A stretch of 64,000 bases of DNA from Novosphingobium sp. (GTDB taxonomy: Bacteria; Pseudomonadota; Alphaproteobacteria; Sphingomonadales; Sphingomonadaceae). Position 1 is the stretch's first letter. Each line of letters starts with the position of its first letter. The stretch is from assembly GCA_017744735.1 (NCBI GenBank), contig JAGIAR010000005.1:124001-188000 (forward strand). Direction: 5' to 3'. Positions 1-64,000 of the stretch are shown one piece after another. A program made the position numbers and the translations under genes. Below the pieces are notes generated by a model that saw nothing but the letters and a program-made list of their open reading frames with translations, made no database searches and was not told the origin of the DNA.

Positions 1-8989: not shown

Positions 8990-9195
8990 GCCGCCTCCAG
9001 TCCGTAAATTCGTATCCAGTCCGCCGCCTCGGCATCGCTGAGATGCCCGTCCTGCCGCAGGATCATGATCCGGGCCTTGCGCTCGGCCGGGTCGGTCTCG
9101 TTCTCGATGCAACGCAGCAGCAGCGCGCGGCAGAACCCTCCGAGATCGAATGTCGGATCGTCGAGGGTTTCGCGGGCGCGGTTGGCGTCAGGCAT
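8986..9195 (-). CDS. phage hypothetical protein
   Basis: 69 aa, 4-nt overlap with downstream gene, operon context. Confidence 0.65.
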   Translation of the reverse strand: MPDANRARETLDDPTFDLGGFCRALLLRCIENETDPAERKARIMILRQDGHLSDAEAADWIRIYGLEAA

Positions 9196-9643
9196 CGAAC
9201 GGAAACCCCTGCTCGCGAAGGAACCGCAGCGCCGTCTCAGCCTGCCGGAACACTCCGCAGGGAAAGCCCATGCGATGCAGCCGGTTCAGCGCGTCGATCT
9301 GGTGGCTCGCGGGCCTGCCCTTGCCGTCCTTCCATTCGAGATAGGCGATCACCGGGATATGGACGTGCGGATTGGCGCTCGGGGCGAGCACCATCATGTC
9401 GGGGAAGCCCCAGACCGCGCCCTCCCTCTTCGCCTGGTTGAGCGCCCACTGCCCGCGCTTGCCCGCGTTCGGGATGCCGACGATCCAGCACTTTGGCGCC
9501 GCGAGCCGCAGCAGTCGCTTGAACATGACAATGCGCTGGATTTCGGACGCAGCGTCGCCGTCGGGCTTCTCGACGAAGAACAGCGGGGTCTCATCGAGCG
9601 GCTCGTGCTCCAGCCCGGCGAATGGGTCGGCTTCAAGCAGCAT
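9188..9643 (-). CDS. VRR-NUC domain nuclease
   Basis: GFPDMMVLAPSANPHVHIPVIAYLEWKDGKGRPASHQIDALNRLHRMGFPCGVFR. Confidence 0.85.
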   Translation of the reverse strand: MLLEADPFAGLEHEPLDETPLFFVEKPDGDAASEIQRIVMFKRLLRLAAPKCWIVGIPNAGKRGQWALNQAKREGAVWGFPDMMVLAPSANPHVHIPVIAYLEWKDGKGRPASHQIDALNRLHRMGFPCGVFRQAETALRFLREQGFPFDA

Positions 9644-9839
9644 CGCGCTCGGACCTCCGCTTGCGCTCATCACCCAGCATCGCCTCTGCCTCGCCCTTCG
9701 CGAGCCGGTCGACCCATGACGGCATGTCGGCGACAGTTGTGGTTTCGATGTCGCGCCGCATCACCAGCCATTGGGTGAGCTGGGCGCGCCAGTAGGAGCG
9801 CGTCGGGGCTTTCGAGCCGAAGGTGGAGCGAGGTTTCAT
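9633..9839 (-). CDS. phage hypothetical protein (68 aa)
   Basis: MKPRSTFGSKAPTRSYWRAQLTQWLVMRRDIETTTVADMPSWVDRLAKGEAEAMLGDERKRRSERDAA; overlaps with both neighbours. Confidence 0.6.
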   Translation of the reverse strand: MKPRSTFGSKAPTRSYWRAQLTQWLVMRRDIETTTVADMPSWVDRLAKGEAEAMLGDERKRRSERDAA

Positions 9840-10426
9840 CCCAGCCCCCATGCTTCGATGTAAGCCGCGTAGGCCTTCGCGATGTTGGGGTGGTGTTTCA
9901 TCACCGTTGGCATGGCGCGCACGGCGTGAAGCACGGTGCTGTGGTCTCGATTGATCCACCTTCCCGTTTTCGGGGTGGAATTCCCGCGTTTGACGAGCAG
10001 CGCCGCGATGAGCTGACGGACCCGAGAGATGTGCGCAAGCCGCGAAGGCCCGCATATGTCGTCTGCCGTCAACCCGAACGCCGCGGCAATATCGGAGATT
10101 ATCTCGGCCGGCGTCTGATGCGGCTTTATGGGGGCGATGTAGACGAAAGGCTCCGGCTCTGGCTCCGGCTTTGGGGCGGCAACGGCAGTCGCCTTGGGCT
10201 CATCGGCGCGAACCTTCCGGTCGTTGTCGAACTTCGGCGCGAGATAGCAGTTGAACGGCTTGGCACGGATGCGCGCATGATCGCGCTGCCATGCGAGGAT
10301 CCTGTCCATACCGGGCGCCCTGCCGAACTGGTCGATCGTCCTCGCCCTGATCGTCGAGGGATCGCCGATGTAGCGCGCAAGGTGCTTCGCGTAGGTCTCG
10401 GGGCAGGTGTCGATGCAGCCGGTCAC
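9836..10426 (-). CDS. DnaA domain IV-like (Bac_DnaA_C) protein without AAA+ module
   Basis: C terminus ...RQLIAALLVKRGNSTPKTGRWINRDHSTVLHAVRAMP (DnaA signature RDHxTVLHA); GTG start overlapping upstream stop. Confidence 0.8.
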   Translation of the reverse strand: MTGCIDTCPETYAKHLARYIGDPSTIRARTIDQFGRAPGMDRILAWQRDHARIRAKPFNCYLAPKFDNDRKVRADEPKATAVAAPKPEPEPEPFVYIAPIKPHQTPAEIISDIAAAFGLTADDICGPSRLAHISRVRQLIAALLVKRGNSTPKTGRWINRDHSTVLHAVRAMPTVMKHHPNIAKAYAAYIEAWGLG

Positions 10427-10896
10427 GCTGCCCTCTCCCGCCGCAGCCCATCGAGCCGCCACTTGAGATTGCCGAACGTCTCGTAGGCCAGCTCGATATC
10501 GGCCGCGCCGGCGAGAATCTCGTGATCGTCGATCCGCTTGTCCGCCAGCGCCTCGGCGAGGAACAATTGCCCCCGCGCCGCGCCGACCGGCAGCCGCTCA
10601 TCGGATGTGCAGAACGCATCCTGCCCGGCCAGCTTGCCGCCGATCAGCCCCATCACCGTGTCGAGACGATGCAGGCCATATTCCTTCCCGATCTTGAGCA
10701 GCGTCACCGGATCAAGGTTTCCGCGCTTGTTGCAGGCGTTGTTCACCGTGGTCGCACTGCAGCCGAGCCGATCGGCAACATCCTGGTCGCTTTCTCCGAA
10801 CTCGGCCTTGAGCGCATTCAGCACCGCGGCGACGCTCGCCCGATAAGAATTGTGATGAAGCGGCGGGTGATCGCTCAAGACATGGGCGTCAGGCAT
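10423..10896 (-). CDS. XRE-type HTH phage protein
   Basis: LKAEFGESDQDVADRLGCSATTVNNACNKRGNLDPVTLLKIGKEYG. Confidence 0.7.
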   Translation of the reverse strand: MPDAHVLSDHPPLHHNSYRASVAAVLNALKAEFGESDQDVADRLGCSATTVNNACNKRGNLDPVTLLKIGKEYGLHRLDTVMGLIGGKLAGQDAFCTSDERLPVGAARGQLFLAEALADKRIDDHEILAGAADIELAYETFGNLKWRLDGLRRERAA

Positions 10897-11743
10897 GGGA
10901 TACCTCTCCGGCATGAACAAAACAGGTCGCAGCCCCGGCAGGGGGGAGGGTTCCACCGGGGCTGCTGCCTCGCGCGCTGGTTGGGGCCAGGGAAGCCACG
11001 CGCTCGGGTTGGGTAGACGCGAGAATGGCGCGTCCTATGAGTTCGGGGATTTGAGGAACTACGGCGTTTCCGAGCTGCTTATTTCGGTGTATCCCTCGGG
11101 GAATCCCATGACCTGTTCTGCGGTTTCTGGCACCGGATACCGTTGGCCAAGCACAAGGCTGCACCAGTCCAGCCAGTTGTTCCGCTCTGGGTTGGGAACA
11201 CCACGCCTGGGTGAAGTTCTGCCCCCTTTGAAGGCCGTCGCATTGGGGGTAGGCCACAATCCACACTCTGTCCCGAAGTTGTCGGGCACCAGCGTAGGAA
11301 GCCGGTATGCAATGCCATTCAGCATCATACCCGAGCGCGGCCAAGTCTCCGAGAACTCGACCAAGTCCCCGTCCAAGGAGAGCTGCGACGTTTTCCACTC
11401 CGACAAGCTTGGGTCGAAGCTCGCCAACCAATCTGGAGAAGTGGGACCACAGCCCGCTTCGTGCGCCAGCAAGACCCTCGCCACGACCTGCGAGACTAAC
11501 ATCTTGACAGGGAAATCCTCCAATGATTGCATCCGGGAATATCCCGTCAGCTCGAAGTCGGTCAGCGGTAAGCTCTCGAACATCATCGTAGATGGGAACT
11601 CCGGGGCACCGGGCGCGCAGACAGGCTTGGGCCTCTTTGTCGTATTCACAGAATGCGACGGTCTCGAAACCGCCCGTGCGTTCGAGGCCAAGGCTGAACC
11701 CTCCTATGCCGCTGAAAAGATCGAGGACGCGGAGCTTGCCCAT
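10889..11743 (-). CDS. DNA (cytosine-5) methyltransferase
   Basis: DLFSGIGGFSLGLE, GGFPCQDVS, VENV, RDRVWIV, LGNAVVPQI motifs I, IV, VI, VIII, X. Confidence 0.92.
   Translation of the reverse strand: MGKLRVLDLFSGIGGFSLGLERTGGFETVAFCEYDKEAQACLRARCPGVPIYDDVRELTADRLRADGIFPDAIIGGFPCQDVSLAGRGEGLAGARSGLWSHFSRLVGELRPKLVGVENVAALLGRGLGRVLGDLAALGYDAEWHCIPASYAGARQLRDRVWIVAYPQCDGLQRGQNFTQAWCSQPRAEQLAGLVQPCAWPTVSGARNRRTGHGIPRGIHRNKQLGNAVVPQIPELIGRAILASTQPERVASLAPTSARGSSPGGTLPPAGAATCFVHAGEVSHA
11059..11532 (-). CDS. nested alternative-frame protein of the phage 'SATWPRSGM...YRLPTLVP...LWPTP...MGFPEG' type
   Basis: MQSLEDFPVK...SLSEWKTSQLSLDGDLVEFSETWPRSGMMLNGIAYRLPTLVPDNFGTECGLWPTPNATAFKGGRTSPRRG...VMGFPEGYTEISSSETP; entirely inside the methyltransferase ORF, same strand, different frame. 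Confidence 0.65.
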   Translation of the reverse strand: MQSLEDFPVKMLVSQVVARVLLAHEAGCGPTSPDWLASFDPSLSEWKTSQLSLDGDLVEFSETWPRSGMMLNGIAYRLPTLVPDNFGTECGLWPTPNATAFKGGRTSPRRGVPNPERNNWLDWCSLVLGQRYPVPETAEQVMGFPEGYTEISSSETP

Positions 11744-11863
11744 CTAAGCCGCCCACCCCGCCAGATTGTCGTTCGCCGCATTGCGCACGCAGAAGCGCCA
11801 GTGCGCGATGGCGATCACGAGCGCGGTGATCTCGATGGCGTCCTTGCGCCCCCCGGGCCCCAT
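11744..11863 (-). CDS. small phage ORF (39 aa)
   Basis: MGPGGRKDAIEITALVIAIAHWRFCVRNAANDNLAGWAA directly upstream of methyltransferase. Confidence 0.4.
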   Translation of the reverse strand: MGPGGRKDAIEITALVIAIAHWRFCVRNAANDNLAGWAA

Positions 11864-11985
11864 CACCGCGCCTCCACCCCATCGCCGCCGCTCCGGTCCC
11901 ATACGGAGTTGACATCTACGGACGTAGAGGCTGACATCCCAAGGTCGCATACGTGGAAGGAGACCGCAGCGGCAGGGGAGGGAAC

Positions 11986-12243
11986 ATGGGAGAAGCAAAC
12001 ATCGTCATCGACGAACTGCCGAGCATCGAAATCACAGATGCGGGGGTCAAGATCATCGCGGTATCCGCCGGAAAGCGATATATCCGCACATTCTCTCGGG
12101 CCATATTCCGCGCCTACATGGAGACGGGCATCCGCCTCCTCAACGAGTTCGAGCGCGAGGAACGCAAGCACCTCGTGCTGCCGTTCAACGCCTGCCCGCA
12201 TGTCGGCAGGCCGTGTGAGCGATGGAAGCGGGGAAAGGTGTGA
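11986..12243 (+). CDS. phage hypothetical protein
   Basis: MGEANIVIDELPSIEITDAGVKIIAVSAGKRYIRTFSRAIFRAYMETGIRLLNEFEREERKH; GGGAGGGAAC upstream; TTGACA at 11909. Confidence 0.6.
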   Translation: MGEANIVIDELPSIEITDAGVKIIAVSAGKRYIRTFSRAIFRAYMETGIRLLNEFEREERKHLVLPFNACPHVGRPCERWKRGKV

Positions 12244-12246
12244 CCT

Positions 12247-12516
12247 ATGGCGGAGAGCAATGACGCTGTGGTCGAACTGGTGCGCATCACGATGCACGTC
12301 ATTTCGGCCACCGTTGGGTTCGCGCACGAAATGGCTCGCGGCGGGCGCCTTACAGCGGATGAGATCGACGAGCTTGCTCATCGCCTCACTCTCCCGCCTT
12401 CGGATTCTGCCGACCCGACCGTGCGGGTCGTCCGCGCCTCGATCGAGCGACAGACGACCGCGGCGCTGGCGACTGCCCACCGAGTTGCGAAAGCGCGCGA
12501 ATCTCAGCAGCAGTAG
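12247..12516 (+). CDS. phage hypothetical protein
   Basis: 89 aa; ...GGRLTADEIDELAHRLTLPP...; follows 11986 gene closely. Confidence 0.6.
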   Translation: MAESNDAVVELVRITMHVISATVGFAHEMARGGRLTADEIDELAHRLTLPPSDSADPTVRVVRASIERQTTAALATAHRVAKARESQQQ

Positions 12517-12622
12517 CGTCGGCGACGATCCGGCTCAGCCCTTCGTCGAGCATCGCCACATGCGCGTCGGACATGGCGAGACTCGCCAGCCATTCGCCCA
12601 TCGCTTGTTCGAACGCGCTCAT
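12386..12622 (-). CDS. possible phage ORF antisense-overlapping 12247-12516
   Basis: MSAFEQAMGEWLASLAMSDAHVAMLDEGLSRIVADATAAEIRALSQLG...; lies in the minus operon gap. Confidence 0.35.
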   Translation of the reverse strand: MSAFEQAMGEWLASLAMSDAHVAMLDEGLSRIVADATAAEIRALSQLGGQSPAPRSSVARSRRGRPARSGRQNPKAGE

Positions 12623-12706
12623 GCCGCGAGCCCTCCGCCGGGCAGGCTTGTGGCCCGCCCGGCTTCGGGTATCGTGCGGGTGTCGAAGCCAGCACGAAGG
12701 GCTGAA

Positions 12707-12973
12707 ATGGAACAAGACCCGATTGCAATGAGCGTTGCCATCGCCGCGCTCAAGGCGTCCGCCGATCTACTGGCCCTGCTGGCCCGCAAGGGGCTCGTGA
12801 GTCCCGAAGAAGTAGATGCGTTCGCGGAGGGGCTCATGATGCCGCTCTGCCGTCCTGAGGGGCATCCGATGCATGCATTCTTTGCGACCATGCGCGAACA
12901 CGCCGAACACACCCTGTCAGGGCCGCTCGCAACCGCGAAGGCCGACGCACGGGCGTACTGGCGAGGTGGATGA
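12707..12973 (+). CDS. phage hypothetical protein, resembles 12247-12516 product
   Basis: MEQDPIAMSVAIAALKASADLLALLARKGLVSPEEVDAFAEGLMMPL...; only the 3' tail of the 692-aa ORF in the track is likely real. Confidence 0.6.
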   Translation: MEQDPIAMSVAIAALKASADLLALLARKGLVSPEEVDAFAEGLMMPLCRPEGHPMHAFFATMREHAEHTLSGPLATAKADARAYWRGG

Positions 12974-13178
12974 GGTGCGCACTGTTGGCCAGCCATTCGT
13001 CCGCGGCCTCGTGGAAATGGGCCGCGGTGTCGTCATCGGTCCTGAGCGCAGCAGCCGCGCGCTCGCCGAGCATTTCGCGCACGATCTCTCGCACACGCTG
13101 CTCATCCACCGGTTGAATGGCGCGGGTGGAACGCGGCACGATGGTCGTACGACCGAAATCGTCGGCAGCCCCGCTCAT
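12834..13178 (-). CDS. phage hypothetical protein downstream of cro
   Basis: MSGAADDFGRTTIVPRSTRAIQPVDEQRVREIVREMLGERAAAALRTDDDTAAHFHEAADEWLANSAHLIHLAS...; ATGA overlap with cro; C-terminal half antisense to 12707 gene. Confidence 0.5.
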   Translation of the reverse strand: MSGAADDFGRTTIVPRSTRAIQPVDEQRVREIVREMLGERAAAALRTDDDTAAHFHEAADEWLANSAHLIHLASTPVRRPSRLRAALTGCVRRVRAWSQRMHASDAPQDGRAAS

Positions 13179-13393
13179 GCCGCCTTCTCCGCGGGGTTGG
13201 GTTGGGCAAAGACTGCAGGCAACTCCCTGCCCTTCACCTTCGCGAAGGCTCCGAGGTCAGCGCGCCGCCACTTCGGGATGGAGTTGGATGACTTCCAGCT
13301 CGACACGGTGGTCGGGGCGAGATCGAGCGCGTTGGCCACCTCAACGGTGCCTCCAAGCGCGTCGATGAACTGTTCGACTGTCTCCATGGCCAA
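13175..13393 (-). CDS. Cro-like repressor
   Basis: MAMETVEQFIDALGGTVEVANALDLAPTTVSSWKSSNSIPKWRRADLGAFAK; divergent from CI. Confidence 0.85.
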   Translation of the reverse strand: MAMETVEQFIDALGGTVEVANALDLAPTTVSSWKSSNSIPKWRRADLGAFAKVKGRELPAVFAQPNPAEKAA

Positions 13394-13395
13394 GC

Positions 13396-13471
13396 GTTAC
13401 GATAACCGTAACTCCATTGCAAGGACAAGTTACGATTTCCGTTAGAGACGCGCCATTACGATTCTCGCAAT
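13396..13471. promoter_or_regulatory. OR-like region with three 17-bp operators
   Basis: GTTACGATAACCGTAAC (13396-13412), GTTACGATTTCCGTTAG (13429-13445), ATTACGATTCTCGCAAT (13455-13471). Confidence 0.85.
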
Positions 13472-13479
13472 GTGGTTGG

Positions 13480-14127
13480 ATGCTGACCCACGACGAAATT
13501 CGCGACGAACTGATCGCCCAGATCGACCGAGGCGATATCAAGCAGGCCGAAGTAGCACGCTCGCTGGGCATACCTCCGGCGCGTGTCGCGGAAATCAGGA
13601 AGCGCGAGCGTCGTATTCAGCCGAATGAAATGCCGGCATTAGCGAGACTGCTGAAGCTCGATGAAAGCGGGGTCGTGCCGGATTTACCACGAGTCACGAA
13701 TGTTTCTGAAAGTGACGATGTGGTGGAGATTATCGCCCTCGACCTTTCCCTTTCGATGGGGCCAGGCACCTTGATCGAGGAGTTCGTCGAGGAGGAGCCA
13801 CTCAAGTTCGACATGGGCCTCCTGCGCGCAATTACGCGATCGCCCTTCGCTCGTCTCCGGATCGTCAAAGGGGTTGGCGACAGCATGGAGCCAACGCTAC
13901 GCACCAGCGATCGAGTGTTGATCGATACCACAGAGAAGGCGCTTTCTCGCGTTCACGGCGTCTACTGGATCGACCATTTTGGGGCGCATGGCCTTAAGCG
14001 CCTGCGTCCCGCGGGCCAAGGTCGAGTGCTCATCGTATCTGATAATCCCAGCGTCCCAGATTACGATGTGGACGCGGAGGAGATCAGGATCCACGGGAGG
14101 GCGATATGGCTGATGCGAGATTTGTAG
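13480..14127 (+). CDS. CI-like phage repressor with S24 peptidase-like domain
   Basis: HTH ...QAEVARSLGIPPARVAEIRKRE; GDSMEPTL, HGLKRLRP. Confidence 0.9.
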   Translation: MLTHDEIRDELIAQIDRGDIKQAEVARSLGIPPARVAEIRKRERRIQPNEMPALARLLKLDESGVVPDLPRVTNVSESDDVVEIIALDLSLSMGPGTLIEEFVEEEPLKFDMGLLRAITRSPFARLRIVKGVGDSMEPTLRTSDRVLIDTTEKALSRVHGVYWIDHFGAHGLKRLRPAGQGRVLIVSDNPSVPDYDVDAEEIRIHGRAIWLMRDL

Positions 14128-14657
14128 GTCGCGCGTTCGCGGCAGTTATGGGGGCGGCGATATTAGCGTCGCCCGGCTACGGTAAGCCGGAGAAAACCGA
14201 GATTACCGCAGAGAACGGAGTGTCTCTGACTTTATACGCGGATGAGTTTGCCGATCACTTTGAGTACGACTCGCCGGAAGTGGCAGTTCCTGGAGCAAGC
14301 GGCGCTATTTTTGTCAGCAGAACGAAGGATAAGGGCGCGTGGGGCCGCGTCAGTGTGCAGGGATTGATCGTTTATCGTGGCAATTGGCGCTTTTACGACC
14401 GCGGTATTTTGCGGGGCGGAGAGGCTATCGAGTCGATCGAGGGGAGCCGCGATGTTGTGTCATGTGCGGGATCGTCGGGTACAGGAAATTGCCTCTTGAG
14501 CGAGACCATATCAATGTACCCTACCTCGCAGCAAATCGCGAAGCACAGCGCCAGCGGGAGTATCGACATTCAGATCGAATCAAAACGAGGAGAGGACATC
14601 GTCGTCTCAATTCCGGTTTCGTATTTCGATGCGTTAAATTCGATGGCGGCCAAGTAG
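14106..14657 (+). CDS. putative secreted protein, possible lysogenic-conversion gene
   Basis: N-terminal signal-like AFAAVMGAAILASPGYGKPE; directly downstream of and overlapping cI. Confidence 0.6.
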   Translation: MADARFVGRAFAAVMGAAILASPGYGKPEKTEITAENGVSLTLYADEFADHFEYDSPEVAVPGASGAIFVSRTKDKGAWGRVSVQGLIVYRGNWRFYDRGILRGGEAIESIEGSRDVVSCAGSSGTGNCLLSETISMYPTSQQIAKHSASGSIDIQIESKRGEDIVVSIPVSYFDALNSMAAK

Positions 14658-14747
14658 GGCGATGGGAGTGGCGAGTCCGTCCAGCGGCCAATTCGACCTC
14701 AAGCTCGACGCAGCAGTTTGGTACGACTTCAGCGAGCCCGGCGCTGA

Positions 14748-15206
14748 GTGAAGGAGGCAGCGCCTCACCCGCGGCTTGAGTTCGCTTTGCGCAACCGCGC
14801 CTCAGTTGCCTCGATGGTGTTTATTGCGACGCTTCAACTTCGGACGCCGCTCTTTGTTCTTGAGCGCTCAGGTGAGCTATGCGCCCCAGAATGCCTTCCT
14901 GAACCGGACTATCCGGCTTGGGCAGGAATGTGGACCGTGAAGGCGCGCGGCCTCGATGAGATATTCGGCACCACGACTCTGGACGAGAAATTGGGATCAG
15001 CAGTCGGTGCCACGTCGATCGGCCCCCAAGTCGTTGAGGACTATCTTCCGTTTCTGATCGCCGTTCGACGTATCGTCGAGGGCACCCATGAAGAGGGCGA
15101 TGCACTCGCGATGATTGCCGATCTGCGACTTCACAGCCGATGGGCCGAATATGTGGACAGGCACGGCGGCGCCGAAGCTATCTTTGAGCAAGCGCGCTCC
15201 ACCTAA
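14748..15206 (+). CDS. hypothetical protein containing a MuF-like GLDEIFGTT.LDEKL segment
   Basis: Contains GLDEIFGTTTLDEKLGSAVGATSIGP, 19/26 identical to GLDDIFGTTGLDEKLKPAVRASSSGP in the MuF protein. Confidence 0.5.
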   Translation: MKEAAPHPRLEFALRNRASVASMVFIATLQLRTPLFVLERSGELCAPECLPEPDYPAWAGMWTVKARGLDEIFGTTTLDEKLGSAVGATSIGPQVVEDYLPFLIAVRRIVEGTHEEGDALAMIADLRLHSRWAEYVDRHGGAEAIFEQARST

Positions 15207-15289
15207 CCCCCACCCCACTCGCCCGGCGGTGGGTCTCACGCAATCCCCCCATCCGACGCTTCCTTATCTGCTGATCTGCTAGCAATTAT

Positions 15290-15333
15290 ATTACGATTTT
15301 CGTATTGACATGATGTTACGGTTTTCGTAATCA
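15290..15333 (+). promoter_or_regulatory. PL/OL-like promoter with two 17-bp operators
   Basis: ATTACGATTTTCGTATT (15290-15306), TTGACA (15305-15310), GTTACGGTTTTCGTAAT (15315-15331) next to -10-like TAATCA. Confidence 0.8.
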
Positions 15334-15385
15334 TCCCCCATCACCCGGTGAGCCGCAAGCGCAGACCCGGCACGATGGAGGATTT

Positions 15386-15607
15386 ATGGCAACTGCCGCA
15401 ACCCAAGCCCCCGACCTGACGCAGCCGAGCTGGCCGCTTCGCCTTGCCGCCTATCGCGGCACGGCATTCGAAGCCGCAGCCCTGCGCTCGGTCATCGCCG
15501 ACGCCGAGAAGGCCGGCGATCCGGAATACGCCCGCGCCTGCCAGTATGCGCTCGACAGCGGAGACTGGTCGGATGTGGAGTTCTTCGACGCGCAGGAGGC
15601 CGCTTGA
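15386..15607 (+). CDS. phage hypothetical protein
   Basis: First ORF of plus-strand early operon. Confidence 0.7.
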   Translation: MATAATQAPDLTQPSWPLRLAAYRGTAFEAAALRSVIADAEKAGDPEYARACQYALDSGDWSDVEFFDAQEAA

Positions 15608-15957
15608 TGGCCGGGGATACGCCTTGGACGGCGGGGCCTTGGAGGCTTGGGGCGGATTTGAACCGCATCCACCCGGACTGGCGCGATGAGCACGGAAACT
15701 CAGACCGGAGTTGTTACGGCAGAAATGGTGCCGTCAAGACCATTGCGACCCTGCGCCTTTCCGGTTGGCGTGGAATAAATCAACACGTTGCCGACGCCCG
15801 CCTGATCGCAGCCGCGCCGGAGATGGCGGAGTTCCTCCAAAAAACCGCCACCGCCCTGAAGGCCTTCCGTGATGGCGACCAAGATGCCTACCCAAGCTTC
15901 GCGCTGTGGGAAGCAGACTGTCATGCCCTCCTCGCCAAGATCGGAGCCGGCGCATGA
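15604..15957 (+). CDS. phage hypothetical protein
   Basis: TPWTAGPWRLG...HVADARLIAAAPEMAEFL, a common phage small-protein pattern. Confidence 0.8.
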   Translation: MMAGDTPWTAGPWRLGADLNRIHPDWRDEHGNSDRSCYGRNGAVKTIATLRLSGWRGINQHVADARLIAAAPEMAEFLQKTATALKAFRDGDQDAYPSFALWEADCHALLAKIGAGA

Positions 15958-16241
15958 CCGACCCCGCCCACATCCACCGCACCATCACCCGCCGCGGCAA
16001 CCTGGGCATGTTTCTGCCCGAGGGTTGCCCCGTGCGCCCCGTAGAGGTCGAGCATATGCAGCAGGCTGTCACCGCGATGCTGGCCGACACTGCCGCCGAA
16101 GAGGCGCTGGCAGACGCGGCATTCCTCGCTCTGTGGAAGCTGCGCGACAAACTGGCGCGCCGTGACTTCAACACCGCTGCCTGTCGTGCCGATGAAGCGA
16201 TCGAGACGTTGCAGGCGGCTTGTCGGGAGTTTGTGAAATGA
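15954..16241 (+). CDS. phage hypothetical protein
   Basis: MTDPAHIHRTITRRGNLGMFLPEG...; ATGA overlap. Confidence 0.65.
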   Translation: MTDPAHIHRTITRRGNLGMFLPEGCPVRPVEVEHMQQAVTAMLADTAAEEALADAAFLALWKLRDKLARRDFNTAACRADEAIETLQAACREFVK

Positions 16242-16570
16242 TCCTTCGCACTGAAATCGAAATCAACACGGGCGGCTTTCAGGATTACAGCGTCCCGGTA
16301 GTCATCGACTATACCTATCAGGCTGGATGCTCTGCGACCTACACGCAGCCGGGCGAGGCGGACACCGTTAGCCTCAATTCCATCAAGGTCATCGATGCGG
16401 CAGGAAAGTCTCACGATTCCGATTGGCTGATCGATCTTCTCTGTGACGACGATGAGCTGCTGAGCCTTTGCGCTCTCGATTGGCAAGAAGCCCAGCAGGA
16501 TGCTGCGGAATATCGCGCAGAAGCTCGGCGTGAGGATGCTGAGCTTGAGCGCTGGGAGCGCGACCAATGA
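16238..16570 (+). CDS. phage hypothetical protein
   Basis: MILRTEIEINTGGFQDYSVPVVIDYTYQAGCSATYTQPGEADTVSLNSI...; ATGA overlap. Confidence 0.65.
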   Translation: MILRTEIEINTGGFQDYSVPVVIDYTYQAGCSATYTQPGEADTVSLNSIKVIDAAGKSHDSDWLIDLLCDDDELLSLCALDWQEAQQDAAEYRAEARREDAELERWERDQ

Positions 16571-16701
16571 CCCCCCGCCATCTCCTATCCGCCATGCTGC
16601 ACCCCGCCGTTCTTGCAGAATGGCGCCGGGTCTGGCCGTTCATCGTCATCGTCGCCGTGTTCCTGTTCGGGCTGGCGGTGGTTGGGCCGGAGCGGTGGTG
16701 A
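16567..16701 (+). CDS. small 44-aa transmembrane protein
   Basis: MTPRHLLSAMLHPAVLAEWRRVWPFIVIVAVFLFGLAVVGPERW; ATGA/TGATG overlaps. Confidence 0.5.
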   Translation: MTPRHLLSAMLHPAVLAEWRRVWPFIVIVAVFLFGLAVVGPERW

Positions 16702-17633
16702 TGGGCGCCCATGCCAAGATCCCGGTGGAAACCGACGACGATTTCCGTGCTCGCCATGTCGGCGCATCGGAAGTTGCTGCCCTGTTCGACGCCAGCCCAT
16801 ACCTTACCCGGTTCGAGCTGTGGCACCGCAAGAAGGGCAACATCGCCACGCCCGAGTTCGACGCGATGCGCGATGACGGAACGCCCGATAACGAGCGCAT
16901 CTATTGGGGCATCCGCCTGGAGGCCGCGATCATCGAGGCGGCCAAGGAGCGCTACGGCTACACAGACAGGGAGCAGGTCGACCGGCTCGATAACGGCGGG
17001 GGCTTGGGATGCCATCCGGATCGCCGCGTCGCCTGCCCCCAACGTGGCCCGGGCGTGCTCGAGATCAAGTGCGTCGATTGGCTGGAGCGCAAATCCTGGG
17101 GCGATGAGCCGCCGCTGCACTATCTGCTCCAATCGCAGACGCAGCAAGGCTTGGATGGCGTGACCTGGGGCGACGTGCTGGTGCTGGTCGGCGGCAACAA
17201 GCTGGAGCGGTTCCAATACGATTTCCGGCCCAAGGTCTTCGCCGAGATCGAGAAGCGCACCGCCGAGTTCTGGCGCAGCGTGGAAGCCGACGAACCGCCG
17301 CCGGCCGATTATAGCCGCGACCTCGATGCGATCCGCGAGCTCTACGGCGAAGCGACAGACGAGACCGTGGACCTGCGCAGCGACAATCTCGCGACCGATG
17401 CGGCCCTGACATTCCTTGCGGAAACCGAAAAGGCGAAGGAGGCCCAAGGTCGCGCCGACGCCGCCAAGGCCGAGCTGCTCGACAAGCTGGGCCACGCCAG
17501 CACCGGATTCCTCGAAGGCTTTACCGTCCGGACCACCGACGTGAAGCCCCTCCCCGAACGCGAAGCCAAGCCCGGCGAAATCATCCCGGGGCGCAAGGGC
17601 TACCGCCGATTTTCAGTGAAGGAGCAGAACTGA
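16701..17633 (+). CDS. YqaJ-family viral recombinase/exonuclease
   Basis: HVGASEVAALFDASPYLTRFELWHRKKG, LEIKCVDWL...HYLLQSQTQ. Confidence 0.9.
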   Translation: MGAHAKIPVETDDDFRARHVGASEVAALFDASPYLTRFELWHRKKGNIATPEFDAMRDDGTPDNERIYWGIRLEAAIIEAAKERYGYTDREQVDRLDNGGGLGCHPDRRVACPQRGPGVLEIKCVDWLERKSWGDEPPLHYLLQSQTQQGLDGVTWGDVLVLVGGNKLERFQYDFRPKVFAEIEKRTAEFWRSVEADEPPPADYSRDLDAIRELYGEATDETVDLRSDNLATDAALTFLAETEKAKEAQGRADAAKAELLDKLGHASTGFLEGFTVRTTDVKPLPEREAKPGEIIPGRKGYRRFSVKEQN

Positions 17634-18646
17634 TGGCAACCCAAGCCAATGCAAACCCCATCGCCGTCATCCGGCAGAACCTCGAGGTGATGGCGCCGGA
17701 ATTCAAAGCCGCGCTGCCGGCGCATGTGAACGAAGAAAAGTTCCGTCGCGTCGCCATGACCGCGATCCAGAACAACCCCGATTTGCAGAACGCCGACCGG
17801 CGCTCGTTGTTCGGCGCGATCGTCCGGCTCGCCCAGGATGGTCTCCTTCCCGACGGGCGCGAAGCCGCCTTGGTGATGTTTGGCAGCAAGGCGCAGGCCA
17901 TGCCGATGATCGCTGGCGTCTTGAAGAAGATCCGGCAATCCGGCGAGGTCGCGAAAATCAGCGCGCAGGTCGTCTACGAGAACGATCACTTCCTCGTGAA
18001 GTTCGGCTTCGACGAAGATGTCGAGCACAATCCGCCAGCCCTCGACAAGCCCCGTGGCAAGCCCATCGGCGCCTATGCCACGGCGGTGCTCAAGGACGGC
18101 TCGCAACTGCTCGAAGTCATGTCTTACGAGGAAATAGAGAAGGTCCGTGCCGTCAGCCGATCGGGCAAGAATGGGCCGTGGAATGCATGGTGGGGCGAGA
18201 TGGCGCGCAAGACCGTGATGCGCCGACTGTCCAAGCGCCTGCCCATGTCGACCGACCTCGAGGACGAAATCTTCCGCCGCGACGAGACGATGAACGCGCG
18301 CATCGACGGGCAGCCCATCCTCGCTGTGGTCGAGCATGAACCGAAGAACCGCCTCGACGCGCTCGAGCAGGTGATCGACGGCGATGCGGAATACGAGGAA
18401 ATCGACCACCGCGAAGGCCGCGACGACGCCGACATGGGCGAGGCGTTCAACGAAGAACCCGAAGCCCGGCGCCCCGCAATCGACTCCCTCATCGCCGAGA
18501 TCGACGACGCGGACGGCAAAGCGCTGACCGACATCCGCGCGCGCTTCCTCAAGCTCAAGCCCGACCTGCCCGACGATATCGTGGCGGATGTCGAGCAGCG
18601 GGTTGCGGATCGGGGGCGGGCTTTGGAGCGGGGAGAGGGGGAATGA
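17633..18646 (+). CDS. recT: RecT-family single-strand annealing protein
   Basis: RRVAMTAIQNNPDLQNADRRSLFGAIVRLAQDGLLPDGREAALV...PMIAGVLKKIR...GPWNAWWGEMARKTVMRRLSKRLP. Confidence 0.92.
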   Translation: MATQANANPIAVIRQNLEVMAPEFKAALPAHVNEEKFRRVAMTAIQNNPDLQNADRRSLFGAIVRLAQDGLLPDGREAALVMFGSKAQAMPMIAGVLKKIRQSGEVAKISAQVVYENDHFLVKFGFDEDVEHNPPALDKPRGKPIGAYATAVLKDGSQLLEVMSYEEIEKVRAVSRSGKNGPWNAWWGEMARKTVMRRLSKRLPMSTDLEDEIFRRDETMNARIDGQPILAVVEHEPKNRLDALEQVIDGDAEYEEIDHREGRDDADMGEAFNEEPEARRPAIDSLIAEIDDADGKALTDIRARFLKLKPDLPDDIVADVEQRVADRGRALERGEGE

Positions 18647-19212
18647 GCCGGATCTATGTCACGCCCTATGAAGTGATCGGCGACGGCCTCGCTGTTGCGG
18701 CGGCTCACTACGCCGCGATTGATGCGGCAGCGGAGGCTCATTGGGCCTTCGTCAAGCAGGTCGGCGGTGAGGGTTATAGGCCCCTGAACGGGGGCGGGTT
18801 GCGCTCAGTATTCTTCAAAGAGCTTCCCACCGCGTGGCGCAAGATCGGTTGGGGTGAGGGAGGCCGCATCGAAGCTGTGCCGCACAAAGGGAGCGCGACC
18901 GGGAAGTCACTCGCGAAGCAGATCGCTGCCTTGCCGCAGGGGAAGCGTGGTCGGGAACTGGCTTACGACCTCGGCTATAATCCGAAACAGATGGCGATGG
19001 ATGGGTCGCGGGGCGTGATCTATTTTCCGACCGATCTTCGCGTGACCTTTCCGGCAGAGCGAATTTTCGTCCGCATCCCGCGCTTCACAGATGACGGTTT
19101 CGAGCCTGACCCGGCGATACTGCGAGAGCTCCGAGAAAGCGAGTTCATGGCGGCTGTGGAAGCCCACAACGCCGAAGCGCGCCGCCAGCGTGAAGAGCGA
19201 GAAGCTGCATGA
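18643..19212 (+). CDS. phage hypothetical protein
   Basis: ATGA overlap with recT; 189 aa. Confidence 0.7.
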   Translation: MSRIYVTPYEVIGDGLAVAAAHYAAIDAAAEAHWAFVKQVGGEGYRPLNGGGLRSVFFKELPTAWRKIGWGEGGRIEAVPHKGSATGKSLAKQIAALPQGKRGRELAYDLGYNPKQMAMDGSRGVIYFPTDLRVTFPAERIFVRIPRFTDDGFEPDPAILRELRESEFMAAVEAHNAEARRQREEREAA

Positions 19213-19382
19213 CCCGCTTCATCGCCACCACCCGCAAGGGCCTCGTCGTCGCCAGCTTCGACAGCGAGCATCTTGGCTGGGCATTCATCGCCGACCGCCG
19301 GAAGCGCGGGGTCAAGCTCGAGCTTTGGCGCGAGACTGTTGCTCGTGAGCGGTGTCAGAAAGCGCTGAAGGTAGCGGCATGA
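19209..19382 (+). CDS. small phage protein (57 aa)
   Basis: MTRFIATTRKGLVVASFDSEHLGWAFIADRRKRGVKLELWRETVARERCQKALKVAA. Confidence 0.55.
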   Translation: MTRFIATTRKGLVVASFDSEHLGWAFIADRRKRGVKLELWRETVARERCQKALKVAA

Positions 19383-19576
19383 GCAGGAACATCGCGATCG
19401 CACTCGCCGTCTATGCACTGATCGGCGTGGTGACGTTCGGGCACTCGGCGGCGGCCACCCCTCCATGTAAGGCCGGGGATATGTGGTGTGTCCCCGGAGA
19501 GGAAGCCGTTTATCGAGGCTTCGCCTCCGGCCTCATGTGGCCCCTCTACTGGTCGTGGGAGGCCCGCCATGACTGA
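19379..19576 (+). CDS. small membrane/secreted phage protein
   Basis: MSRNIAIALAVYALIGVVTFGHSAAATPPCKAGDMWCVPGEEAVYRG... Confidence 0.6.
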   Translation: MSRNIAIALAVYALIGVVTFGHSAAATPPCKAGDMWCVPGEEAVYRGFASGLMWPLYWSWEARHD

Positions 19577-20093
19577 CGCGCCCCTCAAGCCCTGTCCTAC
19601 GCCGTGGTGCGTAAAAAGCCGTCCGCAGCACGTCAATGGCGCCATCAAAGGCTGCAACCGTCTCCGCTGCATAACCTGCGGCGTCGAGACGCCGACATAT
19701 TCAACCCGCGTGGAAGCCATCACCGCCTGGAACACCCGCCCCGATCCTGCGCCGACCGGAGAGGTGACGCAGGGGGATCGAGAGGCGGCGGCTGCCCTGA
19801 TCGTCGCTGCCCCCATTGTCGAGAACCCCGGCATCATCCGCTTCAGGGGAGCCGATGACGGTGGCTTCGTCCAAGCCTTCCGCAACCACCGCCTCCGCTC
19901 CGTCGCACCGCTTGAAGCGGAGAATGCGCGGCTGAGAGAGGCGTTGAGCAGCATCGTTGCATTCGAGACGATCCCGATCATGGATTACCTCGAAACGCAT
20001 GAACGTCTCGAAGTCTCGGTTGGCGAAATGAAGGAGATCGCCCGCCTCGCCCTCAGCCCCGATGGTGACGCCTCGGAAGGGGGTGGGTTGTGA
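19569..20093 (+). CDS. Lar-like restriction-alleviation / zinc-binding protein
   Basis: PCPTPWC...RLRCITCGVETPTYSTRVEAITAWNTRP. Confidence 0.7.
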   Translation: MTDAPLKPCPTPWCVKSRPQHVNGAIKGCNRLRCITCGVETPTYSTRVEAITAWNTRPDPAPTGEVTQGDREAAAALIVAAPIVENPGIIRFRGADDGGFVQAFRNHRLRSVAPLEAENARLREALSSIVAFETIPIMDYLETHERLEVSVGEMKEIARLALSPDGDASEGGGL

Positions 20094-20398
20094 AGGTGCG
20101 CATCGCCGATCATGTGGCCCATCTGCTGATTGCGGATGGCATCGAAAGTGCTTGCTGGGGCGATGGCGTGATGTGCGAAGCATCTTACGCATACTCGCCC
20201 GACGCTCATATCCACCCGCTAGACCGCATCGCCGCTGCCGTTTCTTCGTGCGAGCGCGCGCCCGATCTTTTTCGAAAAACATTGATTGCTGCTCACGACA
20301 GCAACGGAAACCCGCGCACTGTTCGCTGTTTCTGGCTGATCGGGACTCCCCGCCCTCTCCCCACTCTCAAGGACCGCCCCAATGACCAAGACCAATGA
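20090..20398 (+). CDS. phage hypothetical protein
   Basis: Overlap-coupled early operon ORF. Confidence 0.6.
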   Translation: MKVRIADHVAHLLIADGIESACWGDGVMCEASYAYSPDAHIHPLDRIAAAVSSCERAPDLFRKTLIAAHDSNGNPRTVRCFWLIGTPRPLPTLKDRPNDQDQ

Positions 20399-21131
20399 AC
20401 GCGACGGGCTGGCGGATGCGACAGCGCAATGGAACGAGCTTGAGCGCAAGGCCAGTCGCGAAACCGACGACGATGCGGAAGACGGCTTCAACATCGGCCG
20501 GCGGGATGGGTTCTCGGAGGCGGTGCAACTGATCGACACCCTGACCGGCGGCGACGGTGAATATCGCTTCTGCACCAACCACGATCCCAAGCGGCATTGT
20601 CCTGATCCTGTGACGATGATTGGCAACATCCTTGGTCGGATGTCCCTCACCACCGCTGCGGTGCCTGCCGAGCCGAGCGAGCGCACGGGACGCGGCGAGG
20701 CTTCCGGTGCGTGGTGGGTTTCCAGCGAAGGTGTCACGGTTAGCGAACACATGCTGGCCCGGATGATCGAGAGCGCTGAACGTGTCGTTGAGATGCGATT
20801 GACGCGAACGGAATCTGGCGACCCTTGGGAGGATGACTACACGATTGAGATCACTGAACCGCGTAGCTTTGCGCAAAATGTGATCCCTATCCTTCGGGCC
20901 TTCGCCTCACTGCTGCCCCGCCTCGCCGCCACACCCTCCCAGCCTGCCGAGCCGAGCGAAGGGGTGGAGCGCGCGATCAGCGATATCGTTCGCGACGTTT
21001 GCGAACTGCCCGGCGATGACGATCCCGATGGCGACGACACGCTGATCCTGACGGTGGATGATCTTCGCCTGATCCTGGAACACCACCTGCTCCCCAACCA
21101 ACCCGCAGAAAGCGAGGATCGTCATGACTGA
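20382..21131 (+). CDS. phage hypothetical protein
   Basis: 249 aa, early operon. Confidence 0.6.
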   Translation: MTKTNERDGLADATAQWNELERKASRETDDDAEDGFNIGRRDGFSEAVQLIDTLTGGDGEYRFCTNHDPKRHCPDPVTMIGNILGRMSLTTAAVPAEPSERTGRGEASGAWWVSSEGVTVSEHMLARMIESAERVVEMRLTRTESGDPWEDDYTIEITEPRSFAQNVIPILRAFASLLPRLAATPSQPAEPSEGVERAISDIVRDVCELPGDDDPDGDDTLILTVDDLRLILEHHLLPNQPAESEDRHD

Positions 21132-21921
21132 CCAATGGGGCAGGCCGTTGACCGGCCCGGAATGCAAGGCGCTGATGCTGCCGGACACGATGATGGTGGA
21201 CTTCTTGGGCGCCGACCCTGCGGGGACCTTCGATTTTGACATTTCCGGCCCAGTCTATTGCCTGCCAGCAGACAGCGCCGCCTACATCGTGGCCGACTGG
21301 AACGCTGCGAATCCGGATCAGCCGCCTTTCCGGTATTGGGCAGGTGGCGAGGAAGCGCCGGGGGATTGGGATGGTGGCGAGGTTCTTTGCCGCGATGGAG
21401 ATACCGAGATATTCGGCGGTTACGATTGGTCGCATAAGGCTGAATACGACGACATAATCGGCTTTCGCACCCGCATCCCCGCAGAAAGCGCAAATTGCCC
21501 TGGGGTGGGAGAGCGCGATTGGAGCCTCAACATGGCTCGTCTCGAAAAGGACTACGAGATTGGCGCTGGGATGCCAGATCATCCTTTGCGCACGATCCCC
21601 GAGGGTTCGGACGTTGCGGGGCGTGAGATTGTTCGCCTCGGTCGGGAAGATGCCGACGGGCTGGAAAAGCTCGCAGATGAGGCCGACGAGAATGCCTGGC
21701 TCGACTGGGCTGCAATGATGCGGCAGGGAGCGCAACGCCTTCGCGAAGCCGCCTCACTGATCGAGCGCATGGAGGGGGACGCAATCGAAGCCATCGGCGC
21801 GCGATACTGGACCGGCGTTCGCAACGAGAATGCACGCCTTCGCCAGTGGATCGCTGACAACTGCGAAATCTCGCTCGACGAGATCGACAAGCTCCAGACG
21901 CGCGGAGGATCGGATGCCTAA
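21124..21921 (+). CDS. phage hypothetical protein
   Basis: 265 aa, early operon. Confidence 0.65.
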   Translation: MTDQWGRPLTGPECKALMLPDTMMVDFLGADPAGTFDFDISGPVYCLPADSAAYIVADWNAANPDQPPFRYWAGGEEAPGDWDGGEVLCRDGDTEIFGGYDWSHKAEYDDIIGFRTRIPAESANCPGVGERDWSLNMARLEKDYEIGAGMPDHPLRTIPEGSDVAGREIVRLGREDADGLEKLADEADENAWLDWAAMMRQGAQRLREAASLIERMEGDAIEAIGARYWTGVRNENARLRQWIADNCEISLDEIDKLQTRGGSDA

Positions 21922-22228
21922 GCGCGTTCAGCTTTCCCGCCGCAAAGGCTGGCGGATGCCGGAGAACACCGTGAAGGTGGATCGCTCGACCAAGTGGGGC
22001 AATCCATTCGTCATTGGCGCTGGACCGATGGGACGCCACGCTCTCGACCATGAGGGCGCCGTGGGTTTCTTCCGCGCTATGTTGGCAGACCCGGAGCTTA
22101 GGCAGGCCGCAGGCTATCCCGAAGACCTTTCGCCACTGGCGGGGAAGAACCTCGCTTGCTGGTGCGCGGGGAAGTTCTGTCACGCCGATGTTCTGCTGGA
22201 ACTCGCTAACAAGGAGCCCTCCGCATGA
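21914..22228 (+). CDS. DUF4326 protein
   Basis: RVQLSRRKGWRMPENTVKVDRSTKWGNPF...LAGKNLACWCAGKFCHADVLLELAN. Confidence 0.9.
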   Translation: MPKRVQLSRRKGWRMPENTVKVDRSTKWGNPFVIGAGPMGRHALDHEGAVGFFRAMLADPELRQAAGYPEDLSPLAGKNLACWCAGKFCHADVLLELANKEPSA

Positions 22229-22482
22229 CCGCCCCGACCGACCCCCAAATCGCCGCCGTGGTGGAGGGGCTAAGCGAGGCGCAGAGGCGGTATTTGCTCG
22301 AAGCAAGGCCTATTTTCCCAATAGGGGCAGCCCCCGACGAAGCCGAACTATGGGCCACCTTCCCGCCCTCGAACACCTGCAAGGTTCTACACTGGCTTGG
22401 ACTTTGGCAATGGGATGGCTGCCTTCTTCCCCTCGGCCTCGCCGTCCGCGCACACCTCGAAAGGCAAGACGATGAACGCTGA
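22225..22482 (+). CDS. phage hypothetical protein
   Basis: MTAPTDPQIAAVVEGLSEAQRRYLLEARP... Confidence 0.6.
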   Translation: MTAPTDPQIAAVVEGLSEAQRRYLLEARPIFPIGAAPDEAELWATFPPSNTCKVLHWLGLWQWDGCLLPLGLAVRAHLERQDDER

Positions 22483-22891
22483 AACGCTGATGGAGCTGGC
22501 TGGGCGTGTGGAAGCCGCGATTGGGCCGGATCGGGAATTGGATGCGGAGATTGCGCTGGCGGTCGGCATCGTCACCGAGCGGGAAGGAGATCTGTTCTTC
22601 GGCCACCGTGATTATTCAGTGATGGTGCTTGAGCGCGGCTACTACGACATCGAGGGTAGCGCGCCGGAGTTGCCGCATCTGACCGCCTCGATCGACGCGG
22701 CGCTTATGCTTCGTCCGCAGGGTTGGTCTTATGCGGAAGGATCTGGCGGTCTGACTAAGACATTCGGTGCTTGGGGACGCGTCTGGAAGCCGAGCAATCG
22801 GCAATACAGGCCGTTTGAGGCAACGGCAGCCACCCCCGCGCTCGCTCTCACCGCAGCCGCCCTCAAGGCCCGCGCTCAGGAGGGGAAGTGA
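22472..22891 (+). CDS. phage hypothetical protein
   Basis: MNAETLMELAGRVEAAIGPDRELDAEIALAVG...; common phage small protein pattern. Confidence 0.75.
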   Translation: MNAETLMELAGRVEAAIGPDRELDAEIALAVGIVTEREGDLFFGHRDYSVMVLERGYYDIEGSAPELPHLTASIDAALMLRPQGWSYAEGSGGLTKTFGAWGRVWKPSNRQYRPFEATAATPALALTAAALKARAQEGK

Positions 22892-23082
22892 TGGCACACG
22901 CACTCGTTCGCACGAATCCGAAGGGACAACCGTTCATCGGCAAATGCGCCAAGTGCGGCGCGGAAGGTCTGACACTGAAACAGGCAAACGAGGAATGCGT
23001 GAACCCCGCTGGCCTCGATTGGCAGGAGAGTTTCGAACTCACCATGCGTGTTCTGGATCACAGAGATCGCCATGATGCCTGA
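22888..23082 (+). CDS. small phage protein with CxxC
   Basis: FIGKCAKCGAEGLTLKQANEECVN. Confidence 0.6.
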   Translation: MMAHALVRTNPKGQPFIGKCAKCGAEGLTLKQANEECVNPAGLDWQESFELTMRVLDHRDRHDA

Positions 23083-23212
23083 CCGCAAACCCGCGACCCT
23101 CGCCGACCGCATCCGCAAGCGCGCGCAGAAAGCCCAGCGCGATGGCAACGCTGGCGCCGCGGTGAAGCTGCATATCCTCGCCAGCGAGGCCAAGACGGTG
23201 AGGGAAAGGTGA
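23072..23212 (+). CDS. small phage protein (46 aa)
   Basis: MMPDRKPATLADRIRKRAQKAQRDGNAGAAVKLHILASEAKTVRER. Confidence 0.45.
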   Translation: MMPDRKPATLADRIRKRAQKAQRDGNAGAAVKLHILASEAKTVRER

Positions 23213-23376
23213 GCGCCCCCGCCCGCTTCCGTAAGGCCGATATCAAGCGTGCCCTCAGCGCCGCTCGCGAGAGTGGATATGAGGATGCGCGGGTTCGTAT
23301 CGGCGTGGACGGCGGGATCGAAATCATCGTAGGCAAGGCGGCGAACGATTCCCCCGAGCCTGTGGAGCTGAAGTGA
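23209..23376 (+). CDS. small phage protein preceding integrase
   Basis: GTG start, VSAPARFRKADIKRALSAARESGYEDARVRIGVDGGIEIIVGKAANDSPEPVELK; ATGA overlap with integrase. Confidence 0.6.
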   Translation: MSAPARFRKADIKRALSAARESGYEDARVRIGVDGGIEIIVGKAANDSPEPVELK

Positions 23377-24401
23377 TGGTGCGACGCTGGTTGCCGGAAA
23401 ACGTCACCGCCTATCGGGATCGTCACGGCAAGCAGCGCTACCGGTTCCGCAAGAAGGGCGCGCCGACGCACCACTTCCAGGCCGAGCCGGGAACGCCGGA
23501 ATTTCTGGCCGAGCTCACCGAGGCGCGCGCCGCCAAGCTTTCCGATGAACCGCGCTCTGCCCCCTTCACCTATGATGCGCTGATCGCGAGCTTCTACCGC
23601 ACGCCGAAATGGCTTGCGATGAAGCCGAGCAGCCAACGCACCTATCGCTCCATCATCGAGCGGTTTCGGGCGGGCAACGGGCATGTCGATGTGCGCCGCG
23701 TAGATACCGCGGCGATCGACAAGAAGCTCAGCGCGATGAGCGCGACGCCGGCTGCGGCGAACAATCTGCGCAAGGCGCTCGGAAGGCTGCACCGGCATGC
23801 GATCAAGCTGAGCTGGCGGGCGGACAATCCCGTCACGGCGACCGACCCCTATCCCGAGGGCAAGGGCTGGCATTGCTGGACCGAGGATGAGATCGCGCAA
23901 TACGAAGCGCGCTGGCCACTCGGCACGAGGGAGAGGCTTGCCATGGCCCTGCTGCTCCATACCGCGCTCAGGCGCAGCGATATGGTCACCATCGGGCGCC
24001 AGCATCGCAAGGACGGAGAATTGCACCTTCGCCACGGGAAGAACAGCAGCGACACGATCATTCCCATCGCGCCGGATCTGGCGGCCGCGCTGGACGCCAT
24101 GGACGATACGCACATGACCTATCTGGTGACCGAGTTCGGCGCTCCGTTCACTGGCAACGGATTCGGCAACTGGTTCCGCGACCGGTGCGACAAGGCCGGC
24201 CTGCCGCAATGCTCGGCGCACGGGCTGCGCAAAGCGATGAGCCGCCGCCTGGCCGAATCCGGAGCGACCATGCTGGAGGGGCGCTCCGTTACCGGCCACA
24301 AGACCGACCGGGAGTTCGCGCACTATGCCGAGCAGGCCAGCAAACGAACCCTGGCGAAGGCTGCAATCGGCAAGGTGGTGGCGAACCGTTCGCCGGAGTG
24401 A
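23373..24401 (+). CDS. int: tyrosine recombinase / phage integrase
   Basis: TALRRSDM (R), HGLRKAMSR (HxxR), VTGH, FAHYAEQAS (Y); adjacent to tRNA-Tyr. Confidence 0.93.
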   Translation: MMVRRWLPENVTAYRDRHGKQRYRFRKKGAPTHHFQAEPGTPEFLAELTEARAAKLSDEPRSAPFTYDALIASFYRTPKWLAMKPSSQRTYRSIIERFRAGNGHVDVRRVDTAAIDKKLSAMSATPAAANNLRKALGRLHRHAIKLSWRADNPVTATDPYPEGKGWHCWTEDEIAQYEARWPLGTRERLAMALLLHTALRRSDMVTIGRQHRKDGELHLRHGKNSSDTIIPIAPDLAAALDAMDDTHMTYLVTEFGAPFTGNGFGNWFRDRCDKAGLPQCSAHGLRKAMSRRLAESGATMLEGRSVTGHKTDREFAHYAEQASKRTLAKAAIGKVVANRSPE

Positions 24402-24451
24402 TTGGCGAACCTTCCCAAAAGTGGCGGTTTTCTGCGGTTTACAAAGGCGGG

Positions 24452-24537
24452 TGGTGGACAGGGCTGGATTCGAACCAGCGTACGCTCTCGCGGGCAGATT
24501 TACAGTCTGCTGCCATTAACCACTCGGCCACCTGTCC
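24452..24537 (-). tRNA. tRNA-Tyr (GTA)
   Basis: GGACAGGTGGCCGAGTGGTTAATGGCAGCAGACTGTAAATCTGCCCGCGAGAGCGTACGCTGGTTCGAATCCAGCCCTGTCCACCA; class II variable arm. Confidence 0.95.
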
Positions 24538-24624
24538 ACACCATTGCCGTACATGTCAGCGGTGCCGGGTCGCCCCGGAAAAGCTGGCCCTTTTGAAGGG
24601 GCCGTCCGGCCGAGAGGCGCCCCA

Positions 24625-25500
24625 ATGGCGAAGCGGCGCTTGCCTGTCAATGGGGCGGCTGGCAGGAGCGGCGAGATAGCGGCCATTCCGGCCGGCAAAG
24701 GAACGACGGTGGCCAAAGGCGGCAAAAAGGGAGCATTGCGCGGGCGCGCCGGGCGGATGCAGGGCGGACGCGGCAGCGGGCGGGCAAGCACCGGCCAGAT
24801 CCGTCTGTGGGGCCGCCACGCGGTCGAGGCCGCGCTCAAGAACCCGAGCCGGGTGCACCGCAAGCTGTGGGCCACGCGCGAGGGCGTTGCGTCGCTCGAC
24901 GGCGAGTTGCCGGCCGACTTCCCGCTCGAATATGCGGACGTCTCCGACCTCGCCCGGCTGGTCGCCCGCGACGCGCCGCACCAGGGGCTGGTGCTCGAAT
25001 GCGCGCCGCTGGAGGACATCTTCCTCGACGAAGTGCTCGAAGGCGATCCGGCGCGCCCGCTGGTGGTGCTGGACCAGGTCACCGATCCCCACAATCTCGG
25101 CGCTATCCTGCGTTCGGCCGCGGCGTTCGACGCCTGCGCGGTAGTGACGCAGGATCGCCACGCACCGCCTGAATCCGGGGTGGTTGCCAAATCCGCCTCG
25201 GGGGCGCTCGAGGTCGTGCCCTGGGTGCGCGTGGTCAATTTGTCGCGCGCGCTCGAGGAGGCGGCGGAAGCCGGCTACTGGCGCATCGGTCTCGCCGGCG
25301 AGGCCCAGGCCACGCTGGGTGAGGCGCTGCCTGCCGGGCCGATCGCGCTGGTGCTGGGCGCGGAAGGCGAAGGCCTGCGCGAAAACGTCGCAGCCCATTG
25401 CGACGCCCTCGCCCGACTGCCGATCAGCAGCCGGATGGAAAGCCTCAACGTGTCCAATGCCGCCGCAATCGCCTTGTATGCGGTAGCCTCGAGGAGCTGA
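24625..25500 (+). CDS. rlmB: 23S rRNA (guanosine-2'-O-)-methyltransferase RlmB (TrmH/SpoU family)
   Basis: LDQVTDPHNLGAILRSA, LVLGAEGEGLR, LPISSRMESLNVSNAAAIALY. Confidence 0.92.
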   Translation: MAKRRLPVNGAAGRSGEIAAIPAGKGTTVAKGGKKGALRGRAGRMQGGRGSGRASTGQIRLWGRHAVEAALKNPSRVHRKLWATREGVASLDGELPADFPLEYADVSDLARLVARDAPHQGLVLECAPLEDIFLDEVLEGDPARPLVVLDQVTDPHNLGAILRSAAAFDACAVVTQDRHAPPESGVVAKSASGALEVVPWVRVVNLSRALEEAAEAGYWRIGLAGEAQATLGEALPAGPIALVLGAEGEGLRENVAAHCDALARLPISSRMESLNVSNAAAIALYAVASRS

Positions 25501-25520
25501 CGCAACGAAAGGGGAGTTCG

Positions 25521-26390
25521 ATGACGCTGCATTCGATCCGCAAACTGGCAGGCGCGGGAGTGGCGGCGGGGCTGGCGCTGCTGCTGGCCGCCTGCATCCT
25601 TTCGCCCGGAACCTTCGCCTCGGCGCTCGACCTGCGCCGCAACGGCAGTTTCACCTTCACCTACAAGGGCGAGATCTACATCCTCGGACTGGGTGAACTC
25701 GCGAAGATGGGCAGCGCCCTCGATGCCGCCGGGTTTTCCCCTTCGACCTGCTACGAGGATGACGGGACGACCGAGCGCGATTGCACCGATGACGAGCTGA
25801 CGCAGCAGCGCGCCGAGTGGGACGAGCAGCAGAAGTCGAAGAAAGACGAGGACGAGCGCAACGCCAAGGCCTTCGGCACGCTGTTCGGCGGGATCGATCC
25901 GTCGGACCCGCAGGCGGCGGAGGAGATCGCCGCCAAGCTGCGGCGCCAGCACGGCTGGAACGCGGTCGCCTACAAGGGCAACGGCCTCTACGACGTCGAT
26001 TTCTCGGTCGCCGGCAAGCTCGACCACGATTTCACCTTCCCGGTGCTCGAAGGCTTCCCGATGGCGAATTTCTTCGTCGTCGCGAATTTGCGCAACGGCA
26101 ATGTCGCCCGGATCGAGGCGCCCGGCTTCGCGGTCCAGTCGAGCAGCCCGAGCAGCGGCAACGGCCTGCTCGGCATGGCCTCGATGTTCGGCACCGCCGA
26201 CGGCGCGAGCGACGAGGCCAAGAACCTGCCCAAGCTGGACGGCAGCTTCACCGTCACCACCGACGGCGAGATACTGGCCAACAACACCGACGAAGGCCCG
26301 ACGGCAGTGGCCGGCGGCAAGCAGCTGAGCTGGAAGATCAGCCCGCGCAGCGCGACGCCGCCGATGGCGCTGATCCAGCTCGCCAAGTAG
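25521..26390 (+). CDS. putative lipoprotein of unknown function
   Basis: LALLLAACILSPGTFASALDLRRNGSFTFTYKGEIY. Confidence 0.7.
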   Translation: MTLHSIRKLAGAGVAAGLALLLAACILSPGTFASALDLRRNGSFTFTYKGEIYILGLGELAKMGSALDAAGFSPSTCYEDDGTTERDCTDDELTQQRAEWDEQQKSKKDEDERNAKAFGTLFGGIDPSDPQAAEEIAAKLRRQHGWNAVAYKGNGLYDVDFSVAGKLDHDFTFPVLEGFPMANFFVVANLRNGNVARIEAPGFAVQSSSPSSGNGLLGMASMFGTADGASDEAKNLPKLDGSFTVTTDGEILANNTDEGPTAVAGGKQLSWKISPRSATPPMALIQLAK

Positions 26391-26413
26391 CGCGCGCCAA
26401 CTGCCCAAGAAAA

Positions 26414-26445
26414 AAGCCGCACCTGCATTCAAGCAGGTGCGGCTT
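26414..26445. terminator. bidirectional Rho-independent-type terminator
   Basis: AAGCCGCACCTG-cattcaag-CAGGTGCGGCTT flanked by A and T tracts, between convergent genes. Confidence 0.85.
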
Positions 26446-26492
26446 GTTCTTAATCGGGCCGCGAGGCGGTGCGGCCCGCCAACCAAGAAATC

Positions 26493-26765
26493 TTAGTTGA
26501 CCGAGTCCTTGAGGCCCTTGCCGGCCTTGAACTTCGGCTGCGACGACGCCTTGATCGTCATCGGCTCGCCGGTACGCGGGTTGCGACCGGTGGAAGCCTT
26601 GCGCTTCGCCACCGAGAAGGTGCCGAAGCCCACAAGGCGCACTTCGTCGCCCTTTGCGAGCGCCGCAGTGATGGTGTCGAACACACCTTCGACAGCCTTG
26701 GTGGCATCGCCACGGGTAAGGCCGCTCGCATCGGCAACGGCGCCGATCAGTTCGTTCTTGTTCAT
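26493..26765 (-). CDS. hupB: HU DNA-binding protein
   Basis: MNKNELIGAVADASGLTRGDATKAVEGVFDTITAALAKGDEVRLVGFGTFSVAKRKASTGRNPRTGE. Confidence 0.97.
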   Translation of the reverse strand: MNKNELIGAVADASGLTRGDATKAVEGVFDTITAALAKGDEVRLVGFGTFSVAKRKASTGRNPRTGEPMTIKASSQPKFKAGKGLKDSVN

Positions 26766-27015
26766 CTTGGAACCCCCTCTGAGTAAATTGCCGGATTTGA
26801 TCTTTGTTTATTGCATCGCCTCTCGGGTGGCGCAGGTTTGAGCGACTTTTGACGGCGCTGTCAAAGGCAAAACTCGCCGGAAAGCGCGGTTTCAGGGGAT
26901 TTCCGGCGGGATTTCGATGAACCGTGAGGTTTATACCGCCACCCGCCGGGGCCTGAAGGTCGCATCGCGGTCAGAATCGCGCAAATCCGCCCCGATTCGC
27001 TGCATTGCAGCGAAT

Positions 27016-29409
<2,394 letters not shown>

Positions 29410-29727
29410 TGCGTGTATCAATCCATGCATCCGGCGCGGGGGGAGCGCCGGGCGGGCGTCATGCCCGAGCTTGCCGCCAATATGGGGATGTAGGCCAGCG
29501 CCTGCAATGGCGGGTTTGCGCGGGGCTGTGGATGGGGTTCGACACAAGGCGACACCGGGGGTGTGACGCATGTGACAGGGTTATAAGGGAGAAAAACGAG
29601 CCTCGCCGGTCGCGCAGAGGCTTGCAGGGGAAAACGGCGGAAAACGGCCATTGGGCGACCGTGGCACAATCGGGAGGCGTAGGAAAACGATTTGTCCTTG
29701 GTTCACGCGTTCCGCGGCGCGCGAAAT

Positions 29728-29741
29728 TCTACGAATGTAGA
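29728..29741. promoter_or_regulatory. palindrome TCTAC-GAAT-GTAGA upstream of NmrA-like gene
   Basis: Perfect 5-bp half-sites; 62 bp before the ATG. Confidence 0.4.
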
Positions 29742-29803
29742 GAAAACTTGCCGGGCGTCCCCGATGCGTTATCCAGGGCCGAAAAACCGGAGAGTGAGAC
29801 GCC

Positions 29804-30736
29804 GTGGCCATCGACCCTGCAATCCTGCCCATCCTCGTCACCGGCGGCTCGGGCAAGCTGGCCCGTCTGATCGTGCGCGAATTGCTCGTGCGCGGCGTCC
29901 CGCCCGCGGGGCTGATCGTCACCACCCGGACGCCGAAGCGGCTGGGGGAATTCGCCGCGCTCGGGGTCGAAATCCGCGACGCCGACAACGATCGGCCGGA
30001 GACCCTGGTCGAGGCCTTCCGAGGAGCGAAGCGGCTGCTGCTGGTGAGCGGCACGCCAGAGGCCTTCCTTGCCGGGGTGCGCGTGCAGCAGCACCGCAAC
30101 GCGGTCGATGCGGCGATCGCGGCCGGGGTGCCGCATCTGTTCTACACCTCGGCTCCCAATGCCGATCCGAATACCGCCGCCGATGCGCATGTCGACCACT
30201 GGAAGACCGAGCAGATGCTGAAGGAGAGCGGCGCGGACTGGACGATCATGCGCCATTGGGAATGGCCCGACTGGCACCTCGAGCATCACTGGCGCCATGC
30301 GGTCGATCGCGGGGTCTACTACGCGGCAAGCGGCGACGGCTGCATCGCCCACGTCACCCGGCCCGACACGGCGGCGGCCGACGCCGGCGCGCTGCTGGGC
30401 ACCGACGTCGCGGGCAAAACCTTCGACATCACCGGGCCCGAGCGCCTGACCGCGCGGACGATCCACGCGGCGCTCTGCCGGGCCTCGGGCAGGAAGATCG
30501 AACTGGTCGAGCTGGAGCCGGACGAGCTGGCCGCGAAGCTGCTCGAAACCGGCACCCATCCCGACACAGCCCCGGTCTTCGCGATGATGGCCACCGCAAT
30601 CCGCGAGGGGTGGTACGACGGGTTCAGCGAGGATCCCGAAGTGCTGGCCGGAAGGACGCGGGAAACGGTGGGCGAGTGGCTGGCGTCCGAATTGCCGATG
30701 GTGCTGGCTCGGCCGCCGCTTGGACCGTGGGATTGA
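29804..30736 (+). CDS. NmrA/NAD(P)-binding oxidoreductase
   Basis: ILVTGGSGKLARLIVRELL, NmrA-like. Confidence 0.85.
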   Translation: MAIDPAILPILVTGGSGKLARLIVRELLVRGVPPAGLIVTTRTPKRLGEFAALGVEIRDADNDRPETLVEAFRGAKRLLLVSGTPEAFLAGVRVQQHRNAVDAAIAAGVPHLFYTSAPNADPNTAADAHVDHWKTEQMLKESGADWTIMRHWEWPDWHLEHHWRHAVDRGVYYAASGDGCIAHVTRPDTAAADAGALLGTDVAGKTFDITGPERLTARTIHAALCRASGRKIELVELEPDELAAKLLETGTHPDTAPVFAMMATAIREGWYDGFSEDPEVLAGRTRETVGEWLASELPMVLARPPLGPWD

Positions 30737-30779
30737 CGTCCGGCGGCGACGGCCGAAGCCGGGCCGGGTGTCGCCCGAG

Positions 30780-31475
30780 CTAGGCCACCGCCCCGAAGAG
30801 CTTGCCTACGCCAGCGGTGACCGCCATCGCCAAGGCGCCCCAGAACACCACGCGCACGACTCCTTTCGCGACCGAAGCCCCGCCGGTAACCGCTCCGGCG
30901 GCACCCAGAACCGCCAGGAAGGCAAGCGAGGCGATGCCGACGATCCAGGCGAGAGAAGCGGCCGGACTGAGCACCACCGCGAGCAGCGGCAAGGCCGCCC
31001 CAACCGTGAAGGTCGCGGCGGATGCCATCGCCGCCTGCAGAGGCCTGGCGGTCGTGATCTCGGTGATCGACAGTTCGTCGCGGGCATGGGCGCTCAGCGC
31101 ATCGTGGGCCATCATCTGTCCGGCGACCTGCCGCGCCAGCGCGTGATCCAGACCGCGCGCGACATAGATCCCGGTCAGCTCTTCGAGCTCTGCTTCGGGT
31201 TGCGTGTCCAGTTCCCCCCGCTCTCGCGCAAGGTCGGCAGCCTCGGCGTCGGCCTGCGAGCTGACGGACACGTATTCGCCGGCGGCCATCGAAAGCGCAC
31301 CGGCCACCAGCCCTGCCGATCCCGCAAGCAAGATCGCCTGCTTGTCCGCCGCCGCGAACGCCACGCCGACTATCAGGCTGGCGGTCGAGACAATCCCGTC
31401 GTTTGCGCCGAGCACCGCAGCACGCAGCCAGCCGGTCCGGCCCACGCGATGTTTCTCACGGTGCAGCGCGCGCAT
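30780..31475 (-). CDS. VIT1/CCC1-family transporter
   Basis: VLGANDGIVSTASLIVGV...GLVAGALSMAAGEYVSVSSQ. Confidence 0.92.
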   Translation of the reverse strand: MRALHREKHRVGRTGWLRAAVLGANDGIVSTASLIVGVAFAAADKQAILLAGSAGLVAGALSMAAGEYVSVSSQADAEAADLARERGELDTQPEAELEELTGIYVARGLDHALARQVAGQMMAHDALSAHARDELSITEITTARPLQAAMASAATFTVGAALPLLAVVLSPAASLAWIVGIASLAFLAVLGAAGAVTGGASVAKGVVRVVFWGALAMAVTAGVGKLFGAVA

Positions 31476-31483
31476 CGCCGCAC

Positions 31484-31825
31484 CTACCCCAGTCCGGGAA
31501 AGTTGAACCCCGGGGGCAGACCCATGCCGCCCTGGATCTTCTGCATCTCGGCATTCGCGGCCTGGTCGGCCTTGGTGCGCGCATCGTTGAAGGCGGCGGT
31601 GACGAGGTCCTCGAGCATCGTCTTGTCTTCCGGCACGATCAGGCTGTCATCGATCGATACCGAGAGAATGCGGCCCTTGGCCGAGGCGCGGATCTTCACC
31701 AGCCCGCCGCCCGAGACGCCTTCGACCTCGATGGTGTCGAGGGTCACCTGCGCGTCGTTCATCTGCTTCTGAATCGTCTCTGCCGCCTGCTGCGCGGCCT
31801 TGAGCATTTCTTCCATCGATTTCAT
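31484..31825 (-). CDS. ybaB: YbaB/EbfC nucleoid-associated protein
   Basis: MEEMLKAAQQAAETIQKQMNDAQVTLDTIEVEGVSGGGLVKIRASAKGRILSVSIDDSLI. Confidence 0.93.
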   Translation of the reverse strand: MKSMEEMLKAAQQAAETIQKQMNDAQVTLDTIEVEGVSGGGLVKIRASAKGRILSVSIDDSLIVPEDKTMLEDLVTAAFNDARTKADQAANAEMQKIQGGMGLPPGFNFPGLG

Positions 31826-31848
31826 CGGATCACCTTGGTTCTAAAAAT

Positions 31849-33591
31849 TCAACGCCGCGCCCAGTTGCGCTCGCCGGCAGCCTCTTCCTCGACCAGTTCG
31901 GCGCCCGGAAACGCCTCGAATGCAGCCTTGACCAGCGGCGCCTCCCGCAACGCCCGGCCCTGCTCGGCGGCCAGCGCCTCGCGTTGCTCGACCAGGGTCG
32001 GCGCGCCGCCTTCGCCCGTGCGCTCGACTTCCCAGCGGACCTCGCCCAGCTGGTTCAGCCCATCGCGCACCTCGCGGGAGATGTCGTCGCGGAAGCCCGG
32101 AGCCAGTGCGTAGACCAGCCGCCCCAGCGTCAGATCGACCACCCGCACCTGCAGCTCCAGGCGGCTCGCAAGGGTCAACTGGCCCGAGCGCTTGACCTGC
32201 TCGACCACCTCGCCCCAATCGAGAGCCCGGGAAACAGGCGCGGCCCCGGCGCCGTTGGCGGGCGGAGCAGCCGCGCCGACGACGCCGTTTGCCACCATCT
32301 CCTCCAGCTTCTTTGCCAGAGCGCCCGGATCCGGCATGTCGGCCGCGTGCATCACGCGCAGCAGCGCCATTTGCGCGGCGACCAGGGGATCGGGCGCCTG
32401 GCGCACCTCGTCGTGGCCCTTGAGCAGCAATTGCCACAGGCGGTGGACCTGCCCGGGCGAGAGCCGCCCGGCCCATTCCTCCAGCGCGGCGCGCTCCTCG
32501 GCGGTCGGCGCATCGGCGCCGCCCTTGCCGACCTGGGCGACGGTGATCTTGTGGACCGTCTCCATCAGCGAGCGGATCAACGCGAGCGGCTCGACCCCCA
32601 GCGCATACTGGTTGTCGACCTGCGCGAGCAGTGCCTGCGGATCGCCTTCGAGCAGCGCGGCGAACAGGGTCCGCAAGGCGCTGCGATCGGCCAGCCCGAG
32701 CATGTCGCGCACCCGCTCGGCGGTTACCTTCCCGCCCGAATCGAGATCGGCATGGGCGATCGCCTGGTCGAGGATCGACAGCCCGTCGCGGCTCGAGCCT
32801 TCGGCGGCCGAGGCGACGATCGCGAGCGCCTCGGGCTCGGCCTCGACCCCTTCCTTGGCGCAGATGTCGGCGAACTGCTTCTCGAGCAGCGGCTTGGTGA
32901 TCCGGCGCAGGTCGAACCGCTGGCAGCGCGACAGCACCGTGACCGGCAATTTGTCGACCTCGGTGGTCGCGAAGAGGAATTTCACATGCGCCGGCGGTTC
33001 CTCAAGTGTCTTGAGCAAGGCATTGAAAGCGTTGCGCGACAGCATGTGAACTTCGTCGATGATGTAGATCTTGTAGCGCGCCGAGACCGCGGCATAGCGG
33101 ACTGCCTCGATGATCTCGCGCACGTCGTCGACGCCGGTGTGCGAAGCGGCGTCCATTTCGATCACGTCGATGTGGCGGCCTTCGGCGATCGCGACGCAGG
33201 GTTCGCATTTGCCGCAAGGGTCGATGGTCGGCCCGCCCTGCCCGTCGGGCCCGATGCAGTTGAGCGCCTTCGCGATCAGCCGCGCGGTGCTGGTCTTGCC
33301 GACCCCGCGCACCCCGGTCATCAGGAAGGCATGCGCCAGCCGCCCGCGCGCGATCGCATTGCCGAGCGTCTGGACCATCGCATCCTGCCCGATCAGCTCG
33401 GCGAAGGTCTGCGGTCGGTATTTGCGCGCGAGCACGCGGTAGGGCTGGCTTGAGGCTTGCGGAGCCGGCGTTGGGGCCGACTTCGGCGCGGGTTCCTCGG
33501 GCGCGCCGAACATCGCCGACTGCCCCGCCGCCTCGAGCTCGGCGGCGGTCGGTGCGAGTTCTTCGTCTTCGATTTCGGGTGAATCGCCCAT
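31849..33591 (-). CDS. dnaX: DNA polymerase III subunit gamma/tau
   Basis: YRVLARKYRPQTFAELIGQDAMVQTLGNAI...GVRGVGKTSTARLIAKALNC. Confidence 0.96.
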   Translation of the reverse strand: MGDSPEIEDEELAPTAAELEAAGQSAMFGAPEEPAPKSAPTPAPQASSQPYRVLARKYRPQTFAELIGQDAMVQTLGNAIARGRLAHAFLMTGVRGVGKTSTARLIAKALNCIGPDGQGGPTIDPCGKCEPCVAIAEGRHIDVIEMDAASHTGVDDVREIIEAVRYAAVSARYKIYIIDEVHMLSRNAFNALLKTLEEPPAHVKFLFATTEVDKLPVTVLSRCQRFDLRRITKPLLEKQFADICAKEGVEAEPEALAIVASAAEGSSRDGLSILDQAIAHADLDSGGKVTAERVRDMLGLADRSALRTLFAALLEGDPQALLAQVDNQYALGVEPLALIRSLMETVHKITVAQVGKGGADAPTAEERAALEEWAGRLSPGQVHRLWQLLLKGHDEVRQAPDPLVAAQMALLRVMHAADMPDPGALAKKLEEMVANGVVGAAAPPANGAGAAPVSRALDWGEVVEQVKRSGQLTLASRLELQVRVVDLTLGRLVYALAPGFRDDISREVRDGLNQLGEVRWEVERTGEGGAPTLVEQREALAAEQGRALREAPLVKAAFEAFPGAELVEEEAAGERNWARR

Positions 33592-33636
33592 GCGCCCTAG
33601 GTAGGCGGTCGGGGGCGGAATGTCGAAGGGGGAAAA

Positions 33637-33723
33637 GGAGCCGGCCGACCCGCCGCTGACCGTTGTGGCTGCTTCCTTCCGGACCTGACCAGGTTGGCGG
33701 ACGCAAACGTCCGACCGGCTCCC
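33637..33723 (-). ncRNA. ffs: bacterial small SRP RNA (4.5S)
   Basis: Minus strand contains CCAACCTGGTCAGGTCCGGAAGGAAGCAGCC with terminal stem GGGAGCCGG...CCGGCTCC. Confidence 0.93.
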
Positions 33724-33769
33724 GCCGCGCATATGGCGGGGGATCGGTTAAAATGCAACCGCTAGCGGA

Positions 33770-34048
33770 TCAGCGGAAATTGTCGGCGTAGGCCTGGATC
33801 TTGAGCGCGCGCGGCGGGGTCGCGTGGACCCGGGCGAAGATGCCGTGCTTGGCGGCATAGGCCTGCGCCGCGGCCTTGCTCGCGAACTTGAGCGTCACCT
33901 GCTGCTGCATGTCGCCGCTGCCCGCCCAGCCCATCAGCGGATCGGGCTTCTTCGCCTCCGCCGGATCGAACTCGAGCACCCACTGGTCGGTGAGGGCCTT
34001 GCCGGACTGCATGGCGTTCTTCGGGCGTTGGTAGATGCGTGCGCTCAT
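33770..34048 (-). CDS. ETC complex I subunit-like (NDUFS4 family)
   Basis: ARIYQRPKNAMQSGKALTDQWVLEFDPAEAKKPDPLMGWAGSGDMQQQVTLKF. Confidence 0.9.
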   Translation of the reverse strand: MSARIYQRPKNAMQSGKALTDQWVLEFDPAEAKKPDPLMGWAGSGDMQQQVTLKFASKAAAQAYAAKHGIFARVHATPPRALKIQAYADNFR

Positions 34049-34080
34049 CGCCTAGCCTTTCGGCAAATTCGCGAGTCGAA

Positions 34081-36639
34081 TCAAGACCGATTGAACGCGT
34101 TCTTGGTCTTCAGGCTCGGGATTTCGGTCCACGGCTCGTCCGGCCAGCGGTGCTTGGGGTAACGGCCCTTCATGTCCTTGACCACGTCGCGCCAGCTGCC
34201 GCGCCAGAACGCCGGCAGGTCGCGGGTCGCCTGGACCGGCTTGCCGCCGGGGCTGGTGAGCTGGAGCAGCAGTGCCTGCGGCGGCTGGCCGATGGTCGGG
34301 TGGAGGTCGAGCCCAAACAGCGCCTGCACCCGCAACTCCACAGTCGGACCGCCCTCGGCCTCGTAATCCACCGGATGGCTGCCGATCGGACTCGCCCACT
34401 CGCGCGGCGCGAGCCGGTCGAGCTGCTGACGCTGCTCCCAGTCGAGCCGGTTGAGCAACGCCTCGGTCAGCCTGCCCTTCGGCAGGTCGAGATCGCGGCG
34501 CCCCTGGACCAGCGGCGCGAGCCAGTCCTGCGCCTCCTGCGCCAGGCGCTCGGGCGCAAGCGCGGAAATTCCGGCGTGACGGGCGCGGGCGATCAGGGTT
34601 TTCGGCAGGATATCAGCGAGCTTTTCCACAGCCTTGTCGACAAGCAGCGCGGCCACCGCATCCGGGTCCGGCGAGGAATCCGGCCCGCTCGCCAGGGTGA
34701 TCGCGCCCAGCCGCCGCTCCAGCCGCGCCTCGACCCGGCCGGCCTCGGCGTTCCAGTTGAGCACCGAGCGCCGCTCGATCCGGTCGGCAAGGCCCTGTTC
34801 GACTTCCGCTGCGGTCAGCGGCAGCGCCGCGGTGATCCGCGCGCCCTGCGCCCGGCCCTGCGCGTCGCCGATCGCGAGCCATTCGGCGCGCGCAAGCGGC
34901 GAAGCCGGATCGAGCGTGTAGCCGCGCCCGCCGGCGCTGAGCCAGTTTTCGCCCGAAGGATCGCGCCGGCGCGCGATATTGTCGGGGAGCGCGCGAGCGA
35001 GGAGGATTCCCAAGTCTCCTCCCCCTTCAGGAGGAGGTCGGGAGGGGGCGTCTCGGTCGCGCCCAGCGGCGAGGCCCTCCCCCGACCCCTCCCCGCCGGG
35101 GAGGGGAGAAAGGAGCTTCTCGGCCCGCCGCGCCCAGCCGTCGGCGAGCTTGCGCGATGCCTCGGCGCGTGCCGAACGGTCGCCGTTCCAGCGTTGCAGG
35201 CGCTGCGAGAGATCGTCGCTCTTGCCGCCCAGCCCGCGCTCCTGCAGCAGCAGCGCCAGCCGCGCGGCGTCGCGCGCATCGCCGGCCCCGGCACCGAACA
35301 TCACCATCGCGGCGAGCGGCGGCTCCATCGGCAATTGCGCCAGCTTGCGCCCGAAGTCCGTGATCCGCCCTTCCCCGTCGAGCGCACCCAGCGCCTGGAG
35401 CCGCCCGCGCGCCGCCGCGAGCGCGGCTGCCGGCGGCGGATCGAGCCACGCCATCGCCGCCGGATCGCCCGCGCCCCATTGCGCCAGCGACAGCACCAGC
35501 GGGGCAAGGTCGGTGGTGAGCATCTCGGGCGGATCGAACTCGGGCCGCCCCGCATGCGCGGCCGCCGCCCACAGGCGATAGGCCGTGCCCGGCCCCTGCC
35601 GCGCCGCGCGCCCGGCGCGTTGCCCGGCGGAAGCCTGGCTGGCGCGGGTCGTGACCAGATGGGTGACCCCTGCCGCCAGGTCGAACTCGGCCCGCCGGGC
35701 AAGCCCGCTGTCGACCACCACCGAGACTCCGTCGAGCGTCAGCGACGTCTCCGCGATGCTGGTCGCAAGCACGATCCTGCGGCGCCCCTCGGGATCGCGC
35801 CGGATCGCCGCGCGCTGGCCCTGCGGTTCGATCTGGCCGTGAAGCGGCAGGATCGGGACGTTCGGCAGCTTCTCCGCCAGCCGTTCGCGGGTCCGCTCGA
35901 TCTCGCCGACACCGGGCAGGAACGCGAGGATGTCGCCCTGCTGCTCGCGCCAGGCGCCCAACACCGCCGAGGTCATCGCATCCTCGAGGCGCTGTTCAGG
36001 GCGACTCCCAAGCCATTCGATTTGCAGCGGAAAGGCCTTGCCCTCGCTCTCGATCACCGGCGCTCCGTCCAGCAGACGGGCGAAGCGTGCTCCGTCGATC
36101 GTTGCCGACATCACCACGATCCGCAAATCCTCGCGCAACACCTGCTGGCTCTCGATCGCGAGCGCGAGGCCGAGATCGCTGTCGAGATGCCGCTCGTGCG
36201 CCTCGTCGAACAGCACCGCGCTGACGCCCGCCAACTCGGGATCGCCGACGATCTGCGCGACGAAGATCGCCTCGGTCATCACCAGGATGCGGGTCTTGCC
36301 CGAGCGCCTTGTATCGAGCCGGGTGAGATAGCCGACCGTCTCGCCCGCCTTCTCGCCCAGCAGTTCGGCCATCCGCTCGGCGGCGGCGCGCGCAGCGACG
36401 CGGCGGGGAGAAAGGAGGATCACCGTGCCGCTGCACCAGCCCTCGCCCAGCAGCGCCGGGGCGACCGCGGTGGTCTTGCCCGCGCCGGGAGGGGCGATCA
36501 GCACTGCCGAAGGGCCGGTGCGCAAGGCGTCCAGCAGGTCCGGGAGAACGGCTTGGATGGGCAGATCGGTCACAGTGGAGCCCCATACCGCCCCAGCACC
36601 GTCATGCTGAACTTGTTTCAGCATCCATCGTGCAACCAA
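34081..36639 (-). CDS. hrpB: ATP-dependent helicase HrpB (true start is probably near VTDLPIQAVLP, about 36573)
   Basis: APPGAGKTT, DEAH, DEXH helicase motifs, HrpB C-terminal domain. Confidence 0.93.
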   Translation of the reverse strand: MVARWMLKQVQHDGAGAVWGSTVTDLPIQAVLPDLLDALRTGPSAVLIAPPGAGKTTAVAPALLGEGWCSGTVILLSPRRVAARAAAERMAELLGEKAGETVGYLTRLDTRRSGKTRILVMTEAIFVAQIVGDPELAGVSAVLFDEAHERHLDSDLGLALAIESQQVLREDLRIVVMSATIDGARFARLLDGAPVIESEGKAFPLQIEWLGSRPEQRLEDAMTSAVLGAWREQQGDILAFLPGVGEIERTRERLAEKLPNVPILPLHGQIEPQGQRAAIRRDPEGRRRIVLATSIAETSLTLDGVSVVVDSGLARRAEFDLAAGVTHLVTTRASQASAGQRAGRAARQGPGTAYRLWAAAAHAGRPEFDPPEMLTTDLAPLVLSLAQWGAGDPAAMAWLDPPPAAALAAARGRLQALGALDGEGRITDFGRKLAQLPMEPPLAAMVMFGAGAGDARDAARLALLLQERGLGGKSDDLSQRLQRWNGDRSARAEASRKLADGWARRAEKLLSPLPGGEGSGEGLAAGRDRDAPSRPPPEGGGDLGILLARALPDNIARRRDPSGENWLSAGGRGYTLDPASPLARAEWLAIGDAQGRAQGARITAALPLTAAEVEQGLADRIERRSVLNWNAEAGRVEARLERRLGAITLASGPDSSPDPDAVAALLVDKAVEKLADILPKTLIARARHAGISALAPERLAQEAQDWLAPLVQGRRDLDLPKGRLTEALLNRLDWEQRQQLDRLAPREWASPIGSHPVDYEAEGGPTVELRVQALFGLDLHPTIGQPPQALLLQLTSPGGKPVQATRDLPAFWRGSWRDVVKDMKGRYPKHRWPDEPWTEIPSLKTKNAFNRS

Positions 36640-36692
36640 GGCCAGACCTGGAGATGACGAGAAATGGATCCTGAAACAAGTTCAGGATGACG
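36600..36692. repeat. imperfect inverted repeat, REP/BIME-like alphaproteobacterial intergenic element
   Basis: CGTCATGCTGAACTTGTTTCAGCATCCAT ... ATGGATCCTGAAACAAGTTCAGGATGACG. Confidence 0.8.
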
Positions 36693-36710
36693 AGGATTGG
36701 CGAGGACGGG

Positions 36711-37733
36711 TCAGTAACCGCGGCTAACCGCGAACTGCGCCGCCTCGACCATCGCCTCGCGCGCCTTGCTCGCGGGGAAGATCGCCAGCGCGTCGATCGC
36801 GCGCTGGGCGAAATGCCGCGCGCGCTCGCGGGTCGCCTCGACCGCGTCGTGGCTGCGGATCAGTTCGACCGCGTGGGCCAGGTCCTCGTCCGAGGAGCGG
36901 TGCCCCTGGATCGCGGCGCGCCAGAAGGTGCGTTCCTCGTCATTGCCGCGCGCATAGGCGAGGATCACCGGCAAGGTCATCTTGCCTTCGCGGAAGTCGT
37001 CTCCGCGGTCCTTGCCCATCTCCGAGGCATCGGCGTCGTAATCGAGCGCATCGTCGACCAGCTGGAAGGCGATGCCGAGGTTGCGGCCGTAATCGTCGAG
37101 CGCCTTTTCCTCCGCTTCGCCGCATTCGGCGACCACCGCCGAAATCCGGCTGGCAGCCGCGAACAGCGCCGCGGTCTTCGAGCCGATGATCCCGAGATAG
37201 CGTTCCTCGCTGGTCTCGATCTGGCGCTGGGCGGTGAGCTGATCGACCTCGCCCTCGGCGATCACCGCCGAGGCGTTGGAGAGGATCTTGAGCACCTTGA
37301 GGCTGCCGTCCTCGACCATCAGTTCGAAGGCCCGGCTGAACAGGAAATCGCCGACCAGCACGGTCGCCGGATTGCCGAAGATGATGTTGGCCGCGGCCTT
37401 GCCCCGGCGCAGGTCGGACCCATCGACCACGTCGTCGTGCAGCAGCGTGGCGGTGTGGATGAATTCGACCGCCGCGGCGAGCTTGTGGTGGCGCGAGCCC
37501 TGGTAGCCGACCAGTTCCGCCCCCGCGAGCGTCAGCATCGGCCGCATGCGCTTGCCGCCGCCCGAGATCAGATGCCCGGCCAGCGCCGGAATCAGCGGAA
37601 TCTCGCTCTGCATCCGGTCGAGGATAACGGCGTTGACCGCGTTCATCGCGGTTGCGGTGAGAGACAGGATCGGGCCGAGCGAAGCCTGCTTCGGCGGCTC
37701 TTTCAGCGGCAGCGGAATAACGTCGGCGCTCAT
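36711..37733 (-). CDS. polyprenyl (octaprenyl-type) diphosphate synthase
   Basis: LLHDDVVDGSDLRRG, FQLVDDALDYD. Confidence 0.93.
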   Translation of the reverse strand: MSADVIPLPLKEPPKQASLGPILSLTATAMNAVNAVILDRMQSEIPLIPALAGHLISGGGKRMRPMLTLAGAELVGYQGSRHHKLAAAVEFIHTATLLHDDVVDGSDLRRGKAAANIIFGNPATVLVGDFLFSRAFELMVEDGSLKVLKILSNASAVIAEGEVDQLTAQRQIETSEERYLGIIGSKTAALFAAASRISAVVAECGEAEEKALDDYGRNLGIAFQLVDDALDYDADASEMGKDRGDDFREGKMTLPVILAYARGNDEERTFWRAAIQGHRSSDEDLAHAVELIRSHDAVEATRERARHFAQRAIDALAIFPASKAREAMVEAAQFAVSRGY

Positions 37734-37819
37734 CCGCTGCCCCTGCCCGCGCAAACCCTTGAACGCAAGCGCAAAGCGGGCGATGGAAAAGGAGAAACTC
37801 GCATGCTAGCGGGGATGCG

Positions 37820-38131
37820 ATGAGCACCAGCCAGCCCGATCCCGCCCCAGATTCGACTCTGGCCGGCTATCGCAAGAGCATCGATAATATCGATGCGGCC
37901 CTGATCCACATGCTGGCCGAACGCTTCCGCATTACCCAGGCGGTGGGCGAGCACAAGGCGGTGGCCGGCCTGCCCGCCAGCGATCCGGGCCGCGAGGCGC
38001 GCCAGATCGAGCGCCTGCGCGCGCTTGCGGTGGACGCCGACCTCGATCCCGAATTCAGCGAAAAATTCATCCGCTTCGTGATCGAGGAAGTGATCCGCCA
38101 TCACCGGCAGACGGCCGCCGCGGGCAAATAG
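37820..38131 (+). CDS. chorismate mutase
   Basis: YRKSIDNIDAALIHMLAERFRITQAVGEHKA. Confidence 0.93.
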   Translation: MSTSQPDPAPDSTLAGYRKSIDNIDAALIHMLAERFRITQAVGEHKAVAGLPASDPGREARQIERLRALAVDADLDPEFSEKFIRFVIEEVIRHHRQTAAAGK

Positions 38132-38133
38132 CC

Positions 38134-38517
38134 TTAGTGGCGGTGCGGCGAGTGGTTGCCGCCCCGATGATCGCGATAATCGCGACCGTTCGAATCCCGG
38201 TAACCGCTCCAGTTGTCCCGGCGATCATGGTGCCCATCGCCGCGGCGGCCTTGCCAATAGCCGCGCTGGCGGTCGTTCCAGCGATGGCGGGCGCCCGAGC
38301 GGTCGTAGATGTAGTACCCCGTGCCCGGATAGTAGAAGTCGTCGTACCAGCCGTAATAGGAGCTGTAATAGGGGTCGTCATAACTGCCGTGATAGCCGGT
38401 GTTGTACCCATAGGAGACGCGGCCGCCGTAACCGTAGCCGTCGCCGTAACTGGAGCACGCACCGACCGCGAGCAGCGCGCCGATAGCGAGGGCCGGACGA
38501 AGGATTTGATGGGACAT
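38134..38517 (-). CDS. Tyr/Gly/His-rich putative lipoprotein
   Basis: ALLAVGACSSYGDGYGYGGRVSYGYNTGYHGSYDDPYYSSYYGWYDDFYYPGTGYYIYDRSG. Confidence 0.75.
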   Translation of the reverse strand: MSHQILRPALAIGALLAVGACSSYGDGYGYGGRVSYGYNTGYHGSYDDPYYSSYYGWYDDFYYPGTGYYIYDRSGARHRWNDRQRGYWQGRRGDGHHDRRDNWSGYRDSNGRDYRDHRGGNHSPHRH

Positions 38518-38658
38518 TGTTAAGGGCTCCGATACAAGCCCTCCCGCTTGGTTAATAACGTTCGAAGGGCTTGGCCGGTTCCCTTCCTGAGCACTTCAAG
38601 GCCCCGCCTCACCAGAGAGAGCCGACGCAGCCGACGCAGAGCCCATCCGTCGGCGACG

Positions 38659-40116
38659 CTACCCCGCCCGCGGCAGGATAAGCTTGACCATCAGCCCGCC
38701 GAGATCCTCGCTTTCCTCGAGTTCGACCGTACCGCCGTAGATTTCCGCCACATCGCGCACGATCGCGAGGCCGAGCCCGGTTCCCGGCTTGCCGGTGTCG
38801 AGCCGGGCGCCGCGGTCGAAGATGCGGACGCGTTCCTCGGGCGGGATGCCCATGCCGTCGTCCTCCACCAGGATCAGGCAATCCTTCCCGCCGGGCTCCG
38901 CATCGATCGTCACGAACACGCTGCCGCCGCCGTATTTGGCGGCGTTCTCGATCAGATTGCCGAGAATCTCGTCGAGGTCCTGCCGCTCGATCGCGACCAG
39001 CGCGGCACGGTTTCCTGCAAGGTCGAACCGCGTATCCTCGTAGAGCCGGGTGACCGCGCGCAGCACCGCCTCGACGCTCTGCCCGACATTGGCGCGCGAC
39101 AGTCCGACCGCGCGCCGCCCGACCGCCCGCGCCCGGGCGAGATGGTGGTCGACCTGACGGCGCATTACGGCCGCTTCGCGGATCACCGTGTTGGAGAGGT
39201 CGGGCGCCTTGGCGGTCGCGGCGTTCATCACCACGGTCAACGGGGTCTTGAGCGCATGGGCCAGGTTGCCGGCATGGGTCCGTGCCTCTTCCGCCTGCTT
39301 CACCGAATGGGCGAGCAGCGCGTTCAATTCCTGGACCAGCGGCTGGACCTCGAGCGGCAGGGGATCGGTCACCCGATTGGCGCCGGTGGTACGCATCCGC
39401 TTGATCGCCAGCCGTACGCGGCGCAGCGGGCCGAGCCCGTACCACGTCTGCAGCACCGCCATCACGAACAGGCCGAGCCCCAGCACCACGAAGCTCCAGA
39501 TCAGGATCGAGCGGACCCGCGCGATCTGCGCGTCGAGATCGGTGCGGCTGGCCGCGACTGCGAACCACCACTCGGTCTTGCTGCCCGGCAGCACCACCGA
39601 GCGCTCGACCACCCGCAGCTTCTGCCCGGCGAACTGGTCGCTGTCGTAGAACCGGGGCTTGGCCAGAAACCGGGTGCCGTCGAGCTTGAGGCTGCGATCC
39701 CACAGCGAGCGCGAAGAATAGTCCTCGTGCCCCTTACCGCTGATCTGCCAGTAGAGCCCGCTGTTCGGCTCGAGAAAGCGCTGGTCGCCCATCGGCCGGT
39801 TGAAGAACACCTCGCCGTCCGAACCGACCTCGACCGAGGCGATCATCGCGGTGAGCATGTAATTCATCTGGTCGTCGAAATTGCGGGTGACCTGCCCGGT
39901 CAGCGTACGGTCCAGCGCGATCCCGCCGACCAGCAGCAGGAAGCTGATCCACGCTGCCGCGATCACCATCATGCGCCGCGAAAGGCTGCCCGTATGGGGC
40001 GCCTCGCGCAGGTCCGCATCCGCTCCGGCGGGTGACGCTCCGTCCGCCGCCGTCAGCGGCGCGGCATCACTCGCGGGGGGCGTCGGCGGGGTCGTCGAGG
40101 CTGTAACCGAGGCCAC
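38659..40116 (-). CDS. sensor histidine kinase
   Basis: HAGNLAHALKTPLTVVMN, LIENAAKYGG, GTGLGLAIVRD. Confidence 0.92.
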   Translation of the reverse strand: MASVTASTTPPTPPASDAAPLTAADGASPAGADADLREAPHTGSLSRRMMVIAAAWISFLLLVGGIALDRTLTGQVTRNFDDQMNYMLTAMIASVEVGSDGEVFFNRPMGDQRFLEPNSGLYWQISGKGHEDYSSRSLWDRSLKLDGTRFLAKPRFYDSDQFAGQKLRVVERSVVLPGSKTEWWFAVAASRTDLDAQIARVRSILIWSFVVLGLGLFVMAVLQTWYGLGPLRRVRLAIKRMRTTGANRVTDPLPLEVQPLVQELNALLAHSVKQAEEARTHAGNLAHALKTPLTVVMNAATAKAPDLSNTVIREAAVMRRQVDHHLARARAVGRRAVGLSRANVGQSVEAVLRAVTRLYEDTRFDLAGNRAALVAIERQDLDEILGNLIENAAKYGGGSVFVTIDAEPGGKDCLILVEDDGMGIPPEERVRIFDRGARLDTGKPGTGLGLAIVRDVAEIYGGTVELEESEDLGGLMVKLILPRAG

Positions 40117-40744
40117 GGATGGTGGTGATCACGTCTGCACCCAGCTTCTTGCGAATGCGGGTGACGAAGACCTCGATCGTGTTCGAATCGCGGTCGAAAT
40201 CCTGATCGTAGATATGCTCGATCAGTTCGGTGCGGCTGACCACCTTGCCCTTGTGGTGCATCAGGTAGCTCAGCAGCTTGTATTCCTGCGCGGTCAGCTT
40301 GACCGGCTCGCCGTCGAGCGTCACGCGGCCCGAGCGGGTGTCGAGCCGGACCGGGCCGGCGGTGAGTTCGGAGCTGGCATTGCCCGAGGCGCGGCGGATC
40401 AGCGCACGCAGGCGGGCGATCAGCTCCTCGGTCTGGAACGGCTTGGCGAGATAATCGTCCGCGCCCGCATCGAGCCCGGCGACCTTGTCGGACCAGCTGT
40501 CGCGCGCGGTCAGCACCAGGACCGGAAAGCCGCGGCCTTCCTTGCGCCACATGCCGAGCACGGTGAGCCCGTCGATCTCGGGCAGGCCGAGATCGAGGAT
40601 CACCGCGTCGTAATCCTCGGTGCTGCCGAGAAAATGGCCGTCCTCGCCATCGGTCGAGAGATCGACCGCATAGCCGGTCTGCTCCAGCGTATTCTTCAAT
40701 TGCTGGCCGAGAGTGGGTTCGTCCTCGACGATCAGGATCCGCAT
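40067..40744 (-). CDS. OmpR-family response regulator
   Basis: MRILIVEDEPTLGQQLKNTLEQTG...DYDAVILDLGLPEIDG; winged-helix C terminus. Confidence 0.95.
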   Translation of the reverse strand: MRILIVEDEPTLGQQLKNTLEQTGYAVDLSTDGEDGHFLGSTEDYDAVILDLGLPEIDGLTVLGMWRKEGRGFPVLVLTARDSWSDKVAGLDAGADDYLAKPFQTEELIARLRALIRRASGNASSELTAGPVRLDTRSGRVTLDGEPVKLTAQEYKLLSYLMHHKGKVVSRTELIEHIYDQDFDRDSNTIEVFVTRIRKKLGADVITTIRGLGYSLDDPADAPRE

Positions 40745-40837
40745 CGCCTCATTCCCTGTCTTGCTGGCGCTCTGTCAGGCGCAAAATGCACAGCGCTGCT
40801 TTGGTTCCTTGAAAGGATTGCGTCAACCGATGGACAA

Positions 40838-41158
40838 CTATTGGCTGCGCGAAAGGATCTGGCCGGATTGCGCATCGATGTCGACGAAGGTCACCTTGCC
40901 GTTCTTGATGAACTTGAGGCGATAGGCCTTCGCGATCGGATCGTAGGCCGGGCCGAGATATTCCATGCCACCCGCCTGCATCTGCGGCACCACCCGCCGC
41001 TCGATCTCCTTGAGCGGCAGCACCTTGCCGTCGCGCACACCCTTGCGCGCAGCCCGCTGCTCGTCGCCGCTGACATTTTGCGCATGGGCCACCGGGGCGC
41101 CGACGCTCGAAGCGAGCAGCGAGACGGCTGCCAAAGGGGCCAGAAGCCTGAACATCAT
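40838..41158 (-). CDS. PepSY-like secreted protein
   Basis: signal peptide; YRLKFIKNGKVTFVDIDAQSGQIL; next to two-component system. Confidence 0.75.
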   Translation of the reverse strand: MMFRLLAPLAAVSLLASSVGAPVAHAQNVSGDEQRAARKGVRDGKVLPLKEIERRVVPQMQAGGMEYLGPAYDPIAKAYRLKFIKNGKVTFVDIDAQSGQILSRSQ

Positions 41159-41242
41159 GCCTTTCTGCCTAGGGAAAATGCTTTGAACAAGGTGTGAATG
41201 AGGCAGAATTGCGGCATTCACACCTTGCCCATGTCACAAACC

Positions 41243-41965
41243 TCAGCCGTTGGTCATCTCGTATTTCACGGTAATCGTCACGGCGTTCGAGACGAGGCCC
41301 GGTTCGACCGGGGTCGGCGCCTTGGCCATCGCCGCGTCCATCCGCACGAACGGCATCGGCGGGGCATAGGACGACTGGGTCTCGTTCACCTCGAGCAACC
41401 GGACGCCCGAAAAGCCGGCCATCTTCGCATAGTCGCGCGCCTGGCCCGCGGCCTTGGCAACTGCGGCGGCGCGGGCCTGCGCGAGCGCGGCGGTGTTGTC
41501 CTCGAGCGCGAAGTCGGGCCCGCCGATGTCGGTCGCGCCGGCGGCGACCAGCGCGTCGAGCGTCTTGCCGGCGTCGTCGATCCTGCGCAGCACCACGGTC
41601 ACGCGGTTCGAGGCCTGATAGCCGCGAAACACCTGCTTCTGCGCCTGCTGGTCGTAATCGAATTGCGCGTTGAGGCCGATGCCCGAGGTCTGGATGTCCT
41701 CCGCCCTGATCCCCAGCGCCTTGATCCGGTCGATGACCGAATTCATCTGCGCGGCGTTCTGGCGCATCGCCTCCACTGCGGTCGGCGCGGTGGTGGTGAC
41801 GCCGGTGGCGATCGTCGCGATGTCGGGCTTGGCCTTGACGCTTTCGGTCACGGTCAGTTCGACCACCGGACCGGTCGCCGCGATCTGGATTTCGGCGGCG
41901 GCAGCCGGAACGGCCAGCGCACCGAGCGAGGCGGCGGCGAAGAGCGGAACTGCGTAGCGGAACAT
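41243..41965 (-). CDS. SIMPL domain-containing protein
   Basis: VTESVKAKPDIATIATGVTTTAPTAVEAMRQNAAQMNSVIDRIKALGI. Confidence 0.9.
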   Translation of the reverse strand: MFRYAVPLFAAASLGALAVPAAAAEIQIAATGPVVELTVTESVKAKPDIATIATGVTTTAPTAVEAMRQNAAQMNSVIDRIKALGIRAEDIQTSGIGLNAQFDYDQQAQKQVFRGYQASNRVTVVLRRIDDAGKTLDALVAAGATDIGGPDFALEDNTAALAQARAAAVAKAAGQARDYAKMAGFSGVRLLEVNETQSSYAPPMPFVRMDAAMAKAPTPVEPGLVSNAVTITVKYEMTNG

Positions 41966-42099
41966 GCGGGTTCTCCCTTGGAAAGATATGGGTCCCGGGT
42001 AGACGTAATTATCTTGCGTAAGCCTGAACCGTTCATTTTATCGGCAAATTTTCTGAACGTCTGGACGCTGCGCCCAAGGCCGGTTACGGGCGCCCTCCT

Positions 42100-43895
<1,796 letters not shown>

Positions 43896-43899
<4 letters not shown>

Positions 43900-44771
43900 A
43901 CGATCGCTCCACCGCACTCGCGGGCCTCGCGATCCTGGGCGCGAGCATTTCGGTCAATTTCGGCGCGGCGCTGGCCAAGGGCCTGTTTCCGCAGATCGGG
44001 CCGGAGGGGGTCGCCGCATTGCGCAGCCTGATCGCCGCGCCGATCCTGCTCGCACTGTTCCGCCCTTGGCGCAGCCCGGTGCGCGCGCGCGAATGGCGCT
44101 GGCTGATCCCCTACGGCATCGCGCTGGGGGTGATGAACCTCTCGATCTACTGGGCGCTGCAGCGGATTCCGATCGGGCTGGCGGTGACGATCGAGATTTC
44201 GGGCCCGCTGGGCGTGGTGCTGGCGACCTCCCGCAGCCTGCGCGATTTCCTGTGGCTGGCGCTGGCATTGGGAGGCCTGTTACTGCTGGTGCCGTGGACT
44301 CCCTCGCCCCATGCGCTCGACCCCGTGGGGGTGGCCTGCGCGATGGCCGCAGGCCTGTGCTGGGCGCTCTACATCGTGTTCGGCCGGCGCGCGGCGGCGG
44401 TGAAAGGGTCCAGCGCGGTTGCCATCGGCATGTGCGTCGCCTGCGCGGTGACGCTGCCCTTCGGGATCGCGCATGCGGGGGCGAAACTGCTCGGCCCCGC
44501 GCTGCCGCTCGGGATCGCGGTGGCGCTGCTGTCGAGCGCCCTGCCCTATCTGCTCGAGATCACCGCCTTGGGGCGCGTCGGCAGCCGGGCGTTCGGAGCG
44601 CTGAGCAGCTGCGCGCCGGCGATCGCGGCCTTCATGGGCTGGCTGGTGCTGGGCGAGGACTTGCGCGGAGCGCAATGGCTGGCAATGGCGATGATGATCG
44701 CGGCCAGCGCCGGCTGCTCGCTTACCGCACGGCCCACTCCGCCGCGGGCCGGCGAGGCGATCGCCGATTGA
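43896..44771 (+). CDS. EamA/RhtA-like DMT transporter
   Basis: 10-TM-like, EISGPLGVVLATSRSLRDFLW. Confidence 0.9.
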
Positions 44772-44940
44772 AGCGCCCGATTAAAAATTAGGGCGCGGTG
44801 CCAAGCCGTGTTACTCTCGCTGCGACGGCTGAGAACCCAACCAGGGATCGGGTGGGGTTTCGCATTAGGTCCAACCGTTGAAATCGATGTCGATCTGACA
44901 ATCGAAGGTGCGCCCTGCGTACCGGCGACGGGAGAACCGT

Positions 44941-45177
44941 GTGCGTAGCTATTCGCTGTTATTCAGGCACAAGGGCTCTGCAGAGCCGAAGCGCATCGAC
45001 TTCGATGCACGCGACCCGTCGGCCGTTTTCGAACTGGCCGAGCGCGAGGGCGGCGAGCACGAAATGCAATTGTTCGAAGGCGATACGCTGCTCGGCACGA
45101 TTCAGGAACTCGGTGGTTTCTGGCGCCTGTCGCCGCCGTCCCCGCCCCTGCGCTCGCCCGCTCCGAAGCCGGCCTAG
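44941..45177 (+). CDS. hypothetical protein
   Basis: GTG start, RSYSLLFRHKGSAEPKRIDFDARDPSAVFELAEREGGEHEMQLFEGDTLLGTI. Confidence 0.6.
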   Translation: MRSYSLLFRHKGSAEPKRIDFDARDPSAVFELAEREGGEHEMQLFEGDTLLGTIQELGGFWRLSPPSPPLRSPAPKPA

Positions 45178-45184
45178 GGCGCCG

Positions 45185-47068
45185 CTAGCTTCCGTCTTCG
45201 ATCCACGGCACCTGCCCCGGCGACCAGCGCTGGCGACCGTTGGTTGCCATTTCCAGCCGGTTGCGGCCCTTCGCCTTGGCGATCACCACCGCCGAATCGG
45301 CCCGCTTCATCGTCTCGTCGAGCGACCCACGGATCCGGGCGACGCCCGCGCTGACCGTGGTCTTGGGGCCGCCCAGCCCCTCGGGCCCGCTGATGTCGGC
45401 CAGGGTCATCACCACGCGCTGGCACAGCGCTTCGGCCTGGTCGGGATTGGCGCCGGAGAGCAGCACCGCGAAGCGCTCGCCGCCGATGCGCGAGATGATG
45501 TCGTCCTTGCGCATCAGGCTGCGCAGCAGGCGCGCGACCGTGGTCAGCACCTTGTCGCCGACTTCGTGGCCGTATTCGCGGTTGATCGAGCGGAAATCGT
45601 CGATGTCGAAGATCGCCAGGCAGCCGTCGATCGGCGCTTCGAGATGGTATTGCAGCATCGAATTGAACGCGCGGCGATTGGTCAGATTGGTCAGTGGATC
45701 GGTCAGGATCGCGGCGAACAATTGCTGCTCAAGCGCCTTGCGTTCCTCGATGCTGCGCATGGTGATGATCGTGCCCGCGATCTTGCGGTCCCCGGTGCTT
45801 TCGCGGTCGCGCCAGCCGCGGATCCGCGTATCGAACCACCGTTCCAGCCCGGCGTTGGAAAAGCCGAGAAACTCGGTCCATGCGGATGCCGCCACGCTGC
45901 CGCCGATCACCTCGTCGAACTCCGACTGGAACGATGCGCCATAGGAGGGATGGATCAGGTCTAGCACATGCCGCCCGATCAGCTCGATCGGGTGGAATTC
46001 GCCGAGCCGCTCGGCGCTGGGCGAGGCGTAGAGGATATAGCCGGCGTGATCGGTCTTGATCACGATGTCGCTCATGTTCTCGGCCAGCAGCCGGTACATC
46101 CCCTGGCTTTCCGCGATCGCGAAATCCTTGGCCTGGAGCGACAGCTCAACCGCGGTCGAGGCCTGCCCCCGCTCCCTGAGCGCGCTCGCGAGGCGGCGGT
46201 TCTGGGTGATATGGCCGGCGAGCGGCTGCAGGCACAGCACCGCCAGCGCAAGATAGAACTGCAGGAAGCGCTCGTCTGCCAGCTCCGTCGGAGACAACGC
46301 CGCCGGCAGCACCGCATGGACCTGGGTGCCGGCGACGAAGGCGCCCCACCCGGCCACCGCAATGGTGAAGATCGCCACCGAGCCGGCCTTCATTCCGAAC
46401 CGGCAGATTGCGATCAGCGAAGCCAGGATCGGCACGAGATAGGCGGCGAGGCCAGCCTGCCACAGCGCCGCGCAGGTGGTAACCGCGATCAGCCCGAGAA
46501 AGGCGAAGAGTTCGAACCGGCGACCGGCCGGCTGGCGAACGAACCACTGTGCGAAGCCGCCGCCGACCAGCAGGCTGAACATCGGAAAGAACGCCATGAT
46601 GCCCAGCGCATGGGCGAAGACGTAACGGGCGAACTGAAGCTCCCACGGCCAGCCCGCGAGGCGATAGAGCAGCGTCGCCAGCACCAGCCCGCCCGCGACC
46701 GGTGCAACCGCGCCGATCGCGCCGGCATCGGCCAGCCACTCGCGGAGCAACTCGCTTTCGTGCCGTTTGCGCCGCCGGAGCAGGCGCGCGGCGAACCATG
46801 CTTCGAGGACATTGGCCAGCGCCATGCTCGCGGCGGCGGCGTAGCCGCTGCCGGTGAGCAGGGCCGCCGCGACGCTGCCCACCGCGGCAAGCGTCAGAAA
46901 CTCCGGCCATTGCCGGTGCGGGGCGTGGAGCAGGATCGCGACGAGCAGGCCGGCGGCGGGCCAGACCAGCACCGCCCCGCGCTCAAGGCCTCCCGCCGGG
47001 AGGGCGACGACCGCCAGCCCGCAATAGGCGAACAGGAAAAGCATCGCCGTGAGAGTTCTGCGCAGCAC
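45185..47068 (-). CDS. MASE1-PAS-GGDEF diguanylate cyclase-like protein
   Basis: N-terminal MASE1, PAS, RIGGERFAVLLSG (GGERF in place of GGDEF). Confidence 0.88.
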   Translation of the reverse strand: MLRRTLTAMLFLFAYCGLAVVALPAGGLERGAVLVWPAAGLLVAILLHAPHRQWPEFLTLAAVGSVAAALLTGSGYAAAASMALANVLEAWFAARLLRRRKRHESELLREWLADAGAIGAVAPVAGGLVLATLLYRLAGWPWELQFARYVFAHALGIMAFFPMFSLLVGGGFAQWFVRQPAGRRFELFAFLGLIAVTTCAALWQAGLAAYLVPILASLIAICRFGMKAGSVAIFTIAVAGWGAFVAGTQVHAVLPAALSPTELADERFLQFYLALAVLCLQPLAGHITQNRRLASALRERGQASTAVELSLQAKDFAIAESQGMYRLLAENMSDIVIKTDHAGYILYASPSAERLGEFHPIELIGRHVLDLIHPSYGASFQSEFDEVIGGSVAASAWTEFLGFSNAGLERWFDTRIRGWRDRESTGDRKIAGTIITMRSIEERKALEQQLFAAILTDPLTNLTNRRAFNSMLQYHLEAPIDGCLAIFDIDDFRSINREYGHEVGDKVLTTVARLLRSLMRKDDIISRIGGERFAVLLSGANPDQAEALCQRVVMTLADISGPEGLGGPKTTVSAGVARIRGSLDETMKRADSAVVIAKAKGRNRLEMATNGRQRWSPGQVPWIEDGS

Positions 47069-47183
47069 CCCCGATGAGTGCGTTTTCTCCGGTCAGAGGC
47101 TCGTTAACGGCGATGGTGAAGCGCGGGTTAATCCCGGCTTTCCTGTGGGTCAGTCTGTGGACAAATCAGAGCCAGAGCGGGCC

Positions 47184-47654
47184 TCACCCGATGCGGTAGA
47201 ACTCGGCAACCCGCTCGAGCGCGATCCGCAGCACCAGCTTGCCGCTGCGGGCAGGCCAGTCGAGCGCCTTCTCGGCCGCCGGCACGCTCTCGCACGCGCA
47301 CACCACCCGCCACAGAATATCGGCCAGCCCGCTGCCCGCCGCGGCGATCGCGCCATCGAACCGGGCCTTCGCCGCAATCTGGCGCTCGGTCGAGGAAAGG
47401 CCGGCAACCCCGCCCTTGATCCTTACCGGATCCCACCGCATGGTGACGCTGGGTCCGAGCGCGGCCCGCTCGTAATCGGCCCGCAGCCGCTCCCCTGCAT
47501 CGAACAGGCGATCGCTCAGATGCCCCCTGGCATGGAGCCAGGCGAGCGGGGATTCGGCCAGGTTCACCGTCACGCTGCGGCGCCGCCGGTCGGCCTCGCC
47601 GCGCCTCCGCGGGCCTTCGCTGGTCAGTTCGCGCTCGACGAGATGCTGCTTCAT
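47184..47654 (-). CDS. DUF6456 protein (GafZ / GafA C-terminal-like)
   Basis: ESPLAWLHARGHLSDRLFDAGERLRADYERAALGPSVTMRWD...GLADILWRVVCACESVPAAEKALDWPARSGKLVLRIALERVAEFY. Confidence 0.85.
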   Translation of the reverse strand: MKQHLVERELTSEGPRRRGEADRRRRSVTVNLAESPLAWLHARGHLSDRLFDAGERLRADYERAALGPSVTMRWDPVRIKGGVAGLSSTERQIAAKARFDGAIAAAGSGLADILWRVVCACESVPAAEKALDWPARSGKLVLRIALERVAEFYRIG

Positions 47655-47701
47655 GGCCGCCTTTCCGGGGAGAATCGGGAAATGTGGCCTTGCCAAGTTC
47701 G

Positions 47702-47742
47702 GGTTATTGTAGGAAAGAGAAAAAACCGATTTGGTTATCAAT
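47702..47742. promoter_or_regulatory. 41-bp element GGTTATT-N15-AACCGATTTGGTTATCAAT shared with 54096-54136
   Basis: 25/26 fixed positions identical to second copy; lies between DUF6456 and XRE genes. Confidence 0.75.
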
Positions 47743-47756
47743 GGGAGGAGCATCCT

Positions 47757-48328
47757 TGATCAACCGTATTCGCGACATCCGCAAGGAAAAGGGCTTGACC
47801 CTGGCCGACGTGGCCGAGCGCTGCCGCCCGGCGACGACCGCCCAGACGATCGGGCGGCTGGAGACCGGGATGCGCAATCTGTCGCTCGGATGGATGAACC
47901 GCATCGCCGGCGCGCTGGAGGTCGAACCGGAAATGCTGGTGCGCGGCGAAAGCGCAGCCCAGCCGCAAGTGGTTGCGCGGCTGACCGACGCCGGCCCCGA
48001 GGCGCTTTCCGCCCCGCGCGATGCGCTGCTGCCGACCGAGCTGGAAAGCGGCGCGCCGCTGGTGTGCCTCGCGATCGAGACCGGTGCGGGCGAATATCGC
48101 GCTGGCGACCAGCTGTGGCTGCGCCAGCTCCCGCCCGAGGAAGCGCCCCGGATGATCAACCGCGACGTGCTGGTGCCGCGCAAGGGCGGGCGGTTTGCCT
48201 TCGGCCGGCTGATCGATCGCCAAGGGACGATGGTGGGGGTGCTGCCCCCCGGTGCCGGGCAGCGCCAGATCGTGATCGACGGGCCCGAATGGCTCGCCAT
48301 GGCCGAAATGCTGGTGCGCAAGCTCTAG
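47757..48328 (+). CDS. XRE-family regulator with S24/CI-like C-terminal fold
   Basis: LINRIRDIRKEKGLTLADVAERCRPATTAQTIGRLETGMRNLSLGWMNRIAGAL; TTG start with GGGAGGAG SD. Confidence 0.85.
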
Positions 48329-48331
48329 CCG

Positions 48332-49510
48332 ATGGGCCGGCGCCTTCTCTCGCTCGCGACGCTCTACCCGAACGCGGCCATGCCCCGCTTCGGCACCTTC
48401 GTCGCGCGGCAGATGGAAGCGCTGGCGGCGCGCGGGAACTGGGACGTCACGGTGATCAACCCGGTCGGCATCCCGCCGCTGGCCTTCGGGCGCTATCGCA
48501 AGCTCGCCGCGACGCTGGGCCGGGGCGAGGAACACGGCGTTCATGTCCACCGCATCCGCTTCACACTGATCCCGACACTTGCGCGGCGCAATCCGGGCGC
48601 GATCGTCCGCGCGATCCTGCCGCTCGCACGCAAGCTCCATGCGGCCGACCCGTTCGACCTGGTCGATGCGCAGTTCTTCTATCCCGACGGACCGGTTGCG
48701 GCGCGGATCGCGCGGGACCTCGACCTGCCGCTTTCGATCAAGGCGCGCGGGGCGGACATCCATTTCTGGGGCCGGCACGAATGGGCGCGACGGGCGATGA
48801 TCGAGGCTGGGGCGCAGGCGGGCGGCCTGCTTGCTGTGTCGGGTCCGCTGGCCGACGACATGGCCGCGCTTGGCCTGGCGCGCGGGAAGATCACGGTCCA
48901 TTACACCGGGCTCGACCGCGGGCGGTTCCACCCGCTCGGGCGCGACAATGCCCGGCTGGCGCTCGCCGCCGATTTCGAAGTGCGGGTCGCGGCCCAGCGC
49001 CGACTGCTCGCCTGCGTCGGCGCGCTGATCCCGCGCAAGGGCCAGGCCTTCGCGATCCGCGCGCTGGCGCGCCTTCCCGATGCCGAACTGGCGCTGGTCG
49101 GCGACGGGCCCGACCGCGCGGCGCTGAAGCGCCTGGCGGGCGAACTGGGGCTGGACGAGCGGGTGCATTTCCTCGGCACGGTCGACCACGACCAATTGCC
49201 GATCGTGCTGTCGGCCGCCGATGCCATGGTGCTGCCCTCGGCGAGCGAGGGGCTGGCCAACGCTTGGGTCGAGGCGCTCGCCTGCGGGACCCCGCTGGTG
49301 ATCTGCGATGCCGGGGGAGCGCGCGAAGTCGTCCGCAGCCCCAGTTCGGGGCGCATCGTCGAACGCACTCCCGAAGCGATCGCAGCGGCCCTGGAGGAAC
49401 TCCTCGCCGATCCGGTACCCCCGCAATTCGTCGCCACCGGGGCGGCGCGCTACAGCTGGGAAGCGAACGCCGCGGCGCTGGAAGCCTATTACGACGGGCT
49501 GGTCGCGTGA
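48332..49510 (+). CDS. glycosyltransferase family 4
   Basis: RRLLACVGALIPRKGQAFAIRAL, PSASEGLANAWVEALACGTPLV. Confidence 0.93.
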   Translation: MGRRLLSLATLYPNAAMPRFGTFVARQMEALAARGNWDVTVINPVGIPPLAFGRYRKLAATLGRGEEHGVHVHRIRFTLIPTLARRNPGAIVRAILPLARKLHAADPFDLVDAQFFYPDGPVAARIARDLDLPLSIKARGADIHFWGRHEWARRAMIEAGAQAGGLLAVSGPLADDMAALGLARGKITVHYTGLDRGRFHPLGRDNARLALAADFEVRVAAQRRLLACVGALIPRKGQAFAIRALARLPDAELALVGDGPDRAALKRLAGELGLDERVHFLGTVDHDQLPIVLSAADAMVLPSASEGLANAWVEALACGTPLVICDAGGAREVVRSPSSGRIVERTPEAIAAALEELLADPVPPQFVATGAARYSWEANAAALEAYYDGLVA

Positions 49511-49516
49511 TCCGCG

Positions 49517-50497
49517 TCAGACCTCGCCGCGCGCGATCCGATCCTGCTTCCTGCCGGCCTCGCCCTCGTCGGCAACGAAACTGCTGGTGCTGACCTTCAG
49601 CCAGACCAGCATCGGCGCCGCCGCATAGATCGAGCTGTAGGTCGCCACGAAGATGCCCAGGATCAGTGCGGCCGAGAAGCCGAAGATGATCCGCGGACCG
49701 AGGAAGAACAGCGCAAGCAGCGCAACCAGGATCGTAACCGAGGTCATCACCGTGCGGTGCAACGTTTCGTTGACCGACAGGTCGAGCAGTTCGGCCATCG
49801 GCATCTTGCGATATTTCTTCAGGTTTTCGCGTATCCGGTCGTAGACCACGATCGTGTCGTTGAGCGAATAGCCGATGACGGTCAGCATCGCCGCGACGAT
49901 CGTCAGGTCGAATTCCATCTGGGTCAGCGCGAACATGCCCAGCACGATGATCACATCGTGGACCAGGCTGACCAGCGCCCCGACGCCGAACTGCCACTCG
50001 AAGCGGAACCAGATATAGATCGAGATCGCGATCGCAGCGAGGCCGAGCGCCTTAAATGCGGTCCAGCCGAGTTCGCCCGAAACCTTGCCCGAGACCGCGG
50101 TAACGCCGTCGATCCGGGCGTCGGGATGCCCCGCCTTGACCGTGTCGACGATGCTGTTGGTCATCTTGTCGGCTGTTCCGGGATCGCGCTCGCTGCCTTC
50201 GGGCAGACGCATGCGGATCGAAATCTCGTTGTTCTTGCCGTAGGTCTGGATCACCGGCTCGCCGTAGCCGAGCCCTTCGATCTCGCTGCGCAGCTTGGCG
50301 ACCGGCGCGTCCTGGCTCTGGGTGAAGGTAACGCGGATCATCTCGCCGCCGACGAAGTCCACCCCGAAGTTCAGACCGTTGACGAACAGCAGCACGACAC
50401 TGGCGGTCATCAGCAGCACGCTGGCGATGGTGGTCGGCCACTGCCACCGCAGGAAGCGGATGTTGGTGTTCTCGGGAAGCAGTTTGAGCAGGCGCAT
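49517..50497 (-). CDS. secF: protein translocase subunit SecF
   Basis: GVDFVGGEMIRV, VIGYSLNDTIVVYDRIREN. Confidence 0.97.
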   Translation of the reverse strand: MRLLKLLPENTNIRFLRWQWPTTIASVLLMTASVVLLFVNGLNFGVDFVGGEMIRVTFTQSQDAPVAKLRSEIEGLGYGEPVIQTYGKNNEISIRMRLPEGSERDPGTADKMTNSIVDTVKAGHPDARIDGVTAVSGKVSGELGWTAFKALGLAAIAISIYIWFRFEWQFGVGALVSLVHDVIIVLGMFALTQMEFDLTIVAAMLTVIGYSLNDTIVVYDRIRENLKKYRKMPMAELLDLSVNETLHRTVMTSVTILVALLALFFLGPRIIFGFSAALILGIFVATYSSIYAAAPMLVWLKVSTSSFVADEGEAGRKQDRIARGEV

Positions 50498-50507
50498 CGC
50501 CGGATCC

Positions 50508-52106
50508 TCAGATTGTAATGTCCGCCGGGCGCGCCTTGCGCAGCCACAGCGCCACCCACATGCGGGTGAGGTAGACGGCGGTGAACACCGAAGTCGCGAT
50601 GCCGATCATCAGCACCACCGCGAAGCCCTTGATCGGCCCGGTGCCGATCAGGAACATCAGCGTCGCCGCGATGATGTGCGTGATGTTCGCATCGAAGATC
50701 GTGCGACTGGCCTCCGTGTAGCCGGTCTCGACCGCCTGGAACACACGCCGCCCGCGTCGCCGCTCTTCGCCGATACGCTCGTTGATCAGCACGTTGGCGT
50801 CGACCGCCGCGCCGATCGTCAGCACGAAGCCGGCAATGCCGGGCAAGGTGAGCGTCGCGGTGAACATCGCCATGATCCCGAGGATCATCAGCACGTTGAT
50901 GACCAGCGCGCAGTTCGCATAGATGCCGAACCGGCCATAGGCGGCGACCATCAGCACGATAATGCCGAGCGTGCCGATGCCGATCGCGATCATGCCCTTG
51001 TGGACCGAATCCGCGCCGAGTTCGGCGCCGACGCTACCCTGCTGGATCACGGTGAGATCGACCGGCAGCGAGCCAGACTGCAGCGCGATCGCGAGTTCGT
51101 TGGCGCTCTCGGCGTTGAAGCTGCCCGAAATCGAAGCGCGCCCGCCGAGGATCGGCTCGTTGATGTTCGGTGCCGACAGCACTTGCCCGTCAAGGATGAT
51201 CGCGAAAGGCTTGCCGACGTTCTGCGTGGTCAGCGCCGCGAATTTCGCCCCGCCCTGCTGGTCGAACGCGATTTCGACGGTGTTCTCGTTGGTCCGCTGG
51301 TCATGCCCGGCCTTGGCGGCGGTCAGCGAATCGCCGCGAATCCCGCCGAGCCGCTTGACCGCGATCGAAGTGCCCTGCTGCGGCGTGCCGGGCGCATAGG
51401 GCACGATCTCGCTGCCCGGAGGGGCGATGCCCTTCGCGATATCGGCCGGCAGCGCAGTGCCGTCGACCAGCTTGAATTCGAGCTTGGCGGTCTTGCCCAG
51501 CAGCGAAATGAGTTTTTGCGGATCGCTGAGGCCCGGCACCTGCACCGAGATGCGGTCGTCGCCTTCGCGCAGGATGGTCGGCTCGCGCGTGCCGAGCGCG
51601 TCGATGCGCTTGCGCACCACGTCGGTTGCGGCTTCCATCGCGTTGGAGAACGCGCTGTCGAGGCCGGCCTTGGTCGGCGTCAGCACGATGCGGCTGCCAT
51701 CGACGACCTGGATATCCCATTCCTTCTGCGTGCCGTTGCCGTTCACCAGCGGAAGCAGCTTTTCGCGCGCGGCATCGACCTGCGCGGGATTGGCGAGCAG
51801 GAAGGTCATCCGGCCGTTGGCGGTGGAAACGTCGCCGATGCTGATTTCGGGCGACGCGAGCCGCATCGCCCGGCGAACGTCTTCCTCCATGCTCTCGAGC
51901 CGCTGGCGCGCAACCTGCGCGGGATTGGCTTCAAGCAGGATCTGGCTGCCTCCGGCAAGGTCGAGGCCGAGATTGACCTGCGGCACCGGCAGCGAATCGG
52001 GCAGTTTGACGCCCGCGAGCGACAGCACCGACGGCACGGCAGCCAGCGCGCAGGCCAGCGCGATGAACCACAGCCAGACCCGCTTCCAGATGGAAAATTC
52101 GAGCAT
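50508..52106 (-). CDS. secD: protein translocase subunit SecD
   Basis: LGLDLAGGSQILLE, GAAVDANVLINERI. Confidence 0.97.
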   Translation of the reverse strand: MLEFSIWKRVWLWFIALACALAAVPSVLSLAGVKLPDSLPVPQVNLGLDLAGGSQILLEANPAQVARQRLESMEEDVRRAMRLASPEISIGDVSTANGRMTFLLANPAQVDAAREKLLPLVNGNGTQKEWDIQVVDGSRIVLTPTKAGLDSAFSNAMEAATDVVRKRIDALGTREPTILREGDDRISVQVPGLSDPQKLISLLGKTAKLEFKLVDGTALPADIAKGIAPPGSEIVPYAPGTPQQGTSIAVKRLGGIRGDSLTAAKAGHDQRTNENTVEIAFDQQGGAKFAALTTQNVGKPFAIILDGQVLSAPNINEPILGGRASISGSFNAESANELAIALQSGSLPVDLTVIQQGSVGAELGADSVHKGMIAIGIGTLGIIVLMVAAYGRFGIYANCALVINVLMILGIMAMFTATLTLPGIAGFVLTIGAAVDANVLINERIGEERRRGRRVFQAVETGYTEASRTIFDANITHIIAATLMFLIGTGPIKGFAVVLMIGIATSVFTAVYLTRMWVALWLRKARPADITI

Positions 52107-52119
52107 CGCAGCCGGCCGC

Positions 52120-52440
52120 TCAGTCGTTCGCCGGAGTGCCGGTGGGCGAAACGAGGTCAGAAATCGTCTGCTTGACCACCTTGACCTTCACCCCCTGCGC
52201 GATCTCGAGATCGACATAGGTATCGTCGACCTTGGTGACCTTGCCGACGATCCCGCCGGCGGTAATCACCTGGTCGCCGCGCTTCATCGCCGCGACCTTG
52301 TTCCGGTGCTCCTTCTGCTGGCGCATCTGCGGGCGGATGATCAGGAACCAGAAGATCACGACCATGCCGGCGATCGGCAAGAACTGCATCCACGCGGGAG
52401 CGGTGCCAGCCGAAGCCGCAGCGGAAAGAACATCAAGCAT
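52120..52440 (-). CDS. yajC: preprotein translocase subunit YajC
   Basis: FWFLIIRPQMRQQKEHRNKVAAMKRGDQVITAGGIVGKVTKV. Confidence 0.97.
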   Translation of the reverse strand: MLDVLSAAASAGTAPAWMQFLPIAGMVVIFWFLIIRPQMRQQKEHRNKVAAMKRGDQVITAGGIVGKVTKVDDTYVDLEIAQGVKVKVVKQTISDLVSPTGTPAND

Positions 52441-52653
52441 CAGGCGAGCCCCTCATAGGCAATTATCGCGTTCAGTTGGATGCCGGGAGGCCGCTTTTCA
52501 AGGCTTCCGACAGGACGCCCCGGCGCCTAGCAGCAAAGGTTTGGGCTGGCAACGCGCCTGCACCGTGGCACTTCGCGCCGCAAATCGCACACCCCCACCG
52601 GAGCGCGCTTGCATGATCGGGGGCGCTTGGCTATTGGGCGCGCCTCCACTGAT

Positions 52654-52730
52654 CGGGACGTAGCGCAGCCTGGTAGCGCATCACACTGGGGGTGTGGGGG
52701 TCGGAGGTTCGAATCCTCTCGTCCCGACCA
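52654..52730 (+). tRNA. tRNA-Pro (GGG)
   Basis: CGGGACGTAGCGCAGCCTGGTAGCGCATCACACTGGGGGTGTGGGGGTCGGAGGTTCGAATCCTCTCGTCCCGACCA. Confidence 0.95.
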
Positions 52731-52754
52731 GTGGAATTTCCCCCCAATGCCCCG

Positions 52755-53159
52755 CTAGCGCCGGTCGAGCAGCCGCCCGACACTGCGTTTCGCGCTCGGC
52801 TGCTTCTTCGCGCCGTCGCTCGCTTCCAGCATCTTGCGGATATCCTCGATCTCGACATCGGTCAGGTGCTCGATCCCGATGAATTCCTCGCGCGCCTTGC
52901 CGACCGCGCGCAGCAGTTCGTCGAGCTTGGCCTGCATCGCCGAGGCATCGCGATTCTGCGAATTCTGGACCAGGAACACCATCAGGAAGGTGACGATGGT
53001 GGTGCCGGTGTTGATCACCAGCTGCCACACGTCGGAAAACTGGAACATCGGGCCGGTCGCCGCCCACACCAGCACCGTGCCGAGGGCGAGGATGAAGGTG
53101 ATCGGCTTGCCCGACCAGGCGGCGATTCTTCCGGCGACTTTGGTGAAGAGCTTGTTCAT
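52755..53159 (-). CDS. low-affinity iron permease family protein
   Basis: GRIAAWSGKPITFILALGTVLVWAATGPMFQFSDVWQLVINTGTTIVTFLMVFLVQNSQNRD. Confidence 0.92.
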   Translation of the reverse strand: MNKLFTKVAGRIAAWSGKPITFILALGTVLVWAATGPMFQFSDVWQLVINTGTTIVTFLMVFLVQNSQNRDASAMQAKLDELLRAVGKAREEFIGIEHLTDVEIEDIRKMLEASDGAKKQPSAKRSVGRLLDRR

Positions 53160-53206
53160 CGCGGTTCCCCTTTTCCGGGAAAAGCGCCGAAGCGCCGCCG
53201 CGTTCC

Positions 53207-54058
53207 CTAGCGCGGCGGGATGAGCGTGTTTTCGATCGCCCCGATCCCGTCGATTTCGCATCGCACGACATCTCCGGCCTTGAGGAAGCTGGGGGGCTGC
53301 ATGCCTGCGCCAACCCCTTCCGGCGTGCCGGTCGCGATCAGGTCGCCCGGCTCGAGCGTGAACGCGGTCGAGAGATATTCGATCTGCGCGGCGACCGGGT
53401 GGATCATGTTGGAAGTATTGCTCTCCTGCCGCTTTGCGCCGTTGACGAGGCAGCGCAGCGCAAGGTCTTGCGGATCGGGAATCTCGTCGGCGGTGACGAT
53501 CCACGGACCGATCGGGCCGTGGGTGTCGAAGCTCTTGCCCATGGTAAAGGTCGGCGTGTGGCGCTGCCAGTCGCGCGCCGAGACGTCGTTCGCCACCAGA
53601 TAGCCGAACACGTGGGACAGCGCGTCGGCGGCCGAGACGCCCTTGGCCTTGGCCCCGATCACCACGCCCAGCTCGACCTCGTAATCGACCATGTCCGACA
53701 CGCCCGGGTCGATCGGATCGAAGGGGCCCGAGATCGCGGTGGTCTGCTTGTTGAACCAGTACTGGTGCGGCGGCGGGCCGTCGTGGCCCATCTCGGCAAC
53801 GTGCTTGCGGTAATTCATCCCGATCGCGAGATATTTGCCCGGCCGCAGCGGCGCGAGCAGCTTCACATCGGCCAGCCGGTGATGCGGCGCGGTTCCGTCG
53901 GTGAGGTCGCGGATTTCCTGCAGCGCCGCCGCGCCGCCGGCGATGATCGCCAGCATGTCGGGGAATTCGCAGCCCGCGGCCGAGAGGCTGGTGACGCCCT
54001 CGTCTTCGATCAGCCCCAGATCGACCTGCCCCGCAATCTCGAACCGCGCCAGTTTCAT
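53207..54058 (-). CDS. fumarylacetoacetate hydrolase family protein
   Basis: IGMNYRKHVAEMG, YEVELGVVIGAKAKGVSAADAL. Confidence 0.93.
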   Translation of the reverse strand: MKLARFEIAGQVDLGLIEDEGVTSLSAAGCEFPDMLAIIAGGAAALQEIRDLTDGTAPHHRLADVKLLAPLRPGKYLAIGMNYRKHVAEMGHDGPPPHQYWFNKQTTAISGPFDPIDPGVSDMVDYEVELGVVIGAKAKGVSAADALSHVFGYLVANDVSARDWQRHTPTFTMGKSFDTHGPIGPWIVTADEIPDPQDLALRCLVNGAKRQESNTSNMIHPVAAQIEYLSTAFTLEPGDLIATGTPEGVGAGMQPPSFLKAGDVVRCEIDGIGAIENTLIPPR

Positions 54059-54095
54059 TCGCACACTCCCAAAGCCTTGAGCGCACACGCCTACT

Positions 54096-54136
54096 GGTTA
54101 TTTCATTTTCCTACAAGAACCGTTTTGGTTATCAAT
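54096..54136. promoter_or_regulatory. second copy of 41-bp element GGTTATT-N15-AACCGTTTTGGTTATCAAT
   Basis: Upstream of 3TM holin gene; matches 47702-47742 with identical internal spacing. Confidence 0.75.
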
Positions 54137-54169
54137 CTGCGTGACTCGAACCAAATGGAGCTTTTTGCG

Positions 54170-54583
54170 ATGGCCATTCTCGACGCGCTGCTCGGCCCGA
54201 TCACCTCGATCATCGACAAGGTGATCCCCGATCCCGCCGCGCGCGACAAGGCGAAGCTTGAGCTGCTCCAGCTCCAAGGCACGCAGGAACTCCGGCAGAT
54301 CAACGCGCAGCTTTCCGCGATCGTCGCCGAGGCCAATTCGAAAGACCCCTGGACCAGCCGCGCCCGCCCGAGCTTCCTCTATGTGATCTATGTGCTGCTG
54401 TTGTGGGCGATCCCGATGGGCATCCTCGCCGCCTTCCGCCCCGACACCGCGCGCGACATCGCCAGCGGCATGAACGCCTATCTCAACGGCCTGCCCGAAC
54501 CGCTCTACGCGCTCTTCGGCACCGGCTACCTCGGCTACACCGCCGCGCGGCAGTGGGGGAAGGTCAAGGGGGTGGAGGGTTGA
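54170..54583 (+). CDS. 3TM holin (GTA_holin_3TM-like)
   Basis: IIDKVIPDPAARDKAKLELLQLQGTQELRQINAQLSAIVAEANSKDPWTSRARPSFLYVIYVLLLWAIPMGIL...GTGYLGYTAARQWGKVKG. Confidence 0.82.
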   Translation: MAILDALLGPITSIIDKVIPDPAARDKAKLELLQLQGTQELRQINAQLSAIVAEANSKDPWTSRARPSFLYVIYVLLLWAIPMGILAAFRPDTARDIASGMNAYLNGLPEPLYALFGTGYLGYTAARQWGKVKGVEG

Positions 54584-54586
54584 CGC

Positions 54587-55063
54587 TCAAAGCGCCGCCC
54601 CCTCCGGCGCCCCTCGCCCGAGCTTGTCCGGCAGCGGTTCGCCATTCGCGGTGAACGCCAGCGATACCGAGTTGATGCAATAGCGCTCGCCGGTCGGCGG
54701 CGGGCCGTCGGGGAACACGTGGCCCTGGTGCCCGCCGCAGCGCGCGCAGACGATCTCGGTGCGGACCATGCCGTAGCTGGTGTCGCGGATGTATTGCAGG
54801 TGTCCCTCGGCGAAGGGCTGGGTGAAGCTCGGCCAGCCGGTGCCGCTTTCGAACTTGGTGCCGCCGTTGAACAGCGGCAGGCCGCACAGGCGGCAGGTGT
54901 AGACCCCCGGGCGCTTCTCGGTGAGGAACACGCCGCAGAACGGCGCCTCGGTGCCGTGTTCGAGCAGGACGTGCGCCTCTTCCTCGGTGAGATCGGCCTC
55001 CAGCTTCGCCATTTCCGCCTCGGTCGGCGGGGTGAGGTCGAATGCGGTCGCGGTGTCGGTCAT
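54587..55063 (-). CDS. msrB: peptide-methionine (R)-S-oxide reductase
   Basis: [39 protein letters not shown]. Confidence 0.95.
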
Positions 55064-55156
55064 GGCGGTATCCTTCGAATGTGCTGCCATACTATATAGG
55101 CATCGATCGCGCCGCACCCCCTTTCGGCACAGTGCCCGCGACGCTAAAGCCCCGCC

Positions 55157-55591
55157 ATGACCCAGACCATCTACGTCCTCAACGGCCCGAACCTGAACCT
55201 CCTCGGCACGCGCGAGCCCGAGATCTACGGTTACGACACGCTCGACGACATCGCCGGGATGATGGAAGACCACGCCCGCGGGCTGGGGCTGGAGGTCGAT
55301 GTCCGCCAGTCGAACCACGAGGGCCATCTGATCGACTGGATGCACGAGGCGCAGGCCGAGGGCGCGAAGGCGATCATCATCAATCCGGGCGCCTATACCC
55401 ACACCTCGATCGCGCTGTTCGACGCGGCAAAATCGATCAAGGTGCCGGTAATCGAGGTCCACTTGTCCGACCCGCTCAAGCGCGAGGAATTCCGCCACAT
55501 CTCCTATGTCGGCATGGCGGCGGTGAAGTCGATTACCGGACAGGGGCCCAAGGGGTATATCCTGGCGCTCGACCACGCGGCGACGCTCTAG
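55157..55591 (+). CDS. aroQ: type II 3-dehydroquinate dehydratase
   Basis: [34 protein letters not shown]. Confidence 0.97.
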
Positions 55592-55676
55592 GGCGGGCAT
55601 TTTCCGCCCCGAAGGTCTTGCCAGTCTCCGATTCCCTGCCCATAGCGGCCCGCGAACTGGCACCCGCGAGGATAGA

Positions 55677-56171
55677 ATGGCCGAAACCAAGGGCGCATCC
55701 AGCCGTACAGGCAAGATGAACGTCGATACCGCACTGGTCCGCGAATTGGCGGACATGCTGGCCGATACCGGCCTGACCGAAATCGAGGTGGAAGACGGCG
55801 ATCGCAAGATCCGCGTCTCGCGCGGCGTTGCCGCCGCTGCCGTCGCCGCCGCGCCGGTGGCGGTCGCAGCGGCGCCTGCGGCCGCGGCTCCTGTCGCCGC
55901 AACTCCGGCGGTCGAAGCCGCGCCCGCCGCCGATCTCGGCAATGCGGTGAAATCGCCGATGGTCGGCACCGCCTATCTCTCGGCCGAGCCCGGCTCGCCC
56001 GCTTTCATCAAGGTCGGCGACACCGTGAAAGCCGGCGACACGCTGCTGATCGTCGAGGCGATGAAGGTGATGAACCCGATCACCGCCAGCGCCGCCGGCA
56101 CGGTCAAGGCGATCCTGGTCGAAAACGCGCAGCCGGTCGAATACGACCAGCCGCTGGTCGTGGTCGGCTAA
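55677..56171 (+). CDS. accB: acetyl-CoA carboxylase biotin carboxyl carrier protein
   Basis: [10 protein letters not shown] biotinyl motif. Confidence 0.95.
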
Positions 56172-56186
56172 AGGAACCGCCCGGCC

Positions 56187-57536
56187 ATGCCGATCACCCG
56201 GATTCTGATCGCCAACCGCGGCGAGATCGCGCTGCGCATCCACCGCGCCGCGCACGAGATGGGCATCGAGACCGTGGCGGTGCATTCCACCGCCGACTCC
56301 GATGCGATGCACGTCCGCCTGGCAGACCATGCGATCTGCATCGGCCCGCCGCCGGCGAAGGACAGCTATCTCAACATCGCCGCGATCATCTCGGCCGCCG
56401 AAATCTCGGGCGCCGACGCAATCCATCCGGGCTACGGCTTCCTCAGCGAGAATGCCAAGTTCGCCGAGATCGTCGAGGCGCACGGGATCACCTGGATCGG
56501 GCCCAAGCCCGAGCATATCCGCGCGATGGGCGACAAGGTCGAGGCGAAGCGCACCGCCGGCGCGCTCGGCCTGCCGCTGGTGCCGGGCTCCGACGGCGCG
56601 ATCCGCGATCCCAAGGAAGCCGCCAAGATCGCCGAAAAGATCGGCTATCCGGTGATCATCAAGGCCGCTTCGGGCGGCGGCGGCAAGGGCATGAAAGTGT
56701 GCGCCTCGCCCGACCAGCTCGAAACCCTGATGGCGCAGGCCGGAACCGAGGCGAAGGCCAATTTCGGCGACGACACGGTCTATCTAGAGAAATATCTCGG
56801 CGATCCGCGCCACATCGAATTCCAGGTGTTCGGCGACGGCAACGGCAATGCGATCCATCTGGGCGAGCGCGATTGCTCGCTCCAGCGCCGCCACCAGAAG
56901 ATCCTTGAAGAGGCGCCCTCGCCGGTGCTCACCCCCGAAGAGCGCGACCGCATGGGCGGGATCGTCGCCAAGGCGATGGCCGACATGGGCTATCGCGGCG
57001 CGGGCACGATCGAGTTCCTGTGGGAGAACGGCGAGTTCTACTTCATCGAGATGAACACCCGCCTGCAGGTGGAGCATCCGGTGACCGAGGCGATCACCGG
57101 GGTCGATCTGGTGCGCGAGCAGATCCGTATCGCCGACGGCAAGCCGCTCTCGGTCCAGCAGCACGAGCTCGAATTCAAGGGCCACGCGATCGAATGCCGC
57201 ATCAACGCGGAAGACCCGTGGACCTTCGCCCCCTCGCCCGGCAGGATCACCGCCTATCACGCGGCAGGCGGGATGAACGTGCGCGTCGATAGCGGGCTCT
57301 ATGCCGGCTATTCGATCCCGCCGTTCTACGATTCGATGATCGCCAAGCTGATCGTCTCGGGCCGCACCCGCGAAGGCTGCATCATGCGGCTGAAGCGCGC
57401 GCTGGAGGAAATGGTGATCGACGGGATCAAGACCACGATCCCGCTGCACAAGACCCTGCTCGACCAGCCCGACATCCTCAACGGCGACTATTCGATCAAG
57501 TGGCTCGAGGAATGGCTGGACAAGCGCGAGGATTGA
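56187..57536 (+). CDS. accC: acetyl-CoA carboxylase biotin carboxylase subunit
   Basis: [41 protein letters not shown]. Confidence 0.98.
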
Positions 57537-57551
57537 TATCCTCGCGAAGGC

Positions 57552-58016
57552 CTACTCCAGCGGAACCCCCGGCTCGTGCTTGGCGGTGCGGATCGTCAGC
57601 GAGGTCTTGACGCTCGCCACATTGGGTGCGGGCGTCAGCTTGCTGGTCAGGAACTCCTGGAAGCTCTGCAGGTCCCGGCTGACGATCTTGAGAATGAAGT
57701 CGATCTCGCCGTTGAGCATGTGGCATTCGCGCACTTCGGGCAGCGCCCGCATGTGATTCTCGAACGCGCGCAGGTCTTCCTCGGCCTGGCTCTTGAGGCT
57801 GACCATCGCAAAGACCATGATCGCGAAGCCGAGCTTCGAGGCGTCGAGATCGGCGTGATAGCCGCGGATGACGCCATCTTCCTCCAGCGCACGCACCCGG
57901 CGCAGGCACGGCGGCGCGGTAAGGCCGACGCGCTGCGCCAGCTCCACATTGGTGATCCGGCCCTCTGCCTGTAACTCGGCCAGCAGGCGCCGGTCGATCG
58001 CATCGAGATTAGCCAT
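57552..58016 (-). CDS. Lrp/AsnC-family regulator
   Basis: LDAIDRRLLAELQAEGRITNVELAQRVGLTAPPCLRRVRALEEDGVIRGY. Confidence 0.95.
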   Translation of the reverse strand: MANLDAIDRRLLAELQAEGRITNVELAQRVGLTAPPCLRRVRALEEDGVIRGYHADLDASKLGFAIMVFAMVSLKSQAEEDLRAFENHMRALPEVRECHMLNGEIDFILKIVSRDLQSFQEFLTSKLTPAPNVASVKTSLTIRTAKHEPGVPLE

Positions 58017-58248
58017 AGTTCGGAAAACCCCTTCGCCGCCGCGAAGCAATCGCCTGCACGGCGCAACGATTACCACGTTCGCCCAGCGTTTAAAGTTATA
58101 ACATTGCGGCCATCCACAAATAATGCACGCAATGTCCCGCTTTGCAACGCGGCACGCGGCCACGTTCCCCCGCCGCGCAAAGGTGGTAGGACGAAGCAGC
58201 GGGACTGCGGCTGTCGCAGCGCCCCGGCTCTCGCCCGTCGGAGATTGG

Positions 58249-60045
58249 ATGCAGATCGACGATCGCCTCGCCACCGTTCTGCGCATGCAGGCCGCGAGCG
58301 AGCGCGCGGCGCAGACGCAGTTCCGGCAGTTGCTCGATCTCGCGGGAAGCACCAACGAGAGCGACGATTTCATGCTCGACGCGGCCTACGAACGGCTCAG
58401 CGCCCTATCCGCCGCCTTACCACCCGAAACCCGCGCGGCGATCGTGCGCGAACCGGGCGTGCGGCTGCGCAATCCGGGCTTCGTCGCCTATCTCACCTCG
58501 CAGGAACTGCCGGTAGCGGCAGCGGCTGCGATCTCCGCCCGGCTGAGCGAAAGCCAGTGGGAAGCGCTGGTGCCTGCCTTGCCGGTGGAAGTGCGCGCGC
58601 TGCTCGGGCTGCGCCGCGACCTGCCCGCGGGCACGCGGGCGCTACTCGCACGGCTCGGAGTGGCCGGACTCGGCCTGCCGCCCGGAGCGCAGGCCCAAGG
58701 CGCAATTCCCGCCGAGGCGCGGCCCGCGGCGCCCCCCGCAGCCGAGCCAGTCGTGCCGCCGCCGGTCCAGCCCGCCGCCGCTCCGGTTTCCGCCCCGCTG
58801 CCGGCCGCGAACGAGAACGTGCTCGACCTCGATCCCGCGCTCGCGCTCGCCGCCGGGAACGGGAACAACGGAATCGGCGAGATCGTCCGCCGGATCGAGG
58901 CCTTCCGCCGGACCCGCGAGCAGGCCCGCCCGGCGCCCACCCACGACGCCCCCCACCTGCCGCTCGACCTGCCCGCGACCGAGCACGCGAGCGCGCCCGC
59001 GGTGTTCGATTTCACCACAGACGCCGAAGGGCGGATCAACTGGGCCGAGGCGCCGCTGGCACCGATGACGGTCGGGATCGCCCTCGCCGATCCACAGCCC
59101 GATGCGCCCGCCCACAGCGACGCCGCGACCGTCGTCGCGATGCGGCGGCGCCAGCCCGTCCGCCGGGGGCGGGTGGAGTTGGAGGGCGCCCCCGCGATCG
59201 CCGGCGAATGGCGGATCGACGCGGCGCCGGTGTTCACCGCGCCCGGTGGCCGATTTGCGGGCTATCGCGGGCGGCTGCGCCGTCCAGCTGCCGCCGAACC
59301 CGTGTCCGCCGCATCCGACAGCTCGGCCGACCGCATGCGTCAGGTGATCCACGAATTGCGCACCCCGGTGAACGCGATCCAGGGTTTCGCCGAGATCATC
59401 CAGCAGCAATTGTTCGGCCCCACCCCGAACGAATACCGCGCACTCGCGGCGGCGATCGCCGGCGATGCCGCGCGGATGCTGGCCGGGTTCGAGGAGCTCG
59501 ACCGGCTGGTGAAGCTCGAAACCGGCGCGCTGGAGCTCGATCGCGGCAGCACCGACCTCGCCGCGATCGTCGCCGGCACCGCGCGCCAGCTCGACGCGGT
59601 ACTGCGCCCGCGCAGCGCCGGGATGCGGCTGGTCGCGGGCCTGCAGGATTGTCCGGTCGCACTGACCCGTCCGGATGCTGAAGCGCTGGTCTGGCGCATC
59701 CTCGCGACGCTGGCCGGCTCCGCGAGCCCGGGCGAAGCAATGCAGATCGCGGTTTCGGCCGACAAGGGGCATGCCGCGATCGAGATCGACCTGCCGATCT
59801 CGCTGGCCGACCGGGCCGATATCTTCGAAGGCATCGTTTCGGGCGCGCCGCAGGCCGTCAGCGCCGGAATGTTCGGCGCCGGTTTCGCGCTGCGGCTGGC
59901 CCGTGCCGAGGCGCACGCGGCCGGCGGCGAACTGGCTCGCGCCGACGATCTGCTGCTGCTCAGCCTGCCACTTTCGGGACAGATCGCCGGCGGAAAGGCC
60001 GACTCCGGTATGGACACAAGGGGTCAGATGCCCGACACGGCCTGA
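58249..60045 (+). CDS. histidine kinase-like protein with degenerate ATPase domain
   Basis: HisKA IHELRTPVNAIQGFAEII; no obvious N-box Asn or canonical G-boxes in C terminus. Confidence 0.75.
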   Translation: MQIDDRLATVLRMQAASERAAQTQFRQLLDLAGSTNESDDFMLDAAYERLSALSAALPPETRAAIVREPGVRLRNPGFVAYLTSQELPVAAAAAISARLSESQWEALVPALPVEVRALLGLRRDLPAGTRALLARLGVAGLGLPPGAQAQGAIPAEARPAAPPAAEPVVPPPVQPAAAPVSAPLPAANENVLDLDPALALAAGNGNNGIGEIVRRIEAFRRTREQARPAPTHDAPHLPLDLPATEHASAPAVFDFTTDAEGRINWAEAPLAPMTVGIALADPQPDAPAHSDAATVVAMRRRQPVRRGRVELEGAPAIAGEWRIDAAPVFTAPGGRFAGYRGRLRRPAAAEPVSAASDSSADRMRQVIHELRTPVNAIQGFAEIIQQQLFGPTPNEYRALAAAIAGDAARMLAGFEELDRLVKLETGALELDRGSTDLAAIVAGTARQLDAVLRPRSAGMRLVAGLQDCPVALTRPDAEALVWRILATLAGSASPGEAMQIAVSADKGHAAIEIDLPISLADRADIFEGIVSGAPQAVSAGMFGAGFALRLARAEAHAAGGELARADDLLLLSLPLSGQIAGGKADSGMDTRGQMPDTA

Positions 60046-60074
60046 CACTTAACGAAAGAGAGCACTGCCGTAAC

Positions 60075-61070
60075 ATGCGGCCGATCACCGAAATCCCTTC
60101 CGTGACCGACCGGGCGGAGTTCCATGAGGGCTTCGGACAGCGCTTTATCCTGACGGTCGATACCGAGGAGGAATTCGACTGGAGCCGGCCGATCCGGCGC
60201 GAAGGCTATGGGCTGGAGCATATCCCCCGCCTCGCCAAGTTCCAGCAGTTCTGCGAGCACGAGGGCGTGGCGCCGATCTATCTGGTCGATTATCCGGTCG
60301 CGACTTCGGCGCTGGCGGCCGAAATCCTGCGCGAACCGGTGGCACAGGGCCGCGCGGAAGTGGGCATTCAGCTCCATCCCTGGGTAAATCCGCCGTTCGA
60401 CGAGGACGTGAACGAGCACAACAGCTTCGCGGGCAATCTTCCGCCGGAACTCGAGCGCGCCAAGTTTTCCCGCCTGCGCGAGACGATCGAGGCCAATTTC
60501 CAGACCATTCCCAGGGTCTACCGCGCCGGGCGCTACGGCACCGGCCGCGGCACCGCGGAAATGCTTCGCGACGGGGGCATCGCGATGGACAGCTCCGTCC
60601 GGGCCAAGTTCGACTATAGCGCCGAAGGCGGGGTCGACTACCGCGGCCATCCGCTGGAGCCCTATTGGCTCGATCCCGAACATACCGTGCTGGAGCTGCC
60701 GCTGACCACGGTGTTCTGGGGCGTGCTGCGCAGGCAGGGCGAAAGGCTCTATCCGCTGATGTGGCGCCTGCCGGCGATGCGCGGCGTGCTCGCGCGGCTG
60801 GGGCTGCTCGAACGCATCCCGCTGACCCCCGAGGGCGTTTCGTTCGACGAGGCGATCCGCGGGATCGACATGGCACTCGACGACGGAGTGCCGCTGCTCA
60901 ACTTCTCGTTCCACAGCCCCTCGCTGCGGCCCGGCCACACGCCCTATGTCCGCGACGATGCCGACCTCGAACATCTCTACGACTGGTGGCGCCGGATCTT
61001 CGCCTACCTCGGCCGCCGGGAGGTCAAGCCCTGCTCGCTCAAGGACGTGATGGCCGGGGTCAAGGTCTGA
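60075..61070 (+). CDS. polysaccharide deacetylase family protein
   Basis: FILTVDTEEEFDW, VGIQLHPWVNPPF, YRAGRYG. Confidence 0.88.
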   Translation: MRPITEIPSVTDRAEFHEGFGQRFILTVDTEEEFDWSRPIRREGYGLEHIPRLAKFQQFCEHEGVAPIYLVDYPVATSALAAEILREPVAQGRAEVGIQLHPWVNPPFDEDVNEHNSFAGNLPPELERAKFSRLRETIEANFQTIPRVYRAGRYGTGRGTAEMLRDGGIAMDSSVRAKFDYSAEGGVDYRGHPLEPYWLDPEHTVLELPLTTVFWGVLRRQGERLYPLMWRLPAMRGVLARLGLLERIPLTPEGVSFDEAIRGIDMALDDGVPLLNFSFHSPSLRPGHTPYVRDDADLEHLYDWWRRIFAYLGRREVKPCSLKDVMAGVKV

Positions 61071-61106
61071 CCCCGTATCGGCGCCACCGGACGCCCACAT
61101 GTGCAG

Positions 61107-61982
61107 TTACTTGATAACCCGGCCCTTGGGCGCGTTGATGCGGCAGGCGGCGCGTTCCCGCGCGATCCTCGCCGGATCGGCGCCGTATTCGATCAACGGG
61201 AACGCCTCGAGCTTTTCTTCCACCAGATCGAGCGTAGCCTTGAAGTCGGGTCCCCGGTCGAGATCGTTGCGGGTGACTTCCTGCCAGTCGCGCGCATTCT
61301 TTTCGCGGGTGTAGAACATCACCAGCACATCGCGTTCGCGCGTGGTCGCGAAGCCGTGGTAGGAATAGAAATGCGGCGCGAAGATGCACACCGAGTTCGC
61401 GCGGAAACGCGCGCCGTAGACCGGCTCTAGCTCGCGGTTGTAGAGGATGGTCGCATTGGCCTTCTCGTCCTGTTCGTCCATCCCGATCTCGGGGAAATAG
61501 AACACGAACGAGAGAAACTTCTGTGGGATGTCGACGTGGATGTTCTGGAACCGGCCCTCTTCGCAGAAGACAAATTCGAATTCCTTTTCGTGAATCCGTA
61601 CACTGTCGCAGAAGGCATCGTTCGGAGCGATGTAAAATTTCTCGAGCACCGCTTTGCGGACGTCGAAATCGTCCCATAGCGCGCGGAACTGGCGCACCGC
61701 CTGCGTGTGGTCGTCGGCCAGCGGATAGCGGCGGTTCTGGAACGCCGCATTGTCCTGGTTGCGGGCGATCATCTGGCCCGAGACCTTGAGCGCCTGCTTG
61801 TAATCGAACATCGCGGTATAGAAATCTTCGGGAAACAGGCTCTCTATGTAGAGATGATAAAAGGGATTTTCCCCCACCGCGGTGTCCGCGATTCGCTTCA
61901 GGACATGGGCCTTGATCGCCGGGTAATCCTCCCCGAGCGAAGGCGAGGTCCGGCCGAAAACCCGATTGAGCAGCGCGTTCAT
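61107..61982 (-). CDS. 2OG-Fe(II) oxygenase-like protein
   Basis: IHVDIPQKFLSFVFYFPE...CIFAPHFYSYHGFATTRERDVLVMFYTRE. Confidence 0.65.
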   Translation of the reverse strand: MNALLNRVFGRTSPSLGEDYPAIKAHVLKRIADTAVGENPFYHLYIESLFPEDFYTAMFDYKQALKVSGQMIARNQDNAAFQNRRYPLADDHTQAVRQFRALWDDFDVRKAVLEKFYIAPNDAFCDSVRIHEKEFEFVFCEEGRFQNIHVDIPQKFLSFVFYFPEIGMDEQDEKANATILYNRELEPVYGARFRANSVCIFAPHFYSYHGFATTRERDVLVMFYTREKNARDWQEVTRNDLDRGPDFKATLDLVEEKLEAFPLIEYGADPARIARERAACRINAPKGRVIK

Positions 61983-62132
61983 CTATGAAATCCGATTGAG
62001 CGAGAAGAACATCGAAACGCAGGGAATTGCCGTGCCGTTCCAATATATTGGCTTGCTCTACCGGCGACAAGCCTGCACGCGCCGGCGAAGCGGGCGCCGC
62101 ATTTTTGGGGACTAACGGACGCGCGCGCGACT

Positions 62133-63170
62133 ATGTATAGGCACGCGATGATCCGCTTACCCATGCCGTGGCCCCGCCCCAGCCGGCCCGACGCGGCGCC
62201 GCCGACCGACGGCATCCCGCACATCCATCTGATCGACACCGCGATCGCCTCCGAGAACATCGGCGACGAGATCATCGTCGATGCGGCGCGGCGGCATCTT
62301 GCCCCGATCCTGGCAGACTGCCGCGTATCGAGTTCGTCCGGGCACGACGGCCTCGGCCCGGCAGGGCGCAAGCTCGTCGCCTCGGCGCAGCTCGTGCTGC
62401 TGCTCGGAACCAATGCGCTCGCTTCGCGATACAAAGTCGGCCGGCGGTTCATGTGGCGGGTCGCGCCGGCCGACGTGCCGCTGCTCGCCGGCAAGGTGGT
62501 GCTGTTCGGCGTGGGCGCGAACACCCCGTTCGACCGTGTGGAGGGGGCGCAGAAGGCCTTCCTGTCGCGCGTGCTTTCGCCGGCCTATCGTCACTCGGTG
62601 CGCGATGGCCGGGCGCAGACGATCGTCGAGGCGGCCGGGCATGTCGCGCTCGACACTTCGTGCCCGACCTTGTGGGACTGCGCAGACGGCCGATACCGCC
62701 CGCCCGCGCGCAAGACGGACACCGTCTGCTTCACCCTTACCGAGCACAAGCCTGACCCGTCGGACTGCCTGCTGATCGAGATACTGTCGGAGGCCTACCG
62801 GCGCGTGGTGTTCTTCCCCCAGCAGGCGCGCGACTTGCGCTATTTGCGCGAGATTACCGACCGGACACAGATAGAAATCCTCGCGCCAAACCTCGCTGCT
62901 TATGACCGCTTCCTCAGTCAGACCGAGACGGACGTCGTGGGCACCCGCCTGCACGGAACCATCCGCGGCGTGCAGCACGGACGGCGCGCACTGGTGGTCC
63001 AGATCGACAACCGCGCGGAAGATATAGGAAAAGAAACCGGCTTGCCGACCATAAGCCGCAACGCCCTGCCCAAGCTTTCCGAATGGATCCACGGCGCGAG
63101 CGAAGCGCAACTGCGCCTTCCGCAGGAGCAGATCGCGGCGTTCCTGCAACAATTCCCCCCCGCGCGATGA
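62133..63170 (+). CDS. polysaccharide pyruvyl transferase family protein
   Basis: ENIGDEIIVDAARRHL, VVGTRLHGTIRGVQHGRRALVVQIDNRAEDI. Confidence 0.85.
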   Translation: MYRHAMIRLPMPWPRPSRPDAAPPTDGIPHIHLIDTAIASENIGDEIIVDAARRHLAPILADCRVSSSSGHDGLGPAGRKLVASAQLVLLLGTNALASRYKVGRRFMWRVAPADVPLLAGKVVLFGVGANTPFDRVEGAQKAFLSRVLSPAYRHSVRDGRAQTIVEAAGHVALDTSCPTLWDCADGRYRPPARKTDTVCFTLTEHKPDPSDCLLIEILSEAYRRVVFFPQQARDLRYLREITDRTQIEILAPNLAAYDRFLSQTETDVVGTRLHGTIRGVQHGRRALVVQIDNRAEDIGKETGLPTISRNALPKLSEWIHGASEAQLRLPQEQIAAFLQQFPPAR

Positions 63171-64000
63171 CCCAATCCTCGCTCGGAAAGGACAACCGTG
63201 CCCGGCTGAACCGTGGGGCCGCGGCAATGGCCGGCGGCTTCCTCGTGCGTTTCGGCGCCAAGGCGATGTTCCTCGCGGTCGCCGTATTCTTCTATGGTGC
63301 CAAGCTGTTCGGTGCCTACAGCCTCGCGGTCGCGTCGATCGAACTGTTCGTGGTCATCGCCGGGCTGTCGATGAAGAAGCTTCTGTTCAAGATGCTGGAT
63401 GACAGGGACGCACCATCCTCGCCGGCGGAGCGGATCGCCGATGCGGGGATCACCGTGGTCGTCGCCAGCGCGGTTCTCGCGGCAGTGGTCGCGGTCGGAT
63501 TGTGGGTGACCGGACAGGAAGGCGGCGCGGTCGGGCGGATGACGCTGTGGCTGCTGCCGATGGTCGCCGGGCAATGCCTGCTCGATGTCAGCCTGACCGG
63601 CATCCGCTGGGCGGGCCTGGTCCGCTACGAAGTGACCACCCGCAGCCTGGCCGAGCCCTATGCCGGCCTGGCCGCAAGCGTGGCGGCTTATTGGGCCGGC
63701 TTTTACGAGGCCGGGCTGGCGATCGGCTACTGGGTCGGGACGCTCGCGGCGCTGTCGCTTGCTGCATACGGCCTGCATCGGACCGTTGATCTTGCTCCGC
63801 TGCGCCACTACCGCATCCGGCTCGCCGCGGTCTGGCTGGGCGTCCGCGCCAACTTCACCAACACGTTGAGCGACCTCGCGAACAATCTCTACCAGCGGGT
63901 CGACATGTATATCGTCGGGATCGCGCTCGGCCCGACCGCGACCGGCGTCTATTCGCTCGCCAAGCAGTTCACCACGCCGATCCGCCAGATCCGCCAGTCC
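63167..64000 (+). CDS. polysaccharide flippase/oligosaccharide translocase, truncated by window edge
   Basis: ATGA overlap; MTQSSLGKDNRARLNRGAAAMAGGFLVRFGAKAMFLAVAVFFYGAKLFGAYSLAVASIELFVVIAGLSMKKLLFKMLDD...; open at window end. Confidence 0.8.
   Translation, partial: MTQSSLGKDNRARLNRGAAAMAGGFLVRFGAKAMFLAVAVFFYGAKLFGAYSLAVASIELFVVIAGLSMKKLLFKMLDDRDAPSSPAERIADAGITVVVASAVLAAVVAVGLWVTGQEGGAVGRMTLWLLPMVAGQCLLDVSLTGIRWAGLVRYEVTTRSLAEPYAGLAASVAAYWAGFYEAGLAIGYWVGTLAALSLAAYGLHRTVDLAPLRHYRIRLAAVWLGVRANFTNTLSDLANNLYQRVDMYIVGIALGPTATGVYSLAKQFTTPIRQIRQS

Follow-up and report, generated by a model that had tools for sequence, protein, structure and literature searches.

Experimental knowledge of gene transfer agents (GTAs) is, as far as we know, limited to a few bacteria, and it has so far been hard to define where their regulators bind. 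For RcGTA of Rhodobacter capsulatus, a DUF6456-domain activator brings the head-tail cluster under common control with two unlinked kinds of locus, for the head spike and for lysis (PMC9638019, PMC6363796), both of which GafA drives (PMC9638019). In Caulobacter crescentus, gafYZ is repressed by RogA, which has the operator GGAA-N4-TTCC and bound only gafYZ and one unrelated promoter in ChIP (PMC9632790). The XRE protein CdxB of the same species represses both gafYZ and the lysis genes lypABC (PMC13236601). GTA control in the Sphingomonadales appears to be undescribed in the literature consulted.

The window, which is the whole 64,000-nucleotide stretch of Novosphingobium sp. DNA analysed, contains a divergent DUF6456/XRE gene pair and, at a distance from it, a lone holin gene (Table 1). 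A first-pass annotation had identified these three genes and had proposed, as a candidate, a dispersed GTA regulon in which all three have a control element in common. Profile searches confirm the gene calls, with 137 bits against a cut-off of 26.3 for the DUF6456 protein (PF20057) and 112 bits against 24.8 for the holin (PF11351), which also matches PHROG 3427 holin (E 4e-28); the NCBIfam profiles recognised neither protein. The DUF6456 protein is only the C-terminal domain of the GafA-type GTA activators, the domain beginning at residue 29, and its 156 residues do not include the DnaA-like N-terminal and central RNA-polymerase-binding regions of a complete GafA. There is no N-terminal extension in this family, and relatives from other families have a longer N-terminus. 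A Foldseek search with this protein returned sigma-4 matches with E of about 4-6, which are too weak alone to assign a fold.

The XRE protein, whose N-terminus MINRIRDI is conserved in an alignment of relatives, models as a lambda-CI-like repressor with a helix-turn-helix and a CI/LexA-like C-terminal domain. The AlphaFold model has a pLDDT of 89.6 and its highest-ranking Foldseek match is the lambda-186 hybrid repressor, the whole-chain match being partial; the lambda repressor C-terminal domain (1kca/1f39) was also matched. The helix-turn-helix of the model resembles that of DdrO and the C-terminal domain that of lambda CI, and in common with both systems there is a palindromic operator-like sequence in the repressor gene's own promoter. 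Unlike them, the alignment reveals no evident catalytic Ser/Lys dyad in the C-terminal domain, and therefore no SOS-type self-cleavage is predicted. The modelled architecture, an N-terminal helix-turn-helix followed by a CI/LexA-like domain lacking cleavage residues, is that of RogA, which controls a GafZ-type activator gene (PMC9632790).

Table 1. Features of the XRE/DUF6456 and holin loci, in window positions
Feature	Position	Strand	Basis
DUF6456 gene, 156 aa, GafZ-like	47184..47654	-	Pfam PF20057 E 5e-40
GANTC (CcrM-type) site, DUF6456 leader	47672..47676	.	sequence
CTTGCC, possible -35 of XRE promoter	47689..47694	+	alignment of relatives; putative role
CTTTCCTACA element toward DUF6456 (TGTAGGAAAG on +)	47708..47717	-	TGTAGGAAA conservation
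Operator-like palindrome AACC-GATTT-GGTT, 19 bp ahead of XRE start codon	47724..47736	.	read in sequence; conserved at XRE loci
XRE regulator, 190 aa, TTG start	47756..48328	+	HTH_3
GGTTATT, prefix of the first-pass element	54096..54102	+	not conserved at holins
TTTTCCTACA element	54106..54115	+	PWM score and exact full-promoter match
Operator-like palindrome AACC-GTTTT-GGTT	54118..54130	.	sequence; conserved at relatives' holins
TATCAA, candidate -10 of holin promoter	54130..54135	+	spacing and GGTTA conservation
GACTC (GANTC, CcrM-type) site, holin leader	54143..54147	.	sequence
Lone 3-TM holin, 137 aa	54170..54583	+	GTA_holin_3TM PF11351 E 3e-32

The two loci are joined by the sequence GGTTATT-N15-AACCGWTTTGGTTATCAAT, which occurs exactly as first described at 47702-47742 and 54096-54136, both on the + strand, with 25/26 identity outside the spacer and GGTTAT repeats 31 bp apart. 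Its chance expectation in the window is 0.00 (100 dinucleotide shuffles). The 41-bp element as originally drawn is not the functional unit, as its limits were misplaced. The 15 nucleotides taken as a spacer are not random, containing TGTAGGAAAG in the first copy and the reverse-complement form TTTTCCTACA in the second, so that this element points toward the DUF6456 gene in one copy and toward the holin in the other. It is TTTTCCTACA and the palindrome AACC-N5-GGTT that are conserved. At holins, the conserved unit is TTTTCCTACA-NN-AACC-N5-GGTTA, and the XRE/DUF6456 locus consists of two units back-to-back around a single TTTCCTACA. The holin promoters of relatives lack the GGTTATT with which the holin copy begins. 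This prefix may be a half-site left over from an upstream operator; full upstream operators are present in one holin promoter (G043) and one spike promoter (G004).

Ahead of the holin, TTTCCT within the TTTTCCTACA element occupies the -35 position at 17 bp from TATCAA, and the palindrome falls between the -35 and the -10 of the candidate promoter. Under a matrix trained on XRE/DUF6456 intergenic regions from which its own was excluded, this TTTTCCTACA site reaches 23.9, and the highest value among shuffles is 16.6. On the DUF6456 side, the CTTTCCTACA element lies at a fixed 13-bp distance from GGCAAG/CTTGCC in the alignment of relatives, the CTTGCC of Table 1 reading GGCAAG in the direction of DUF6456 at a constant spacing from TGTAGGAAAG. 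No consensus-like -10 was found for the DUF6456 promoter.

Footprinting of 80 named XRE loci from the Erythrobacteraceae and Sphingomonadaceae scored the palindrome ahead of XRE at 75, a count that includes one invalid and unreliable locus (L312) that is without real upstream sequence. Exact TGTAGGAAA is present in 72 of these 80 upstream regions. At nearby holins, TTTTCCTACA was found in 28 out of 36 cases, 21 of which have the palindrome as well, and a matrix trained only on the XRE/DUF6456 intergenic regions predicts 22 holin promoters of the family (0/100 shuffles each). In four of five other genomes the element is 540-700 bp upstream, ahead of the gene that precedes the holin in an operon; this gene is a clear GH108-type endolysin in two genomes and a 130-aa ORF in a third. 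Within the Sphingomonadaceae the palindrome occurs both in the XRE/DUF6456 intergenic region and ahead of the GTA -35. The putative control element is conserved at orthologous XRE/DUF6456 and holin loci across dozens of genera, which supports, on comparative sequence grounds, the view that the distant holin is co-regulated with the XRE/DUF6456 pair.

Searches of the genome used sequence patterns and protein queries. The scan pattern first suggested, with up to 3 mismatches, matches nothing in the 3.53-Mb genome beyond the two original sites and is too strict. The corrected full-promoter pattern has four exact sites (reversed control, 0), which precede the holin, a head-decoration operon (PHROG E 7e-17), a small-terminase paralogue (PHROG E 4e-18), and a 40-aa peptide that recurs with its promoter in G005. 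The same full promoter is ahead of spike_base RCAP_Rcc01079 in G048, and over 81 genomes 25 of 28 matches are at holin, spike, gp1-like or small-peptide loci. A putative common control element is thus found at regulator, lysis and particle-accessory loci, as in a GTA-type dispersed regulon. Exact ATAACC-N5-GGTTAT was rejected as a sole marker of the regulon; it also matches dispersed repeats across genomes.

The first-pass annotation had made its reading depend on a GTA head-tail cluster elsewhere in the genome. This cluster is absent, though its promoter and a deletion scar remain: the promoter, gp1 and the start of the terminase are fused to DUF2793. The promoter sequence TTGACATCGTCACGCTATTTGGTTA, a pattern seen ahead of clusters in about 20 genera, is present at position 59430 of contig C17 with 0 mismatches. 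Neither a capsid homologue nor DUF2460 was found, so this genome lacks a functional RcGTA-type GTA; both are kept in the congeners G001, G003 and G004. These two markers were used because GTA_TIM (PF13547) had no match above cut-off in the 81 genomes and is of no use for detecting GTAs in this order. G005 shares an identical deletion junction, and between it and the genome studied here (G000) XRE, DUF6456 and the holin are intact with dN/dS of 0.13-0.15, a comparison that cannot place the conservation after the deletion since the tree does not make the two sisters; the sister of G005 is G004, where the cluster is intact. The core of the original proposal, a dispersed GTA regulon whose members have a control element in common, has gained support from conservation in relatives and from the further loci, while its element limits, its scan pattern and its expectation of a cluster in this genome have not stood.

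We conclude that the dispersed GTA regulon is real and has a new promoter code, and that the lineage carrying it has lost its particle genes. Conservation of the elements, their distribution over genomes, the deletion scar and the modelled fold of XRE are established here; the binding and pairing of proteins and elements, the direction of control and a CcrM input we infer. The XRE/DUF6456 locus is probably the control hub, and the holin one remote arm, of such a regulon under a CI/RogA-like XRE repressor. XRE would bind AACC-N5-GGTT and repress its own gene and the divergent DUF6456 (GafZ-like) gene, and sites between -35 and -10 would extend this repression to the unlinked holin, head-decoration, small-terminase-paralogue and small-peptide genes. 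At the TTTTCCTACA -35, the DUF6456 protein, through a sigma-region-4-like domain, would help RNA polymerase to start, and GANTC sites in the leaders would likely add a cell-cycle (CcrM/GcrA) input. Once repression by XRE is lifted, DUF6456 would rise and the lysis and particle-accessory genes would come on together with the GTA cluster. Here, with the cluster deleted after the promoter, gp1 and terminase start, the regulon would outlive the particle.

The pairing of proteins with elements is open to another reading, in which AACC-N5-GGTT is the activator site of DUF6456, which would bind it upstream of the -35 both in its own promoter, for positive autoregulation, and in the GTA promoter, XRE merely sharing the intergenic region. 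The palindrome does lie just upstream of the -35 at the GTA and DUF6456 promoters, where activators act, and GafA has a dimeric C-terminal domain that binds close to the -35 of its own promoter (PMC9638019). Three genomes with the substitution Q30V, which alters the XRE recognition helix, are missing the palindrome ahead of XRE, and two of them retain AACC-N5-GGTT at the GTA promoter, where another protein may use it; because of these two, covariation of recognition helix and operator is not decisive. However, the palindrome tends to track XRE, and TTTTCCTACA to track DUF6456. Among seven loci that have XRE and no DUF6456, the palindrome is kept at five and TTTCCTACA at one; of these genomes, G017 keeps TGTAGGAAAG, and G035 has lost the palindrome. 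The reverse case, G033 with DUF6456 and no XRE, keeps TGTCCTACA and has no palindrome within 12.5 kb. The position of the holin site would also be unfavourable for ordinary activation. Which of XRE and DUF6456, or both, would bind the palindrome is indicated by these presence/absence trends, and exclusive use by DUF6456 appears unlikely.

It is far less probable that the sequence common to these loci belongs to an ordinary promoter module, general or stationary-phase, or to a mobile repeat, rather than being GTA-specific. Four relatives (G002, G004, G009 and G013) do have dispersed repeats of 350-480 bp that begin with another promoter, TTGACATTT-ATAACC-N5-GGTTAT, and G002/G003 have about 8 scattered GTA-type promoters. 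Against this, all four exact sites here precede ORFs, three with phage-type functions, and the concentration of full-promoter matches at GTA-type loci over the 81 genomes largely refutes the idea. A separate question, compatible with repression by XRE, concerns the present-day use of the regulon, which may be an orphan after loss of the structural genes: either a lysis module, still regulated, that is retained for a benefit of another kind, altruistic lysis or the release of DNA for example, or a slowly decaying relic. The deletion of the cluster beside intact regulatory and holin genes with low dN/dS, and the four dispersed promoters that are still perfect, would fit this. The tree, which allows the conservation to predate the loss, and the absence of a GH108 endolysin from the genome do not, and the orphan state seems possible but less likely than not.

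Set beside the RcGTA regulon under GafA/CtrA, the system is alike in its DUF6456-domain regulator and scattered lysis and accessory loci, and differs in having the DUF6456 domain alone, a divergent CI-like XRE, the shared TTTTCCTACA and AACC-N5-GGTT, and a deleted cluster. No description of such a motif was found in the literature consulted. In contrast to RogA, the XRE gene adjoins DUF6456 and its putative operator is also on lysis and head-decoration genes; GGAA-N4-TTCC was not found at the activator promoter, where the conserved palindrome is AACC-N5-GGTT. The proposed role of XRE is like that of CdxB, one XRE repressor coupling GTA activation and host lysis. In the CdxB system lysis is by LypABC and no holin was found, whereas the coupled gene here is a PF11351 holin and, in relatives, an endolysin-holin operon.

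The promoter leaders often contain GANTC (CcrM) sites at fixed distances. These are present in 40 of 77 DUF6456 leaders and in 15 of 22 holin leaders, 13 of the latter being 10-11 nt past GGTTA. Tentatively, and with considerable doubt, a three-part code of XRE palindrome, DUF6456 -35 element TTTTCCTACA and leader GANTC might put GTA-type lysis and accessory genes under cell-cycle timing in the Erythrobacteraceae and relatives, and might survive as a cell-cycle-gated lysis programme in its own right where the particle genes have been deleted. A link between CcrM and GTAs has been raised as an open question (PMC9836097), and the GANTC pattern makes it directly testable. With a sequence code that can be read by eye, the GTA regulon can be listed in dozens of genera, and one operator can be tested on two promoters. 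It also raises the question of why a lysis programme persists after the particle has been lost.

The two 41-bp copies described in the first-pass annotation were confirmed in coordinates and identity by reading the sequence and by a pattern search of the window, and profile searches returned the same genes (DUF6456, an HTH_3 XRE regulator and a PF11351 holin). A search of the 3.53-Mb genome that allowed 3 mismatches found no further copies of the pair. The 41-bp element is not the conserved unit; alignment of relatives identifies two separate elements, the palindrome AACC-N5-GGTT and TTTTCCTACA. The latter lies inside what had been read as an N15 spacer. Copy 1 carries it as TGTAGGAAAG, directed towards DUF6456, and copy 2 as TTTTCCTACA, turned the other way round and directed towards the holin. 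None of the other holin promoters aligned from relatives shows the GGTTATT prefix that the holin copy has; this prefix may be what is left of a half-site, as full palindromes are present upstream of TTTTCCTACA in the holin promoter of relative G043 and the spike promoter of relative G004. The XRE start codon is TTG; relatives use ATG, GTG or TTG at this same position. The region separating the XRE locus from the holin includes a tRNA gene, amid secDF, yajC and other housekeeping genes.

Coordinates of the features (window positions unless a contig or locus is named)
Feature	Position	Remark
41-bp copy 1	47702-47742	between DUF6456 and XRE genes
41-bp copy 2	54096-54136	before holin
XRE start codon	47756	TTG
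GANTC	47672-47676	DUF6456 leader
GANTC	54143-54147	holin leader
tRNA-Pro(GGG)	52654-52730	
GTA-cluster promoter	C17:59430	one perfect occurrence in this genome
Deletion junction	C17:59430-61000 (L204)	same in G005 (C110, L212)
Hydrophobic peptide	L205:5101-5223	35-40 aa
Hydrophobic peptide	L208:4148-4255	35-40 aa

Among 80 named loci fetched by the XRE protein, 76 have a divergent DUF6456 and 72 have TGTAGGAAA; the exact palindrome was scored no more than 140 bp from the XRE start in 75, with one locus (L312) unreliable. TTTTCCTACA is present at 28 of the 36 holins within reach. A weight matrix trained solely on XRE/DUF6456 intergenic regions, this genome excluded, matches 22 holin promoters of the family at scores never reached in 100 shuffles each. 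In four of the five remaining family genomes, the element is found 540-700 bp further upstream, ahead of the gene that precedes the holin (a clear GH108-type endolysin in two, a 130-aa ORF in a third); its position thus tracks the lysis transcription unit.

The pattern TTTTCCTACA-NN-AACC-N5-GGTTA has 4 exact sites in this genome and its control pattern has none. They precede the holin, an operon of 143-aa and 423-aa genes (the second encodes a head-decoration protein that includes a GDSL-like part), a gene for a small-terminase-like protein of 219 aa that is paralogous to gp1 of the gene transfer agent (GTA), and a 40-aa hydrophobic peptide that recurs in relative G005 under the same promoter. 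This peptide (LLTALAALIASLASLLRALR) is kept together with its TTTTCCTACA promoter and is possibly a small lysis or membrane factor. The DUF6456 promoter has the variant TTTCCTACA-NN-AACC-N7-GGCAAG, and the GTA-cluster promoter, TAACC-N5-GGcaC...TTGACATCGTNACGCTNNNNGGTTA, is found in about 20 genera.

The holin promoter, TTTCCT-N17-TATCAA, puts TTTTCCTACA at -35 and has its spacer filled by the palindrome, a classic position for a repressor. In the GTA and DUF6456 promoters the palindrome is just upstream of -35. XRE loci without DUF6456 keep the palindrome in 5 of 7 cases and TTTCCTACA in only 1 of 7, while G033, without XRE, has lost the palindrome and kept TGTCCTACA. Because presence and absence across loci point the same way, the palindrome is putatively assigned to XRE and TTTTCCTACA to DUF6456, with exceptions. 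The C-termini of DUF6456 relatives resemble sigma factors (PMC6363796). The confident XRE structure model (pLDDT 89.6) has a lambda-186 hybrid repressor as its top match; other matches include C-terminal domains of lambda CI and HTHs of DdrO. The XRE alignment shows no evident Ser/Lys dyad of the usual kind, as in RogA, the Caulobacter repressor of gafYZ (PMC9632790). XRE and its palindrome persist where no divergent DUF6456 was found in Croceibacterium xixiisoli (L338), Novosphingobium rosa (L336) and L361; the repressor may have another role, since C. xixiisoli also lacks the holin and capsid.

The GTA cluster itself is gone from this genome, in which capsid and DUF2460 are absent. After its promoter come an intact gp1 and the beginning of the terminase gene, followed by a DUF2793 gene, which in intact clusters is beyond the tail genes. 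Assembly completeness is 92.7%; the scar is nevertheless within a contig. The terminase-DUF2793 junction is base-for-base the same in G005, which is not a sister of this genome; intact clusters are kept in G004, the sister of G005, and in G001. Two separate deletions would give such a distribution, as would a single event followed by transfer; the latter looks more likely because the junction flanks have almost no mutual homology in intact clusters.

Promoter-like repeats are also dispersed in relatives. About 8 copies of a GTA-type promoter and leader (about 75-95 bp, ending GAACATCGCGATAGTGCGANTCG) precede unrelated genes in the congeners G002 (L190, L202) and G003 (L213-L219), and this leader, which is conserved and transcribed, may serve as an antitermination site. 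Repeats of 350-480 bp in G002, G004, G009 and G013 (L383, L385-L393, L403-L405, L289, L290) start with TTGACATTT-ATAACC-N5-GGTTAT, a strong-looking promoter with the operator within its spacer. GANTC, the site of CcrM (the base at N varies), is found in regulon leaders at preferred distances, 10-11 nt past GGTTA in 13 of 22 holin leaders and at 25 nt in 13 of 19 GTA promoters, and among all 16 palindromes of the form xyNy'x' it is the most frequent in every leader class examined. As of 2022, no link between CcrM and GTAs had been examined (PMC9836097).

Dispersed GTA regulons are already known in Rhodobacter (PMC9638019), as is the coupling of activation and lysis by XRE in Caulobacter (PMC13236601). 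What is new is the promoter code, the order Sphingomonadales, a direct link from repressor to holin to which the sequence points, and a regulon that outlasts the loss of its GTA cluster.
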